DNA of 64,000 bases, from positions 1 through 64,000 of the forward strand of contig JABSRN010000049.1 of assembly GCA_013214025.1 (NCBI GenBank), given 5' to 3'. Below are positions 1 through 64,000 of this stretch, piece by piece. The translations under genes and the position numbers were made by a program. Below the pieces are notes generated by a model that made no database searches, had not been told where the DNA came from, and saw nothing but the letters and a program-made list of their open reading frames with translations. Every line of letters starts with the position of its first letter. Position 1 is the first letter of the stretch. The DNA comes from Polyangiaceae bacterium. GTDB taxonomy: Bacteria > Myxococcota_A > Polyangia > Polyangiales > Polyangiaceae.

Positions 1-23
1 CGAATGCCACACAAGTGTGATGA

Positions 24-2890
<2,867 letters not shown>

Positions 2891-3100
2891 ACTTTCTAAG
2901 GCAAACATTGAGAGTTCCGCCCGAAGTCCGGGCGACGAGTTCTTGGCACCGTAAGGTGCACTACAAGTACTCGGTAGACATGGGTTGCATGCGCAACTGG
3001 CCATTGGCTGGGAAACGTATGGATTCATGGCGGAGACACATCGCTTGCGGTGTGTTCCAGCGTGGCAATTATAAATGCTACTTGAGGCGCTTAAAGATTC
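2891..3100 (+). other. 23S-5S intergenic spacer with hairpins
   Basis: A 210-base transcribed spacer with no tRNA. Small hairpins are visible: CGCCCG/CGGGCG around 2918-2935 and GCACC/GGTGC around 2946-2960. It is longer than the roughly 90 bases seen in E. coli. The hairpins may be processing sites; this is inference. Confidence 0.6.
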
Positions 3101-3216
3101 ACGGTGACATTGTCGAAGAGGTCATACCCGATCCCATCCCGAACTCGGAAGTCAAGCTTTTCAGAGCCGATGGTACTGCATGGGAAACTGTGTGGGAGAG
3201 TAGGACGTCGCCGGGT
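3101..3216 (+). rRNA. rrf: 5S ribosomal RNA
   Basis: Typical 5S sequence with the conserved core CCCATCCCGAACTCGGAAG and the 3' segment GGGAGAGTAGGACGTCGCCG. The ends pair (CGGTGACAT at the start, GTCGCCGGG at the end). It follows 23S in the same orientation and is followed at once by a terminator. Confidence 0.95.
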
Positions 3217-3225
3217 TAATTCCCA

Positions 3226-3258
3226 AAGGCCCCAAGTGTAATGCTTGGGGCCTTTTTT
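3226..3258 (+). terminator. Rho-independent terminator of the rRNA operon
   Basis: An 11-bp perfect stem, AAGGCCCCAAG paired with CTTGGGGCCTT, has a 7-base loop and runs into a T tract. It lies 10 bases after 5S rRNA. Confidence 0.95.
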
Positions 3259-3372
3259 ATTTTGTCACCGAGCGCGTGACCAGGCGGGACGCTCCGGGTC
3301 TCTCTAATTTGTCGCGCGAGCAAACGGGCGTGCCGTTTTTGCGGTGTTCCGCTGGAAAACCGACGGGCGTCG

Positions 3373-5202
3373 TTAACGGAATAGTCCCGCGCGGCCCATG
3401 GACGCGATGTCGAAGGCTTGGCGGAAGCTTACGACAATCTCTGTCGCTGCTCCGGGTTCTTGAGGGTCGAGCGGCACGACGAAGTCTGTTCGTAGGACAA
3501 CGCGGTCCAATTGGGGGGCCAAGAAGCGCAGTCCAATACCGGCTCCGTGTTTGAGTCGCAACTCATCCCAGCCGTTGAAGGCATCCCCGACGTCGTAGAA
3601 AACCGCCATTGCCCACTGGGTAGTCATGATTTCTAATGGGAGGGTGCGCAGCTCCAGGTTCGAGACCAGGAGAGCCTTGCCCGTGTAAAATGCGCCGCCG
3701 TAGCCACGTAGGCGATCGGCGCCGCCCAGGATCGTGGTGTCGTTTAAATAGTTCAGATAGCGATCGGTGAGGCGTCCGTCCCAAACGATTCGGAGTGGAC
3801 CGAGAGTCGGAGTGATGACGGCTGTGCCCAGCTCGATACTGGCGTCGCTTTTTTTCGCGGGACTGGCCTCTACGCGGTGGGAAGCGTAGCCCCGGAGCAC
3901 GCCGGAGCCGATGGCAAGGGTGTGGCCGACGCCCGTGAACACACCGAGCACGTCCCGGGTGGATCCGAGAGCTGTTGCGGCGGGGTACACACGGGCCACC
4001 AGTTCGTGACCTAGACGGAAATCCTCTTGCAAGCCCAGGGTGTTGACGTTTGTCGAGCGCAGGAAACGAGTCGTGTAGGCGCGGAGCTCGACGAAGGGCG
4101 TAATGAGCGTATCGGGCACGGGCATGTAGTACGCGCGCAGTGTTTGTAAGGCGGCTGGGTTGAGCCCCTCCGGCGAGATGTATTGGGCGGCGGTTCGTCT
4201 CGCTTCGATTCCGAATGACACGTCGATCTTGTTAGGTCGCCCGAAGGACTGAGTGACACTGATGATGCCCGCTTGACTGCGTTTTCGGTACTGCAGGGGC
4301 ACCGAGCCGGCCGTGCCTGCATCTACCGCTTGGGGATTGTTCGGTAATAGGGCCAGGTGAGTCGTCCCGCCGGAACAGATGAAGGCTCGCTGATTTCCGC
4401 CGGCGGGGCGCCGCACGCTGTCGCTCCAGACGACAGAGGTCAGCCAAGACCAGCGGGTGCGTGTGGAGTAGAGAGGTTGCCCGTAGCGGAAACTCGCTCG
4501 GCTACCTTCCGTTTTACCCGATTGGCAATTGACGATGGCATCGGCGGAGATCTCCGCGTCGATACGACTGCCGAAGAGTCGTGGGATCCGATAACCCACT
4601 CCGGCCGCGTAGTTGTGACGGGCGAAGTGGAACTGCGTGTAGACGGCTTGGGCAGAGCCCAGCAGATTGTTTTCTGTTGGCTGGAACACGAATTGATCCA
4701 GCGTGCCGCCCGCGAACCGAGGCGCCCAGTTCACTCTCAGACTCCAGACGTCCTTGGTGATGGCGAGCAGGGAGACGTGCCCCGGACGCGGGCTGTTGAC
4801 GGGCACCAATAGCACCACCGAAAGTTGTGTCAGTTGACGGAGGTTTCGTTCGGATTCATCGACTAGTTGCTGGGAGTAAGTATCGCCACGGCGTAGTAGA
4901 ACTTCGCGAGCGATGATGCTGGGTCGAGTGGTGGAGTGGAACCAGTTCAAGAAACCCGGGGCCGGATCCCGCGCTTCCACTACGTCGAGGCTGATCACGT
5001 GGATGCGGTCGATGAGCTTGCCCTCGGGCGAGCGATCGGTCGTTTTTTGCGTTTCGCTGAGAGCGTCGCTCAGACTTTGGCTCTCGTAGGGCGATAGCGG
5101 GCGCGCCTTCGCTGGGTTGCTGAGGCTCGACCACAGCAATAGCGATGCTAGCTTGGCGAGATGAATGCCGACTACGCGGGTTCGGCGTATCTGAGGGGGC
5201 AA
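3373..5202 (-). CDS. Omp85/BamA-like outer-membrane protein with a short POTRA region
   Basis: 609 aa. The first ~34 residues look like a signal peptide ending AKA. Residues ~62-150 resemble a POTRA domain (segment REVLLRRGDTYSQQLVDESE, then RNLRQL), and the rest is beta-barrel-like with alternating hydrophobic strands and a conserved late segment with LRGYGG. The family inserts or moves proteins across the outer membrane. This one is shorter than BamA (~800 aa, five POTRAs), nearer to TamA-like or single-POTRA Omp85 proteins of Gram-negative bacteria. No bam or tam partner lies nearby, so a role in core barrel assembly is doubtful. The next gene upstream (5275-6021) reads the same way with a 72-base gap, so the two may be co-transcribed. 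The true substrate is unknown. Confidence 0.8.
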   Translation of the reverse strand: MPPQIRRTRVVGIHLAKLASLLLWSSLSNPAKARPLSPYESQSLSDALSETQKTTDRSPEGKLIDRIHVISLDVVEARDPAPGFLNWFHSTTRPSIIAREVLLRRGDTYSQQLVDESERNLRQLTQLSVVLLVPVNSPRPGHVSLLAITKDVWSLRVNWAPRFAGGTLDQFVFQPTENNLLGSAQAVYTQFHFARHNYAAGVGYRIPRLFGSRIDAEISADAIVNCQSGKTEGSRASFRYGQPLYSTRTRWSWLTSVVWSDSVRRPAGGNQRAFICSGGTTHLALLPNNPQAVDAGTAGSVPLQYRKRSQAGIISVTQSFGRPNKIDVSFGIEARRTAAQYISPEGLNPAALQTLRAYYMPVPDTLITPFVELRAYTTRFLRSTNVNTLGLQEDFRLGHELVARVYPAATALGSTRDVLGVFTGVGHTLAIGSGVLRGYASHRVEASPAKKSDASIELGTAVITPTLGPLRIVWDGRLTDRYLNYLNDTTILGGADRLRGYGGAFYTGKALLVSNLELRTLPLEIMTTQWAMAVFYDVGDAFNGWDELRLKHGAGIGLRFLAPQLDRVVLRTDFVVPLDPQEPGAATEIVVSFRQAFDIASMGRAGLFR

Positions 5203-5274
5203 TGCGCCCCGGGTGTAGCCCAGCCCCGGCTCTGGCGAAAGGGATGGGGGCCTGGCGGGTCTAGGCTTGACCGA

Positions 5275-6021
5275 CTACTGGGGACATGTGGTTGACGTTG
5301 AGCAGACGCCCAGTAGTCGGCTCATCAACTGAAATCGGTTGCTCGCATCGAACTTTCTGAAGATGGACACTACCTGGTTTTCCACCGTGTGCAGCGACGT
5401 GTTGCGATTGATGGCGATCTCCGAGTTGGAATTTCCGAGCATGACCAAGGAGGCCACTCCGCGCTCGGCCGCCGTCAAAAGGGCGAAGCGGCTGGTCGAC
5501 GGGTTCCGCAAGCTGAGAACCTTGAAGCGTCCTTCCGGTGTCAGAAAGCTACTCGCACGGGCGTCGTGATCGGTGAGGGCGTGACGACTGAGGTGCAGAG
5601 CGAGAGCGAGGGGGACGGCCCGTTCGCGAGACCGAAGCTTGAGCTTGCGCAAGGAGTTCAACGTGTAACTAGCCACGGTGGAGTTGGCGAGCCCCAACAC
5701 TTGGCCGGTGACACGCCCGGTGTCGCCGAGCACGACGCGTTCGAATACATTACGTTTTCGAAGGGTGAGGCCTTCGCCGTTGGCCAGGTCTGTGTACTGG
5801 AGAAGGACGTAGAAACGTTCGCCGTGGGCGAAGGTGGACCGCAGAGTCAGTTCGCGACGGACCAACTGTTGCCAGATCGATTCGTGCTCAGAGAGCGGCT
5901 GACCGAGCGCTCCGTCGTTGTCGACGGTGGCGAGACGTAGCTCAGGCAGGGTGCCGGCTGCGGGTAAGAGTTGAGGAATAGGGGGGACAGAGCGGGATTC
6001 GGAGGGGGCTAAAGTGTGCAT
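5275..6021 (-). CDS. LuxR/GerE-type regulator with two HTH repeats
   Basis: 248 aa. A clear GerE-type helix-turn-helix lies at ~183-240 (LTAAERGVASLVMLGNSNSE, then a recognition-helix pattern SLHTVENQVVSIFRKF). A second, weaker copy lies upstream at ~85-140 (LTLRKRNVFERVVLGDTGRV, then STVASYTLNSLRKLKLRSR). No receiver, PAS or autoinducer domain can be seen, so the input signal is unknown. The protein should bind DNA in the cytoplasm. It precedes the Omp85 gene on the same strand and may control it; that is inference. Start chosen at the first ATG. Confidence 0.8.
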   Translation of the reverse strand: MHTLAPSESRSVPPIPQLLPAAGTLPELRLATVDNDGALGQPLSEHESIWQQLVRRELTLRSTFAHGERFYVLLQYTDLANGEGLTLRKRNVFERVVLGDTGRVTGQVLGLANSTVASYTLNSLRKLKLRSRERAVPLALALHLSRHALTDHDARASSFLTPEGRFKVLSLRNPSTSRFALLTAAERGVASLVMLGNSNSEIAINRNTSLHTVENQVVSIFRKFDASNRFQLMSRLLGVCSTSTTCPQ

Positions 6022-6212
6022 ACCGCCCCCTATCGCAAGGACTGTGCCAGCCGGTTTTCCTAAAAAACACCCGGTTTGTGGGAGTTTTGACCAGGGTGGA
6101 TCGATCTACTCGAACAGTGTTCGAACGAATTGATGCGGTGTCAGCGAGCGGCCATCACTTTGAGTCGACCTGGGCTGAGTACGGAGCTGCGAGCCCCGGC
6201 GTCGGTCCCCAG

Positions 6213-8915
6213 CTAGAAATCGAGCTCGAGATCGTCCTTGGCTGGGGGCTTCGCGGGGCGGTCGGATTCCAGCTCTAAGCCATCACTTCCGTCCAATTTG
6301 TCGGGGCGTCGCGAGGGTTGTGCCGATGGCGGAGCGCTAGGAGCCACTGACGCTGGGGGGTGGGACAAACGCTCGGGCATCCGAGTGCTGGGTGCCATGA
6401 CCAGGGGGTCGTCATCTCTAGGAATTCGCCCGGGGTGTTGGCTGGGAGCACGAGCCGCCGGTCCTGGGACCCGCATGGATGGCCTTGTGACGGGACCCGA
6501 GGGGTTGGTGGCAGGCGGCGGCGGCTGGGCGGACACCGGCGGCTGCCGCTGGCTGGCTGGGGCCGATCTCGTGGGCGGGGTAACGGAGCCAGCAGGGGGG
6601 TAAGAATCGAGGGAATCGAAGGAATGTGCGCCGCTCTGCCGGTTGGGCGGCGTTGAAGCCGAGTACCCGGCCCTAGGTTGGCTCGCGGGGATCGCCGCAG
6701 GGATGTTGGCTCCGCTCCGCCCGGCGGGGCGAACCGCCTTCATGTTGGTCTGAGTGGGCCGTTGGGAGGGCGGGCTGCTCCTGGAAATACCGCTTGGCGG
6801 AAACGACGGCGAACCCGCCGCGGGGATCATCGATGGGTTCAACACGGCGGCTATGCCGGAGTCACCACCCACGACGGGTGGATAGTGGGCCACGGAAGTG
6901 GGGCTGGCGGAAGTGGGGCTCACCGACGGCGCCGGTTCCGCTTCTGGCTGTGCTGGGTCTTGGCGAGCCGGCATATTGCTTTCCGCGAGATGCAATATCT
7001 CCGTGGGCGTCGTGAGGCCCTGGGCCACCATGATGCCAGCGTATCTCCCCAGGGAAAACACCGCGTTGGTCTCGGCAGCAGTGCGCTTGAGGGCGCTGGA
7101 GTCAGCGCCGGCGGAAACCGCCTGTTTGACGGCATCGTTGACGTCGAGAACTTCGAATAGCGGCAGCCGCCCCTTAAATCCCGATCCGCCGCAGCGCTTG
7201 CAGCCGATCCCTGTCTTCAATTTGACTCGTTCGCCTTTCCGGAGTGCGCCGCAAGCGTACAGTCGGTCCATGATGGGTTTGGGGTACTCGAAGGGTTCTG
7301 AGCACTGCGTGCAGAGCCGTCGTACCAGCCGCTGGTGCACCACACCCATCAGGCCTGTGGCGATAGAGTATCGCTCCACACCGAGATCTGTCAGCCGCAT
7401 AATGGCATCTACGGCGCTATTGGTATGCACGGACGTAAGCACCAAGTGTCCGGTCATGGACGCCTCGATGGCGATCTTCGCCGTCTCCTGATCGCGGGTT
7501 TCGCCGACCATCACTACGTCGGGGTCTTGCCGGAGGATGGCGCGCAGAAGTACGCCGAAGGTGGTCCCGATCTCCGCGTGGGTTTGCACCTGGGTGATGC
7601 CGTCCAGGTGATATTCGATGGGATCTTCCACCGTCACCATGTTGAGTTCCGGGCGTCGCCGTTTTGCCAAGGCGGTGTAAAGCGTAGTGGTCTTGCCTGA
7701 GCCTGTGGGGCCGGTCACCAACAGCAGACCGTGCGGACGGTTCAGCATTTCGAGGAAGAGTTCTCGGACTTCATCTATTGGGATGACCGCCTTGATGTCG
7801 TTGATGTTCGCTGCGGCGTCGAGGATGCGGAGAACAATTTTTTCGCCCAGCTTGGCGGGAATCGTTGATACGCGAAAATCGATCAATCGCTTGTCCGCGT
7901 GAACGGAAATGCGACCGTCCATGGGCTTGCGGGTTTCGGTGATATTCATCTTTGCGAGCAACTTGAAACGACTGACGAGAGGTCGCGAGTGCTCGATGGC
8001 GATGACCTTGGGCGCTGCTTGAAGCTGCCCGTCGACGCGGTAGCGAACGTGCACCCCGTCGCCTTCCACCTCGATATGGATGTCGGACGCTCCCAGCGCT
8101 AATCCGGAAGCGAGGATCTCATTGGCCATATCGACGATCGGACCCGCCACCGAGGCGCTGGCTTTTTGGTCGCTCTCGTCCTCGACCACGCGGAGATTGA
8201 CGCGCGATGCCGTTCCTTTTTTTTTGTCGGAGTTTCTTCCGAAGCCAGCCGCCACATAGCGTTTAAGATCGGCGGCCCCGACCACCACGAGCTTGAACGT
8301 GAAGCCTGACATGACGGATGCCAACTCGCGCAGGGCCGGGCCGTCGTCTGGATCGGTCATGGCGATGGTCATGGTCCGACCCTGCAGTTCCAGCGGTACC
8401 ATCCGGTGTTGGGTGAAGAGGCGCTCCGGGCCCATGGCGTAGAGCCGTCGATCCATCTGTCTGCCGGCGAGACTCATCCAGGGAATGGCGCGGCCGGAGT
8501 TGAGGGCTTCGATTCGTTGGGCCAGGGTTCGAGCGATGCCGGTGATCAGTCGCGGGACAGCCTTGGCCGTGGCGTTAAAATCTTCACGAGACATGCGGAG
8601 TAGTGTCGCGCTTGTGAGTGTGGAGTAGGTGGCGTTTTGCCTGCGTCCGGTGGTGAGGGCTACGAGCCCAAACGCATCGGGTGCGTGCAGCTCCTGGCAC
8701 AACAGTGGCAGGTTGAGTTTGGCATTAGTCGTGAAGACCCCGATGCTGCCCTGGTAAATAATGTAGACCGCGTCGTTGGGGTCTCCGATGGACAGGACGT
8801 CGCGGCCCGCCGGAACTTCTTCGGGCTTCATGAGTCGCGCGACGTTCTCTAGCTGTGGGGCGCTGAGGCCTTTGAACAGGGGACACGTTGCGATGTGTTC
8901 GGCTAGGCTCGCCAT
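6213..8915 (-). CDS. GspE/PilB-family secretion ATPase with N-terminal cNMP-binding domain
   Basis: About 900 aa. Residues ~5-125 form a cyclic-nucleotide-binding-like fold (an FKGLSAPQLENVA start and a YIIYQGSIGVF strand). Residues ~140-230 resemble the T2SSE N-terminal domain. The ATPase core has Walker A GPTGSGKTTTLYTA near 402, an Asp box, Walker B DVVMVGE near 465, and a His box ending SVHTNS. Two Cys pairs (CTQC and CKRC) form the GspE-type zinc site. The last ~250 residues are Pro/Ser/Ala-rich and look disordered. Family members power type II secretion or type IV pili, but no pilin, secretin or inner-membrane partner is nearby. An ATG five codons upstream (8930) is an alternative start. 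Confidence 0.88.
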   Translation of the reverse strand: MASLAEHIATCPLFKGLSAPQLENVARLMKPEEVPAGRDVLSIGDPNDAVYIIYQGSIGVFTTNAKLNLPLLCQELHAPDAFGLVALTTGRRQNATYSTLTSATLLRMSREDFNATAKAVPRLITGIARTLAQRIEALNSGRAIPWMSLAGRQMDRRLYAMGPERLFTQHRMVPLELQGRTMTIAMTDPDDGPALRELASVMSGFTFKLVVVGAADLKRYVAAGFGRNSDKKKGTASRVNLRVVEDESDQKASASVAGPIVDMANEILASGLALGASDIHIEVEGDGVHVRYRVDGQLQAAPKVIAIEHSRPLVSRFKLLAKMNITETRKPMDGRISVHADKRLIDFRVSTIPAKLGEKIVLRILDAAANINDIKAVIPIDEVRELFLEMLNRPHGLLLVTGPTGSGKTTTLYTALAKRRRPELNMVTVEDPIEYHLDGITQVQTHAEIGTTFGVLLRAILRQDPDVVMVGETRDQETAKIAIEASMTGHLVLTSVHTNSAVDAIMRLTDLGVERYSIATGLMGVVHQRLVRRLCTQCSEPFEYPKPIMDRLYACGALRKGERVKLKTGIGCKRCGGSGFKGRLPLFEVLDVNDAVKQAVSAGADSSALKRTAAETNAVFSLGRYAGIMVAQGLTTPTEILHLAESNMPARQDPAQPEAEPAPSVSPTSASPTSVAHYPPVVGGDSGIAAVLNPSMIPAAGSPSFPPSGISRSSPPSQRPTQTNMKAVRPAGRSGANIPAAIPASQPRAGYSASTPPNRQSGAHSFDSLDSYPPAGSVTPPTRSAPASQRQPPVSAQPPPPATNPSGPVTRPSMRVPGPAARAPSQHPGRIPRDDDPLVMAPSTRMPERLSHPPASVAPSAPPSAQPSRRPDKLDGSDGLELESDRPAKPPAKDDLELDF

Positions 8916-9353
8916 GGGCAAATTGTACACGACCCAGGCCTACCGGGAATGTCTGCTTCATGGGTGTTCCCATCTAGGAACAAAATGCCAGACATGCCGT
9001 CTCCGTCACAGGTTGGCCGGGTGGCGGCGCTTAGGGAAGCGGTGCCTGCAGGGGCCTACCGACAACAGCAGCAATCCGGTGTCAGTGTCGGTATAGGCGC
9101 CCGACATCCCGGCAGCAGCCCAGGGGACTAGCGGCGCTGGGCTGCCGACAAATGGCCAAAACGGCTACTTGAAGCGAGCACTAGTGCGAGATCTGATCTC
9201 CGGTTCGTGAGTCAACGGTGAAGCAGGCGCCGGGGCGGCATGATCAAAGGCGCTCGGGCCAGGGACCGGCATTAGTGTCGAACGGCAGCGGCCGCACTGT
9301 AGGATAACGGGAAAGGATTGCGGATGCTGTCTGGCGCGTTAGCCTGGCCTTGA
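8916..9353. other. Divergent intergenic region with one hairpin
   Basis: About 430 bases between the minus-strand ATPase and the plus-strand transglycosylase. No convincing gene is seen; the short open frames lack coding character. A hairpin at 9110-9147 pairs CGGCAG and CCCAG with CTGGG and CTGCCG around a 3-base bulge, with no T tract after it. Promoters for both flanking genes should be here but I could not fix them. Confidence 0.5.
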
Positions 9354-11693
9354 ATGCGGCGACGGCTTCAGATAGCGGGCATTGTGCTCGGGGTGACCCT
9401 ATTGCTCGGGGCTGCACTGTTTTCGCCCTTGGTCCGCGCTCTGGCGGGCCAGAAGGCTAGCGACCGTGGCTTCGAGTTGGACATCGCTTCAGTCCGGCTG
9501 GGCTGGGGCTCGCTGTGGCTTCTCGACGTGGATGTGCGGGCTCTGGATTGGTCCGGCTTAACAGTTCATCTCAATGCGATCGAGATTGTTCCGTTTGGAG
9601 ATCGCACGGTTCGCGCGCGGGGGGGCTCGGTAAATATCGAAGGGTCCTTGGCGGACCTCAAGATCCACCTGAAGGACAAGCGCCCAGCAGCTGGGGGAAC
9701 TGGCGGTGGCTCCGGCACGTCCCTGTTCGCCGAGGGCATCAACCTCCGCATCAGCGACCGCTCATTAGGTACGGCCACTCAGCATGTCTGGGGTGCTCGT
9801 TATCGTCGTGAGGGCCAGCGTGAAGAGCTCGGGGCCGACTTGGTTCGTGTCGGAGCTCGCGGTAGCTTTCTGGAGCTGCGGGGCCCTTCCGCTGCCCTTG
9901 AGCGCGTTAACGGCGTGCGGCGCTTGTTAGCGGTAGAGACCGAGGCCGTATCGGGCACTGTTGACTTGGCGAGCGTGATGGGCCGTGCTGATGCCGACAA
10001 AGATCCAGAGCCTGGGAAGCCGGATCCTCCCAAAACTGAGCTGGTTGCGACCGCGGCCGCGGATGCGTCCGAGGGGGCTAGCGCGGAGCACGCACCCTGG
10101 GAGCTCAATCGAGACCGACCGAAACGTTTGACGGCGGGGCTGAAGGTTTTGGGCGATCTGTTGCGGGTGAGCCTGAGCCCCGGCGGAAAAGTTCGACTGG
10201 GGGGCGTTCAGCTGGTGCTCGTCTACGGAGCGGATAGTCTCAATTTGGGGCCAGCGACATTGACGGCGAGTCGGCAGGATGGCGAGGTGGAGCTCAGTCT
10301 GGTACCCGAAGGAGCGGGCGCCTCCCATGTCGAATTGGATTTGAAGATCCCGCTGGATACCGGTGGGGGCAGCTTGCACCTAGCGGGTGGACCGGTCCGT
10401 CTATCGCAGTTGGGCGTGCGAGAAGGCGACATGGGCCTGATGGCAGTGCGCGACACGCGAGTGCGAGTCGAGGCGCGCATGAGTTTGGACTCCGAGGGCA
10501 GCCAGCTTGAGTTCGACGGTGAGGTGGAGATCAAACAACTCGGCCTGCAACACCCGAAGCTGGCCGCCGGCGCTGTGGGCGGAATCGATCTGCACGGTAG
10601 TGGCCACGGGGTGTTTCGCATCGATGGCAGCGAGCTGCTCTTGGAGGATGTGCGGCTGCGGGTGGGCGATGTAGCTCTCAAGCTCAGTCTGAGTGTCGAG
10701 CAAGACGAAGCGCATCAGGGCCGAAACTTTCACCTGGAGATACCGCTGGCCTCGTGCCAAGCGATGATCGACAGCGCGCCGCGGGGATTGCTGCCGCAAC
10801 TCGAAAACGCGCGGGCTACGGGTACCTTCTCCTTGGATACAAGAGTCACCTACGACTCACGCAAGATGGACGACATGGTCGCTCATTTTGAACTGCGGAA
10901 TGAATGTCGATTCGAGCAGATCGACGAGGAATATCATCCCCTGCGGGTCCGCCAGGCCCGGATGCAGAACCCACGCGCAGAAGAGGGATTGGACATTGTT
11001 CCCGGTGAGATTTCGGCGAACTGGACTCGGCTCTACGATATTTCGCGGCACATGGAGACGGCGGTTTTGGTGTGCGAGGACAGCAATTTTTGGACCCATC
11101 AAGGCTTTGATTCTCGGGCGATCGAGTCGAGTATTCGGAGCAATGTAAAAAGCCGGCGATTCATCCGTGGGGCGAGCACCATCTCCATGCAGCTGGCCAA
11201 AAATCTCTACCTAAAAAGAGACAAGACGCTATCCCGCAAGCTCCAGGAGGCGTATTTTACGTCGTTGCTGGAACAGGAGCTGAGCAAGGATCAAATTCTT
11301 GAGCTCTATCTCAATGTGATTGAGTACGGCCCAGGCATCTACGGTATCGCGTCGGCGGCGCAGTTCTATTTCCGAAGTGCACCGAGGGATTTGTCCTTGG
11401 GCCAATCGCTGTACTTGGCGAGCATCCTACCGAACCCGAAATATCAGCATTTCGATACCGAAGGGCTGGTGTCGGAAAAATGGACCGGCTACTTGCGTCG
11501 CCTGATGCGCACCGCCCATCGGATCGATCGGATCACCGATAGTGAACTGAACGAAGCCATGCAAGAGCAAGTTGCGCTCGGGGTGCCTTATCGAGCGCCG
11601 GGCGCGTTGGCGGTGGAGTCCAACGATTCGGTGAGCCGTTCTCAGGGTGGTTCGGCGTTGCCGCCGGGGTTTCGGCCCCCGGACGATCACTGA
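9354..11693 (+). CDS. AsmA-like/GT51 peptidoglycan transglycosylase fusion
   Basis: 779 aa. An N-terminal membrane anchor (~5-30) is followed by ~500 residues of repetitive beta-rich sequence resembling AsmA/DUF-type proteins (LDIASVRLGWGSLWLLDVDV near 46). A GT51 glycosyltransferase domain follows at ~555-725, with all main motifs: EDSNFWTHQGFD, GASTISMQLAKN, and the ELYLNVIEYGPGIYGI segment. GT51 enzymes polymerise lipid II into glycan chains on the outer face of the inner membrane. There is no transpeptidase domain, so it resembles monofunctional MtgA placed behind a long periplasmic spacer. The spacer could position the enzyme or span the periplasm; that is inference. Start is the ATG at 9354. 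Confidence 0.87.
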   Translation: MRRRLQIAGIVLGVTLLLGAALFSPLVRALAGQKASDRGFELDIASVRLGWGSLWLLDVDVRALDWSGLTVHLNAIEIVPFGDRTVRARGGSVNIEGSLADLKIHLKDKRPAAGGTGGGSGTSLFAEGINLRISDRSLGTATQHVWGARYRREGQREELGADLVRVGARGSFLELRGPSAALERVNGVRRLLAVETEAVSGTVDLASVMGRADADKDPEPGKPDPPKTELVATAAADASEGASAEHAPWELNRDRPKRLTAGLKVLGDLLRVSLSPGGKVRLGGVQLVLVYGADSLNLGPATLTASRQDGEVELSLVPEGAGASHVELDLKIPLDTGGGSLHLAGGPVRLSQLGVREGDMGLMAVRDTRVRVEARMSLDSEGSQLEFDGEVEIKQLGLQHPKLAAGAVGGIDLHGSGHGVFRIDGSELLLEDVRLRVGDVALKLSLSVEQDEAHQGRNFHLEIPLASCQAMIDSAPRGLLPQLENARATGTFSLDTRVTYDSRKMDDMVAHFELRNECRFEQIDEEYHPLRVRQARMQNPRAEEGLDIVPGEISANWTRLYDISRHMETAVLVCEDSNFWTHQGFDSRAIESSIRSNVKSRRFIRGASTISMQLAKNLYLKRDKTLSRKLQEAYFTSLLEQELSKDQILELYLNVIEYGPGIYGIASAAQFYFRSAPRDLSLGQSLYLASILPNPKYQHFDTEGLVSEKWTGYLRRLMRTAHRIDRITDSELNEAMQEQVALGVPYRAPGALAVESNDSVSRSQGGSALPPGFRPPDDH

Positions 11694-12164
11694 CTACTTT
11701 TGGCCAGCGGCGCGCAAACTGGCGAAGAACGCCTTGAGCGGGGCGGCGCCCTCTTCGGACAATACGCCCCCGCGCACCTCAAGCCGATGATTGAGTCGAG
11801 TGTCTGTCGGAATATCGTAGAGGGAGCCGACAGCTCCTGCCTTGGGATCGCTGGCTGCGAATACCAGTCGCTGGACTCGCGCGTTCACCAAGGCGCCGGC
11901 GCACATGATGCAAGGCTCTAGGGTGACGTAGAGAGTGGTTCCCTCCAGGCGCCATACCCCGCGGTCCCTCGCGGCCGCCCGCAACACGAGCACTTCGGCA
12001 TGGGCGCAGGGATCGCGATCGATTTCCCGTCGGTTGTGGGCGCGGCCGAGTTCCGCCCCCGCCTCGTCGACGAGCACGGCGCCGATGGGCACATCGGCGT
12101 GCTGGCGGGCGCGCTGAGCCTCTTCGAGAGCGATGCGCATCCAGTGTTCGTCGGTCTCAGTCAC
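11694..12164 (-). CDS. tadA: tRNA-specific adenosine deaminase TadA
   Basis: 156 aa, normal length for TadA. The zinc and catalytic motifs are His55-Ala-Glu57 and Pro84-Cys85-Ile-Met-Cys88, the cytidine-deaminase-fold signature. The enzyme deaminates A34 of tRNA-Arg(ACG) to inosine so that one tRNA reads CGU, CGC and CGA. The gene lies 82 bases downstream of just such a tRNA, on the same strand but behind a terminator. It converges with the GT51 gene, with stop codons abutting at 11693/11694. A guanine deaminase is a less likely alternative, because the PCIMC and HAEV contexts are TadA-like. Confidence 0.93.
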   Translation of the reverse strand: MTETDEHWMRIALEEAQRARQHADVPIGAVLVDEAGAELGRAHNRREIDRDPCAHAEVLVLRAAARDRGVWRLEGTTLYVTLEPCIMCAGALVNARVQRLVFAASDPKAGAVGSLYDIPTDTRLNHRLEVRGGVLSEEGAAPLKAFFASLRAAGQK

Positions 12165-12206
12165 GGTGAGGGGAGTATGGGTGAGCGGGGCTCATGTGCG
12201 CGCGCC

Positions 12207-12240
12207 AATAAAAAAGCCCGAGGCCCTAAGACCTCGGGCT
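12207..12240 (-). terminator. Rho-independent terminator after tRNA-Arg
   Basis: On the minus strand a 9-bp stem AGCCCGAGG/CCTCGGGCT with an 8-base loop is followed by a T tract. It ends the tRNA transcript just before tadA. Confidence 0.9.
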
Positions 12241-12245
12241 AGGTG

Positions 12246-12319
<74 letters not shown>

Positions 12320-13088
12320 TAACGCGGGCTAGATACCATGAGAGGCAGCCCCGTCTTGGAAATAGTGAGGGCGAATTACCAGAGGGGCAAGCGGTGGCGG
12401 TGTCAGCGACGGCCGATGAGCTCCTCAGTAGCTGATTTGGCCGGCGCCACACCGCGAGAGATAGAGGTAACTCTATGGAACCGCTCAGCGTTTTTTCTGG
12501 CTACGCAAAAAGTGCAACGCGTCAATAAACCGTGACAGCAAGGTCTCGGAATGCTTTCGTCGTTCGGTGTGGAACTTCGTAAGTAGCTGAACTTATTAGC
12601 CCGAAACAGCTTGGCATGGGACCTGCTTATGCGACGCAGCATAGGCTGTGCATCTTCCGGCTTCGCCCCGGGATTTGCATCTTAATGGCTCGGTTCTTAC
12701 TTATCTTGATCGCAGCTGAACCCTGCGATCCTCTCGGGGCTAGAACCCCGGATCTTATCCGCTCGTTTTAATACTTGGCTTAATTACTTAGTTATTTCGC
12801 TAGCTTACCCTGTGTTCTTTTGGCGCGATAGCCGCTTCCAATGGGACGGACACTAAATTCCCGGCGAACTCTGTGGGAATGTCCCCTTCTGGGACTTACG
12901 GCTGAACGGGCCGGAAAATTGAGGGGGAAGCTCACAATTCGTGAGCTTTTTCTGTTTTGTGCCTTTCTTCTGGCGGATCGGTTGGCGTCCGCGAACCAAG
13001 CCGATCGGCCTGTAGATTCAACGGCTCGCGCCGGCGAAGTATTCCCGGTGCGCTCCCGGCGTCGAGTGGGGGGGGGTTGGGGTCCCGC
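12320..13088. other. Long non-coding block with many hairpins
   Basis: About 770 bases between tRNA-Arg and the P460-like gene, with no convincing protein gene. Part of it (about 12540-12830) is clearly more AT-rich than its surroundings. Hairpins include ATAGAG/CTCTAT at 12461-12476, GATCGCAG/CTGCGATC at 12708-12730, an adjoining one with CGGGG/CCCCG at 12735-12753, and ATTCCC/GGGAAT at 12857-12880. A strong plus-strand terminator follows at 12928. I checked for RNase P, SRP, 6S and tmRNA signatures and saw none. It may encode an unrecognised structured RNA on the plus strand. Confidence 0.5.
12928..12957 (+). terminator. Rho-independent terminator with no obvious gene upstream
   Basis: An 8-bp stem AAGCTCAC/GTGAGCTT with an AATTC loop is followed by TTTTCTGTTTT. 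No plus-strand protein gene ends near it, which suggests it terminates a non-coding transcript. Confidence 0.8.
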
Positions 13089-13622
13089 TCAGTTGCCGGC
13101 GTCTGAGTCCGGTAGCTCGCTGAGCGGCAGACCGAAGAGCGAATCGCTACGGGCATCAGCGTGGCAGCGTTGGCACAGCGCGGGTTCGAGCTCCGCATCC
13201 AGATTTCCGTCGGCGCGCACGATCCCAAAGCGCCAACCGTCTTCCTGGCGTTTCATCAGGTAGACGGGACCGGGGCTCTCGCTGGCTCGAAGTGTATGAA
13301 ACTGGCCGATCAATGCACCGATCGGCAGCTTCGTGCTGAAGACCAAGCTTTGATACTTGGTGGCGGAGGCGGCGGGCAGCACTCGGACCTGAGCGGTGTA
13401 GCGGCCGGCCGCATGCCCTTGGGAAACGAAGGGGGCGGAGGGCAAGGCTCTGCCCTGTTGCAGCTTCGCTAGCCCAGGCCAACTCGTGTGGGCCGGTACC
13501 GGGCGCGGTGGCGGATTGGCGACCGGCTGGGCGTAGTCCTGCTCCCAACTCTGCTGCGAGGAGCAAGCGAGAGCGCCAGCCGCGAGGGCTAGCGAGATTT
13601 GGAGGGAGCGGGCGCCGGGCAG
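13089..13622 (-). CDS. Cytochrome P460-like c-type heme lipoprotein without a standard start codon
   Basis: The frame has a single CXXCH heme site (CQRCHADARSD) near the C-terminus after a WRFGIVRADG strand, as in cytochrome P460-family proteins. Reading upstream in frame from 13445 gives a continuous N-terminus with a lipoprotein leader (ISLALAAGALAC, Cys as lipidation site) and a Pro-rich linker. However, no ATG, GTG or TTG exists in frame between the upstream stop near 13714 and the TTG at 13443-13445, which is too far inside the domain. CTG at 13620-13622 would give a 177-aa protein and is the best guess. Its 5' end lies a few bases from the divergent lipoprotein gene. P460 proteins act in hydroxylamine or other redox reactions in the periplasm; the substrate here is unknown. 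Confidence 0.6.
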   Translation of the reverse strand: MPGARSLQISLALAAGALACSSQQSWEQDYAQPVANPPPRPVPAHTSWPGLAKLQQGRALPSAPFVSQGHAAGRYTAQVRVLPAASATKYQSLVFSTKLPIGALIGQFHTLRASESPGPVYLMKRQEDGWRFGIVRADGNLDAELEPALCQRCHADARSDSLFGLPLSELPDSDAGN

Positions 13623-13628
13623 GTCGGC

Positions 13629-14603
13629 ATGGTAGCAAATCGTATGGCCCTTCGCTCGACATGGACAATGGCTGCGCTCCTGGGCGCCGTCAGTGCGGGT
13701 TGTGTGTCATCTGAGAAGGTCGCGCCGCTCCGGGTCGCGCCTCCGGCAGTGAGCGCGGAGCCGGCGGTGGAAAAAGCGGAAAGTGCTGCCGCGGCACCAG
13801 CGGAGCCGGCTCTGTCCGCTCGGGAGCCGACTACGGAGCCACCTCGAACCCCACCCAAGCAAAAGGCCGCTGCCCGGGGACGGGGCTGGCTAGGCATCGA
13901 GCTGTCGGCAACTTCTCCCGAGATGTCCGGTGTACGCGTGCGCGGTGTAGTCCCCGATTCTCCGGCTGCGAGCGCGGGCTTGACCGCGGGCGATGTTGTG
14001 CTTTCGGTGGGGGACCGAGACGTCAACACGCCCATCGATTTGGCCCGCCGGGTCGGTGGTGTGCGGGCTGGCAGTACCATCGAGCTGAAGATCTCGCGTG
14101 CCAACAAGATCCGCCAGGTTGAGGTGGTGTTGGGCGTTTCCCCTTCGCGGCAGACGCTGCTTCGCACCAGGTACTTGGATCGGCCCGCGCCAGAGTTGAG
14201 TCAACTCAAACTGGTGCAAGGCACCGTGCCGACTGATCTGAAAAAACTCCGAGGCAAGGTCGTCTTGATCGAGTTCTGGGCGTCCTGGTGCGGCGTTTGC
14301 CGATTGGTCACGCCGTTGATGAACGATCTCGACGCGCGTTTCCGAGCCAGTGGCGTGCGGGTTCTGGGTGTGACGATGGATTCTGTCTCGAAGGCAGCCG
14401 AGTATGCGGACGCCCTAGGAATGAAATACCCTGTGCTGTCTGACGAACAGGGCGCCACCACGCGCAACTACGGCGCCCGCGCCCTCCCGCTTCTGTTCGT
14501 GATCGATAAGAAGGGCGTCGTACGGGACGTGGTGATCGGATTTGACGGTCGCCGGTATCGGGATCTGCCGGCCCTCGTCGAGCGATTGCTAGCAGAGGGC
14601 TAG
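13629..14603 (+). CDS. Lipoprotein with PDZ and TlpA-like thioredoxin domains
   Basis: 324 aa from the ATG at 13629; a TTG at 13599 and an ATG at 13644 are alternatives. The leader ends AVSAGC, a lipobox, followed by a Pro/Ala/Glu linker. A PDZ domain lies at ~80-165 (LGIELSATSPEM, SPAASAGLTAGDVVLSVGD). A thioredoxin fold follows at ~205-320 with the active site WASWCGVC and a cis-Pro segment ALPLLFVIDKKG. TlpA/ResA-type proteins reduce disulfides in exported proteins, often apocytochromes c. The adjacent divergent c-heme lipoprotein (13089-13622) makes that role plausible here. The PDZ probably recruits a client. Confidence 0.85.
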   Translation: MVANRMALRSTWTMAALLGAVSAGCVSSEKVAPLRVAPPAVSAEPAVEKAESAAAAPAEPALSAREPTTEPPRTPPKQKAAARGRGWLGIELSATSPEMSGVRVRGVVPDSPAASAGLTAGDVVLSVGDRDVNTPIDLARRVGGVRAGSTIELKISRANKIRQVEVVLGVSPSRQTLLRTRYLDRPAPELSQLKLVQGTVPTDLKKLRGKVVLIEFWASWCGVCRLVTPLMNDLDARFRASGVRVLGVTMDSVSKAAEYADALGMKYPVLSDEQGATTRNYGARALPLLFVIDKKGVVRDVVIGFDGRRYRDLPALVERLLAEG

Positions 14604-14757
14604 CTCCGGCGCGGCCGGAGCGGCACCCGTCGACGATTGGCTACGGTTTCAAGACCCAGCGCTGTTTCAGACCCGGCAATAGGATGGGCGCACCTGTCCG
14701 GCTGCGCTAGGCTTGTAGGGATGCGACTGGGGTCGCCGTGCCATCAAGGACTGAGCC

Positions 14758-16287
14758 ATGCGAGAAAAGGAGCTAGACGAACTGTCCCAGGCTGTGTTGG
14801 CGGGCGGCGACTCCAAGTACCACGAAAAAAACGAGTCCCGCGGAAAGCTGTTCGCCCGCGAACGTCTGAACCGACTCTTGGACGGCGGCAGTTTTGTTGA
14901 AGACGGGAGACTGGCGAATAGTCGCGCTGGCGCGCTCCCAGCCGACGGAGTGCTGACGGGTCACGGCAGCATCGCCGGGCGCACCGTGTGCGTGATGGCG
15001 AACGACTCGACAGTGAAGGCCGGCTCTTGGGGCAAGCTCACCGTGGAAAAGATATTGCGCATCCAGGAGCGGGCGGAGCGCTGTCTGTGTCCCATTCTGT
15101 ACTTGGTGGATTCCGCTGGCGCCCGCATTACGGACCAAGTGGAGATGTTCCCCGGCCGCCGGGGCGCCGGAAGGATCTTCTTCAATCAGACAGGGCTCAG
15201 TGGCCGCGTGCCTCAAATATGTTTGCTCTTCGGGCCATCTGCGGCGGGTGGCGCTTACATTCCGGCCTTCTGCGATCTTGTCGTGATGGTGGATGGCAAC
15301 GCCAGCATGTACCTCGGTTCACCGCGAATGGCAGAGATGGTGATTGGGGAGATGGCCACACTAGAGGAGATGGGGGGCGCAGAAATGCATACCTCGGTCT
15401 CGGGTTGCGGTGACGTCCTGGTGAAGACCGAAACCGAAGCCATCGAATGTGCCCAGCGCTACCTCCAGTACTTACCCTCTCATTGTGGCGGCGTCGCCCC
15501 CGCGAATGGAGGCGGGCAAGTAGCTTTGGATCTCAAACCGCTCTCGGAAATCGTCATCCCGGATGAAAACAAACCCTTCGACATGAAACGGGTATTGGAT
15601 CATGTGATCGATGCGGACAGTTTCTTTGAGGTGAAGGCGCGTTACGCCAAGGAGATGATTGTGGGTTTCGCACGAGTGCGAGGAAGCGCCGTCGGCGTTG
15701 TCGCCAACCAGCCGAAACATCTCGGCGGGATCCTATTCGCGGATAGTGCCAACAAGGCAGCGCGGTTCATCTCCCTCTGCGACGCCTTCAATTTGCCGCT
15801 GCTATTTTTGGCCGATGTGCCGGGCTTCATGATCGGCACCAAGGTTGAGCGCCAGGGCATCATTCGGGCAGGGGCGAAAATGATCGCCGCGTTGAGCTCG
15901 GCGACCGTGCCAAAAGTCAGCGTGGTGGTCCGCAAGGCCTATGGGGCGGGTTTGTACGCCATGTGCGGCCCAGCTTTTGAGCCCGAGGCCTGTATAGCGC
16001 TGCCGACGGCGGTTATCGCAGTGATGGGCCCTGAGGCAGCGGTCAATGCGGTCTACAAAAACAAGATAGACGCTGTTCCCGAGGGGCCGGAGCGCGACGC
16101 TCTGGTGAAGCAATACCGAGACGAGTACCGGGAGGGTGTTAGCATCGGCAAGCTAGCCAATGAATTGGTCATCGATGACATTGTGGGTTTCGAAGAGCTC
16201 CGGAACTGCGTCGCGACACGATTCGCCGCAGCCACCGTCCCTCTGCCAGGACCCGGTGAGAAAAAACACGTCGTCTTCCCGATGTAG
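14758..16287 (+). CDS. Acyl-CoA carboxylase carboxyltransferase (beta) subunit, PccB-like
   Basis: 509 aa, full length for the biotin-dependent acyl-CoA carboxyltransferase family (AccD5/PccB/MccB). The N-half has LVDSAGARI and the oxyanion-forming segment GPSAAGGAYIPAFCD. The C-half has GGILFADSANKAARFI, DVPGFMIG and RKAYGAGLYAMCGP. It moves carboxyl from carboxybiotin to an acyl-CoA such as propionyl-CoA or methylcrotonyl-CoA. The biotin carboxylase/carrier subunit is not in the window, so the substrate cannot be fixed. Its 3' end overlaps the start of the next gene. Confidence 0.9.
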   Translation: MREKELDELSQAVLAGGDSKYHEKNESRGKLFARERLNRLLDGGSFVEDGRLANSRAGALPADGVLTGHGSIAGRTVCVMANDSTVKAGSWGKLTVEKILRIQERAERCLCPILYLVDSAGARITDQVEMFPGRRGAGRIFFNQTGLSGRVPQICLLFGPSAAGGAYIPAFCDLVVMVDGNASMYLGSPRMAEMVIGEMATLEEMGGAEMHTSVSGCGDVLVKTETEAIECAQRYLQYLPSHCGGVAPANGGGQVALDLKPLSEIVIPDENKPFDMKRVLDHVIDADSFFEVKARYAKEMIVGFARVRGSAVGVVANQPKHLGGILFADSANKAARFISLCDAFNLPLLFLADVPGFMIGTKVERQGIIRAGAKMIAALSSATVPKVSVVVRKAYGAGLYAMCGPAFEPEACIALPTAVIAVMGPEAAVNAVYKNKIDAVPEGPERDALVKQYRDEYREGVSIGKLANELVIDDIVGFEELRNCVATRFAAATVPLPGPGEKKHVVFPM

Positions 16288-18760
16288 CAGCGGTCGCAAG
16301 AAGCGCCTGCCTGGGGGTATCTTTGGTCTTGCCCTAGTCGGATGTTTGTTTTGTTCGTCAACAGGCCAAGCCCAAATTGACGCTAACGAATGGGTGAAGG
16401 CGGGGCGGCAGGCGGATGCCAACGCGATCAGTCCCGGTAGCGTCGGTAGTTTCGCCACTAGTTCAACCGCCAAACTGCTGGTGCCGCTGGACACCCTGAG
16501 CCGGTCGACGCCGGGCTTGATTGCAGTCAGCCGCCGTTACGGCATTCTGCATACTACTCGCGAGCACGCGGCGGATTTTCTGGGACAGGAGCCACCGCCG
16601 CGGGCGTACTGGACGGCTCCCCGCCGTCTGTTGATGGACCAAGCCGCCATTTGGACGGGCGCTTGGCAATATCGAGCCGCGACCCTGAGCACGGGCCGTG
16701 GGGTGGTCGTGGGCATCGTCGACACCGGGATAGATGTGACCCACGATGATTTTCGCGAGAGTGACGGAACGACGCGGGTCGCCTGGCTGATCGACTTTTT
16801 CGGGACGCCATTGGGGCAACACCCGGAGCTAGAAGCTCGTTACGGCTGTAACCAAGAAGATGGTTGCGCGGTTTACGGCCGCGCTGAGATCAACGCTGCC
16901 ATCGCCAGCGAATCGCGGAATGATGATCCCGAGGACGATATCGGTCACGGGACTCATGTCGCCTCCTTGGCGGCAGGAAATGGCGCCAGCGACCCCCTGA
17001 GGGTCGGCATGGCACCGGAGGCGACGTTGATCATTGCTCGCGTGAGTGGCGTTATGCAGAACGAAATTTTTGACGCTGACATTCTCGCGGGCGCGGCCTT
17101 CATCTTCGACCAGGCTGACGGCCTCGGGCTGCCGGTGGTGGCGAATGTCAGCCTGGGTAGTGATTTCGGACCGCACGATGGCAGCAGTCCTTTGGGAGAA
17201 GCGTTGAGCGATTTTGTGGGGCCGGAGCAGCCTGGCCACGCCCTGGTGGTAGCGGTCGGCAACAGCGGTGCGCTCGAGGTGGTCGAAGATAGCCCCTATC
17301 CGCAACCCATGGGCATTCACACCGAGGTGCACGTAGCACCGGGAGTGGACTCCCGGATACCGATCCTGACGCCTGCGGAGGGTGGGGCGCAGACCCGGGG
17401 GAGTGTGTTGGTGTGGATCGACAAGCAGCCAACGGATGAGTTGAGCATTGGCTTCGATCGACATGATGGGCCGTGGCTGTCACCCGTCGCCTCAGGAGAA
17501 TCGGTGACGGGGACGGACGACGAGCTCGTCGTGAGCATCGTCAACAACGACCCCAATGCGTCGGCGAACAACATCGGCCCCGCTGGCATCAAGGTAATTG
17601 TCGAGGGCGCGTGGCCGGCTGGCGAGACATTCGCCTTGCGGCTGCGGGGGCGAGGAACGGCCAGCGTGTGGATCCAATCCGAGGGCGCACTCAGTCCCTT
17701 CCGGGGGAGTCGTGGCGCCTTGGTGCCGGCAGCCCTCAAAGAAGGCACGGTAACGGTGCCTGCCGACCACCCGAAGTTGATCAGCGTGGGAGCCACTAAC
17801 AATCGCGAGAGTTGGGACACCCGAAATTTCGAAACCATCGTGCCTTTTCAAAACGGGCTGGATTCGGTGCCCGCCTATAGCTCCGCGGGACCTGGCACAG
17901 CGGGGATCATGAAGCCGGACATTGTCGCCCCCGGTGGATTTGTCGTCGGTGCTTTGTCAATCGCTGCGGATCCGCAACAGACGGCGCTGAGCATTTTCGG
18001 TGGACAGGGTTTTGTTTGCGCCAACGAGGAGGGTTGCTGCTCGACGGGAGTGGACTGCCAGGTTCTCGACGATTCGCATGCCGTGTTGCAGGGGACCTCC
18101 ATGGCGGCGCCCATCGTCGCGGGGGCTTTGGCGTTGTTCTTGGAGCGGGATCCGACCTTGAACCAGGACGAGCTACGCGACTTGATGCAAGCCGGGGCTC
18201 GTCAGATCGAGGGGGGGGGGTACTCCCCGCAGCAGGTCGGGCCCGGCGCCTTGGATCTGATGGGTTTTGAAGATGCCTTTGCGGGGCGTGACGGAGAACA
18301 CCTGCCGACGGCGGCAGAAAGTTGGCTGGCGACCAGCAGTTCCTACGCCCGTCCTGACGGGTCGTGGTCCATCACCCTGAACGCTCAGTTGCGAGATGCG
18401 GACGGTCGCCCAGCGGGTGGATTTTCGCCCGGGCGGGTGACCTTGACCACAAAGCACGCGGTGGTGCTCGATGCTTTGGACCCCGTCGCGCCCGGTCTAT
18501 GGCGAGCTCACATGGCTGGGCAAGCCGGTAGTGGAGGCAACGAATTGGAAGTGGAGATCCGCTTGGACGGTGAGCGATTGTTGTCCATTCGATTGCCCAT
18601 CGCGGTGGATCGCCATGTCGCCGTGGGAGGCGCTAGCTTGCGTGGCGGCTGCCAGCTTGGCGCACCCGGGGGCGGAGAACCCCGCGGGGGTCTGGCCTGC
18701 TTGTTCGTTCTCGGCTGGGCCTTTGCCCGGCGCCCGAGACGCTACCCCTCGGCTGCGTAG
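16256..18760 (+). CDS. Subtilisin-like (S8) secreted protease with MYXO-CTERM-type tail
   Basis: 834 aa from a GTG at 16256 with AGGA just upstream; the frame is open further up, but that would lie deep inside pccB. A signal peptide (~18-40, ending GQA) precedes the peptidase domain. The triad is Asp ~154 (VGIVDTGID), His ~231 (GHGTHVASL) and Ser ~615 (QGTSMAAP). The long gap between His and Ser carries an inserted beta domain. The C-terminus has GGCQLG, then LACLFVLGWAFA and Arg residues, matching the MYXO-CTERM plan, which predicts rhombo/myxosortase processing and surface attachment via Cys. A run of ten G at 18211-18220 lies in the coding sequence. Confidence 0.9.
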   Translation: MRKNTSSSRCSSGRKKRLPGGIFGLALVGCLFCSSTGQAQIDANEWVKAGRQADANAISPGSVGSFATSSTAKLLVPLDTLSRSTPGLIAVSRRYGILHTTREHAADFLGQEPPPRAYWTAPRRLLMDQAAIWTGAWQYRAATLSTGRGVVVGIVDTGIDVTHDDFRESDGTTRVAWLIDFFGTPLGQHPELEARYGCNQEDGCAVYGRAEINAAIASESRNDDPEDDIGHGTHVASLAAGNGASDPLRVGMAPEATLIIARVSGVMQNEIFDADILAGAAFIFDQADGLGLPVVANVSLGSDFGPHDGSSPLGEALSDFVGPEQPGHALVVAVGNSGALEVVEDSPYPQPMGIHTEVHVAPGVDSRIPILTPAEGGAQTRGSVLVWIDKQPTDELSIGFDRHDGPWLSPVASGESVTGTDDELVVSIVNNDPNASANNIGPAGIKVIVEGAWPAGETFALRLRGRGTASVWIQSEGALSPFRGSRGALVPAALKEGTVTVPADHPKLISVGATNNRESWDTRNFETIVPFQNGLDSVPAYSSAGPGTAGIMKPDIVAPGGFVVGALSIAADPQQTALSIFGGQGFVCANEEGCCSTGVDCQVLDDSHAVLQGTSMAAPIVAGALALFLERDPTLNQDELRDLMQAGARQIEGGGYSPQQVGPGALDLMGFEDAFAGRDGEHLPTAAESWLATSSSYARPDGSWSITLNAQLRDADGRPAGGFSPGRVTLTTKHAVVLDALDPVAPGLWRAHMAGQAGSGGNELEVEIRLDGERLLSIRLPIAVDRHVAVGGASLRGGCQLGAPGGGEPRGGLACLFVLGWAFARRPRRYPSAA

Positions 18761-18781
18761 GCCAAAATATAGCCGCGCGCC

Positions 18782-20242
18782 CTAGAGCACACCCAGATGA
18801 AGCGTGTAGCTGTGGGGCTCCCAGGGCTCGAGATCGGGATCGAAGGGATGGTGCAACGAGACGCCACCGATGTTCGTTCCGCAGATTAACAGAGCTTTGC
18901 CACCGTGAATGTGCTCGAAGGTGGCTTGTTGTTGATCGGCACTTTCGAGATAGGGCACATCCAGTCGCCGGAGGACCTCGCCGCTGGCTCCGAGCAACAG
19001 GACGACCCACTTGAAACTGACTGGGCGTTCCCAGTGGGCGTCGAAGCCTAGGCTTTGTTGGGGAGTGATGCGGTCTAGATCGATCCAGATATAGCTTGAG
19101 CCGGTGGGTTCGATGGGGTGGTCGGGGGCGAGATTGCGCGGCAGAGACGAGAACGGCACTCGCCACTCGAATCGGATGCCGCCGACGGGTCGCGCCCAAT
19201 CCAGTTCGGGCCAGTCTCCAGCAGTTTGGCGGTTGCCCAGCAGCGCCCGCGCGACGGAAAAGTCCCCGAGCAAGTCGGCTAGGTCCCGTTGTTTGTTTGG
19301 TAAGCTGTGGCGCAGCACATCCATCCAATCCGGTTCGTTGTTCCACTGCCAGGCAGGCCTGGCGTGGGCACCGGCGGCGACCGCGAACAGAGTCGTGCCG
19401 AAGGCGGCGGGAGATTGCGCCGACAACTGGCGTTCCAGGAAATGAAGAAACAGCGCGTTGCCTTCACTCTGGGGCGAGACTGACTTCCCGAGTAGCGATA
19501 GGTGCGGGTTCGCTTGCACGCGGTCAATGGCGTGCAGATCTTGAGAGCTGGGTGAACCGTAGGACCACCAAAGATTCGTGGCATAGCTGCGACGAGCGTG
19601 GGGACCCTCGGTGGCGTCGAGTCCCCAGGCGATGGCTTCGCCGACGCACAGGAAACTAGCGCGTCGCGCGGGCTGGCCGACACCTACGGAGCACTCGGCG
19701 CTGGCGTGCGCTCCGTCGTGCAGCCCGCGCACGAGTTGCTGGTGACGTTGGCTATCTAGTTGGGAAGCGTCCGCTAACAGCCGGAGCACCAGGCGGGGAC
19801 CGACTCCGGGCAGCCAGCCCAGTTTCGGTGGCGGCAGGGCACCGGCGCCTACGAGCGCTTCATAGGCATTTTCCAGCTCACTTAGGTAAGCGAGGCTTTT
19901 CTGATCGCTCACCCCCGGGCCTGGGGATACACACACCGGCGCTTGGGCGGCGCAGGCCGCGGCTCCGAATCCCTCAGCTTGCCGAGCTGAGATCGCGAAA
20001 CCGGGCCCCGTTGGCAGCTTCGGGTCGATATATCGCTGACGTTCCGGCGCCTCATCGCCCCCGAGGAGCCCGGGACCGCCTAGTAGAATGCTTCGCCGGT
20101 TGCCCGGCCGATCGGATGTCGCGGTGGCTAGGCCCGCGTCAAACAGCCAAAGCAGCGCTGTGAGCCCGGCCAACGTGCGCAGCCAGTCCCGGCGCTGGCA
20201 GCATGTTCGTGGCGTGGTTCGGGATCTCGGGGGTAGGATCAT
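18782..20242 (-). CDS. Uncharacterised exported protein
   Basis: 486 aa. The leader has RRDWLRTLAGL before a hydrophobic stretch ending LATA, so Sec or possibly Tat export is predicted. The middle contains several Trp-rich segments (TNLWWSYGS, WQWNNEPDW), and the last ~100 residues look like beta strands (SFKWVVLLLGASGEVLRRLD). I recognise no family, and no protease or sugar-binding motif is certain. It converges with the protease gene, with 21 bases between stops. Codon use is like its neighbours. Confidence 0.75.
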   Translation of the reverse strand: MILPPRSRTTPRTCCQRRDWLRTLAGLTALLWLFDAGLATATSDRPGNRRSILLGGPGLLGGDEAPERQRYIDPKLPTGPGFAISARQAEGFGAAACAAQAPVCVSPGPGVSDQKSLAYLSELENAYEALVGAGALPPPKLGWLPGVGPRLVLRLLADASQLDSQRHQQLVRGLHDGAHASAECSVGVGQPARRASFLCVGEAIAWGLDATEGPHARRSYATNLWWSYGSPSSQDLHAIDRVQANPHLSLLGKSVSPQSEGNALFLHFLERQLSAQSPAAFGTTLFAVAAGAHARPAWQWNNEPDWMDVLRHSLPNKQRDLADLLGDFSVARALLGNRQTAGDWPELDWARPVGGIRFEWRVPFSSLPRNLAPDHPIEPTGSSYIWIDLDRITPQQSLGFDAHWERPVSFKWVVLLLGASGEVLRRLDVPYLESADQQQATFEHIHGGKALLICGTNIGGVSLHHPFDPDLEPWEPHSYTLHLGVL

Positions 20243-20371
20243 GGCCGGGGCTCGGGACAGGGCAGGGGTGAGCTAGGCCAATCTCCGGCCCATAATTGAC
20301 AGTCCTGCGCTTGCAACGCCTATACTCGCGTCCGTTCATCGTGGACCGCAAGCAGAAGAGCGCAGCACAAC

Positions 20372-20926
20372 ATGTCCCAGTCACCTTTCGACCCCACTTC
20401 CGCCGTTGAATTTGATGTCCGATCCGGCACCGTAGCCCTACGCGGTAGCGAACGCTCCGTGCTGGTTGGGGTAGACGTCCTGATCCGCTTTTGTGAGGCG
20501 GCGGGCGAGGAAGCCACCAAAGATTTCGCTCGATCTGTGGGCACGGAGGCCGGCAAACGCCTGGCGGACGCCCTGCGCGACGGTCCTGAGGGCGCTACTG
20601 TCGAATCGGTGGTGGATCACCTCGGTGGGGATCTAGCGGTACTGGGCTTGGGCTCTCTTTCAGTAGAGCGCTGGGCGAACGCGCTGTTGCTCGTTGTTGA
20701 GCAGTCCCCCTTCGGACCTGCAGGAGACGTATTTGTTGCCGGGGTGCTGGAGGGTGCCATGGCTCGCGGCCTCGCCCGGGAGGCGACCTTAGTTCCGCTG
20801 TCCCACACGGATGGGACGGTACGATTGTTAGTGACCAATCCTGTCACAGCGGCCAAGGTCCGCGGCTGGCTCGGCCAAGGTCAGTCTGTTGGCCAAATCC
20901 TTGAGCAGCTCAATAGCGGTGGTTGA
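20372..20926 (+). CDS. Uncharacterised soluble protein
   Basis: 184 aa, no signal peptide or membrane segment. The N-third (VEFDVRSGTVALRGSERSVL, then a helix LIRFCEAAGEEATKDFARSV) and a central alternating helix/strand pattern look like a compact alpha/beta fold. No family is recognised with confidence. Its stop overlaps or abuts the next gene, so the two are almost certainly co-transcribed. Start is the ATG at 20372. Confidence 0.75.
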   Translation: MSQSPFDPTSAVEFDVRSGTVALRGSERSVLVGVDVLIRFCEAAGEEATKDFARSVGTEAGKRLADALRDGPEGATVESVVDHLGGDLAVLGLGSLSVERWANALLLVVEQSPFGPAGDVFVAGVLEGAMARGLAREATLVPLSHTDGTVRLLVTNPVTAAKVRGWLGQGQSVGQILEQLNSGG

Positions 20927-20940
20927 AAGGCGAATTCAGC

Positions 20941-21939
20941 ATGAACGCACAAGAAAAAATCGCCAAACTAGAAAGTCTACTCAGCCGTGTTCTGGCTAAC
21001 GTGGCCAAGCCGCGGCCGTTGGCGGCAGCTTCGGCGCCTGAGCCCGAAGTCGTAGCGCCTCCGCCAGTGGCAGCGCCCGCTCCGGTTGCCGCGCCTCCGC
21101 CAGTGGAAGTGGCACCGCCACCCACCTCCGCGCCCGAAGTCACGATGGAAGAGGTGGACGATCTCGGCATCGATGACGAGTACGAGGTGATCGAGGAAGA
21201 TTTCGAGGAGATCGACATGGATGGCAGCGAGGAGGACATCCTGGCTGGCAGCGAGGAAGACATCCTGGCTGGCAGCGAGGAGGACATCCTGGCTGGCAGC
21301 CAGGAGGAAGCCCCTGCTTCGTCCAGACGCGCCATCGCTGGTTCTCTAGACGAGGCGCTCGGCGCTGCTTCCGCAGGCGATCACCGCGCCGTGACTCCAC
21401 CGCCAGAGTCCGGCCCTGTATCCGTGCCCGCAGCCGCAGCCGCTCCGTCTGAGTCGGACGACATCGACGATTTGCTGGCGGTGGACGTCCGCGAACCTGC
21501 AGTTAGGCCCCCCGTCTCCACTGGACCCACGATGGAGCAACTGGGCTCCACGGTGGAGATTGATGGAGCGGATTCCGCCGATGCGGAGCTCGAACTAGAG
21601 GTGCCTTCCGAGCTCGAGGTCCGTGCTGATCAGGACGATCTCGAGCTTGAGATCCCCGATGGCTCAAGTACGGTGGGCACCTACGACGCCTCCCTCGCCC
21701 CGCCACCTACGGCAGCTGCCGATTTGGCGCGAATGGACGCCAAGTACTCAAGTACTCCGGAGGCACCCGGCGGCACCCAAGCAGAGCCAGCGGCCGCCAG
21801 TGAAGCGGACGCTCATTCTGTGCGGCGACACTCTGCGCCGACCGGCGTCTCCCCCGCCAAATTCAGTACGACTGCCGAACCCATCTCGGTGGCGTCGTTT
21901 TCCGAGCTGCTGGACCGATCCATCGCCCTGGGAAAATGA
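20941..21939 (+). CDS. Acidic, Pro/Ala-rich low-complexity protein with an 8-residue repeat
   Basis: 332 aa from the ATG at 20941 (a TTG at 20923 is an alternative). Residues ~1-20 form an amphipathic helix (AQEKIAKLESLLSRVLANV) that could pair as a coiled coil. Next comes an Ala/Pro linker, then a very acidic stretch (VEEDFEEID-like) holding three exact copies of GSEEDILA plus a partial fourth. The C-terminal third is Ser/Pro/Glu-rich and ends in a helix (ASFSELLDRSIALGK). No enzyme motif is seen. It is likely cytoplasmic and mostly disordered, perhaps an adaptor working with the preceding gene's product. Confidence 0.7.
   Translation: MNAQEKIAKLESLLSRVLANVAKPRPLAAASAPEPEVVAPPPVAAPAPVAAPPPVEVAPPPTSAPEVTMEEVDDLGIDDEYEVIEEDFEEIDMDGSEEDILAGSEEDILAGSEEDILAGSQEEAPASSRRAIAGSLDEALGAASAGDHRAVTPPPESGPVSVPAAAAAPSESDDIDDLLAVDVREPAVRPPVSTGPTMEQLGSTVEIDGADSADAELELEVPSELEVRADQDDLELEIPDGSSTVGTYDASLAPPPTAAADLARMDAKYSSTPEAPGGTQAEPAAASEADAHSVRRHSAPTGVSPAKFSTTAEPISVASFSELLDRSIALGK
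21223..21318 (+). repeat. 24-bp tandem repeat inside the acidic protein gene
   Basis: Three in-frame 24-base units starting at 21223, 21247 and 21271 (each begins GGCAGCGAGGA and ends GCT) and a diverged fourth from 21295. The second unit differs by one base. Each unit encodes GSEEDILA. Confidence 0.9.
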
Positions 21940-22110
21940 GCGCACCGCCGGCGCACTGAGCGCGACTGGGCAAGCTGCGATCGCGTAGAGCGCTCACTGA
22001 ACGAAGTCGGCCGGACGCTGCCGCTCGATCGCTGCGTGCGGCAACGCTGAGCCCGCCAACGCTAAAGCGCGCACCCGGCGCCGGAGTGAGGCTGTGCAGG
22101 CAAGGGTTGC

Positions 22111-23070
22111 TTACAGCGCAAATTGATCGACGTCGGCCGGACGGATCCACTCGATCGTTTCGTCCTTCAGCCATGTGCGCTGGCGCTTCGAGAAGGTGCG
22201 CGTGGCGCGATGGATCTTCGCCCTCAACTCTTCTTCGCTGAGGGGGCGATCCCCTCTGTGGTGGTCCGCAGGACCCGCTTCGGGGGCAGCTCCCGCACGC
22301 TTGGCGAACTCGTAACCCAAGTGCTGAGCGATTTGCCGGTACCCGACCGCACCCATGGCCCGGCTTTCGCCCAATCCGCGGTCGAGCAGGCTTTGCACCT
22401 CCGCCTGCCAGCCGTGGTCGAACATGTCCTCGATGCGTTGGGCAATACGCTCGCTGAGGTGATCGGGTTCGTGCTGGATGCCGATCAACCGCACGGGTCG
22501 TTTGAGAGTGCGAAAACCGTGCTCCTTCTGCCAGGCGCTGATGGACTTACCAGATAGCTCGAACACCTCTAGGGCTCGACTGACCCGTACAAAATCATTC
22601 GGTGCCAGGCGCTCATGAGCCGCCGGGTCGATCTCACGCAAGCGCTCGTGAAGAGCGGCTCGGCCCTTTTGTTCAATGAACGCGGCGTGTTCTTCCCGTA
22701 GTTCCGGGCTGCCGGGTGGAGCCGGCGCCAGTCCATACATCAGCGCTCGCACCCACAAGAAACTGCCACCGCACACGATGGGTAGTTTGCCGCGCGCGCG
22801 GATATCTTGGATGGCGTCTTCAGCTATTTGAGCCCAGCCTGCTGCGTCCACCGTGTCTAGCGGCTCGTGGCTGTCGATGGCGTGGTGACGGACGCGCGAC
22901 AGCTCTTGGGCGTTCGGCTTTCCGCTGCCCAAATCGAAGTGGCGATAAATCTGTACGCTGTCGGCGCTGATGATCTCGCCGTGCGTTTCGGCCGCCAGGC
23001 GTAGGGCGAGCGCGCTCTTGCCGGACGCCGTCGGCCCGACGACGATAAGAAGTGGTTTGTCAGCCGTCAT
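22111..23070 (-). CDS. miaA: tRNA dimethylallyltransferase MiaA
   Basis: 319 aa, standard length. The P-loop GPTASGKS lies near residue 10, followed by the DSVQIYRHFDLGSGKP signature, CGGSFLWVRALMYGL, and a C-terminal FSKRQRTWLKDE segment. It adds a dimethylallyl group to A37 of tRNAs reading UNN codons. The open frame continues upstream, but the start at 23070 (MTADKPLL) gives the correct N-terminus and leaves 14 bases to the mutL stop, so mutL-miaA form an operon, as in many bacteria. Confidence 0.95.
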   Translation of the reverse strand: MTADKPLLIVVGPTASGKSALALRLAAETHGEIISADSVQIYRHFDLGSGKPNAQELSRVRHHAIDSHEPLDTVDAAGWAQIAEDAIQDIRARGKLPIVCGGSFLWVRALMYGLAPAPPGSPELREEHAAFIEQKGRAALHERLREIDPAAHERLAPNDFVRVSRALEVFELSGKSISAWQKEHGFRTLKRPVRLIGIQHEPDHLSERIAQRIEDMFDHGWQAEVQSLLDRGLGESRAMGAVGYRQIAQHLGYEFAKRAGAAPEAGPADHHRGDRPLSEEELRAKIHRATRTFSKRQRTWLKDETIEWIRPADVDQFAL

Positions 23071-23084
23071 CGGTAGCGCGGAGT

Positions 23085-24959
23085 TCAGCGGCGGCCCACC
23101 CGGCGTTCGAGCTCGGCCCAGCTGGTGGCGCTCACGACGGGCCGACCGTGGGGGCAATGCCCGGCAAAATCGGCGCCGTCCAAGGCGGCAAGCAGGGCGC
23201 TGGCTTCTTCGACGGAGACGCTATCGCCGGCGCGGATGGACCCGTGACAGGCCATCGTCGCCAGCGCCAGATCCACCGCGGCGGAAAAGGCACGACGACC
23301 GGATCGCGAAACCTCAGTGAGCAAATCGCGCAGCAGGCGTTCGGGGCTCGCGCTCTGCAGCAACTTCGGGACGCTATGGATACTCGCCATGCCGGGCCCG
23401 CGGGATTGTACGTCGATGCCTAGACCGAGCAGTTCTTGGCTCAACTCCGCGACCAGTTCACTCTCGTTTTGGTTCAGATCGATGGTGACAGGAAACAGTA
23501 ACGCTTGGGCGGGAACTTCGCGGCTCCGGTACTGGGTGCGCAGGCGATGAAAGTTGACTCGTTCGGCGGCTGCGTGTTGGTCGATAATGTACAGCCCGTC
23601 GTGACCCTCGCACAACAGATAGGTCAGTTTGACTTGAGCGATGAATCGAAGACTGCCCCAATTCGTACTCTCGCTGGGAGCGATGGGCGCTCGTGTGGCG
23701 TCGTTGACGTAAATTAGAGCGCTCTCCGAGGCCTCGGAGGGGGCGATGAGCGGGTCCGCTCCCGAAGGAGGGGGCGCTGCGAAGGGCGATGACCCCGGAG
23801 CCTGGGACGTGGCGAAGCTGTGTTGGAGCGGCGTCCCAGGCGCGGCTCCCCGTCCCTCGGACGGGGCTTCGGGGGACGGGGCTTCGGGGCGAGCCTTGGC
23901 GCCGTAGGGCGTTCCGCTGTCGGCGGCGTCCTGCTTCGCGCGGGCGTTGCCCCAGGGCGAAGCGGATGGCGCCGGCAAGGAAAACACCGATGCCAGTTCG
24001 CGGCTGAGCAGGTGGTAAAGCGCATCGGATACAGCGCGAGGATCGGCGAAACGAACCTCGGTTTTCTGCGGATGCACATTGATGTCGACCAACTCCACGG
24101 GGATGTCGAGATAGATCACACCGCGGGGGTAACGCCCGCGTTCCAGTACACTGCCGTAGGCTTGGGCGACGGAGTGAAGTAGCGAGCGAGCCCGTACCGG
24201 GCGGTTGTTGACGAATAGCTTGAGTCCGCCGGCTCCGCTCCGCGCGCGTTCGGGACGAGACAAGTAGGCCTCGATGCTCAGCGGACCCTTCTCGCCGGCA
24301 CATCGAAACAGTTCCTCCGACACAGCCGCTCGGACTCGTTCCGAGCGGTCTGGAGCCCGTAGCCATTCGCGAGTTTTTCGGCCGTCGCGCTGGAGACTGA
24401 AACTAATGTGGGGACAAGAGAGTGCCGCGGCTTCGACCACCTCTGTGATGTGTCCGGACTCGGTACCGCTGGAGCGAAGAAACTTGCGTCGGGCGGGCAC
24501 GTTGTAAAATATGTCGCGGACGTCGATGCGAGTGCCGACGGCCATGCCCACCGGCGTGAGGGACGGCGGACTGCCACCCGAGCTGCTGAGTTCCGTTCCG
24601 CCGGTGGAGCTCTCGTCGCGGGTCTGGAGGGTGAAGCGGCTGACGGACGCGATGCTCGGCAATGCTTCGCCCCGGAAGCCGAGGCTCCGGAGCACCTCCA
24701 GTTCGTCGATGTGGCGGAGCTTACTGGTCGCGTGTCGCTCAAGACAGAGCTGGGCGTTGGCGGGGTTCATGCCGTCGCCGTTGTCGTAGACGCTCAGGCG
24801 GGCGATTCCGCCGGCCTCCACTTCGATGTCGATACGGCTGGCGTTGGCATCGATGGAGTTTTCGATCAGCTCCTTGAGTGCACTGGCGGGGCGTTCGACC
24901 ACTTCGCCGGCGGCGATTTGCGAGGCGAGCGCTGGCGGCAGAACGATAATGTCCGCCAT
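23085..24959 (-). CDS. mutL: DNA mismatch repair protein MutL
   Basis: 624 aa. The N-terminal GHKL ATPase domain shows ELIENSIDAN, DNGDGM and LGFRGEALPSI. A long variable Pro/Ser linker (~340-430) follows, then the C-terminal dimerisation domain. In that domain a DQHAAAERVNFH motif matches the MutL endonuclease signature except that the last Glu is His. ACHGSIRAGD and CPHGRP are also present, so it may still be a nicking MutL. MutL couples MutS mismatch recognition to strand excision. MutS is not in the window. Confidence 0.95.
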   Translation of the reverse strand: MADIIVLPPALASQIAAGEVVERPASALKELIENSIDANASRIDIEVEAGGIARLSVYDNGDGMNPANAQLCLERHATSKLRHIDELEVLRSLGFRGEALPSIASVSRFTLQTRDESSTGGTELSSSGGSPPSLTPVGMAVGTRIDVRDIFYNVPARRKFLRSSGTESGHITEVVEAAALSCPHISFSLQRDGRKTREWLRAPDRSERVRAAVSEELFRCAGEKGPLSIEAYLSRPERARSGAGGLKLFVNNRPVRARSLLHSVAQAYGSVLERGRYPRGVIYLDIPVELVDINVHPQKTEVRFADPRAVSDALYHLLSRELASVFSLPAPSASPWGNARAKQDAADSGTPYGAKARPEAPSPEAPSEGRGAAPGTPLQHSFATSQAPGSSPFAAPPPSGADPLIAPSEASESALIYVNDATRAPIAPSESTNWGSLRFIAQVKLTYLLCEGHDGLYIIDQHAAAERVNFHRLRTQYRSREVPAQALLFPVTIDLNQNESELVAELSQELLGLGIDVQSRGPGMASIHSVPKLLQSASPERLLRDLLTEVSRSGRRAFSAAVDLALATMACHGSIRAGDSVSVEEASALLAALDGADFAGHCPHGRPVVSATSWAELERRVGRR

Positions 24960-24966
24960 TAGCCCA

Positions 24967-25560
24967 TCAGCTTTCGTTGACGTTATCGCGCTCGCGTCCC
25001 AGGTAGTCCCGGGCCCCGCGCCTGCTCAGTGCCAGGGCGCTAGCGAGTAGGACAGTTAGCTGCAGTCCGAAAGACGCGCGGAACTGCCCCCACAGCAGCT
25101 TGGGTGCATCGTCGCCGGCGGCGAGCAGCTCCTTGGGCAAGGGGTCTGCCTGCAGGATGAGCTCGACCATTGACTGCCGGAGCGGCTCCCAGAGAATGTA
25201 GCTAAAAATCAGCAGAAGGGCGTTGGCTCCAATCACCTGTAGAGCGAAGGCTACCGAGGCGCGACCGCCAAACAGTGCGTGAGTGCTGATGAAAGCCAGC
25301 ATCGCACCCAGCATGAGTTGCCCGATGCTCAGCGGGAGAATCAGCTGATTGTGACTGGCGATGGCATCGAAGCGTGCATCGAAATACAGGGATTGCCACT
25401 CGTTGATTCCGGCTGGTCGGAGCGTGCTACTCAGCGGATCGGTGATGAGCTGCGTGCTGTGCCAGCCGTCGCTCATGTCGTGCATGCCGAGACACCACAG
25501 CGCGATCAGAGCAAGGAGCAGGTACCTCGGTCTTTCGATGGGGCTGGGCGCATCGCTCAT
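24967..25560 (-). CDS. Uncharacterised multi-pass membrane protein
   Basis: 197 aa from the ATG at 25560, preceded by AGGGAAGCC; the open frame's first start at 25632 lacks such a site. Hydrophobic segments at about 11-28, 75-97, 104-126 and 162-182 suggest four membrane helices. A hydrophilic loop (WHSTQLITDPLSS) lies between the first two. It sits 7 bases upstream of mutL on the same strand and probably shares its transcript. No family recognised. Confidence 0.72.
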   Translation of the reverse strand: MSDAPSPIERPRYLLLALIALWCLGMHDMSDGWHSTQLITDPLSSTLRPAGINEWQSLYFDARFDAIASHNQLILPLSIGQLMLGAMLAFISTHALFGGRASVAFALQVIGANALLLIFSYILWEPLRQSMVELILQADPLPKELLAAGDDAPKLLWGQFRASFGLQLTVLLASALALSRRGARDYLGRERDNVNES

Positions 25561-25673
25561 GGCTTCCCTTGGGTAGCGAGAAAATGAGGCGGCGGATAGT
25601 GTCCGCCCAAATCTGTCGGAACTGCGCTGCAAATCGAGCTGCGCTGAACACAGGCCGCTACGACAAACTGACG

Positions 25674-25695
25674 AACGGCACCTTAGGGTGCCGTT
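25674..25695. terminator. Hairpin downstream of rpmA
   Basis: A 9-bp perfect stem AACGGCACC/GGTGCCGTT with a 4-base loop lies between rpmA and the next minus-strand gene. No T tract follows, so termination is likely but not proven. Confidence 0.5.
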
Positions 25696-25748
25696 GTGGC
25701 GGGCGCGGAGGCCTCAGGAATCTGAGGATCCGTTGGCTTCGATTCAGC

Positions 25749-25765
25749 TTGTAGTTGAACTACAA
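25749..25765 (-). other. Small hairpin at the rpmA stop codon
   Basis: TTGTAG and CTACAA pair around a 5-base loop immediately after the rpmA stop. It may protect the mRNA 3' end. Confidence 0.4.
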
Positions 25766-26026
25766 TCAGACGGCGGCAGCGTAGACGCTGACTCGCTTTT
25801 TCTTGCGGTTGACCCACTCGTATTTTACTTCGCCGTCAATCAGCGCGAACAGAGTGAAGTCTTTGCCACGACCGACGTTGCGGCCGGGGTCGATGGTTTG
25901 GCCAACCTGACGAACCAGGATGCTGCCGGCACTGACCTCTTGGCCACCGTAGACTTTGACGCCTCGGTTCTGTGCGCATGAATCGCGACCGTTTCGGGTT
26001 GAACCGCCACCTTTTTTATGTGCCAT
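25766..26026 (-). CDS. rpmA: 50S ribosomal protein L27
   Basis: 86 aa, full length. The N-terminus [16 protein letters not shown] is the L27 hallmark that reaches the peptidyl-transferase centre. [20 protein letters not shown] and a basic C-terminus follow. It overlaps or nearly abuts rplU (2-base gap), the universal rplU-rpmA arrangement. The obgE gene that often follows is missing here. Confidence 0.97.
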
Positions 26027-26028
26027 GA

Positions 26029-26340
26029 CTAGCTCGCTACCTTCGTGATCTTAACTTCGGTGAACTGCTGTCGGTGTCCGTTCTTCTTGCGGTACCGCTT
26101 CCGGCGCTTGAACTTGAAGACCACGATCTTCTTGTCGAGACCTTGGCTCACAATTTCACCGCTAACCGACGCGCCGCTGACTAGGGGTTTGCCGATTTTG
26201 GGGGAATCGCCGCTGACGAGAAGGACCTCGGAGAAGGTCACGCTGTCGCCGGGCTTGCCGTCGAGTTTCGGTAAGCGGACTGTTTCGCCTTCAGCGATAC
26301 GATACTGCTTGCCACCTGTTTGAATTACTGCACTAGCCAT
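26029..26340 (-). CDS. rplU: 50S ribosomal protein L21
   Basis: 103 aa from the ATG at 26340. The family pattern is clear: [15 protein letters not shown] at the start, and [20 protein letters not shown] near the end. The in-frame start at 26382 would add 14 residues not found in L21. The structured leader upstream is described separately. Confidence 0.97.
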
Positions 26341-26363
26341 TTGAAGGGCGTGCACCCTAATCT

Positions 26364-26466
26364 GCGGGGTAGCGCTTCGCAACCCCGCTTTTCGGGGAAT
26401 TCGGGCACTTGTTCAGTGCCCCAGCGGTAAATGGGGTCGACGGGTCGGGAGTGCCCCACATTTACC
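26364..26466 (-). promoter_or_regulatory. Structured 5' leader of rplU-rpmA
   Basis: Two stable hairpins on the minus strand lie 24-126 bases before rplU. The nearer (26364-26388) pairs GCGGGG/CCCCGC around an inner GCG/CGC. The farther (26426-26466) pairs GGTAAATG/CATTTACC and then GGG/CCC. A sequence GGGGCACT occurs twice in the leader. Ribosomal-protein leaders often bind their own product; whether this one binds L21 is inference. Confidence 0.5.
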
Positions 26467-26571
26467 CACATGGCGGCACTGGACGTCCGGCGGTTCTGGG
26501 GGCTGTAGGCACCATTGGGGTGCGTCGCCGTCTAGCGGAGCGGATGGATCCGACGCTATGCTACCGGAATC

Positions 26572-26928
26572 ATGGCATTGAGACGTCTCCCGACGCCCCG
26601 TTTGCGGCACAACGTTCTTTCACTCGTACTGTTGGCGACAGCATTGCTGAGTCCGACAGTGGCAGCCGAAGGTGGGGCGCGGGCGGAGAAGAAAGCCGCC
26701 CCGGCGAGGGCCCCCAAGGTGGCGCCCGCTAAGGTGGACACGAAAACCAACCGCGAGGGCGTGGAGACGCACACCTTCGGGGCGGTGGATGTTGAAGGTC
26801 GCTTGAGGTCTCCACAGATTATGTATTTCCTCCGTCGCGTACGGGCGGAATTTCAGACGGGCGCCCTAGGGCACCGGTCGTTTTTGCTCGAGCTGAGCGA
26901 CACCCGTCGCCATCGAGCTCTGCGATGA
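26572..26928 (+). CDS. Small exported protein preceding a TonB-like gene
   Basis: 118 aa with a signal peptide (~1-32, ending VAA) and then a basic Ala/Lys/Pro linker. The last 55 residues (VETHTFGAVDVEGRLRSPQI, MYFLRRVRAEFQ) look like a small conserved domain. It overlaps the next gene by 4 bases (ATGA), so the two are translationally coupled. Likely periplasmic partner of the neighbouring protein; no family recognised. Confidence 0.7.
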   Translation: MALRRLPTPRLRHNVLSLVLLATALLSPTVAAEGGARAEKKAAPARAPKVAPAKVDTKTNREGVETHTFGAVDVEGRLRSPQIMYFLRRVRAEFQTGALGHRSFLLELSDTRRHRALR

Positions 26929-28238
26929 ATAAGAGCCGGGGAGCAAGCCAGGGAGCAAGCCAGGGGCTTGTCCGCCTCAGCGCTGCGGCGGTCTGGGGCA
27001 CTACTGTGGTGAGTCTGGAGCGCCTCGCGACGGGCGAGTCCTTCGAGCTGGGGACGCCGAGAAGGGTACCGAAACCTGAGGGCTCTCCCGTGGTGGACGT
27101 GCCCATTCGGGCTGTGGGGGCAGGCTGGGAATTGGATGCCAAAGGCGCCACGGGCGGGCTGGTGCATCTGCGCGGCCGTCAGGAAAACCCGGCGCACTTA
27201 GCTGCCAGCGGCGCGCCAATCCCAATCGTGTCGGGCGACTACGGTCTGTTGCAGTACGGCAATTTTTCGATCTTCTTTCAGTTCACGGAGAACCCAGCGC
27301 CATTGCCGCGCAAGCTTCGATTTGATTGGGTTTTTGCTCTCGCCTACGTCTTCTCCTTCCTGTCGCTGGTGGGTGGTTTGGCCTTGTTGTTCGCCCTGTC
27401 CACGCCGGGTTTGATACCGAAACCCATGGAGTTGGTCTCGGATGAAGAGATAGCCAAGATCCTGCAAATCGAGGCAGAACCCGAGTCGGACAAGGGCAAG
27501 AAGGACAAGAAGGACAAAGGCGGCGGCAAGAAAGCCAAGGGCTCAGAGGGCAAGCTGGGCAAGAAGGGCCCCGCAGAGAACACTAAGCTGAAGGGCGAAT
27601 TGCGTCAGGGCCTCGGAGCCATGAGTGAAGTGCTTGACAGCGAGGTCGGCGAAGAGATCCGGCAGACTCTTGGTTCCATCAGTAGTGTGGCCGAGGCCCT
27701 CGGCGGGCTCGATTCGGACAGCATTTCCTTGGGTCGAGGCACCGGTCTGGGTTTTCGAGGAACCGGGAGTGGTGGCGGCGGCGACAGCGCTGGTGTTCCA
27801 TTCGGCTCCGGCACGATGAAGACCGGTTGGGGCAAGGGTCGTGGCGGCGGCTACGGCAAGGGTCGTGGCGGCGCGCTCGGTGGCAAGGGTGGCGGCGAAG
27901 GCGGCGAGAAAAAGGTTGTCGGCAAACAAGGCGGTGCCAAGAACGGCGGACTCACGCCGGCGCAAATTCAACGGGTGGTCAACTCGCGCTTCGGCGCATT
28001 CCGCGCTTGTTACGAGTCGGCGGCCGCGCGCAATCCTTCTCTTAAGGGAGGCCTGACCATTTCCTGGAGCATCAGTGCAGGCGGTTCCGTTAACGGCGCT
28101 CGGGTATCACGTTCGTCCTTGGGTAGCGCTCGGGTGGAGGGCTGCATCCTTCGCCAAGTTCGGCGGCTACGATTTCCGACGGCGGGCAAGGCCACCAATG
28201 CGGCGTATCCTTTCATGTTCCGCCCGGGGAAAAAGTAG
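26925..28238 (+). CDS. Membrane protein with AgmX/PglI-type TonB-like C-terminal domain
   Basis: 437 aa. An N-terminal beta-rich region (~25-125, GYLRR-like with IVSGDYGLLQYGNFSIFFQF) precedes one membrane helix at ~132-158. Next comes a Lys/Gly-rich low-complexity zone (repeats of KDKK, GKGRGG) that could span the periplasm. The last ~95 residues (IQRVVNSRFGAFRACYESAA, GLTISWSISAGGSV, VEGCILRQVRRLRFP) match the AgmX/PglI C-terminal domain common in Myxococcota, which resembles TonB. Such proteins are tied to gliding motility or envelope energy transfer. The role here is not known; the 4-base overlap with the preceding gene suggests a joint complex. Confidence 0.82.
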   Translation: MNKSRGASQGASQGLVRLSAAAVWGTTVVSLERLATGESFELGTPRRVPKPEGSPVVDVPIRAVGAGWELDAKGATGGLVHLRGRQENPAHLAASGAPIPIVSGDYGLLQYGNFSIFFQFTENPAPLPRKLRFDWVFALAYVFSFLSLVGGLALLFALSTPGLIPKPMELVSDEEIAKILQIEAEPESDKGKKDKKDKGGGKKAKGSEGKLGKKGPAENTKLKGELRQGLGAMSEVLDSEVGEEIRQTLGSISSVAEALGGLDSDSISLGRGTGLGFRGTGSGGGGDSAGVPFGSGTMKTGWGKGRGGGYGKGRGGALGGKGGGEGGEKKVVGKQGGAKNGGLTPAQIQRVVNSRFGAFRACYESAAARNPSLKGGLTISWSISAGGSVNGARVSRSSLGSARVEGCILRQVRRLRFPTAGKATNAAYPFMFRPGKK

Positions 28239-28390
28239 GGCGTCTAGCCCCCCGTGTTGACGCCGGGCCGGGGGGCCAGGCCCCCAGGCCCCAAAGCTTC
28301 GACGCCTAAAATTTCCGTAAAACGCTAGTTATCTGGCCAGTCTTGGCGACAGCTGTTGCGGCATACATTTGGCATCAATCACTCCAACTC
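28239..28390. other. Intergenic region with GC-rich hairpin
   Basis: Contains GGCGTC/GACGCC and a GGGGGCC/GGCCCCC hairpin near 28270-28295. No T tract; possible terminator of the TonB-like gene. Confidence 0.4.
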
Positions 28391-29290
28391 ATGAAACTTA
28401 GAAACCTACTCGCCTCGGAAATTGTTCGCACTGCTTGGATCGGCGGTCTGCTCAGCGTGGGGCTGGCGGTCGCCTGTGCACCAGATACGGCTCACCCGAC
28501 CCAGACGGTGCGGGTGGGCATGACGTCGACGACGGAACCGGTCTTCGATGATGGCGAAATGGTTTTGTACGAGGTGCGGACCTCGGTGGAGCTGCCGATC
28601 TTGCTCCCGGAGCAGGCGGATTGGGACAGGCTTTATTCGTCTCAGCCCGCGCCCTTCGAGCGGGCGCCTTGGGTGAGCAATGACGATCTTGAGGTGCAGC
28701 TAGTTTGGACCCTGAGCAACCTCGATGCCGAGGCGCACAATGTCTATGTCTTGGTGGATCCTCACAGTGAGTTCGGTCGCTACTGGCCGGGGCTGGCCTT
28801 GGTCGACGCCGAAGATGGAGAATTCATACCGAATCTTTCCGGAATGGATGTGCTCTTGGAGCTGCCGGGCACCGCGGACGAACTGGGTCGCTCTTCGCGA
28901 GTGCGCCGGGTCTACGATTTCGCTGACGTTCGCGAGATGATGATCGATTTTGCTACGGTGATGAACATTCTCGAGCTGGGGGTAGTGGTTGCCACCGATG
29001 CGGGCATGGGCATGGAAGAATCGAGCTCGGTGGGCTTGGTGAACCATGCTTTCTCACTGCCGAATCGTTCGGGATCGAGCCCGCTGGTGGATCCCTACCA
29101 ACCCGCTGTCATTCCGGGCGTGACCGGATTTGACATCGGTCTACGCACGACCGAACCAGCCAATATCGCCATCGAAGTGGTGGTGGAGGTGGTGGATCGC
29201 AATGGCGAACGCCTACGGGTAGAGAGCAATGATGAATTACTAGCTCCCAGCGAGGAGATCATCACGGCTGGCTCGGAAGCGGGCTACTGA
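28391..29290 (+). CDS. Uncharacterised lipoprotein
   Basis: 299 aa from the ATG at 28391. A leader ends GLAVAC, with Cys as the lipidation site, after a hydrophobic stretch. The mature part is rich in Val/Glu beta strands (VEVVDRNGERLRVESNDELL) and looks like an immunoglobulin-like or extracellular beta fold. No catalytic motif seen. It precedes a lipase-like gene by 24 bases and may be in the same operon. Confidence 0.75.
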   Translation: MKLRNLLASEIVRTAWIGGLLSVGLAVACAPDTAHPTQTVRVGMTSTTEPVFDDGEMVLYEVRTSVELPILLPEQADWDRLYSSQPAPFERAPWVSNDDLEVQLVWTLSNLDAEAHNVYVLVDPHSEFGRYWPGLALVDAEDGEFIPNLSGMDVLLELPGTADELGRSSRVRRVYDFADVREMMIDFATVMNILELGVVVATDAGMGMEESSSVGLVNHAFSLPNRSGSSPLVDPYQPAVIPGVTGFDIGLRTTEPANIAIEVVVEVVDRNGERLRVESNDELLAPSEEIITAGSEAGY

Positions 29291-29314
29291 TGCGGTAATG
29301 TTGTCGCCGACAAC

Positions 29315-30160
29315 ATGACCCTACAATTAGCCGGCAACGGCGACAGCACTCCGAATATCGTTTACCAGTTGCACGAACCCGCCGGGGAAACCAAGGCGGC
29401 GGTACTGCTCACCCATGGCTATGGCGAGCACATGGCGCGCTACGACCACATCGTAGATGCATGGACCGAGGCGGGCGTGCTGGTGGCGAACTACGATCTG
29501 CGCGGTCACGGCAACTCTGGTGGCCCTTCGGGTCACGTCGAGAGATTTGAAGACTACCTGCGGGATCTCGACCGCGTGTACGACGCTCTGCAAGATCAGC
29601 CGGCGTGGAAGAAGGCGCCGAAACCGATTCTATTCGGCCACAGTCTGGGGGCGTTGATCAGTACCCGAGCGGCCATGCAGCGACCGGAACGCTACGCCGC
29701 CTTGACGCTCAGCTCACCGTTCTTTGGTTTGGGATTGCCTGTGCCGGCAATCCAACTAGCACTGGGGCGATTGCTGAGTCGCTTCGTGCCTCGCATGACC
29801 CAGCCGGCGACTATCAACGCCAGCGACTTGAGTCATGATCCGGAAATGGTGCGGGCGCGGGAAGCGGATGACTTGGTGTTGCATCGTGTGACCCTGCGTT
29901 GGTTCACCGAAGTCGAGGGGGCTTTGGGAGCACTCGACGTGCAGGCGGCATCGTTTCGCTTGCCCTGCTACTGCCGTGCTGCGGGTGCCGACAAGTTGGT
30001 GGCGCTGGATGCGACCCGGCGTTTTTTCTCGCTAATTCAGAGCGAGATCCGTCAGCTCGAGGTGATCGATGGCGCTTATCATGAGCTCCTCAACGAAACC
30101 GATCGCGATGAGCACATCGCTCGCTTCGCAGAAAAATTCATCGAATACAGCAACGCCTAG
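29315..30160 (+). CDS. Alpha/beta hydrolase, monoacylglycerol-lipase/lysophospholipase type
   Basis: 281 aa. The oxyanion motif LLTHGYGEH lies near residue 33, a YDLRGHGNSGGPSGH loop follows, and the nucleophile elbow GHSLGAL has Ser ~110. A late His (DGAYHELLNE) completes the triad. The pattern fits the serine aminopeptidase S33/monoacylglycerol lipase (PldB-like) group, which cleaves monoacylglycerols or lysophospholipids. No signal peptide is seen, so a cytoplasmic place is likely. Confidence 0.88.
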   Translation: MTLQLAGNGDSTPNIVYQLHEPAGETKAAVLLTHGYGEHMARYDHIVDAWTEAGVLVANYDLRGHGNSGGPSGHVERFEDYLRDLDRVYDALQDQPAWKKAPKPILFGHSLGALISTRAAMQRPERYAALTLSSPFFGLGLPVPAIQLALGRLLSRFVPRMTQPATINASDLSHDPEMVRAREADDLVLHRVTLRWFTEVEGALGALDVQAASFRLPCYCRAAGADKLVALDATRRFFSLIQSEIRQLEVIDGAYHELLNETDRDEHIARFAEKFIEYSNA

Positions 30161-30234
30161 GACTCACCGACGGCGAGACGCCGCAGGCCCGCAGGGCCGA
30201 GGACCTGAAAGAAAACTCCAGTAGAGCTGTTGGA

Positions 30235-30549
30235 CTACTCCGGATCGTGGGATCGCCGCCCGCTGTCGTAGCGACGCAGTTCCGGACGTGCGGGGAAGAC
30301 TCGTCGGTCGAGCTCGGCTCGGCGATCCACCAAGGAGCGGCGATGGGCTAGGGCGCCCTGCTCGTGATAGAGGTCGCGAAGTCCATCTAGCGAATCCACG
30401 CCGGCGTCCCGTAGCCCGCTGGCGTGGGGCTCGCACAGGACCACGAGGCGCGCATCGAGGATTAGGTTTCGCACGGGGGCGTCGGTTTCCCCTGCAGAGT
30501 GGTGATCGAGCCTCCTCAGGGTTTCACAGACCTCACAGGATGTAGCCAT
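30235..30549 (-). CDS. Small uncharacterised protein with a CxxC pair
   Basis: 104 aa from the ATG at 30549; the frame extends 12 codons further up. It starts MATSCEVCETLRRLDHH, so a metal-binding Cys pair is likely. The C-terminal part is very Arg-rich (REL/RRVFPARPELRR) and may bind nucleic acid. Its coding quality resembles neighbours. It lies 61 bases downstream of gshB on the same strand. Confidence 0.6.
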   Translation of the reverse strand: MATSCEVCETLRRLDHHSAGETDAPVRNLILDARLVVLCEPHASGLRDAGVDSLDGLRDLYHEQGALAHRRSLVDRRAELDRRVFPARPELRRYDSGRRSHDPE

Positions 30550-30610
30550 GAAAGCACGCTGAGGCATTCTGGGCCTGCGGGCCAAGTTCCTCGAGGTGGA
30601 ACGGGCTCTT

Positions 30611-31555
30611 CTAGTGGGAGCGGAGCCGCTTGGACTCCGTCCATTGGATAACTCTTGCCGCCGGATCGGTGCCCGTCAGTCGCGCGAGCTCTTGGATCCC
30701 GGTGGGGCTGGTGACGTTGATCTCGATCAACTTCTCGCCGATGAGATCCAAGCCGACGAAGTAGAGACCCTCGGCAGCTAGTTGGGGGCCGACCAGCCCT
30801 ACGAGCTCGGCCTCCTTGGCTGTGAGTTCTGTTGCTTCGACGCTCCCTCCGACATGAATGTTGGCGCGAAAGTCATCCGCGCGCGGCACCCGGCGGATCG
30901 CCCCCAACAACTGCCCATCGAGCAACAAGACTCTTTTGTCGCCGCCGATCACTGCCGGTTCAAATGCTTGGGCCATCGCGAGGGTCTTGCCCTCGGAGGT
31001 GAGTAGATCGACCACTGCCCGGGTATTGCGGCCGTCGGGGGTGACCCGCAGTATCCCGCTGCCTCCCGCGCCGTCCAGCGGTTTCATGACGGCATCGCCA
31101 CCGATATCGCTGATGAAGGCCAGCAAGATGTCGGGATTTGCCGAGACCATCGTTTTGGGCATCCACTCGGCGAAGCGCAGAGCGTAGAGTTTTTCGTTCG
31201 CGGCCTGCAGCGCCGTGGGGCGGTTGAGCACCAGGCAGCTATCGACCACCAGATCGAGCAGTTGGGTGAGGTGCAGATAATTTTCGTCGAAGGGCGGATC
31301 CTTGCGGATGAACACAGCATCGAGATCCGCAACAGGCACGCTGCTGGCGTCCCTGAGGCTGACGTGGGGGGGGCTATCGCTGACGATGATGGGGCGTGCA
31401 TGGGCCCACACTTTGCCACCCTGCCAATACACGTCGCCGGGAAGGGCGTGCAAACAAGGCTGGTTGATGCTGTCGGCCGCGCGTAAGAACGCGAAGCTGG
31501 TGTCTTTATCCGGCGACATGGTTTCGGCCGGATCCATCACAAATAGGTACGTCAC
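30611..31555 (-). CDS. gshB: Glutathione synthetase
   Basis: 314 aa, near the usual 315. The start is a GTG at 31555, giving VTYLFVMDPAETMSPDKDTS, which lines up with the E. coli GshB N-terminus. ATP-grasp elements are present: FIRKDPPFDENYLH, MKPLDGAGGSGILRV, and a C-terminal EINVTSPTGIQELARL. It joins glycine to gamma-glutamylcysteine in the cytoplasm. No gshA is in the window. It is divergent from ggt, with 183 bases between the starts. Confidence 0.93.
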   Translation of the reverse strand: MTYLFVMDPAETMSPDKDTSFAFLRAADSINQPCLHALPGDVYWQGGKVWAHARPIIVSDSPPHVSLRDASSVPVADLDAVFIRKDPPFDENYLHLTQLLDLVVDSCLVLNRPTALQAANEKLYALRFAEWMPKTMVSANPDILLAFISDIGGDAVMKPLDGAGGSGILRVTPDGRNTRAVVDLLTSEGKTLAMAQAFEPAVIGGDKRVLLLDGQLLGAIRRVPRADDFRANIHVGGSVEATELTAKEAELVGLVGPQLAAEGLYFVGLDLIGEKLIEINVTSPTGIQELARLTGTDPAARVIQWTESKRLRSH

Positions 31556-31738
31556 TGTGATCTCATAGTGCGGGGATCTCGTAGTGCGGGGCACCCTCGC
31601 CATGAGGGAAAGCCGTGGTCGGGGGACAGTGGAGGATTCGATAGCCGAATTCGAGGGAAAACTGCGGCAGTGAGCGCGGCCACCCCTTGTGGGGTGAAAT
31701 TGCACCTGTCTGGCGGGTCTTGGAGTTAACTGTAGGGC

Positions 31739-33436
31739 ATGAAGCTAGCCGTGCAATGGCGACAATCGCGGGAGATTGTTCGGGGATGGCTGGCTGGAGC
31801 CGCAGGATGGAGCGCTCCTGCCGTGGTGCTGCTGGCATTGGCGGCAGCCACGCCGGAGCTGTCCGCCAGAGTCCCATCCATGGCGGTGTCCGCCGAGAGT
31901 CCCCATGCGGCCCGAGCGGCGTTGGCCGTGCTCAAGTCCGGTGGCAACGCGGCCGACGCAATGGTGACGGCGGTATTGGTGTCCGGGGTGACCCAGCCGA
32001 CCTCGAGCGGTCTCGGTGGCGGTGGTTTTGCGATGGTGTGGGATGCCAAGGCTCGCAAAAGCACCGTGATCGATTTTCGTGAAATGGCGCCAGCGGCGGT
32101 TGATGCCCACTCCTTTGAGGGCCGTCCGCTTTCCAAAGAGATGCGGGGGCATATGACCGGGGTGCCGGGAGAGGCGCGTGGCTTGTTCGCCCTTCATCAA
32201 CGTTTTGGCTCCATGAAATGGAAGGACGTGGTGGCACCGGCGCGTAAGCTCGCCAGTTCCGGCTACTTCCTTGGTGAGCACGTGGCACAGGTACTGCCCG
32301 GGATGAGGGCTAAACTGTTCGGCGACCCAGCGCTGAAAGCGCGATACTTTCTACGCGGATCCGTAACTCGCCAGGGCGCACGCCTGAAGAATCCAGCATT
32401 GGCCAAGACCTTAGAGCGTTTGGGTATTGAGGGGCCCCGAGCGTTCTACGAAGGACCGGTCGCGCGCGACATCGTGCAGCGCGTTCGTGGTTTGGGAGGT
32501 CCCATGACGGAAAAGGATCTGGCGAACTACCGCGTCGAGATCCGCGAGGCGCTTGCCGTCCCGTGGGGAGACCGTACCGTATACAGCATGCCGCCGCCGT
32601 CCGCCGGAGGTCTGATGTTGGCGGAGGCTCTGAAGATGCTCGATCCTGTTCAGTTACGGGCGTTAGGCCACAACACTGGCGCCTATCAACACTTGCTCGC
32701 GGAAGTGATGCGCGGGGCGATTGCGGATCGCATTCGCTTCTTGGGCGATCCGAAGTTCGAGACGGTGGACATGGCGGGCCTGCTCGCACCCGCGCGTATG
32801 CAGAAACGGCGCGCTCGTATCTCATTGACCCGTACGCACGGGATCCCTCGCTTCGATGGAGAAGAACACGGAACCGCCCACATGGTGACGCGTGATGCCG
32901 GCGGCAATATGGTGAGCCTGACGGCGACCGTGAATCGCGCCTTCGGCATTCGGGCAGAGGCGGCGGCAAGCGGAGTGGTGCTCAACGATGAGCTGGACGA
33001 TTTTAGCTCGCGCTCGTGGGTCGTGCCTTTCGGAATGAAACAATCGCCCAATCGCCCTCGCCCGGGCGCACGACCCGTATCGAGCATGACTCCCACGATT
33101 GTGGTGCGTGACGGCAAGGCTGTGCTGGGCATTGGGGGCTCTGGTGGCATGTCGATCGCGACCGGCGTCACGCAGACACTACTGAGCCTGTTGGTATTTG
33201 AGATGAGCCCGACCGAGACTCTCCAGGCGCCAAGGATGCGGATCCCGACGCGGAATTCGTACATCAGGCTCATCGCGGGCGCCGCGCCGGCGCTGATTGC
33301 TGATCTTGAGTCCCGTGGTGAAATCGTGTCGATTCAAAAACGTGACGGGAGCGCCGTGCAGATTATTAGTGCGGACGAACGCGGGCTCAGGGCCGCAGCC
33401 GATCCCCGAAAACACGGGCTCGCGCTAGTTTACTGA
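31739..33436 (+). CDS. ggt: Gamma-glutamyltranspeptidase
   Basis: 565 aa. The N-terminal leader is hydrophobic (VVLLALAAATPELSA) and predicts export to the periplasm. GGNAADAMVTAVLV and SGLGGGGFAMV are typical. Autocleavage and catalysis occur at Thr ~379 in EEHGTAHMV. GSGGMS near 475 is the second family signature. The enzyme breaks down glutathione by removing the gamma-glutamyl group. Divergent placement from gshB puts synthesis and breakdown under one intergenic region. Confidence 0.93.
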   Translation: MKLAVQWRQSREIVRGWLAGAAGWSAPAVVLLALAAATPELSARVPSMAVSAESPHAARAALAVLKSGGNAADAMVTAVLVSGVTQPTSSGLGGGGFAMVWDAKARKSTVIDFREMAPAAVDAHSFEGRPLSKEMRGHMTGVPGEARGLFALHQRFGSMKWKDVVAPARKLASSGYFLGEHVAQVLPGMRAKLFGDPALKARYFLRGSVTRQGARLKNPALAKTLERLGIEGPRAFYEGPVARDIVQRVRGLGGPMTEKDLANYRVEIREALAVPWGDRTVYSMPPPSAGGLMLAEALKMLDPVQLRALGHNTGAYQHLLAEVMRGAIADRIRFLGDPKFETVDMAGLLAPARMQKRRARISLTRTHGIPRFDGEEHGTAHMVTRDAGGNMVSLTATVNRAFGIRAEAAASGVVLNDELDDFSSRSWVVPFGMKQSPNRPRPGARPVSSMTPTIVVRDGKAVLGIGGSGGMSIATGVTQTLLSLLVFEMSPTETLQAPRMRIPTRNSYIRLIAGAAPALIADLESRGEIVSIQKRDGSAVQIISADERGLRAAADPRKHGLALVY

Positions 33437-33527
33437 GCGGCTCGGCTATCCGACACTGGCGGCCGTGCCGAATGCGTTTGAACGGACTCCCGGCGCCTCG
33501 GTCCGCCGCGACCCGCATCCCTGAAAG

Positions 33528-34415
33528 TCAGTGAATGCCGGCGACGAGCTCGGCGGTCTCACGATCGCTTAGATCCGCGGCGATCGCGTAACCGAGACCG
33601 TGGTGTTCCGCGACTGCAATCTGGTATCCGCGGCGTCGTCCGACGTAGATAGGTCGGTCTCGGACTATACGGCGCTCAAGCCGATGGTGCACCGGGACTC
33701 GGGCAGAGTTGTAGACATAGAGCGTGACGTCGTGATTGGACAGACGGTAGCGCAGTCGCACAGCGTGGTGTTTTCGAATGGGGATCACGCTGCCGCCTTG
33801 TAACAAGCCGCCGTAGCGCTCGAAGCTGGGTACCTGTACGCGCACTCCAACATCGGGTTCGAAGCGGGCGATCACTTCAGGATCTGTCGCTGACAGTGGA
33901 GGCGGTGAGGCGTGAAAGTCCAACAAACGATCGAGCATGCTCTCGACTGAGCTCGACACCGCCTCGGGACTAGTCGGGACCGATGCCGTGGTGCTTTGAA
34001 CCACCGGGGTTGTGGCGAGCCGTGGAGCTGAGCTTTGCTGCCCGGCAAAGTAGAGAAGAACGGCGGCGGCCAAGGCGAGCCCGGACATGGCCCGGCGGAG
34101 CGTCGCTTGCCCTTTGGAAGCAGAAGGCGAGGCGTCGGACGCTGAGCTATCTAATTGGATCGCCGGAGAACTGTTCCGAAGTTCGTCGTCCCGTACATCT
34201 GCAATGGCGGCCTGGATCCTAGCGCTGAGTGCAGTGGGGATGGGCTCGGCGTGAACAGCTTTCCGAGTGGAGTCGGCGATGGCTTCGCAAAGCGCGAGTC
34301 GGTCACGACACTCGGTGCAGACTCGAAGGTGTGCTTGCACATCGTACAGCTGCGGGGGGAGCAGCTCCCCGTCCATCAGACTGTCGAGGAAAAGCAGCAT
34401 GTCTTCGCAGTTCAT
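33528..34415 (-). CDS. Anti-sigma factor with zinc-finger-type N-terminus
   Basis: 295 aa. The N-terminal ZAS-like zinc finger has the H-x3-C-x2-C pattern in [16 protein letters not shown]. One membrane helix lies at ~107-125 ([17 protein letters not shown]). The periplasmic part (~130-295) is long and beta-rich, likely a sensor. It overlaps the sigma-factor gene by 4 bases (ATGA). Such membrane anti-sigma factors hold an ECF sigma inactive until proteolysed or switched by an envelope signal. Confidence 0.87.
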
Positions 34416-35044
34416 GTTCGCGCTCCTCGCTTGCGGTACGCTCCGAGATCGACCGGACTCTGGTCGTCCGTCTCCGCTTCTACGAGGCCGAAGGCTCGGG
34501 CCTGGGCCACCAAGGATTTTCGAAGCAGTGCGCGACCGCGGTGTAGCCGGCTCATCACAGTTCCCAGGGGCCGTTCAATGACTTCGGAGATTTCTCGGTA
34601 GGAGAGTTCTTCGACGTCTGCCAGCAGCACCACGAAACGAAACTCTTCTGGGAGTTTGTCGAGGGCAGCGACAATTTCCGTTTCGAGCATGGGTCGCAAG
34701 GCACCGGACTCGGCCTCTCTCATGCCGCTCAAGGTAGCGTTGCCGGTCCAACCTGCCCGCAGTGGCGCGGCCGTCTCCAGGGTCATGACGCTCCGCTCTA
34801 ATGTGTCGCGCCGGTAGCGGTTGATGAAGGTGTTGCGCAGGATCTTGAGCAACCACGCCTTGAGGTTGGTCCCCACCCGATATTGTCGCCGGGCCCGGAA
34901 GGCCTTGACTAGCGTGTCCTGAACCAGATCTTCGGCGTCACTGGGGTTGCGGGTGAGACGGCGGGCGGCACTCAGCAACACCCCGACATGGGTGAGAGTA
35001 TGGGTCTCGAACTGCTGATCTTCTGTCTGGGGCATCGTCTGCAC
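34412..35044 (-). CDS. ECF-type RNA polymerase sigma factor
   Basis: 210 aa. Region 2 is clear ([36 protein letters not shown]-like) and region 4 has [20 protein letters not shown] then [10 protein letters not shown]. No region 3 is present, as expected for ECF factors. Start is the GTG at 35044, with GGAAG about ten bases upstream; an ATG at 35035 is possible. It works with the overlapping anti-sigma gene downstream. It probably reads an envelope or stress signal. Confidence 0.92.
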
Positions 35045-35249
35045 GCCGTTGGGTCTTCCCGGGGCAACCCGGACCTAGAGAGTCCTATTCCGATTCAATG
35101 ACAAAAAGCTCGCCGCGGCGCAGCAAGGGCCTGCGCTGGCTGCAAACAACAGCTCGGGACAGCTGCGGGGCTGCCCGCCGCTTCGCGTGTCCCCAAACAG
35201 GGTGTCCCTGAACACCCGAGATCCCCAAAGCCCGGATGTTGCAGCCGGC
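35045..35249. other. Intergenic region with hairpin after phaR-like gene
   Basis: About 205 bases between the sigma-factor start and the stop of the PhaR-like gene, with no gene. Near 35210-35227 GGGTGT/ACACCC can pair, and near 35241-35260 a CAGCCGGCT repeat pairs. One of these may terminate the minus-strand PhaR-like transcript. Confidence 0.4.
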
Positions 35250-35927
35250 TCAGCCGGCTGAGTCGTCTGACTGCTTTTCAGCCAGCTTGCTCTCGAGAGA
35301 TTCGATTCGTGACTTCAGCGTAGTTATGTCGCTTTGCAGCTCTCGGATAGTAGAAAAATTCGGCAGAATCGCCCGAATTCGTTCGTCCACTACGCTCTGC
35401 CACTGTTCTATCGTCGCTCGTATTCCTCGGGGATCGTTGCCCATCTCGGCCTCCTCTTCGTCGCGCAGGGCCTTGGCTGTCGCCAGCTCCGCTTCGTCGG
35501 CGTCCCCTGGGATCAGCTTTCCCATCGGGCTTTCCCTCAACTGAGTGAGGAACTTCCCGCTGCGGTGTCGAATCAGCGCTTTCAGGGTCCCCAACGGGAT
35601 GTTTCGCGGTTTTGCCTTGAGCTCTTCGGAGATGATGAGCGCGAGGGTGATGTCCGTCTTGTCTTCCTTGGTCGCGTTGTCGATGATTTGAACTTCTTCA
35701 CCGGCGCGCACCATTTCCGCGATTTGAAGGAGTGTCACGTAGCGACTGTCTTTGGTGTCGTAGAGCTTTCGGTTGGAGTAGCGCTTGATCACGCGCAACT
35801 CCTGTTGGACGACGCCCGTCTCCGGGGCGTCGTCGTTGGTGCTTTCTTCTTCAGCCACGGTGATGGTTTCTCGCTCAGCGGGATCCGGGTTCGAATCCAC
35901 ACGTGCAGTAGAGTCAGATTGGCGCAT
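35250..35927 (-). CDS. PHA accumulation regulator DNA-binding domain protein (PhaR-like)
   Basis: 225 aa. The N-terminal DNA-binding domain has IKRYSNRKLYDTKDSRYVTL, LQIAEMVRAGEEVQIIDN and a TLALIISEELK helix, a signature of PhaR/PhbF-type regulators. The C-terminus forms a coiled coil (LQSDITTLKSRIESLESKL). In other bacteria PhaR represses polyhydroxyalkanoate genes or binds granules. No pha synthesis gene is nearby, so the target here is unknown. Confidence 0.87.
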   Translation of the reverse strand: MRQSDSTARVDSNPDPAERETITVAEEESTNDDAPETGVVQQELRVIKRYSNRKLYDTKDSRYVTLLQIAEMVRAGEEVQIIDNATKEDKTDITLALIISEELKAKPRNIPLGTLKALIRHRSGKFLTQLRESPMGKLIPGDADEAELATAKALRDEEEAEMGNDPRGIRATIEQWQSVVDERIRAILPNFSTIRELQSDITTLKSRIESLESKLAEKQSDDSAG

Positions 35928-36091
35928 GGCGTCAAGTTGTGCCCGCCAGGCGAGATCATTCAGCTGTCAGCTGCCGTTAGGCAGCGCGGCCGACTTCACT
36001 AACTGATCGGGATACGCGACTCGCGATGCCCTAGGCGGTTCTCCTGGCGATTTGGGGTGGGGCGTAGTGCCAGGTCCTGGCGGCGGGTCTG

Positions 36092-36709
36092 CTAGGCGAT
36101 CCTGCCGAGAGGCACACGGTCCGCTGCTCGCAGATCTTCCAATTCGTGCTGGCAAAGCCTCACTAGCAATCCGAGAAAATCACTGAAATTCGTTGCACTG
36201 ACTCCCAATTCGCTAACCCAGGCGACGACTTCCAGTTCGCCGTCGCGGTGGCGCCGCTGGCTGTTGAAGGCAAAGAGGGTGGTGGCCTGGGCATCGACTG
36301 CGAAAGGGATGAGGGTTGGCCGAGGGCGAAAAGCGGGGTGGGTGGCCTCCGGCGCCAGTGGGGATTCGGCAGCCTCGATGGCGGCACGGGCCAAGGTCTC
36401 GTAGCTGCGCGTTCCCAGTTCGGATGCGCTGAGCATGCTCGCTCCCTCGAAAAACCGCGGCCAGCCGTTATGCAGCTGTAAAAACTCACGATAACTAGGG
36501 GGGAGTCGGTGGCCCAAGCGGGCTTCGGCGGCGACGATCTGGTCGGCCGTGGCCGCCGGGTTGGGGACCAAGCCTGTGTCGCGATAGGGCGCGGCCCGCA
36601 TCAACGCAGATTGGGTATTACGAAATTCGCCCAGGGCATGTCGCCAGCTGTCGCCACTCACGAGCAGGAACCTCGCGCATCCACCCCGAACCGGACCAGA
36701 AACTGACAC
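36092..36709 (-). CDS. SMI1/KNR4 family protein
   Basis: 205 aa from a GTG at 36709. The family core is clear: ATADQIVAAEARLGHRLPPS then YREFLQLHNGWPRFFEGA. The C-terminal half has another alternating pattern (AVDAQATTLFAFNS). SMI1/KNR4 proteins often are immunity proteins to contact-dependent toxins, but no toxin gene is beside it. A general chaperone-like or unknown role is equally possible. Confidence 0.8.
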   Translation of the reverse strand: MSVSGPVRGGCARFLLVSGDSWRHALGEFRNTQSALMRAAPYRDTGLVPNPAATADQIVAAEARLGHRLPPSYREFLQLHNGWPRFFEGASMLSASELGTRSYETLARAAIEAAESPLAPEATHPAFRPRPTLIPFAVDAQATTLFAFNSQRRHRDGELEVVAWVSELGVSATNFSDFLGLLVRLCQHELEDLRAADRVPLGRIA

Positions 36710-36781
36710 TTAATGATGCCGGCACCTGCTGAGGCCCGCCCAAATTTCGCCTGATGTACCGCTGGAGGTTATAGCCGAAGC

Positions 36782-38644
36782 GTGTTCTTTCAGCGTGTCG
36801 CTGTCCTCTGGCTTTGCTGTTTTGCAGTGTCCTGCCAGCTGCAGTCCGCGCCGGATCTGCTGAGTGTTGAGCGGGTCCACCCCGCCCAGCTTCGGCAGGG
36901 GGACCGGCTGCTGATCGACGGTCGCGGATTGCCCGCAGGCAAGATCGCCTCTGTGACTCTGACGGGTGAGGTGGTGCGCGCTGGATCATCGAAGCGAGTG
37001 AGCGTGCTTGTGTCCGCTCCAGCCCGGAGTTCGGCCGGGGATCAAGTGTCCATGGTTCTGGATGACGCGATGAGTACTCAGCTATGTGGGACCGCCGATG
37101 ATGCGCGACATTCCACATTTCGAGGAAACATCCGCCTCGCGTTCGCTCCCAAGCTTCGCGGTGCGCCTCCCATCGTGGGGACCTTGCGCGGAGTCGTGCT
37201 CGACTTTTTTCCGAGCGGCGTGACCGATTCGGTTCGGGCGCAGCGCCGGCGGCTTGGCATACAAGGCTTGGAAGCTTTGGGGATTGGATTTGGGCCGGCG
37301 GGTAACGCAGGCACTTCCGGCGAACGGATGGTGCGTCCGGTAGTTTCAGTTCGGGCGGGCAGTAGCGCCCAGCGTGGCGGAATCATCGTGGGCGATCGCC
37401 TGACGGGCTTTCACGGGCTCAATCTGTATACGTTGAGCGATCTGTCCTTGCCTCCGGGGCAGGACCTCTTGCCCATTGAGGTGCAGCGTGCGGGCGTGCC
37501 GGGCGTGGTGGCCGTCACTTTGGACGCCCGGGGCCTCGCTCCGCTGGCCGCCGGAGACGCCGCTCCCTGGCAAGCATTGCTCCTGATCGCCGCGCTGGCT
37601 TTCGGTTTCGTCATGAGTCCGCTTTTTGCGATGAGTCGCTGGCTGGAGTTGAGCCTCGGCGCTCGTCTCGCTGCCTGGCGCCGTTATGGCGCGACTGCGG
37701 CTTCCCGCGTTGGCCACGGTCCCTTGATCGATTCGAGCCGGACACGGGGGCGTTCGGGCTCCAGAGCGATTCGCTACGCCTTGCTGCTTCTTGTGCTCGG
37801 CGTTTTCGCGGCGGCCGCGGGCGGCACCAGAATGCTGGGTATCGAGTACGCGCCGATTACGCTGTATCTGATTTCGTCCATCAGCTTCGCTACGATTGGG
37901 CTGATCGCGGGGGGGGCCCAAGGCTTGGGTTGGTCTCTGCGCCGAGGCATGGCGAGCACGCTCTCTATCGCGGTTCTGGATTTGCCGCTGGTGGTAATGA
38001 TTGCCACGGCCGCGATCTCCACGGGCAGTTTTCGAGTTGAGGATTGGGCGACGGCTCAAGGCCTCTACCCGTGGCAGTGGAAGCTCTTCGCGAGTCCGAC
38101 CTGTTTGCTGATGCTCTTGGCAGCTGTCCCCGCCTGGTTCGTCGGGGAGCCGGGCACGCTGGCATATCGGCAGGCGGTGGTATCCCGGCGCCCCGGGTCT
38201 CGGCGTCTGGGGTCTTGGTTCGAGGCGATCGCGTGGTTTCATCGAACGGCTTCTGTGGCGATGCTCAGCCTTCTGTGCCTGGGCAATCTGGGTCAAGGTT
38301 GCTTCGGCGTCGAGTCGTCGCCCCTGCTGGGGGTCGTGTTCTTTCAGTTCAAATTTGCAGGCGTCTTGCTGGCGGCCGGCCTTTTGAAAATGGCGATTCC
38401 GTCTCTGGCAGCGCCGCGAGTACTGCGCCACAGCTGGCGGGCGGGGGGGGCGTTGATGGCGCTGGCCTTTGCCCTGGAGATGACCCTGCATCACTGGGGC
38501 GTGCTGTGGGTGCCACCGGCTGAGCGTGAGCTGCTGTCGATGGTGCTCTGCGGAGTCGCTCTTGTGGTGTTGCTGGTGGTGTGTCGTCGCGTGATGCGCA
38601 TTGCGCTCGCCCCTGCGACCAGCGGCATCAATCCCTGGCTCTAG
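36782..38644 (+). CDS. Lipoprotein-PDZ domain fused to a NuoH-like membrane domain
   Basis: 620 aa from a GTG at 36782. A leader ends FAVSC (lipobox-like). Residues ~25-150 are beta-rich, perhaps an IPT/TIG-like fold. A PDZ-like domain lies at ~165-255 (VSVRAGSSAQRGGIIVGDRL, LLPIEVQRAG). From ~262 on there are about eight membrane helices. Their order and segments such as ASTLSIAVLDLPLVV and QFKFAGVLLAAGLLKMAIPS resemble NuoH, the quinone-site subunit of complex I. The acidic NuoH loop is replaced by GEPGTLAY near 456, so proton transfer is doubtful. I do not recognise this architecture from named families. Confidence 0.72.
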   Translation: MFFQRVAVLWLCCFAVSCQLQSAPDLLSVERVHPAQLRQGDRLLIDGRGLPAGKIASVTLTGEVVRAGSSKRVSVLVSAPARSSAGDQVSMVLDDAMSTQLCGTADDARHSTFRGNIRLAFAPKLRGAPPIVGTLRGVVLDFFPSGVTDSVRAQRRRLGIQGLEALGIGFGPAGNAGTSGERMVRPVVSVRAGSSAQRGGIIVGDRLTGFHGLNLYTLSDLSLPPGQDLLPIEVQRAGVPGVVAVTLDARGLAPLAAGDAAPWQALLLIAALAFGFVMSPLFAMSRWLELSLGARLAAWRRYGATAASRVGHGPLIDSSRTRGRSGSRAIRYALLLLVLGVFAAAAGGTRMLGIEYAPITLYLISSISFATIGLIAGGAQGLGWSLRRGMASTLSIAVLDLPLVVMIATAAISTGSFRVEDWATAQGLYPWQWKLFASPTCLLMLLAAVPAWFVGEPGTLAYRQAVVSRRPGSRRLGSWFEAIAWFHRTASVAMLSLLCLGNLGQGCFGVESSPLLGVVFFQFKFAGVLLAAGLLKMAIPSLAAPRVLRHSWRAGGALMALAFALEMTLHHWGVLWVPPAERELLSMVLCGVALVVLLVVCRRVMRIALAPATSGINPWL

Positions 38645-38745
38645 GCCTCCGTCGCCAGTCAGCCTGGTGCCACGCGCTTGACGCCCCTGTACCGAAGTTG
38701 AATAGGTGCGCCACCACTTAACGAGTCTCGGATTCGGTCCGTTGT

Positions 38746-39813
38746 GTGAGTGTGGGAGCAGGGCAGCGTTGGGGGCTATGGGCAGGCGTGCTCGCGCTAC
38801 TGTTCACCACCAGCCCCTCCTACGCGGCGTCGCCCGTCGCGGTTGAGGCGACGCAAAATGCTCGGTGGCAGGAGCGACGGGTCATTCTGGAAGTCGATCC
38901 GTCTCTGCAACTGACCTCCCCTGTAGCCTTTGAGGCTGCCAGATCAGCGGCTAGGGCCTGGCAAAAAGCATCTCCAGATATGCCGAAGGTGGAGTTGGTC
39001 TCTCGGCGTGTCGGGCAGGTTGGCTACGTGCCGGCGGGACCTAACTCGAACACGATTCGATTCGCCGCGGAAGGCGACCCGGCGGCTGACGGCGCTTTAG
39101 CGATTACGATTATCACTTTCGACGGTCCCAGCGGTCGCATCCTCGATGCGGATATCATTCTGAATGGCGATTACGCCTTCGCTTCGGTTGAGGAGGCGCC
39201 GGAGTCGGGGGCCCCAGTTTACGACATTCAGAACGTGTTGACCCACGAGATGGGGCACTTCTTCGGGCTGAGGGAAAACTACGTGGATTCCGGCGCGACG
39301 ATGTACGCGTTTTCGCAACCGGGTGAGATCACGAAACGAGATCTGAACTCGGCGGATCTGACACGCTTCGACGAGTTATATCGCGTGGGGGGTGACGTGG
39401 ATTTTTTGGCGTTCTGCCGTGCCTTGTCGCCACTGGTGTCCGTGCAGCACCCCGGCTGCTGGCTCAGCTTGCTGGCGATCGCCCTGTTGCTGCTGTACGG
39501 GGTGGGAGCCCGGCGGGCCGGTGCGGCGCTGGCATGTGGTGTTCTACTGGTTGGTAGCGCTCTCGCGGTGCGGTCGGAGCTCGCGGAGGCGACTTGGCTC
39601 GGGGCTGATTGGCGCAGCGCTGATTGGCACGGCACGGCCTTGTACGACACCGAGTCGAGCGATCGAGTTCATCCGGTGGTGGTGATGTGGGCGCTGTATC
39701 CAGCGGAAACACATGGGGCCCATGTTGGCGCAACTGACGGCCACTACGCCGAGCTGACTAGCTCGGGGAGCGCAGCGTTTCCCCGGCAGATAAGGATTGA
39801 AAATGGCAACTGA
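38746..39813 (+). CDS. Matrixin-like zinc metalloprotease with C-terminal membrane helices
   Basis: 355 aa from a GTG. A signal peptide (~10-28, ending SYA) precedes the protease domain. Zinc motif HEMGHFFGLREN starts at His ~167, and a Met-turn-like ATMYAFSQ follows, which fits the M10/matrixin fold (third ligand in this family is usually His; here the position reads REN, so it may be changed). After ~215 residues there are two hydrophobic helices (SLLAIALLLLYGV, ALACGVLLVGSALAV) and an outside tail. It overlaps the PilZ gene by 11 bases. Confidence 0.78.
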   Translation: MSVGAGQRWGLWAGVLALLFTTSPSYAASPVAVEATQNARWQERRVILEVDPSLQLTSPVAFEAARSAARAWQKASPDMPKVELVSRRVGQVGYVPAGPNSNTIRFAAEGDPAADGALAITIITFDGPSGRILDADIILNGDYAFASVEEAPESGAPVYDIQNVLTHEMGHFFGLRENYVDSGATMYAFSQPGEITKRDLNSADLTRFDELYRVGGDVDFLAFCRALSPLVSVQHPGCWLSLLAIALLLLYGVGARRAGAALACGVLLVGSALAVRSELAEATWLGADWRSADWHGTALYDTESSDRVHPVVVMWALYPAETHGAHVGATDGHYAELTSSGSAAFPRQIRIENGN

Positions 39814-40210
39814 AGCGAAGGCGGAGGCGACGTTCTCCGAGATCCACCCCGATCCCGAAGATGCCCGCCGAGAACACGCAAGACAGGGTGTTCAGATCGA
39901 TGTCACTCTGGGCTCAGAACACAATTTCTACGCTGGCTTCGCCGAGAACCTCTCTGCCGGTGGGATTTTCATTGCCACCCATGTCGAAAAAAAGATCGGC
40001 GAGTTGATGGCATTTTCCATCAGCCTTCCGGAGATCGACTCGGAGATCAAAGGCGTTGGTGAGGTGCGGTGGGTCCGGGAATATTCCGAAACCAGTGACG
40101 TGTCGCCGGGGCTGGGTCTGCGCTTTGTTAGTCTCGTGGACGGCGCGTTGGTGAGGATCCGAGAATTCTTGGGTGCCCGGGACCCGCTCTTTTTTGACGA
40201 CGAAGAGTAG
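39803..40210 (+). CDS. PilZ domain protein
   Basis: 135 aa from the ATG at 39803, preceded by AAGGATTG. The cyclic-di-GMP motif parts are visible: RREHAR (R-x3-R) near residue 25 and ENLSAGG near 50. The GVGEVRWVREY strand follows. PilZ domains bind c-di-GMP to change motility, secretion or envelope activity. The start lies inside the last codons of the matrixin-like gene, so they are coupled, hinting that the second messenger controls that protease's complex. Confidence 0.88.
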   Translation: MATEAKAEATFSEIHPDPEDARREHARQGVQIDVTLGSEHNFYAGFAENLSAGGIFIATHVEKKIGELMAFSISLPEIDSEIKGVGEVRWVREYSETSDVSPGLGLRFVSLVDGALVRIREFLGARDPLFFDDEE

Positions 40211-40212
40211 GC

Positions 40213-40229
40213 TGCCGAGTTAGTCGGCA
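40213..40229. terminator. Hairpin between convergent pilZ and plsC genes
   Basis: TGCCGA and TCGGCA pair around a 5-base loop. It lies between two converging genes and may end both transcripts; there is no T tract. Confidence 0.5.
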
Positions 40230-40246
40230 GGCAGCGGGACAGCGGT

Positions 40247-41089
40247 TCAGTTGGGCAGTTGGTCCCGATAGTCACGCTCTTCGAAGGCGAGATCTTGAAT
40301 GGCAGCCATGACTCGTGCGGTGATCTCTCGGTACAGCTTCGGTGATGGAGCTTTCTGCATGAGCTCATCGAGCTCCACTGGCTTGCCGAAGACAAGATGG
40401 ATCGGAGTTCCCGAGTTGGTGAAATTACTCTTTACCTGATGGGACAAGTCGTTGACCAGCCCGTTGATGAATACGGGGATCACGATGGCCCCACTTTGGC
40501 GTGCGAGGCGCCCCACACCGGATTGTGATTCGAGCAGCTGGTAGGGGTCCCCGCTGGTGCTGCGCTGACCTTCTGGATGGATGCCGACCATGGTCCCGCC
40601 CTGGCGCAGCAGCCACGCGAGCTCGTCCAAGCTACCGATGTTGAGGGCGGCGCGTTCCCGCTGGCGGAAGATTGGTGGGTACATGGCGCAGCCACTCATC
40701 AGCGCGTTGACGACGAATCCCGCTGGGGTGTCGTAGAAAAATTCTGACTTTACGGGGAAAAACACACGGTGGGGCAGCCCGCGTCGCATGAGCTGCGAGG
40801 TGGCGGCGTAGAGATCGAATATGCTCAGATGATTCGCTGCGATGATGTAGCTCTTGTTGGGATCGAACTCCGGGAGACGCTCCGTGCCGAATTCTGTCAA
40901 CAGGTTTTTGATGAGGGCGTGGATCCAGCGCTGGCTGCCGTTCCGTTGAAGCCAGCGCCTGCCACTGTCGAACCATCCGGGTTCGGTTATTCTCCGGATC
41001 AGCCGAACCTGGATTCGTTCCACCCGTGAAAGCCTGCCTCCTCGTTCGCGCTCCAATAGATTGGGGCGAGGATCCGGAGCGGCGCTCAT
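40247..41089 (-). CDS. 1-acyl-sn-glycerol-3-phosphate acyltransferase (PlsC family)
   Basis: 280 aa. The HX4D motif is in ANHLSIFD, and block III reads GIHPEGQRS where FPEGTRS is usual. These mark the PlsC/LPLAT superfamily that acylates lysophosphatidic acid or related acceptors at the inner membrane. Its start overlaps the end of the sseB-like gene by 4 bases. The substrate could differ from plain LPA. Confidence 0.87.
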   Translation of the reverse strand: MSAAPDPRPNLLERERGGRLSRVERIQVRLIRRITEPGWFDSGRRWLQRNGSQRWIHALIKNLLTEFGTERLPEFDPNKSYIIAANHLSIFDLYAATSQLMRRGLPHRVFFPVKSEFFYDTPAGFVVNALMSGCAMYPPIFRQRERAALNIGSLDELAWLLRQGGTMVGIHPEGQRSTSGDPYQLLESQSGVGRLARQSGAIVIPVFINGLVNDLSHQVKSNFTNSGTPIHLVFGKPVELDELMQKAPSPKLYREITARVMAAIQDLAFEERDYRDQLPN

Positions 41090-41910
41090 GACGATAGGCC
41101 GTCGGCTTCGAGATCTGGGGGTGTTTCGAATATGACGTCGAGGTAGCCGGGGGCCGGTAGCTTGCCTTCGAGCATCTCGCCGAGGGCTTCGTGGAGCTCA
41201 CTACGGTCGGCTGTGAGATCGGCGACTGTCAGCCGTAGGCAGAGGTGGGGTTCGAGGTCTCGTTCGCGGTTGAAGCTCTGCTCTAAATGATAGGCCTGAA
41301 CGTCAGGATAGTTGGCAACCAGAGCGTCGAGTACTTTGACGAGCTCGGCCGGAGGCGGCTCATCCAACTCGGAGATGAGCTGGCTCTCGTCAGCGCCCGC
41401 GGGTATCTCTGCCACATATCCGACCAAGGGTAGCTCTTGCCCCTGGGCGATGCTGCCCAACTCGTGGCGTTGGAGCAGCAGCTCGGCAGTGCTGCCCGGA
41501 TCGATCACCAGGGCTTGAACCCGGCTACCGTCCACCACCTCAAGGGCTACATGGAGGGCGGCCAGGGCCGGCAGCGTGCAGTACTCCATGGGACCGCCGT
41601 CGGTGGTCCATTCCACTCGATCACTGACCTTTTCGAGGGCGGCGGCTTCGGTGAATGCGACGAAAAACAGCTCTCCGTCAGGGCTAGTCAATAACTGAGG
41701 GCTGATCTTGAGCTCCTCGCCCAGTTCCACCTCTTCACCGGCGGGGACGTTGGCCATGGCGCGGCTGAGCGGGACCAAGAGGCTGCCCGTTTGCAAGGCC
41801 GCGATCAGCTCTTTGACCTGGCTTCGAAAGCCACGCTGGGCGCCGACCAGAGCCAACTGAAGACGAGAATTGTCATCTTCTGTTGTCAGAGCCGGGTGTT
41901 CGGTAGTCAC
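41086..41910 (-). CDS. SseB family protein
   Basis: 274 aa from a GTG at 41910. The N-domain (LIAALQTGSLLVPLSRA, then a LFFVAFTEAAALEKV strand) and a C-domain (LVGYVAEIPAG... ELVKVLDALVANYPDVQAYH) match the SseB N- and C-domain layout. The open frame runs 195 codons further up, but that part has no family likeness and overlaps the ATPase gene. SseB proteins are of uncertain role. It overlaps plsC by 4 bases, forming an operon. Confidence 0.82.
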   Translation of the reverse strand: MTTEHPALTTEDDNSRLQLALVGAQRGFRSQVKELIAALQTGSLLVPLSRAMANVPAGEEVELGEELKISPQLLTSPDGELFFVAFTEAAALEKVSDRVEWTTDGGPMEYCTLPALAALHVALEVVDGSRVQALVIDPGSTAELLLQRHELGSIAQGQELPLVGYVAEIPAGADESQLISELDEPPPAELVKVLDALVANYPDVQAYHLEQSFNRERDLEPHLCLRLTVADLTADRSELHEALGEMLEGKLPAPGYLDVIFETPPDLEADGLSS

Positions 41911-42174
41911 GCCATGGGCGTTATCATGGAAACACCCGGGCCGGCCATAGGCGTGTGCTCCAGGTGCCACCCGGGCTTCGCAGCGGCTAGATCGTGAATT
42001 GTACGGAACATCTGTCTTCGGTGGTGGCTGGGCCCGCACGCCGGGTGTTCCAGAACCACGCGTCCCCCGGATCGGTAACGTCGGCGTCCCGGATCGGTGG
42101 CAAATTGCCGCATCGCTCCATGTCTCCGCATCGCACGCGGCTGGGGGACGGGGCCTGCTAGGCTGAGGCCCCCT
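41911..42174. other. Divergent intergenic region between sseB-like and ATPase genes
   Basis: About 264 bases with no gene. Contains a direct repeat of CCGGATCGG at 42066-42074 and 42091-42099. Promoters for both flanking genes should be here. Confidence 0.4.
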
Positions 42175-45100
42175 ATGCGATTCATGGAAATTGCGACTCC
42201 GGTCGCCAGGCTTTTCGCGCGGCGCACTCGCCGTTGCAGTGTCGGCAGCCAGCGGGCTCAAATCGAATACCGCCAAATCAATTCCGCCGAGCTTGAGGTG
42301 TTCAAGGCGAGTCTGAAGGAACTCGCGGCGGAGTACCCGGCGATCACACGGGTCGACGTTAACGCCTTCACCCAACGGGTGGTTGTGTCCTTCGAGGAGT
42401 TCGATGCCGCAGCGCCAGAGCTCTTGCGATTTGTTGAAGAAGCGGAGCTCGCAGCCCGGGTGGACCGGGCCGAGCTGCGCGCTTCGGAAGATCATCCGAC
42501 GGATCTCGAACCCCCGCTTCGACGCAGCGTGGAGCTGGGTGTGGCGGCCTTGAGCCTGGCAACTTCCGTCGGCCTGAAGATCTCCCCGCTGCCTACCGTG
42601 CCCTTCGCGGGCAACACGGCTGCGGCTCTTTCCATCTTGCGCAGTTCACCACGCCTTCGTCGGGGCTTGGAGGAGCGACTCGGTCGAGATCGCACCGGTT
42701 TCTTGCTCAACTTGGCGAGCTCGGTGACCAACGTGGCCGCCCAACGACCCTCCAGCGCATTCGTGGAGAGTCTGCATCGACTCAGCTTGCTGGGCGAATC
42801 GATGTCTCGGCGAGCTGCCTGGAGCGAGCGCGATGATGAATTGCACGAGCTGATCCCCCCGGAGAACGAGGAGATGCTCGAAGAGCACACACGCCCGCGC
42901 GAGATGACCCGCGGCCCCATCGAGGAATACGCGGATCGAGCTTGGTTTATTTCGCTGAGCGGCTTTGCGGCTAGTTTTGTGACGACCCGGAACCTGCAGC
43001 GCGCCACTGCCGCGCTGTTTGGCGGAGTGCCGCGCCCTGCGCGATTGGGTCGCGACGTTTTTGCGGCAGATCTGGCGCGTGTCTTGGCTGCTCGTGGCAC
43101 CGTCGTTATGGACCCCGCGGCGCTGCGGTTATTGGATCGCGTCGATTGCGTTGTGCTCGACTCGGACGTTGTCTACAAACATCAGTTCGTAGTCGGAGAA
43201 GTCGTGGGCGACGTCGCCATCCCGGCGGATGCCAACTCCCGGGCAACAGCCCTGTTCGACGTCGGCGATCCCCTTGCTGTGAAGGAGGACGGAGGTTATC
43301 GGCTAGGCCCGATCCCGCTGCTCGACGCTGTGATCAGCGAGGGCATGGCGGCCCGGGGTGCGGAGCTGGCTCGCGACGGAGCGTTGGTATTGGGATTGGC
43401 ATCCGAGGGACGGGTCTTGGCGGTGGTTCAAGTCACTATCACCGCGAAAACGGGCGTCGAGGAGTTAGTGGATACAGCTCAGAGCAGCGGATTGAGAGTG
43501 GTGATCGCATCCAGCGACGAGGCCATTCTTCAAAGCTTGAACGCCGACGACGTGATTTCCGACCGGGAGGGACTGACTCAAGGCATCCGGCGACTGCAGC
43601 GGGATGGCCGCACGGTATGTTTAGTGTCTGGACACACCAGCGCTGGATTCGCAGCAGCTGATTGCGTGATCGGCTTGTGTCCGGAAGGTCAGCGACCGCC
43701 CTGGGGGGCCGCGTTGCTAGTGCGCTCGGATTTGAGTGATGTGCGTTACATCCTTGAAAGCTGTCGTGTTGCCCGCCAAGTATCTCGTCAGAGCGTTAAC
43801 GTAGCGCTGGGTGCTGCGTCCTTGGGAGCCGTGGTTTCGGCAGGGGGTTTGCTCCCACTCCGTGCCGCCCGAGTGCTGAGCGTCGTCAACTTGGCGACGC
43901 TGACGAGCATGGCGAACGGTGTTCGCCACTCCAGCGCGCTACGGCGTAAAGAACTACCGCCACCCCGTGACCCGACGCCCTGGCACGCCCTGCATCCTCA
44001 GGGGGCTCTGGCGCGATTGCATACATCAGAGCAAGGCCTGTCGTCGAAACAGCTCGTTCCGCGCAAGCCGGAGGCGCCGAAGTTGGCGGCCGCAGGTGAG
44101 CTGGTGGCAGCCATCACGGACGAGATGTTCAACCCCTTGGCTCCGGTGCTGGCGGCGGGTGCTGGATTGTCGGCGGTCGTCGGGTCCGTGACGGACGCGG
44201 CAATGGTCGCTGGCGTCGTGGTGGTCAACGCGGTGGCGGGCGGAACTCAGCGTTTCGTAGCGGAACGCAAGCTACGCGAGATGAGACGAGGTAAACGTCG
44301 TTTTGCGCGGGTTCGTCGCGATGGTCTGGAGTATCGAATCGACGCCGTAGAGTTGGTCTGTGGCGATCTCGTGATGGTCGGTCCGGGCGATGTCATCCCG
44401 GCGGATCTCCGCATTCTGGAGAGTACCTCCTTGGAGGTGGACGCATCGAGCCTCACGGGGGAGTCCTTGCCCGTTGCAAAATCTGGGGAAGCCTCCTTCG
44501 AGAGCCAAATTGCGGATCGCCGCTGCATGCTCTACGAGGGCACGACGGTGGCCGCGGGCACGGCGACTGCCGTCGTGGTGGCGGTCGGTCAAGCCACGGA
44601 GGCGCATCGTGGCGCGGGCAAGACGGAGCTCAGCGCCCAGGGTGGCGTCGAGCAACGGCTACGCGCGCTGATGAACCTTACAGGACCCATCGCGCTGACG
44701 GCGGGGCTGGGTGTGGTTGGCGCCGGGCTGGTGCGCGGTCGCCGCTTGAAAGACTTGGTCGAATCTGGCGTGAGCTTGGCAGTGGCGTCCGTCCCGGAAG
44801 GACTGCCGATGCTGGCGACGGCTGCGCAGTTGGCGGCAGCCCAACGACTCGGCAAACACGGTGCACTTGTACGCAATATTCGTGCCCTGGAAGCTCTCGG
44901 CCGAGTGGACACCGTTTGCGTCGACAAGACCGGCACGCTCACTCTGGGTCGCCTTGAGCTGCATGCCCTGAGCGATGGGGACTCCGAGATGCCCGTCGAA
45001 AAACTACGCGGTCATTTGTTGGAGGCCATCGCTGCGGCGAGTCGAGCGACTCTCGGTCCGGACCATCCTCTGAGCGATTCCGATCCAACTGACAACGCGG

Positions 45101-46599
45101 TGCGCCGTGCCGCCAGGTTGGCGGGCATGACGCCGGACTATCGGGTGCCGGGCTGGGAGCGACTCAGCGAAGTTTCATTCGAGGCCGGGCGTAGTTACCA
45201 CGCGGTCCTGGCGGATACGGATGCGGCGCCGCGGATTAGTGTGAAAGGCGCGCCCGAGGCGCTCCTGCCGGTGTGTACCGAAGAGATCCGGGATGGCGAA
45301 CGAGTGCCGTTGACCGGCGTGCGCCGGGCTGAATTGTCCGACACTGTCTCCCAGATGGGGCGGCGCGGGCTGCGAGTGCTGGGTGTCGCCGAAAAGACTC
45401 ACACGTCGACTGAGCCGCTGAGCCCAGACGATATCACCGAGCTGTGTTTTGGCGGCTTATTGTTGTTTACGGATCCAGTACGCCAGGAGGCCCGCGCGGC
45501 CCTAGAAGGGCTACGGGAGACCGGCACTGAATTGATCATGATCACCGGAGACCACCCGAGCACCGCGGAAGCTATTGCTGTGCAGCTGGGCATGTTGCTG
45601 AACCGGTCCGTGCTGACCGGCGGCGAGCTCGCTCAGCTGAGTGACCGTGACGTCGACAAACGAGTGGCGAACGTTGCGGTGTTTGCGCGCATGACGCCGT
45701 CGCAAAAAGTTCGCATTGTGCGGGCGCTGCAGCGAGCCGGTCGTGTTGTGGCGATGGTCGGTGACGGCGCCAACGACGCGGCGGCAATCCGTTTGGCTGA
45801 CGTCGGGATTGCGATGGGCGAACAGAGCACTGCAGCCGCACGGGAAGCGGCCGACATCGTGCTGAGCGACGGCCGCCTGCACACGCTGGTGGAAGCCATC
45901 GTGGAGGGTCGGGGCATGTGGGATTCGGTCCACGACGCCGTGTCTATCCTGATGGGTGGCAACTTTGGCGAAATCGCGTTCACCCTGGGCGCCGGTCTGA
46001 TCGATGGGCGACCGCCGCTGCACGCACGACAGTTGTTGCTGGTAAATTTGTTGACCGATATCGCGCCGGCCATGGCCATCGCGGTCCGCCCGCCGAGCGC
46101 CGAGCGAATGACGGTGTTGCGCCAGAAGCCGACCGAAAGCACCCTTGACGAGGAGCTGACGGCCGACATGGTGGGCCGGGCCGCGGTGACCGCACTGGGG
46201 GCGAGCAGTGCCTTTTTTGCAAGTCGTCTGATGGGCGGTGGGGCCAAGGCGCGTACTACCGGATTGCTCGCGCTGGTGGGCACCCAGTTGGGCCAGACGC
46301 TGCGAGCCGGGCACGGCAGCCGGTCGGTGCAGCGCACCAGCCTGGGGTCAGCGGTGCTGCTAGCCGCGGTAGTGCAAACGCCAGGCGTCAGTCATTTCTT
46401 CGGGTGCCGCCCTTTGGGCCCAGTGGGTTGGGCGACAGCCATCGGCGCCTCTGTAGGGGCGACGGCCGCCAGCCCCTATGTCGACAATTGGCTGAGCGGT
46501 AGCCGCATGGCGGCGCTGCAGGGCCTGACTCGCCGCTTTCGCGGCTCTGACTTGGTGTTGGAGCTCGAGCGCGGCGTCGATTCGGCCGAACCGGCTTAG
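42175..46599 (+). CDS. Double-length cation P-type ATPase with an inactive first half
   Basis: 1474 aa from the ATG at 42175 (the frame opens at 42097). The second half is a complete P-type ATPase: TGES near 760, DKTGTLT with phospho-Asp ~917, KGAPEALLP near 1025, and GDGANDAAAIRLADVG near 1195. The N-half has an HMA-like start, then a degenerate P domain in which the DKTGT site reads CVVLDSDVV (~325) and the hinge reads VIGLCPEGQRP, so it cannot be phosphorylated. This plan recalls mycobacterial CtpH/CtpI. The ion is unknown; no Cys-Pro-Cys metal motif is seen. Confidence 0.88.
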   Translation: MRFMEIATPVARLFARRTRRCSVGSQRAQIEYRQINSAELEVFKASLKELAAEYPAITRVDVNAFTQRVVVSFEEFDAAAPELLRFVEEAELAARVDRAELRASEDHPTDLEPPLRRSVELGVAALSLATSVGLKISPLPTVPFAGNTAAALSILRSSPRLRRGLEERLGRDRTGFLLNLASSVTNVAAQRPSSAFVESLHRLSLLGESMSRRAAWSERDDELHELIPPENEEMLEEHTRPREMTRGPIEEYADRAWFISLSGFAASFVTTRNLQRATAALFGGVPRPARLGRDVFAADLARVLAARGTVVMDPAALRLLDRVDCVVLDSDVVYKHQFVVGEVVGDVAIPADANSRATALFDVGDPLAVKEDGGYRLGPIPLLDAVISEGMAARGAELARDGALVLGLASEGRVLAVVQVTITAKTGVEELVDTAQSSGLRVVIASSDEAILQSLNADDVISDREGLTQGIRRLQRDGRTVCLVSGHTSAGFAAADCVIGLCPEGQRPPWGAALLVRSDLSDVRYILESCRVARQVSRQSVNVALGAASLGAVVSAGGLLPLRAARVLSVVNLATLTSMANGVRHSSALRRKELPPPRDPTPWHALHPQGALARLHTSEQGLSSKQLVPRKPEAPKLAAAGELVAAITDEMFNPLAPVLAAGAGLSAVVGSVTDAAMVAGVVVVNAVAGGTQRFVAERKLREMRRGKRRFARVRRDGLEYRIDAVELVCGDLVMVGPGDVIPADLRILESTSLEVDASSLTGESLPVAKSGEASFESQIADRRCMLYEGTTVAAGTATAVVVAVGQATEAHRGAGKTELSAQGGVEQRLRALMNLTGPIALTAGLGVVGAGLVRGRRLKDLVESGVSLAVASVPEGLPMLATAAQLAAAQRLGKHGALVRNIRALEALGRVDTVCVDKTGTLTLGRLELHALSDGDSEMPVEKLRGHLLEAIAAASRATLGPDHPLSDSDPTDNAVRRAARLAGMTPDYRVPGWERLSEVSFEAGRSYHAVLADTDAAPRISVKGAPEALLPVCTEEIRDGERVPLTGVRRAELSDTVSQMGRRGLRVLGVAEKTHTSTEPLSPDDITELCFGGLLLFTDPVRQEARAALEGLRETGTELIMITGDHPSTAEAIAVQLGMLLNRSVLTGGELAQLSDRDVDKRVANVAVFARMTPSQKVRIVRALQRAGRVVAMVGDGANDAAAIRLADVGIAMGEQSTAAAREAADIVLSDGRLHTLVEAIVEGRGMWDSVHDAVSILMGGNFGEIAFTLGAGLIDGRPPLHARQLLLVNLLTDIAPAMAIAVRPPSAERMTVLRQKPTESTLDEELTADMVGRAAVTALGASSAFFASRLMGGGAKARTTGLLALVGTQLGQTLRAGHGSRSVQRTSLGSAVLLAAVVQTPGVSHFFGCRPLGPVGWATAIGASVGATAASPYVDNWLSGSRMAALQGLTRRFRGSDLVLELERGVDSAEPA

Positions 46600-46659
46600 A
46601 AGCGCGTCTGGTGGCTTGAAACTTGGCCGTAAGACCCGGGTCCCGATATCCGGGTGGTC

Positions 46660-47340
46660 ATGGATAAGATTCTCGTTTGCGCGACCGCCTGTTGGATGAT
46701 GGCCTGCTCGACCGCTTCGCCGCCGGTAAAGACGGCGGATGCCGAGGAAAAATCGGTGCACTCGGCGGAATCGGCTGCACCCGGGGCGGAACGGGTGGCC
46801 CGACCGAGTGCCCACCACATGACTCGGGTCGGCGACTTCATGGTGCATCGATTCACGGGCTCATTCAGCGACGCTCCGATGACCTTGACCGAGACCGTAG
46901 TGGCCCGGGAGGGCATCATGGTCGTGGTCGAAGTCACCCTGGAAGGGGCTGGAGAGCAGAAGAGCATGCGCGTCGTAAAGCGGGTGCACGGCGAGCAGGA
47001 TGTGTTGAGCGTCGCCTCCCTGGACGGCGATGTGACCATCAAAAGCTTCGGAGACATGATGGCGAAGACGGAGTTCATCGTGGACCGCAACGACGGATTC
47101 GTGAAGAGCGAGAAGAAGACCTGTTTGGTGGACCGCGCCGAGTACGACTGTGAAGAGGTGAGCTACCGGGTATCGGCCGCGGGGCAGGAGGCCACGTTGA
47201 AGATCGCCACGAGCCCGCAGTTGATGGGACGCGATCTCGGCGGCGAAATCCTATCGAGCGATGGCAGTTTGATCTACCGCGCCGAGCTGGTGGAGATCGG
47301 CCAGGAGAAGACGCCGGCTAGCTCCGTCGCCGCCCGATAG
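46660..47340 (+). CDS. Uncharacterised lipoprotein
   Basis: 226 aa from the ATG at 46660; a GTG at 46654 is possible. The leader ends MMAC (lipobox-like). The mature part is strand-rich with many Val/Glu pairs (MVVVEVTLEGAGEQKSMRVV) and a Cys pair (CLVDRAEYDC) that could form a disulfide. No enzyme motif. Located 60 bases after the ATPase gene; may share its transcript. Confidence 0.75.
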   Translation: MDKILVCATACWMMACSTASPPVKTADAEEKSVHSAESAAPGAERVARPSAHHMTRVGDFMVHRFTGSFSDAPMTLTETVVAREGIMVVVEVTLEGAGEQKSMRVVKRVHGEQDVLSVASLDGDVTIKSFGDMMAKTEFIVDRNDGFVKSEKKTCLVDRAEYDCEEVSYRVSAAGQEATLKIATSPQLMGRDLGGEILSSDGSLIYRAELVEIGQEKTPASSVAAR

Positions 47341-47396
47341 ACATTGCCGCTTGGGTCAATCCATCCCCGAGGGCCAATGGGCTCAGCGCAATGGGC

Positions 47397-47723
47397 TCAG
47401 CCCATTGCGGCCTTCAATCGGTCGAAGTTGGCGCGCTCGTCTGGATCGACGGAGCCGTCGACGTAAATCATGGCGCGTACCGCCTCGATGAAGGCTCGTT
47501 TGTGCTCCGCGGGGATGGCGGCCGCTGACACCGAAGACGGTGCGGGCTCGATGTCCAGCCACAGCTCGACCTGCTGTTTCTCGTGATCTGCGATCGATAA
47601 CTTCTCGCTCATGCGCCGAACGAAGCTTCGTTCCTTCTCGCTCACATCCATATCCGCCCAGGCGAAGGCGCAGAGGAACTTGAGCAACAGGAGTCGGTCG
47701 TCGGGGGAGAGTGAGTCGTACAT
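47397..47723 (-). CDS. TerB-like protein
   Basis: 108 aa, all helical. FAWADMDVSEKERSFVRRMS and a second IYVDGSVDPDERANFDRLKA repeat give the two acidic turns with conserved Asp/Glu seen in TerB and DjlA-N folds. These may bind metal at the inner membrane face. Not part of a ter operon here. Confidence 0.82.
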   Translation of the reverse strand: MYDSLSPDDRLLLLKFLCAFAWADMDVSEKERSFVRRMSEKLSIADHEKQQVELWLDIEPAPSSVSAAAIPAEHKRAFIEAVRAMIYVDGSVDPDERANFDRLKAAMG

Positions 47724-47797
47724 AAGCGGCTTGAGCTTACAGGTCTTTGCGACGACGGGGAACCGCTAGGATGGTGGGGGATCAAGCCCTGGGGTGA

Positions 47798-48730
47798 CTA
47801 GTCTTCGGGGACAGTGTCCGCGCTGGTGGTTGAGGCGGAGCCGGCGGGCGCGGCAGCGCGAGGGGCCTCGCCAGTGCCGCCGCCGTCGCGGGTGTGCTGC
47901 TTGAGATCGGAGAAAAAGCCGGGCAGGTCACGGCTAGCGCTGAGGGGAAATTGCGGGGGCCGTTTATCGAGAAAACTTTGAACCCCCTCTCGGGCATCCG
48001 GACTCTTGCCGCACCAATAGAGTAAGCGGGATCCAAAGAGGTGCACCTCTTCGGGACCCCTTTGGGAGCTGTCTCGGAGTAGGGATTTGCTCAGGGTGAC
48101 GGCGACCGGTGCCGTCCACTTGGCGATCTCTTCGGCGATGGCGAGGGCACGCGGTAGAACCTCGTCCGCTGGCAGGACGTAATTGAACAGGCCCGACTCG
48201 CGCTCCTCTTGTGCCAGAAATGTGCGCCCCGTGAAGATCAATTCCGCCGCTTTGCCAGCGCCGACGAGACGGGGCAAAAAGTAACTAGCGGCCGAGTCCG
48301 GCACCATCCCGCGTCGGGTAAAAGCGAATGCAATTTTTGCTTGTTCGGCTGCCACACGGATGTCCATCGCCAGACAAAGCGCGATGCCCACTCCAACGGC
48401 GTGGCCTTGGATGGCGGCGATCACCGGTTTCGGAAAGTGGTGAAAGGCCAGCGCCGTTTCCCCCCCGCTATCCCGGTAGTCATCGGGTGAATCGATTTGA
48501 CTGCGGTCGAACGCGCTTTCTCCGGAGCTGAGATCGGCGCCAGCGCAGAAGGCGCGGCCCATAGCGGTCACGACCAGTACGCGTACAGCATCATCGGACG
48601 CCGCCTCGGATAGCACCGCGACGATTTCGGCGGCCATGGCTCGGTTATACGCGTTCAGCCGTTCGGGGCAGTTGAAGAGCAGGACCCCGATACCCTGGTT
48701 GACCTCGTAGCTGATGTGTTCACGCTTCAT
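47798..48730 (-). CDS. Enoyl-CoA hydratase/isomerase family protein
   Basis: 310 aa. The oxyanion-hole segments are GRAFCAGADLSSGES near 65 and GHAVGVGIALCLAMDIRVA near 110. FTRRGMVPDSAASYFLPRLV carries the catalytic-loop region; the usual Glu is replaced by Met/Val, so activity may be isomerase or altered. The last ~45 residues are a Ser/Ala-rich tail. It lies 13 bases after the GT2-GtrA gene, in an operon. Confidence 0.87.
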   Translation of the reverse strand: MKREHISYEVNQGIGVLLFNCPERLNAYNRAMAAEIVAVLSEAASDDAVRVLVVTAMGRAFCAGADLSSGESAFDRSQIDSPDDYRDSGGETALAFHHFPKPVIAAIQGHAVGVGIALCLAMDIRVAAEQAKIAFAFTRRGMVPDSAASYFLPRLVGAGKAAELIFTGRTFLAQEERESGLFNYVLPADEVLPRALAIAEEIAKWTAPVAVTLSKSLLRDSSQRGPEEVHLFGSRLLYWCGKSPDAREGVQSFLDKRPPQFPLSASRDLPGFFSDLKQHTRDGGGTGEAPRAAAPAGSASTTSADTVPED

Positions 48731-48743
48731 TGCGGAATCGAGC

Positions 48744-49904
48744 TTAGCTCGATTCCGGCCGGATGTGTTTGGCGCGAAACACTAGAAAACGATTGAACAT
48801 GAAGTTCAGGATGCTGCCGCACACGATTCCGAATACGGCTGCGAGTTGGATCGAAAGTTGTGGAACTTTTTCTCGTAGCGCCAAGGTTACGGAATAGGTC
48901 ACGACCGCTCCAGCGAAGGAGGCCGCCACGAATCCTACGAACTGCTTCAAGATGGCTTCCGCTCGGGCGTAGGAGAATGTGAAGCGTCGGTTGAGCAAAA
49001 AATTGAAGCAGATGGAGGTGGCGATGCCCAAGAGCAGGGCGTGGCGCTCCGTCATACTCACGCGCAAGCCGGCGGTTAGCGCACCGAGATTGACGAAGGT
49101 GCCGAGAGCCCCCACCATCAGGAACTGCGTGAGGTGGCTCCATATGCCGTACTTGAAGATGTAGAGCCGGCGCAGGTGTTTGATGTAAAGCAGCTGTTGG
49201 CTGAGGGTGAGTTTGCTTTCACCGTGCGCCCGATCGCTGAAATGGATCGGTATTTCGACGATCCGCTTGGCCCCGGATCGTACCAGCAGTTCCAGCGCGA
49301 TCTTGTAGCCGACGGGATCGGGATCCTTGGCGTGTTCAAAGGTGTCCCGGCGAAGGGCGAAGAACCCTGCCATGGGATCGGCCACGCTGGTCAGCGGTCG
49401 CGCGAGTACGGTGGCCACCCGGCTGTTGATCCAACGCACCAGGCCCCAGTCGTCGGCTGTGGTGCCGCCGTCGGTGTAGCGGGAACCGATCACGAAATCG
49501 GCGCCGTCGGCGAGGGCCTTGAGCATGGCGGGAATAGCCTCCGGTGGATGGCTGAGATCGGCGTCCATCACGAGCAAGGTGTTGCCGCGGGCGAGGGCGA
49601 GACCGTCGAGCACGGCTGGGCTGAGACCGTGATTCTCTTTACGGACGAGCAGCTGCACCCACGGCAGGTCCTTCTCGGCGATCATCGCTTCGGTGCCGTC
49701 CTGGCTGTCGTCGTCGGCGATGATGACCTCGAAGGAGATGTCCCGGGACCTACGGAGTTCGGCAAGCCGATCCAAGAGGTGGGGTAGCGCCTCGAACTCT
49801 CGGAAGGTGGGCACGATGATGCTCAGCTCCGGGCTGCCGTCCGTAGGCCTATCCGTAGGCAGAGTGGACATGGAGAGCCCGTCGGGTCGTGCGGAGACAG
49901 TCAC
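48744..49904 (-). CDS. GT2 polyprenyl-phosphate sugar transferase fused to GtrA-like domain
   Basis: 386 aa from a GTG at 49904 (ATG at 49871 possible). The N-terminal GT-A domain has IIVPTFREFEALPHLLDRL, ADDDSQDGT and DADLSHPPEA, as in dolichol-phosphate mannose synthase. The last ~125 residues are four helices with FNFLLNRRFTFSY and ILNFMFNRFLVFRAK, the GtrA-like flippase domain. It should load sugar on a polyprenyl phosphate and move it across the inner membrane for glycan or protein glycosylation. Confidence 0.92.
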   Translation of the reverse strand: MTVSARPDGLSMSTLPTDRPTDGSPELSIIVPTFREFEALPHLLDRLAELRRSRDISFEVIIADDDSQDGTEAMIAEKDLPWVQLLVRKENHGLSPAVLDGLALARGNTLLVMDADLSHPPEAIPAMLKALADGADFVIGSRYTDGGTTADDWGLVRWINSRVATVLARPLTSVADPMAGFFALRRDTFEHAKDPDPVGYKIALELLVRSGAKRIVEIPIHFSDRAHGESKLTLSQQLLYIKHLRRLYIFKYGIWSHLTQFLMVGALGTFVNLGALTAGLRVSMTERHALLLGIATSICFNFLLNRRFTFSYARAEAILKQFVGFVAASFAGAVVTYSVTLALREKVPQLSIQLAAVFGIVCGSILNFMFNRFLVFRAKHIRPESS

Positions 49905-50094
49905 GCGCTAGCTTCTAGCGGACGTCGGCGACAAAGGCGAGATGTGTCGCCGGCGCTGGGATCTGAGGGGCCGTCGAGCCTCTGTGGGGCAAGGCTGAGG
50001 CTTCCCGCGAAGGTGTTGCCGGGCATTCCGCCGCCGGGAACGCGGAGCCCCAGGGCTTCGGCACAGGGGCAGGGCTCCCGAGCGGTGGCTGCTC

Positions 50095-51093
50095 TCACAC
50101 CAGGGTGAGCCAGCTGCCGTAGTTGGGGTCCTTGGCTGTAGCGGCGGCGAGATAGCCCCGCTGCAGCACGGCGCCTAGGGTGTCGCGACCCGTCAAAAGT
50201 TCTGTGCCATCGATTTCGCGCACCGGGGTCACCTCGGCTGCGGTGCCCGTCAGAAAGACTTCGTCGGAGCGCATCATTTGTTCTCGGGTGAAGGGTTTGA
50301 CCACCACCTCGACGTCCAGATTTCGAGCGATTTGGATCACACAGTCCCGAGTGATGCCCGGCACGATGGAGGAGCTTTCGTCATTGGTGTAGAGGACGCC
50401 GTCACGAACAAAAAATATATTCTCGCCTGCTGCGCTAGAAACAGTGCCGTCTTGATTGAGCAGAATCGCTTCGTCGAATCCGCGATCGAGGGCTTCGTGG
50501 GAGGCCAATACGCTGTTGGCATACTGTCCGCTGGCTTTGGCCATGGTGGGCATCGAGGTGTGGTGGAATTTGCGCCACGAAGAGATGGTCGCACGCACTC
50601 CATTGCGTAGAGCGTTCTCTCCGAGGAAGGATCCGAGCTCGCGGGTAGCGATGAACACGCCGACTCGGCATTGCTTCTTCGGTTTCAGATCGATGGGCCC
50701 CTCCCCGAAGTACGCCAAAGGTCGGATGTACGCGTTGATTGCCTTATTGCGTCGGGCAACTTCGAGCGTGCCTTGTACCAGCTCGTCGATGTTGAACGGG
50801 AGCGCCATGCCGTAGAGTTTGGCGGACCGGGTCATGCGAACGATGTGGTCGCGCACCCGAAGCAAGGCGGGGCCGCCGGGGGTGGGGTAACAGCGAATGC
50901 CCTCGAAGACGGAAGTGCCGTAGTGCAAAGCGTTGGCGTAGTAGTGAATGCTTTGGTCTTCGGCGTTCTTGATCTCGCCGTCCCACCAGATGTGCTTGGC
51001 GAGGGTTTGCCCTTGGGGACGTGCTTCTGGCAGCGCCTGATCGAGCGGGATGCGCAAAAAGCTCGGCCATTCCTCCAGGGGATCACGACTCAT
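50095..51093 (-). CDS. ilvE: Branched-chain amino-acid aminotransferase
   Basis: 332 aa. The class IV PLP pattern is clear: ALHYGTSVFEGIRCY, the Lys in MAKASGQYANSVLASHEAL, DEAILLNQDG and EVFLTGTAAEVTPV. It transaminates the 2-keto acids of leucine, isoleucine and valine. Last gene of the leu-ilv operon, 133 bases after ilvC with a strong hairpin between. Confidence 0.95.
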   Translation of the reverse strand: MSRDPLEEWPSFLRIPLDQALPEARPQGQTLAKHIWWDGEIKNAEDQSIHYYANALHYGTSVFEGIRCYPTPGGPALLRVRDHIVRMTRSAKLYGMALPFNIDELVQGTLEVARRNKAINAYIRPLAYFGEGPIDLKPKKQCRVGVFIATRELGSFLGENALRNGVRATISSWRKFHHTSMPTMAKASGQYANSVLASHEALDRGFDEAILLNQDGTVSSAAGENIFFVRDGVLYTNDESSSIVPGITRDCVIQIARNLDVEVVVKPFTREQMMRSDEVFLTGTAAEVTPVREIDGTELLTGRDTLGAVLQRGYLAAATAKDPNYGSWLTLV

Positions 51094-51118
51094 CTACTGA
51101 CCTCATTCTCCAAAATGC

Positions 51119-51159
51119 AGAACAGCCCCGGAACGATGCTTAGGTTGCGGGGCTGTTCT
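51119..51159 (-). other. Strong hairpin between ilvC and ilvE
   Basis: A perfect 12-bp stem (outer arm AGAACAGCCCCG) encloses a 17-base loop, 26 bases before the ilvE start. It has only a weak T run (CATTTT) after it, so it may attenuate transcription or protect the upstream mRNA. Confidence 0.6.
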
Positions 51160-51226
51160 TCTCAGCCTAGCGCGCCTGGGTCGCATGGAGCCCCGAGGTG
51201 CGGCATAGGCGAGTTATTTCAGTGAG

Positions 51227-52237
51227 TTAGCGGTCTGTCACAGCCTGATTTTCCTGCATCCAGGGCATCATGGCGCGCAATTCTTTGCCGACCGCCTCGA
51301 TGGGATGGTCTTCGCCAGCCTTCTCGAGGGCCTTGAACTTCGGCTTGCCCGCCTTGCATTCGGCGAGGAATTCGTCGGCGAAGGAGCCGCTCTGGATCTC
51401 GCTGAGGATCTTCTTCATCTCCTTCTTGGTCTCTTCGGTCACGATGCGCGGGCCGCGAGACAGGTCGCCGTATTCGGCGGTGTTGCTCACAGAGAATCGC
51501 ATGTTGCCGATGCCACCCTCATAGATGAGGTCAATGATGAGCTTGAGCTCGTGCACGCACTCAAAATACGCCATTTCCTTGGCGTAGCCGGCTTCCACGA
51601 GGGTTTCGTAGCCCGCCGTGATAAGAGCCGTGAGGCCACCGCAGAGCACTGTCTGCTCGCCGAAGAGATCCGTCTCGGTCTCTTCTTTGAAGGTGGTCTC
51701 CAGGATACCGGCTTTGCCGCCGCCAATTGCGCAGGCGTAAGAGAGCGCGATAGATCGAGCATTGTCGTTCGGATCGGCGTGCACGGCGATGAGCATGGGC
51801 ACGCCGCGTCCGCGGGCGTACTCACGGCGTACCGTGTGACCGGGGGCCTTGGGAGCGACGAGGAACACGCCGACGCCGTCGGGGGGAGTGATCTTTTTGA
51901 AATGCACGCCGAAGCCGTGTGCGACCAAGAAGCAGTCGCCCTGCTCCAAACCGGGGGCGATTTCGGAGGCGTAGATCTGGGGAGCTAGCTCGTCGGGCAC
52001 GAGCAGCATGACCACGTCACCCCACTTGGCGGCTTCTGCCGGCTCCAGCACTTCCAAGCCCTCGGCCTCGGCTCGGGGTTTGCTCTTGCTGTCAGCGCGC
52101 AACCCGACCTTTACGTTTACGCCGCTGTCCTTGAGGTTCAGCGCGTGGGCGTGACCTTGGCTGCCGTAACCAATGATGGCGACCTTGCGGTCCTTGATGA
52201 GATCTAGGTTTGCGTCTGCGTCGTAGAAGGCTTTCAT
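51227..52237 (-). CDS. ilvC: Ketol-acid reductoisomerase
   Basis: 336 aa, class I (short) length. The Rossmann motif [17 protein letters not shown] lies near 24. Later come [13 protein letters not shown] and the Mg-binding helices with [13 protein letters not shown] and [18 protein letters not shown]. It converts acetolactate to dihydroxy-isovalerate with NADPH. Located 126 bases after ilvN, behind a hairpin. Confidence 0.97.
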
Positions 52238-52260
52238 TCGTCGTCCTTAGTAGTGGTGGC

Positions 52261-52295
52261 GATGAGCCGGAATTCGCATGTTTCCGGGCCTCATC
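52261..52295 (-). other. Hairpin between ilvN and ilvC
   Basis: GATGAG plus CCGG pair with CCGG plus CTCATC around a 13-base loop, with two unpaired bases. It sits 24 bases before ilvC, and may influence ilvC expression or stability. Confidence 0.5.
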
Positions 52296-52363
52296 CAAGG
52301 GTCTTTTTCGCGTTGTGGGTCGGAGAGCTCAGAGAAGCGCCCGGGAATTTGTGGGTACCTGCT

Positions 52364-52888
52364 CTAGGCGGTGGCTTCGAAAGTGTCCGATTCGGCACTT
52401 TCGCCGGGTTTTCCGAAGGCAACGGGCGCAGAACGCACCATTTGTCGAATGCCCAGCGGGCGGCAGAGCTCGATGAAGTCGTCCACTTTGGCAGCGTTCG
52501 CGGTGAGCTCGACTGTGAAGTCCGCGGCCGTATAGGTGATCGTGCGTGCACCCGTTAGTTTACAGATCCGCTCGATGTCCTCCCGGCTCTTGGCGTTCTG
52601 ACAGCGGAGAGTCAGTACCACCAGCTCGCGCTCTAGGGTGCCCTGGGGGTGCTGAATCACCTTGTGAACTCGGATCAGCTTGTTCAACTGCTTGGTGATC
52701 TGCTCGATGACCTTCTCGTCGGCGCGGGTCACCAATACCACTCGGCTCATACGAGGCTCGGTGGTTCGATTGACGGCGAGGGAATCGATGTTGAATCCCC
52801 GGCCGCTGAAGAGCCCAACGATACGGGCGAGCTCGCCGGGGCTGTCTTCGACCAGGATGCTGACGATGTGGCGTGTGGGCTCAGTCAT
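52364..52888 (-). CDS. ilvN: Acetolactate synthase small (regulatory) subunit
   Basis: 174 aa from the ATG at 52888. An ACT domain opens it (SILVEDSPGELARIVGLFSG, RGFNIDSLAVNRT). The C-terminal half (ELVVLTLRCQNAKSREDIER) is the second domain of IlvH. It gives valine feedback control of IlvB. It overlaps ilvB by 4 bases (ATGA). The longer open frame to 53173 lies inside ilvB and is not real. Confidence 0.96.
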   Translation of the reverse strand: MTEPTRHIVSILVEDSPGELARIVGLFSGRGFNIDSLAVNRTTEPRMSRVVLVTRADEKVIEQITKQLNKLIRVHKVIQHPQGTLERELVVLTLRCQNAKSREDIERICKLTGARTITYTAADFTVELTANAAKVDDFIELCRPLGIRQMVRSAPVAFGKPGESAESDTFEATA

Positions 52889-54681
52889 TTCGACTCCGGG
52901 GTCGTGGGGGGATAAACCTCGGGGTCCATCGCGAGTTCGTAATGAGCGGCGCCAGCTGGGATCATTGGGTACACGTTGGCTTCCTTGGTGACGATGATGT
53001 CCATGATCACGGTGCCGGGGGTGTCGAAGCCCTTCTCGAGCACGCCGCGTAGTTCTTCCGGAGTCTCCGCGCGAAGCCCTGTGGCGCCGTAGGCTTCGGC
53101 AATCTTGGCGAAGTCCGGGAAGTACTTCATGCCGACGCTGGAGTAGCGCCGGGAGTAGAACAATTCCTGCCACTGGCGAACCATGCCGAGGAAGTTGTTG
53201 TTCATGATGATGATCTTAACGTTGAGATCCTCGTGTACGCAGGTGGCGAGCTCTTGGATACACATCTGAAACGAGCCGTCACCGGTGACGCAGATCACAG
53301 GATCCTTCGTTCCACTGAGCGCCGCTCCCATGGCGGCGGGTAGGCCGAAGCCCATGGTGCCGAGGCCGCCGGAGGTGATCCATTTGCGGCCGTCATCCGC
53401 CGGGTAGTACTGCGCCGCCCACATCTGGTGCTGCCCCACGTCGGTGGTGCAGATGTACTCACCCTTGGTGAGGTCTGCCAGCTCCTCGAAGAGGCGCTGG
53501 GGCATGATGGTGTCGCTGCGGTCCTTGTAGGCGAGAGGGAAATCCCGCTTCCAAGTCGTGAGCGTGTTCCACCACTCCTTGCGCTCCGGAGCGGGGTCGT
53601 CGCCGATGGCGTCTAGCATCTGTTGCATGACGGTCTTGGCGTCACCGACGATAGGAATGTCCACCGCGACACTCTTGTTTACGCTCGTGGGATCGATATC
53701 CACGTGGATCTTCTTGGCGTTGACCGCAAAGTTTTCGATGGCGCCGGTCACCCGGTCGTCAAAGCGCGAGCCGATGGCAACGATCAGATCGGCTTCTGCC
53801 ATCGACATGTTGGCCGCGTAGGTGCCATGCATGCCGAGCATGCCGAGGCACTGTTGGTGACCGGGCGGGTAGCAGCCAAGCCCCATCAGCGTGGGCGTAA
53901 CGGGCAAGTTCAGCTTGTCCGCGAGCTCTTTGAGCTCGGCGTTCGCTCCGGAGGCGACGACGCCGCCGCCGACATACAGAATGGTCTTTTCCGTTGAGCG
54001 CATGAGCTCGACGGCCTTTTTTACCTGCCGGGTGTGCCCACGCACGGTGGGTTTGTAGCTGGGGATGCTGACTGACTCTGGGTAGTGGAAGGCACACTCC
54101 GCCGCGGTGATGTCCTTCGGAAGGTCCACCAACACTGGGCCCGGGCGACCCGTGCGAGCGAGATAGAAGGCCTCTTTGATGGTGGGTGCGATGTCTTCGA
54201 CTCGTTTGACCAAGTAGTTGTACTTGGTGCAGGGCCGCGTGATGCCGACGACGTCCGCCTCTTGGAAGGCGTCGTTGCCGATGGCGGTGGTAAGCACCTG
54301 TCCGGTAATGACAACGATGGGAGTCGAATCACTCAGCGCATTAGCGAGGCCGGTAACCACATTGGTAGCACCCGGTCCGGACGTCACCAGGCAGACGCCG
54401 ACTTTGCCGGTGGCTTGGGCGTAACCTTCTGCCGCATGAACGGCCCCCTGTTCGTGGCGCACCAGCACGTGGTTGATACGTTCGCTCTGCAAATGCAGCT
54501 CATCGTAGACGTGAAGAATGGCTCCACCCGGGTAACCGAACATGAGTTCGACACCTTCTTGGAGGAGGCTTTCGACCAGCACGCGGGCGCCGCGCATCAC
54601 TTCGCCCTCGGGTCCCGGCGCGATGGCGCCTTTCCCGTTGGTGGTGTCGGGTGATGTCGTTTTGCTTGGGTTGGCAGTCAT
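52885..54681 (-). CDS. ilvB: Acetolactate synthase large subunit
   Basis: 598 aa from the ATG at 54681, which overlaps leuB by 4 bases. FGYPGGAILHVYDEL, RHEQGAVHAAEGYA (catalytic Glu), and the ThDP-binding GDGSFQMCIQELAT then NNNFLGMVRQWQELF are all present. It joins two pyruvates (or pyruvate and 2-ketobutyrate) to start valine, leucine and isoleucine synthesis; works with IlvN. Confidence 0.97.
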   Translation of the reverse strand: MTANPSKTTSPDTTNGKGAIAPGPEGEVMRGARVLVESLLQEGVELMFGYPGGAILHVYDELHLQSERINHVLVRHEQGAVHAAEGYAQATGKVGVCLVTSGPGATNVVTGLANALSDSTPIVVITGQVLTTAIGNDAFQEADVVGITRPCTKYNYLVKRVEDIAPTIKEAFYLARTGRPGPVLVDLPKDITAAECAFHYPESVSIPSYKPTVRGHTRQVKKAVELMRSTEKTILYVGGGVVASGANAELKELADKLNLPVTPTLMGLGCYPPGHQQCLGMLGMHGTYAANMSMAEADLIVAIGSRFDDRVTGAIENFAVNAKKIHVDIDPTSVNKSVAVDIPIVGDAKTVMQQMLDAIGDDPAPERKEWWNTLTTWKRDFPLAYKDRSDTIMPQRLFEELADLTKGEYICTTDVGQHQMWAAQYYPADDGRKWITSGGLGTMGFGLPAAMGAALSGTKDPVICVTGDGSFQMCIQELATCVHEDLNVKIIIMNNNFLGMVRQWQELFYSRRYSSVGMKYFPDFAKIAEAYGATGLRAETPEELRGVLEKGFDTPGTVIMDIIVTKEANVYPMIPAGAAHYELAMDPEVYPPTTPESK

Positions 54682-55739
54682 GCCTTCAGCGCTTGACATA
54701 TTATGTCGCCCATTTCTTTCGTGGTGACCTTGCCACCTAAGTCTGCCGTGCGATGACCATCGGCCAGAGCCTGGTCAATGATGGTTTCCACCCGTGTTGC
54801 CTCTTCAGGCATCTGTAACGAATTGCGCAATAGGGAAGCGACGCTTCCGATAGCGCCCAGTGGGTTCGCGATGCCCTGGCCCGCGATGTCCGGCGCGCTG
54901 CCGTGAATGGGCTCGTAGAGCCCCGGACCCTCGCCAAGCGAGGCGCTGGACAGCAGGCCAATGGATCCCGCGAGTACGGCGCCGGCATCCGTCAGGATGT
55001 CGCCGAAAAGGTTCGAGGTTACGACCACGTCGAACTTGGTGGGTTGACGGATCAAGTCCATCGCCGCCGAGTCGACGTATTGGTGGTCGAGTGCAATGTC
55101 CGGGTACTCGTTCTGTTGCAGCTCGGTCACCGTTTGGCGCCACAACTGGCTCACTTCGAGCACGTTCGCCTTGTCTACGCTGAGCAGGCGCTTGCCGCGG
55201 CCCCGAGCGATCTCGAAAGCCACCTTGGCGACGCGCACGACTTCGCGCTTCGTGTAGACCATGGTGTTGAAACCGCGATCGCCGTCGATGCCGCGCGGTT
55301 CGCCGAAGTACACGCCACCGAGCAGTTCGCGCACGACGATCATGTCGGTGCCCTTCACTACATGGTTCTTGAGCGGGGAGGCGTCGTTGAGAGCGTCAAT
55401 AGCGCGCACGGGGCGCAGGTTGGCGAATACCCCCATGGCCTGCCGCAGATCGAGCAGGCCTTTCTCTGGGCGTCGGTTGCCGGTGGCGCCGTCATACTTG
55501 GGGAGGCCGACAGCTCCGAGCAATACTGCGTCGGCCGCCAGTACGGCCTCTTTGGTGGCAGCAGGGAAAGCCTCGTCGCCGGCGTCGAGAGCACATCCGC
55601 CGAGGGGTTTCTCGATGAGTTCGAGTCCACGGCCGGCTTGCTCGAGTACGAGCCTCAGTACGTTGGCGGCTTCACCGCAGACCTCAGGGCCAATGCCGTC
55701 GCCGGGGAGAGTTACGATTCGTGCGGTTTTGTCGCTCAT
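54678..55739 (-). CDS. leuB: 3-isopropylmalate dehydrogenase
   Basis: 353 aa. LPGDGIGPEVCGEA at the start, VRELLGGVYFGEPRGIDG and AAMDLIRQP, and the NAD-binding HGSAPDIAGQGIANPLGAI segment are diagnostic. It oxidises 3-isopropylmalate to 2-ketoisocaproate precursor. Overlaps leuA and ilvB by 4 bases each, a tight operon. Confidence 0.97.
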   Translation of the reverse strand: MSDKTARIVTLPGDGIGPEVCGEAANVLRLVLEQAGRGLELIEKPLGGCALDAGDEAFPAATKEAVLAADAVLLGAVGLPKYDGATGNRRPEKGLLDLRQAMGVFANLRPVRAIDALNDASPLKNHVVKGTDMIVVRELLGGVYFGEPRGIDGDRGFNTMVYTKREVVRVAKVAFEIARGRGKRLLSVDKANVLEVSQLWRQTVTELQQNEYPDIALDHQYVDSAAMDLIRQPTKFDVVVTSNLFGDILTDAGAVLAGSIGLLSSASLGEGPGLYEPIHGSAPDIAGQGIANPLGAIGSVASLLRNSLQMPEEATRVETIIDQALADGHRTADLGGKVTTKEMGDIICQALKA

Positions 55740-57319
55740 GCGGCACCTTCTTGGGATTGTGATGCGATGCGGGGCGCCAGGGTTGTGCGCTCCACCTGCG
55801 GAGGTTTGACGTCAGCGGTGACGCTCAGAAATTTGTTCATGGCAGAGAGATAGGCACGCACAGAGGCCTCGACGATGTCGTCGCCCACGGCGCGTCCCGA
55901 GAATGTCTTGTCGTTGACGGTGACCCGTACACTGACTTCCCCCTGGGCGTCGCGGCCTTCGCCAACGGCGCGCAGTTCGTAGTTCACGATCTTGCCGGCG
56001 TAGCCAGTGATCTTGTCGATGGCGGTGCAGGCGGCCTCTAGGGGGCCTTCGCCAAGCGCGCATTCGGCGTAGGTGTTGCCGTCACGCGTTAGTTGCACGG
56101 TGGCCGTGAGTGGTTTCACCGTGCCGCTGATGACCTGGATCAGATTGATCTGGTAGGGGGGAGCCTTGGGTGGACGATTGTCCAGCACAAGTGAGATCAG
56201 AGCGTCGTCGTCGAGGGTGCTGCCATCGGCCACAGCTTGCAGGAAGCGATCGTAGACGAGATTGAGCGTCGCCGAGTCCACGGGGTGGCCCAAGTCTTTC
56301 AGTCGAGCGGCGAGTGCTTTGCGACCGGAGTGGCGACCGAGAACTAGCTGGCTCGGCGGGGAGCCAACGCTTTCGGGCGTCATGATTTCGTAGCTACGCC
56401 GATCGTTCAACATGCCCTGCTGGTGCACGCCGGACTCATGGGCGAAGGCGTTCTGTCCGACCACCGCCTTGTTGCGTTGCACACCGACGCCTGTGACGGC
56501 GCTCAAGAGCTGGCTGCTCTTGTAGAGCAGTTCCGTTTTGACGCCTGTTTCATAAGGCATGATGTCATTGCGCACGTTGAGCGCCATGACGATTTCTTCG
56601 AGAGATGCGTTCCCGGCGCGTTCGCCGATGCCGTTGATGGTGCACTCGATTTGGCGGGCTCCGCCCGCGACGCCAGCCAGTGAGTTCGCGACGGCGAGGC
56701 CGAGATCGTTGTGGCAATGGGTGCTCAGCGTCACCTTGTCGATGCCGCGGATTTTTTGCTTCAGCATTTCGATGCGAGCTTGGTACTCGACCGGAGTGGT
56801 GTAACCGACGGTGTCGGGGATGTTCACGACCTGGACGCCCTCGTCCACCACGGCTTGCACTACCTTGAGAAGGAAGTCGACGTTGGTGCGGGTGGCGTCC
56901 TCGGGACTGAACTCGACGTCGTCGAAGAGTTTGACGCCTCGGCGAACGGCCTCGATGATTTTCTCAAGGGCTTGGTCTTCGTTGAGACCGGTTTTGGCGT
57001 CGAGGTGGATCTGGCTGGTACCGAAAAACACATGCAGGCGTGCATGGGCGGCGGGCTCCAGGCTCTTGGCGACGGACTCGATGTCGCCGGTGACGCAGCG
57101 GGCGAGGGCCGCCACGGTGGCGGTTTTCACTACTCGGCAAATCTGCCTGCAGCCTTCGAGATCCTCAGCACTGGCTGCAGGAAATCCGGCTTCGATCACG
57201 TCGACACCGAGTTCTTCGAGCTGGCGGGCAAGCGTTAGCTTTTGCTCCGCCGTCATCCCGTAACCGGGGGACTGCTCGCCGTCTCTCAGAGTGGTGTCAA
57301 ATATACGTACGCGATCCAT
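55736..57319 (-). CDS. leuA: 2-isopropylmalate synthase
   Basis: 527 aa. IFDTTLRDGEQSPGYGMT at the N-terminus, THCHNDLGLAVANSLAG (metal-binding His pair), NAFAHESGVHQQGML, and a C-terminal LeuA dimer domain. It condenses acetyl-CoA with 2-ketoisovalerate and is leucine-inhibited. First gene of the operon. A 7-bp hairpin lies 28 bases before its start. Confidence 0.97.
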   Translation of the reverse strand: MDRVRIFDTTLRDGEQSPGYGMTAEQKLTLARQLEELGVDVIEAGFPAASAEDLEGCRQICRVVKTATVAALARCVTGDIESVAKSLEPAAHARLHVFFGTSQIHLDAKTGLNEDQALEKIIEAVRRGVKLFDDVEFSPEDATRTNVDFLLKVVQAVVDEGVQVVNIPDTVGYTTPVEYQARIEMLKQKIRGIDKVTLSTHCHNDLGLAVANSLAGVAGGARQIECTINGIGERAGNASLEEIVMALNVRNDIMPYETGVKTELLYKSSQLLSAVTGVGVQRNKAVVGQNAFAHESGVHQQGMLNDRRSYEIMTPESVGSPPSQLVLGRHSGRKALAARLKDLGHPVDSATLNLVYDRFLQAVADGSTLDDDALISLVLDNRPPKAPPYQINLIQVISGTVKPLTATVQLTRDGNTYAECALGEGPLEAACTAIDKITGYAGKIVNYELRAVGEGRDAQGEVSVRVTVNDKTFSGRAVGDDIVEASVRAYLSAMNKFLSVTADVKPPQVERTTLAPRIASQSQEGAA

Positions 57320-57347
57320 GATTTCCTCTTGGGTTGTGCTCTGCCAC

Positions 57348-57364
57348 CGACGCCGTCGGCGTCG
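57348..57364 (-). other. Hairpin just before leuA
   Basis: CGACGCC/GGCGTCG pair around a 3-base loop, 28 bases upstream of the leuA ATG. Too far to hide the ribosome site, but could affect translation. Confidence 0.4.
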
Positions 57365-57429
57365 ATAGAGCGACTAACCGAAGAGGTAGGAGGCGGGCGC
57401 GAGTGGGCCGGCTACTGGAAGTGGGCTGT

Positions 57430-57636
57430 TCATCCTTGGCTCGACCGGTGTTGGGGTGGGTCGCACGCAACAAGCGTGTCGACGAAGGGGAGTATGGGTT
57501 CGGTCATGCCCTTGGACAAGAAAAACTTCGAAACGTAGTCGGTGAATCCTCCTCGAATGCGTTGTGGCAGATGGGACAATGGCGGCGCCCGTTCTAACTT
57601 ATCGGGGTAAATTACCGGGCGTTTTGGGGCGGACAT
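57430..57636 (-). CDS. Possible short protein upstream of leuA
   Basis: 68 aa from the ATG at 57636 with a weak GGAT site. The sequence (SAPKRPVIYPDKLER, FTDYVSKFFLSKGM, EPILPFVDTLVAC) has protein-like composition but no family I know and no run of Leu codons, so it is not a classical leader peptide. It ends 110 bases before leuA on the same strand. It may be chance. Confidence 0.3.
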   Translation of the reverse strand: MSAPKRPVIYPDKLERAPPLSHLPQRIRGGFTDYVSKFFLSKGMTEPILPFVDTLVACDPPQHRSSQG

Positions 57637-57883
57637 CTTATCCAAGGGCACCCTGGCAGAGCGATGTTTTGGGGCATTTTCGGCCCTTTAGCTGGATATT
57701 TGTTCATCAGTTGAGCACGGGCACTCGGTCGGAACGGAACGGCTCCGGCTTCGGTGGCGTCGTTTACCGGTTGGGAGGGGACACCGGGGGCGATTTCCAG
57801 AGCCGATTTCCAGAGCTGGGGCGGTGTTTCGCTTTGCCTAGGAGGATCGGAGGGAAAGCGGCGTCTAGCCGTGCTTGCCGCAG
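57637..57883. other. Intergenic region upstream of the leu-ilv operon
   Basis: About 250 bases with no gene, likely holding the operon promoter. It has a 13-base tandem repeat, CGATTTCCAGAGC at 57791-57803 and again at 57804-57816. No T-box or riboswitch signature recognised. Confidence 0.45.
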
Positions 57884-58198
57884 TCAGTTCTGGGCTTGGG
57901 AGAGCGCATCCTGAAGCTCGCCCAGGGCTTGTTGGTTGCCCTGTTTCTCCGCCAGGGCAATGCCTTGCTCGATCCAAACCACTGCGTCAGAGCTGCGCTC
58001 GGCCTCGATCAGGACCTGGCCGGCCATCAAGTAGCCCGCTAGGTAATCAGGAAACGTGGAACGCAGTGTTTCGAAGGTGCGGAGGGCATCTTCGGTCTGA
58101 CCCACCCTGCGGTATTCCATGGCCAAGCCGTACCAAGCAAAAGCGTCGCCTGCGTCGGTCTGGGTGATCTGCAACAGCATTTGGAGTCGTTTGTTCAT
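57884..58198 (-). CDS. Small TPR protein
   Basis: 104 aa, all helical. FAWYGLAMEYRRVGQTEDAL and YLAGYLMAGQVLIEAERSSD are TPR-like, giving about two to three repeats that bind partner proteins. No signal peptide. Lies between purU and leuA on the same strand. Confidence 0.8.
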   Translation of the reverse strand: MNKRLQMLLQITQTDAGDAFAWYGLAMEYRRVGQTEDALRTFETLRSTFPDYLAGYLMAGQVLIEAERSSDAVVWIEQGIALAEKQGNQQALGELQDALSQAQN

Positions 58199-58265
58199 GG
58201 CGTTGGGGGGCGGATAGCGCAGCTGCGGGCTTATGGCTAGGTGCTTCGGGCGGGGCCGATGAAGC

Positions 58266-59150
58266 TCAGTCGAAGACGACTGTCTTATTGTGGGCGACGA
58301 GAACTCGGTCTTCGGTGTGGGCCCGAACGGCGCGGGACAGGACCAGTCGTTCCAGATCGCGGCCTTTCCGGATCAGATCCTCTACGGCATCTCGATGGGA
58401 GGTGTGGGCGACTTCCTGGGCGATGATCGGGCCTTCGTCCAGATCGGCTGTGGCGTAGTGCGCCGAAGCTCCGATCAGTTTGACGCCGCGCTCATGAGCT
58501 TGGTGGTAAGGCTTTTTTCCCGCAAATGCAGGAAGAAAGGAATGGTGCACATTGATCACTCGGTCCGGGTACTCCCGCAAAAAGTCCGGCGTCAGTATCT
58601 GCATGTAGCGAGCGAGTACGACCACGTCGATCTGTGAGTCCTTCAACAGCGCGAGGGTCTTGCCCTCTTGTTCCGCCTTGTTCTCCGGAGTGATCGGGAT
58701 GTGGTGGTAGGGGATGTCGAAGTGTTCGGCGATTGCAGAGAGATCCGTGTGGTTGCTGACGATCAGCGGGATTCTACAGTGCAGCTCAGCGGAGTTCACT
58801 CGCAACAACAAATCGTACAAGCAGTGATCGTACTTGGAGACGAAGATGGCGATGCGTTTTGTGTGCTCGCCGTAGTGCAACGACAGTTCCATGGAGAACC
58901 GTTCGCGGACCTCGGCGATACCGCCCTCGAGTGTGAGACGATCCGTATGTAGCGTATTGATATCGAAGTGGATGCGCTGAAAGAAGGAGGCACTCGCCGC
59001 GTCCGTGTGTTGATCGGCTGACAAGATGTTCGCGCCGTGTCCGGCGAGCACTTGGGCAAGAGCGGAGACAATACCGCGTTGGTCCGGGCAGGACACCAGC
59101 AGGGTGGCCCGCTGCGCTCGATCGCTCGCAGTGGATGAGGAAGGCATCAT
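58266..59150 (-). CDS. purU: Formyltetrahydrofolate deformylase
   Basis: 294 aa. An N-terminal ACT domain (LVSCPDQRGIVSALAQVLAG) is followed by the formyltransferase fold: VVLARYMQILTPDFL, INVHHSFLPAFAGKKPY and GASAHYATADLDEGPII. It splits 10-formyl-THF into formate and THF, feeding one-carbon pools. Start is the ATG at 59150; another ATG is next. Confidence 0.95.
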   Translation of the reverse strand: MMPSSSTASDRAQRATLLVSCPDQRGIVSALAQVLAGHGANILSADQHTDAASASFFQRIHFDINTLHTDRLTLEGGIAEVRERFSMELSLHYGEHTKRIAIFVSKYDHCLYDLLLRVNSAELHCRIPLIVSNHTDLSAIAEHFDIPYHHIPITPENKAEQEGKTLALLKDSQIDVVVLARYMQILTPDFLREYPDRVINVHHSFLPAFAGKKPYHQAHERGVKLIGASAHYATADLDEGPIIAQEVAHTSHRDAVEDLIRKGRDLERLVLSRAVRAHTEDRVLVAHNKTVVFD

Positions 59151-59581
59151 GAACTAGAGCTTAGCGCTCCCTGGGTGTGCTGGCCCGCTGCGGCTTGTCC
59201 GACGGCTTGTCGGCGAATACCTCCGGTCCCGCACGTGTCTGGGTGGGCTCGTCGGGCTCGTCGGGCGTTTCTTGTTGGTGACGAAATGGCCAAAAAAGGC
59301 AGAGAAACGGGGTGACAATGCGGCCTGATCACGAGCGGCATGGCGATGTTCTGGCGCGCGATGAATCTCTCTGGAGACCTCGCGAGGGGCGCGACAATCT
59401 TGTCCGAGTGAGCCAACTGGCACATCTGCCGGAGCGGAGAGACCGGGAAGATGTACGGATGGGACGTTGTGAATGTTCGCTGGAGCTGCGGCAGCCAGCG
59501 CGGGAGGCGAGGTGGCACGTCGGTTGCTTAGTGTTGTGGGCAAGACATTACTGGCGGCGCGCCAGAAAGAGGATCAAGGAA
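59151..59581. other. Intergenic region between purU and a Cys-rich gene
   Basis: About 430 bases. Open frames on both strands lack coding character. A 9-base tandem repeat (GGGCTCGTC) lies near 59246-59263. I see no RNA gene or terminator. Confidence 0.4.
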
Positions 59582-60152
59582 ATGATTCGAAGAAGCTTAT
59601 GGACGGCACTAGGAGCCGCGACGCTGACTTGGGCGTTGCCGACGATGGCGTCCGCTGATGAATGCGATACGACCGCAGACTGTACCGAAGGAATGATCTG
59701 TGAGCTGATGCCCACGGGTGCCTGCCCGGGGGTTGTTTGCCCTCCGGATGAGATTTGTGACGTACCGTCGTGCCAGGTCGAAGAGGTTGGCTACTGTATC
59801 GCCGGCCCCTGTGAGTCCGACGCGAATTGTGGTGAAGGCCTGGAGTGTCTCACCGAGACGGTGATGGAGTGCATCGGGGCGACTACAGAAGCCTGCGCCT
59901 ATCCTGACTGTGGGCAAGGCTCATCGACTCCAGCGGAGCCGGACTGCCACGTAGAGTCTCGAACCCAGTGTGTGCCGCAGTACGTCGGGCCCTGTGTCGC
60001 GGATACAGATTGCGGCGGCGGCTCGCGTGTGTGGAGCAACAGAGCTGCTGGACGGGCGGCGGTGATGCCGAGGATGCAGGGGGGCATGGCCTTCCGGTCC
60101 GAACATTACTGACAGCGGTTCGACTAAATCGGACGCCGGCGGCGCGCCCTAA
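59582..60152 (+). pseudogene. Frameshifted Cys-rich secreted protein
   Basis: The ATG at 59582 has AAGGAA just upstream. A signal peptide (~1-25, ending ASA) precedes Cys-rich repeats of the form C-x-S-DANCGEGLEC, as in exported Cys-rich proteins of Myxococcota. Near 60015-60023 (a GGCGGCGG run) the frame breaks: the actual frame goes to a stop at 60112, whereas the next frame continues the repeat (LACVEQQSCW). A second shift near 60100 leads to the third frame (SGSTKSDAGGAP) and a stop at 60150. A one-base loss in a GC repeat explains the first. It is probably non-functional, unless the reading is a sequencing error. Confidence 0.7.
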
Positions 60153-61487
60153 ACCGCTGAGACCAAGCGCCTAGGCAAGGGGGGCGAAGAAGTCTGGATG
60201 CAAGCGTCCTACAGTCCAATCCTCGACCCTAACAATGTGCGTTTTCGCGTCATCACATACGCGACTGACGTCACGGCGAGGCGACTGCGTTCGGTCGACT
60301 ACCAGGCGTGGATCAAAGCCATCGGCGAATTGCTCGCCGTCATCGAGTTCGACAGGGAGGGGCTGTACTGCGGGCCACGAAAATTTTCTGAAACTATTCG
60401 GTTGCCGCACGTCCGATGTGCATGGCACCACTCGATGTTCGTGGGGCGCAGCGAGAAGGCGTCCCGCGACTACGAGGCGTTCTGGGATACGCGGCGAGCA
60501 GGAGGTCACCACACGGCCGAAGTGCGGCGCATGCGCAACGACGGCGAAGAAGTTTGGTTTCAGGCCTCCTACGGTCCGATACTTGACTTGAATGGTAAGC
60601 TCTACAAGATCGTAAAGTACGCGGCTGACATCACGGAGCGAAAGCTGGCGGACATAGAATTGCTCAAGGCCAAGGCCAAGGCCGCCGCTCAGGACGCGAG
60701 CGCCGCCAAGAGTCTGTTTCTCGCGACCATGAGCCACGAAATTCGTACGCCCATGAACGGTGTGATCGCGACAGCGGACCTGTTGTAGGGCAGGGCGCTT
60801 TCGCCAGAGCAGTTGGACTTGGTCGAGACCATTCGCTGTTCCGGTCAGACCGTGCGGGTGCTGATCAATGATATTCTAGATTGCTCGAAGCTGGAGGCAG
60901 GCAAATTGGCGATCGTTCCCGCGCCCACGGATGTGCGTCGGTGCTCGGAGAGATCGAGAATCTCCGTGCGAGGTACGGGCATCGGTATGAAGGACACGAG
61001 TTTCCTGTTTCAGAAAGTTGTGCAGAAGGACATGGGCACGACCCGTCGCTTCGGAGGCACGGGGCGAGGGCTCGCCATCTGTCGTCGGCTCTTGGACTTG
61101 ATGGGCGGAACCATCGAGGTCAGCAGTCGTTTGGGAGTGGGTGCGACCTTCTCCGTGGGTATTGTCGCCCACGAGGTGATCGCGCCCAAAGGACCGGGCT
61201 ACGACCATTCCCTAGCGCCACGAGCGGAGGGCACAGCCCTGGTTGTGGACGACAATCGCATCAACCGAATTGTGGCGAGCAAATCCATCACGAAGATGGG
61301 GTGGACGGTGGCGGTGGTGCTGGGCGGCGAGTTCGTGGAGCTTTCCATCACCGCCGTGACAGCCGGCGCCTCGCCGGAAGATCGCGCTCGTTGTATCGAC
61401 GCGGGACGGAACGACTACATGACCAAGCCTTTCCGTACGAGGGATCTGGTGGACATGTTGGACCGTTGGGTCCCCCTCGCGGGCTGA
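60153..61487 (+). pseudogene. Decayed PAS-PAS hybrid histidine kinase
   Basis: The remains read in order: end of a PAS domain (KRLGKGGEEVWMQASYSPIL), a second PAS (with an internal shift out of frame and back near 60365-60430, since the other frame holds GHENFLKLFGCRTSDVHG), a HisKA phospho-His box (MSHEIRTPMNGV), a stop TAG at 60786-60788, then SPEQLDLVETI, part of the ATPase domain ([24 protein letters not shown]) lacking the N box, and a receiver lacking the phospho-Asp segment but keeping the last Lys (DYMTKPF). The 5' part is fused to the Cys-rich pseudogene. Once a sensor kinase; now not functional. Confidence 0.87.
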
Positions 61488-61583
61488 GCGCCAGCGTCGC
61501 CTTATGAAGGCGTCGCTCCCCCGCCGATCTCTCGAAGGTAGCCGAGCTGCGCTCGGAGTCCTTCGAGCCACCTGAACATATGC

Positions 61584-61622
61584 TTAACTTGTGTTAATAG
61601 TTAGCTTGCGTTAACTATTAAC
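61584..61622. promoter_or_regulatory. Palindromic operator of the marR-leuCD operon
   Basis: The stretch holds TTAAC-TTGT-GTTAA (perfect 5-bp arms), TTAGC-TTGC-GTTAA and an 11-base inverted repeat GTTAATAGTTA/TAACTATTAAC. It ends 8 bases before the MarR ATG. AT-rich spaced palindromes are typical MarR sites, and likely autoregulate this operon. Confidence 0.8.
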
Positions 61623-61630
61623 AGGTCGAG

Positions 61631-62152
61631 ATGTCTGGCAAATCCTCAGAATCACACGAGTGCGCTCCACGAGGGGACGTTTTGCATGCGATTTCGGCCC
61701 TCCAGAGCCTGGCGGAGGTGTTTCTGCGCCGCCGAGAGCAACTCGCCGCCACCGTCGGTCTCAGTGATTCCCAGTGGGCCGTGCTCGAGGAGATTTCTAC
61801 CGAGCACTTCATGCCCAGCCTTTTCGCTCGTCGCCGCGAGAGTTCGGCGGCCGGTGTGAGTCGCACCATCCGTCAACTGACGGACAAGGGTTTGGTGAGT
61901 GTCAGCGTTTCCCAAGAGGATGCGCGGCAGCGGGACTATTCGCTGACCGAGGCGGGACAACTGCTGATGGCGCGGCTACGGGCGCACCGCGAACACGCGA
62001 TCGCTGAGGTATGGACGACGTTTGGAACCGACGAGCTTCAACGCTTCAACGCATTCAGCCAAGAATTGATCACCCGCTTGGAGGCCTACAGCTTGACTGC
62101 TGAACCGACGAGCCTGGCCACAGAACACGAAGGAGAATCGAATCATGGCTAA
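61631..62152 (+). CDS. MarR-family transcriptional regulator
   Basis: 173 aa. The winged HTH is clear ([33 protein letters not shown], and the wing [17 protein letters not shown]). It overlaps leuC by 8 bases, so it is cotranscribed with leuCD. It should bind the palindromes just upstream and control the operon; the ligand is not known. Control of a leucine-biosynthesis operon by MarR is unusual. Confidence 0.92.
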
Positions 62153-63563
62153 GAATCTGTACGAAAAAGTCTTTGAAAGCCACAGCGTCGCGACGCTCGC
62201 GTCGGGGCAGACCCAGCTACTGATGGGGCTGCACTTGATTCACGAAGTGACTTCGCCCCAGGCGTTCAGCATGCTCGAAGAGCGGGAGCTCCCCGTGATG
62301 TATCCGGAGCGCACCTACGCCACCGTGGATCACATCATCCCGACGAGCAGCCAGCTGCGGCCCTACCAGGACAGCCTGGCTGAGCAGATGATGGTGGCGC
62401 TGGAGATCAATGTGAAACGGCACGGCATCCGTTTCTTGTCACCTGAGAAGAACGAACAAGGCATCGTTCATGTGGTCGGTCCGGAAATGGGACTCACTCA
62501 GCCCGGCATGACCATTTGTTGCGGCGACTCCCACACCTCGACTCATGGTGCCTTCGGTGCCATCGCTTTCGGTATCGGTACCAGCCAGGTTCGCGATGTG
62601 CTGGCCACCCAGAGCCTAGCGATGAGCAAGCTCAAGGTGCGGCGCATCGAGGTCAACGGCACACTACGTCCTGGCGTTTACGCCAAGGACGTCGCGCTGT
62701 ACATCATCGGCCAGCTCGGCGTGAACGGTGGCGTGGGTTATGCCTACGAGTACGCGGGCACGACCTTCGAGTCCATGAGCATGGAAGAGCGCATGACCGT
62801 TTGTAATATGAGCATCGAAGGCGGCGCTCGTTGCGGTTATGTGAACCCGGACCAGACCACCTATGATTACCTTCGGGGCCGTGAGTGCGTGCCGGAGGGG
62901 GACGCGTTTGAGGCTACCGTGGAGGGCTGGGAGGCCATCAAGAGCGACGCGGATGCCAACTACGATGACGTCGTAGTGATCGCAGCCGAAGACATCGAAC
63001 CGGTGGTGACCTGGGGCATCACGCCCAGCCAGTCCACTGCGGTGGGTGGCACTATCCCGAGTCTTGGGGACTTTGCTCCGGACGAAAAGGATACGGTCGA
63101 AGAAGCCTACCGCTACATGTCGTTTGAGGCGGGGCAGCCCATCGCTGGCACCAAGGTCGATGTGGCCTTCATCGGCTCCTGTACCAACGGGCGTCTCAGT
63201 GATTTCGAAGCGGTGCTTGATTTGATCCGCGGTCGGGATCTGAAGGTCGCCGACCATGTGCGCGCACTCGTGGTACCGGGCTCTCAGAAGCTTCGCCGTG
63301 AGATGGTGGAGAAGGGCTACGACAAGGAGTTCACGGACGCGGGATTTGAGTTCCGTGAAGCCGGTTGTTCTATGTGTCTGGCTATGAACCCGGACAAGCT
63401 GATCGGAACCGAGCTCTGTGCGTCTTCTTCCAATCGAAACTTTAAGGGGCGTCAGGGTTCGTCGACGGGGCGAACCCTCCTGATGAGCCCGGTGATGGTG
63501 GCCGCGGCCGCCATCGCTGGCGAAGTTACCGATGCCCGTGAACTGTTCAAAATCCAAGCCTGA
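62145..63563 (+). CDS. leuC: 3-isopropylmalate dehydratase large subunit
   Basis: 472 aa. The aconitase-family signatures are [38 protein letters not shown] and [15 protein letters not shown], with three Cys for the 4Fe-4S cluster. It isomerises 2- to 3-isopropylmalate with LeuD. Start ATG overlaps the MarR end. Confidence 0.96.
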
Positions 63564-63581
63564 GCCAAAGACAAAGAATCA

Positions 63582-64000
63582 TGACTGATAGCCAACGAAT
63601 CAAAATCTCCGGCCAAGCCATCCCCGTACGGGGAAATGACATCGACACGGATCGAGTTATCCCCGCCCGCTACCTACGAACCGTTGTGTTCGATGGTTTG
63701 GGCGAGCACGTCTTCGAAGACGATCGCGCACAACTCCAGGAAGCTGGCAAGACGCACCCCTACGACGAAGAGAAGTTTGCGGACGCCCAAATCCTGTTGG
63801 TGAACAAGAACTTCGGTTGTGGCTCCAGTCGCGAACATGCGCCCCAAGCCATAATGCGCTGGGGGGAGGGCACCCAGGTCATCATCGGGGAATCCTTTTC
63901 CGAGATCTTCTATGGCAACTGCATCGCTCTCGGCATCCCCTGCCCTCAGGTGAGCACGGCAGACATTGAGAGCCTGATGGCGGCAGTGGAAGCGAGCCCG
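63582..64000 (+). CDS. leuD: 3-isopropylmalate dehydratase small subunit (partial)
   Basis: The first ~139 residues are visible before the window ends. [19 protein letters not shown] and [20 protein letters not shown] are the LeuD signatures (swivel domain). 18 bases after leuC. Confidence 0.95.

Follow-up and report, generated by a model that had tools for sequence, protein, structure and literature searches.

A PDZ lipoprotein with a decayed NuoH domain in the Polyangiaceae, a probable descendant of a periplasmically decorated second complex I

A single gene at 36782..38644 (+) of the window, the whole stretch of 64,000 nucleotides of a Polyangiaceae contig analysed here, encodes a lipoprotein with a PDZ domain joined to a membrane domain that has decayed from NuoH. 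The gene is probably the degenerate H subunit of an 11-subunit complex I decorated on its periplasmic side, and its product would now be a periplasmic PDZ scaffold that has ceased to pump. A search for other proteins uniting PDZ and NuoH, as suggested by an earlier sequence-only reading of this DNA, revealed a family with relatives in 49 of the 59 genomes searched from the Polyangiaceae and the remainder of their order (protein search). These relatives are approximately 30% identical, mostly full-length and present as one main copy per genome, and the main matches are free of internal stops. Match counts over the whole phylum are left out as a measure of prevalence, because many of these matches span just the NuoH part and represent ordinary NuoH. 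The window protein alone gave no match when used as the query of further genome contigs; the named Sorangium and Polyangium loci were found with the N-terminal domains of intact members as the query. In agreement with the earlier reading, no family with this domain plan is named in the Pfam and NCBIfam libraries or in the open-access literature searched, and open-access searches for PDZ-linked NuoH, for duplicated complex I in myxobacteria and for complex I of Sorangium turned up nothing of relevance.

Gene architecture and NuoH ancestry

The gene is one open reading frame of 620 codons (620 aa) without interruption, as read in the window, with a GTG start at 36782 and a GGAGG ribosome-binding-like site, read directly, 13 nt 5' of the GTG (36764..36768, +). 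Gene maps were drawn with a simple ORF heuristic and no trained gene finder. Along the protein follow a lipobox, an Ig-like beta domain, a helix (149-166), a PDZ domain of the HtrA type and nine membrane helices. The plan of lipobox, beta-rich region, PDZ-like domain and membrane helices proposed from the letters is confirmed as that of one intact gene, with nine helices in place of the approximately eight then counted. The frameshift joining two separate genes that had been considered at that time did not appear; this explanation, and likewise an assembly artefact, was rejected because dozens of genomes have the identical N-to-C architecture over its full length, and their main matches are free of internal stops.

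The signal peptide and lipobox (36782..36835, +) lead to the acylation residue Cys18, which is invariant in 38/38 aligned members, and by the lipobox criterion the protein is a bacterial lipoprotein with predicted lipidation. The Ig-like (TIG/DBB-like) beta domain occupies residues 25-143 (36854..37210, +) and was modelled by AF2 with pLDDT mostly 90+, the mean being 90 over the 234 N-terminal residues that follow the signal peptide. Its family assignment is tentative, since 6sws_B (DBB, TIG-like; Z 8.0, residues 10-149 of the N-terminal model) alone among the listed structural neighbours covers this domain. The PDZ domain of HtrA/DegS type at residues 167-248 (37280..37525, +) matches PDZ_6 (PF17820) at E 2.6e-4, under the curated cut-off, when the window protein is taken alone, and the same Pfam model is matched in 38/38 family members at E up to 0.01. 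The predicted fold also compares well with the PDZ domains of DegS, HtrA2 and DegP (Z about 9, up to 9.1), and the PDZ-like domain seen at first inspection is thereby borne out. The fold is held in common with the periplasmic PDZ domains of HtrA, DegS and RseP (Z 8-9), but here it lacks a protease domain and is joined to a complex I subunit instead. The lipobox Cys, the glycines and prolines of the beta domain and the PDZ residues are conserved throughout the family alignment. Elsewhere in the window, an AhpC/TSA-redoxin domain is joined to a PDZ domain (13599-14603, +).

Residues 262-603 (37565..38590, +) constitute the membrane domain, which by alignment, predicted fold and topology is derived from NuoH. 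With the window sequence alone, PF00146 was not matched in Pfam, and NuoH was likewise missing from the results of the NCBIfam and PDB searches made with it. On sequence criteria, homology to NuoH (PF00146) becomes apparent only through the family, in which PF00146 was matched in 27 of the 38 members (up to 1.7e-115) and whose profile placed NdhA/NuoH at the top in the PDB (2.4e-47). Two segments singled out earlier for their likeness to NuoH fall on NuoH counterparts in the family alignment, ASTLSIAVLDLPLVV on the equivalent stretch and QFKFAGVLLAAGLLKMAIPS on FLLKSWxLxFVVIWIRWTLPR. Against NuoH/ND1/NdhA chains, which account for every structure match listed, the predicted membrane part gave a best Z of 13.6 over 255 residues, with a model of low confidence (pLDDT about 45-75) whose input alignment included intact NuoH relatives. 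A nine-helix NuoH fold is thus predicted for the window protein, no other transporter family gave a better match, and the resemblance in helix order and segments is supported by profile, alignment and predicted fold alike.

A membrane domain of another transporter family that resembles NuoH but is unrelated to it would accord with the lack of a NuoH match in the single-sequence Pfam and PDB searches. It is hardly credible, however, in view of an unbroken series of full-length relatives that leads to canonical NuoH from the window protein, itself 31% identical to the G006 member (7.9e-54), the conserved neighbour genes, the first rank of NdhA/NuoH for the family profile and the match of the predicted structure; other transporter families were ruled out by the last two. 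The window protein and NuoH/ND1/NdhA both have nine helices in the same order and have in common the GSxR and AQG..PWxW motifs, the Gly at the end of TM6 and the TM7 Lys, the lipoprotein-beta-PDZ part being the addition of the window protein. The loops carry 4 Lys/Arg on the presumed periplasmic and 16 on the presumed cytoplasmic side (positive-inside rule), which fits a predicted topology with the N-terminus outside and the C-terminus inside. The NuoH-derived bundle and the N-terminal lipid would hold the Ig-like and PDZ domains at the periplasmic surface of the inner membrane.

Intact relatives and the second complex I

In nine genomes (G003, G005, G014, G015, G016, G018, G022, G023 and G029) the lipoprotein-PDZ part is fused to a canonical NuoH, and the aligned Sorangium cellulosum sequences (L122, L125, L126) carry this fusion too. 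The intact NuoH part retains the classical motifs, including RIGPNRxGPQGF and KED, with Pfam E-values of 4.7e-114 and 1.4e-114 in two members. A second NuoD besides the canonical copy is present in 9/9 intact genomes, and NuoI-J-K-L-M-N operons occur in intact relatives. In G014, one locus carries NuoA-B-C-D and a second carries NuoI-J-K-L-M-N, with all the eleven subunits distributed over three loci; in other Myxococcota families the eleven-subunit complex is encoded in one operon. No homologs of NuoE, F or G were found in the second-complex-I loci read, and genome-wide counts of PF01512 (eight matches in G014) are uninformative because this domain also occurs in other enzymes. Judged by gene content, the second complex I of the nine intact genomes probably belongs to the 11-subunit type (NuoA-D, H-N).

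A complex I of this type without the NADH module is exemplified by Desulfitobacterium hafniense (PMC11238625). The gene set of the intact relatives appears to be the same as that of the D. hafniense complex and of the cyanobacterial/plastid NDH-1, and NdhA is the best profile match. The Polyangiaceae differ from these in that H, L and M each bear an added domain with a predicted periplasmic location; in the intact complexes, roughly 150 residues are inserted after the TM6 equivalent of NuoL, and NuoM begins with an exported N-terminal domain of roughly 200 residues. By the accepted topology, the added domains of all three subunits are presumably periplasmic, and no description of such a decoration of H, L and M was found in the open-access literature searched. 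Bacterial complex I is usually viewed as nearly bare on its outer side. If three pump subunits of a second complex I bear Ig-like, PDZ and further domains, this would point to a connection, so far unexplored, of respiration with the cell envelope in myxobacteria, a question which is testable because the intact form occurs in Sorangium cellulosum, a species that can be cultured. At L093:7185-12067 (+), the long insert of NuoL has a His/Asp/Lys-rich stretch and NuoM has the exported N-terminal domain; Pfam assigned no family to these added parts.

The decoration of NuoH appears to have proceeded in stages, from bare NuoH to NuoH with a beta domain and then to NuoH with lipoprotein and PDZ. Other Myxococcota have bare NuoH of 400-428 aa with no extension (L181-L183), NuoH to which a signal peptide and a beta domain have been added (L178-L180, L188-L190) and, as the last stage, NuoH with lipoprotein, beta domain and PDZ, two of these having EF-hand-like sequence in the PDZ region. 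In the loci compared, NuoM is short (about 555 aa; L182, L183) where NuoH is bare and long (681 aa; L177) where NuoH is decorated. The EF-hand-like stretch beside the NuoH PDZ of these two class-level relatives (L177:1610-3685, +; L184:9279-11375, -), with weak Pfam EF-hand matches, suggests that complex I there has a periplasmic module responsive to calcium. Mrp antiporters and membrane-bound hydrogenases have antiporter-like or NuoH-like subunits in common with complex I; Mrp is not known to contain NuoH, and no hydrogenase-type neighbours were seen beside the window gene.

By sequence and by position too, the window gene is read as a decayed ortholog of the intact PDZ-NuoH genes. The orthologous locus is marked by a conserved upstream block (33528..35927, -) of zinc-finger anti-sigma-like, ECF sigma and PHB-type regulator genes; the sigma and anti-sigma genes lie upstream in 18 of the 41 loci, including 8 of the 9 with intact PDZ-NuoH, and the block has, as far as is known, no part in the function of the protein. 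The sequence-only reading had regarded the membrane domain as a NuoH fold reused. The ancestry holds, but the fold was not borrowed de novo, because the same fusion occurs in relatives with its NuoH intact, together with the genes for a complete second complex I; the protein would instead be a complex I subunit that has lost its pump.

Several other genes lie close to the family members. A SUKH (SMI1/KNR4) domain protein adjoins the window gene (36092-36709, -) and is conserved in five loci, and an NTP-transferase is found upstream on the opposite strand in some loci. Downstream, a Matrixin-type metalloprotease (38746-39813, +) shows a weak likeness to the MXAN_2677/2678 family, far under the cut-off; it was discarded as a clue to function because its homologs lie near the gene in only 4 of the 41 loci.

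One-sided decay of the membrane domain

Relative to a functional NuoH, the window copy is without the RxGPNxxGPxG loop, the KED motif and the acidic TM5-6 loop. The decayed TM1-TM2 cytoplasmic loop (residues 287-327; 37640..37762, +) has lost RIGPNRxGPQGF, ADGxKS and KED, and alignment with intact relatives revealed neither the RxGPNxxGPxG nor the KED element of the quinone site. The TM5-TM6 loop, which in Nqo8 has a role in the E-channel and quinone cavity (PMC7434922), is cut to GEPGTLAY (residues 455-462; 38144..38167, +), a reduction recognised in the initial reading and verified against intact NuoH relatives. The window copy retains 8 of the 36 charged residues invariant in intact membrane domains and is without the other 28. 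The best-kept part of its membrane domain is the TM4-TM5 periplasmic loop (residues 413-437; 38018..38092, +), with GSxR..D...AQG..PWQW.

Mean retention of the residues invariant in intact members, over 29 decayed proteins, was highest in the lipoprotein/PDZ part (0.77) and fell to 0.51 for periplasmic loops, 0.33 for helices and 0.20 for cytoplasmic loops. The contrast between periplasmic and cytoplasmic loops (P = 8e-7 over these proteins, for alignment columns that share ancestry) was sought after the alignment had been seen, with topology labels from hydropathy and the positive-inside rule. Intact pairs are 44% identical in the N-terminal part versus 77% in the membrane part, and decayed pairs 31% versus 23.5%; the N-terminal identity exceeds that of the membrane part in 96% of the decayed and 0% of the intact pairs. 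The decay is shown by these alignments to be one-sided, with the periplasmic side kept and the cytoplasmic side lost. The cytoplasmic side of complex I is the docking site of the redox arm and the place of the quinone cavity. In NuoL/NuoM of the decayed relatives, the TM5 Glu, TM7 Lys, TM8 His/Lys and TM12 Lys/Glu, with proton-path roles as given in PMC9271201, are mostly replaced, while they are retained in 7/7 intact complexes examined. In a tree built by a quick method, rooted with undecorated NuoH and showing long branches, the decayed state arose from intact forms on at least two occasions; the window protein itself lies on a long branch (1.91) and its placement within the decayed group is unsure.

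These patterns bear on the two roles, envelope scaffold or quinone sensor, that were proposed from the sequence. A quinone sensor or regulator, with the NuoH domain binding quinone and the PDZ relaying the signal, could draw on the retained NuoH fold and topology, but the TM1-2 and TM5-6 loops that line the cavity are among the least conserved parts and the second NuoD that would contribute to the cavity is absent. As the cavity loops are lost and no such Q-module was found in the genome, this role is very improbable; an envelope scaffold is plausible and fits the conservation pattern.

A slowly dying pseudogene, left as a functionless relic after loss of the second complex I, would explain why the pump residues are gone and why partners were not found in the window genome. 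It is nevertheless quite unlikely, because frames of 500-700 codons have remained open, without stops in the main matches, across dozens of genera at approximately 25-30% identity. The invariant lipobox Cys and detectable PDZ in 38/38 members, the same retained state reached by at least two separate decays and the preferential retention of the periplasmic face also argue against it. Under the favoured reading as a scaffold, the redox and proton-pumping role of the second complex I would have been lost from the window protein, which would survive by useful work of its periplasmic side. The PDZ would most likely bind an envelope protein at its C-terminus or at an exposed strand, and the window protein could thereby act as an envelope scaffold.

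A broader account is offered tentatively: that in the Polyangiaceae and their kin H, L and M of a complex I gained periplasmic domains, that the redox arm and proton paths were then lost at least twice, and that the decorated membrane subunits may persist as a non-pumping envelope machine or scaffold, of which the window protein, with H alone, would be the most reduced form. The series of intact, partly decayed, H-L-M only and H only forms constitutes a natural experiment. It separates the faces of NuoH constrained by the redox arm from those under constraint from the periplasmic side, and it suggests that subunits of a pump can persist after the pump itself is lost.

Partner subunits in the window genome and its relatives

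One canonical NuoH and one NuoD are present in the window genome, together with Mrp and a canonical complex I split between two loci. The canonical complex lies at the distant loci L078 and L079 (B-C-D-G-H-I and E-F-J-K-L-M-N), and its NuoH, of 603 aa, is longer than usual. Neither a decorated NuoL nor a decorated NuoM was found in this genome, nor was a matching Q-module (NuoB, CD, I), the lone NuoD being located in the canonical cluster with its own NuoH; the decayed H is the only subunit of the second complex I found. Its partners could lie in gaps, since the assembly consists of 184 contigs at 97% completeness. The H-only state is not just an assembly effect, because the single-contig genomes G019 and G048 likewise have a decayed H, no decorated L/M and one NuoD.

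In other relatives the partners persist. Decayed NuoL-like and/or NuoM-like genes follow the decayed H in eight loci, and L and M are both present in 23 genomes with H, nine intact and 14 decayed. None of the 10 genomes without H has both L and M; M or L occurs in two of them, G001 and G035, both incomplete. The association of H with L and M has a Fisher p of 0.0045 over all genomes and 0.06 at >=90% completeness, for genomes that are not independent; thresholds for the presence of L/M were set by hand, and the presence of H was taken from the order/family search combined with a phylum-wide search. A residual H-L-M machine in these relatives is possible. The window protein itself could then be a subunit of a reduced H-L-M membrane complex, made of decayed NuoH, NuoL and NuoM with their added periplasmic domains and performing transport or force transmission in another manner, with L and M undetected here. 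The genes following decayed H, the joint retention of L and M in the 14 decayed relatives and their association with H speak for such a complex, but it is unlikely for the window protein, as decorated L or M was not found in its genome, the charged residues of the antiporter path are mostly lost in L and M, and M or L occurs without a detected H in G001 and G035.

At L048:9941-13705 (+), directly downstream of a decayed PDZ-NuoH, a 1254-aa ORF joins decayed NuoL-like and NuoM-like parts. The window also encodes a 1500-aa P-type ATPase (42097-46599, +) with a long N-terminal region without a Pfam match.
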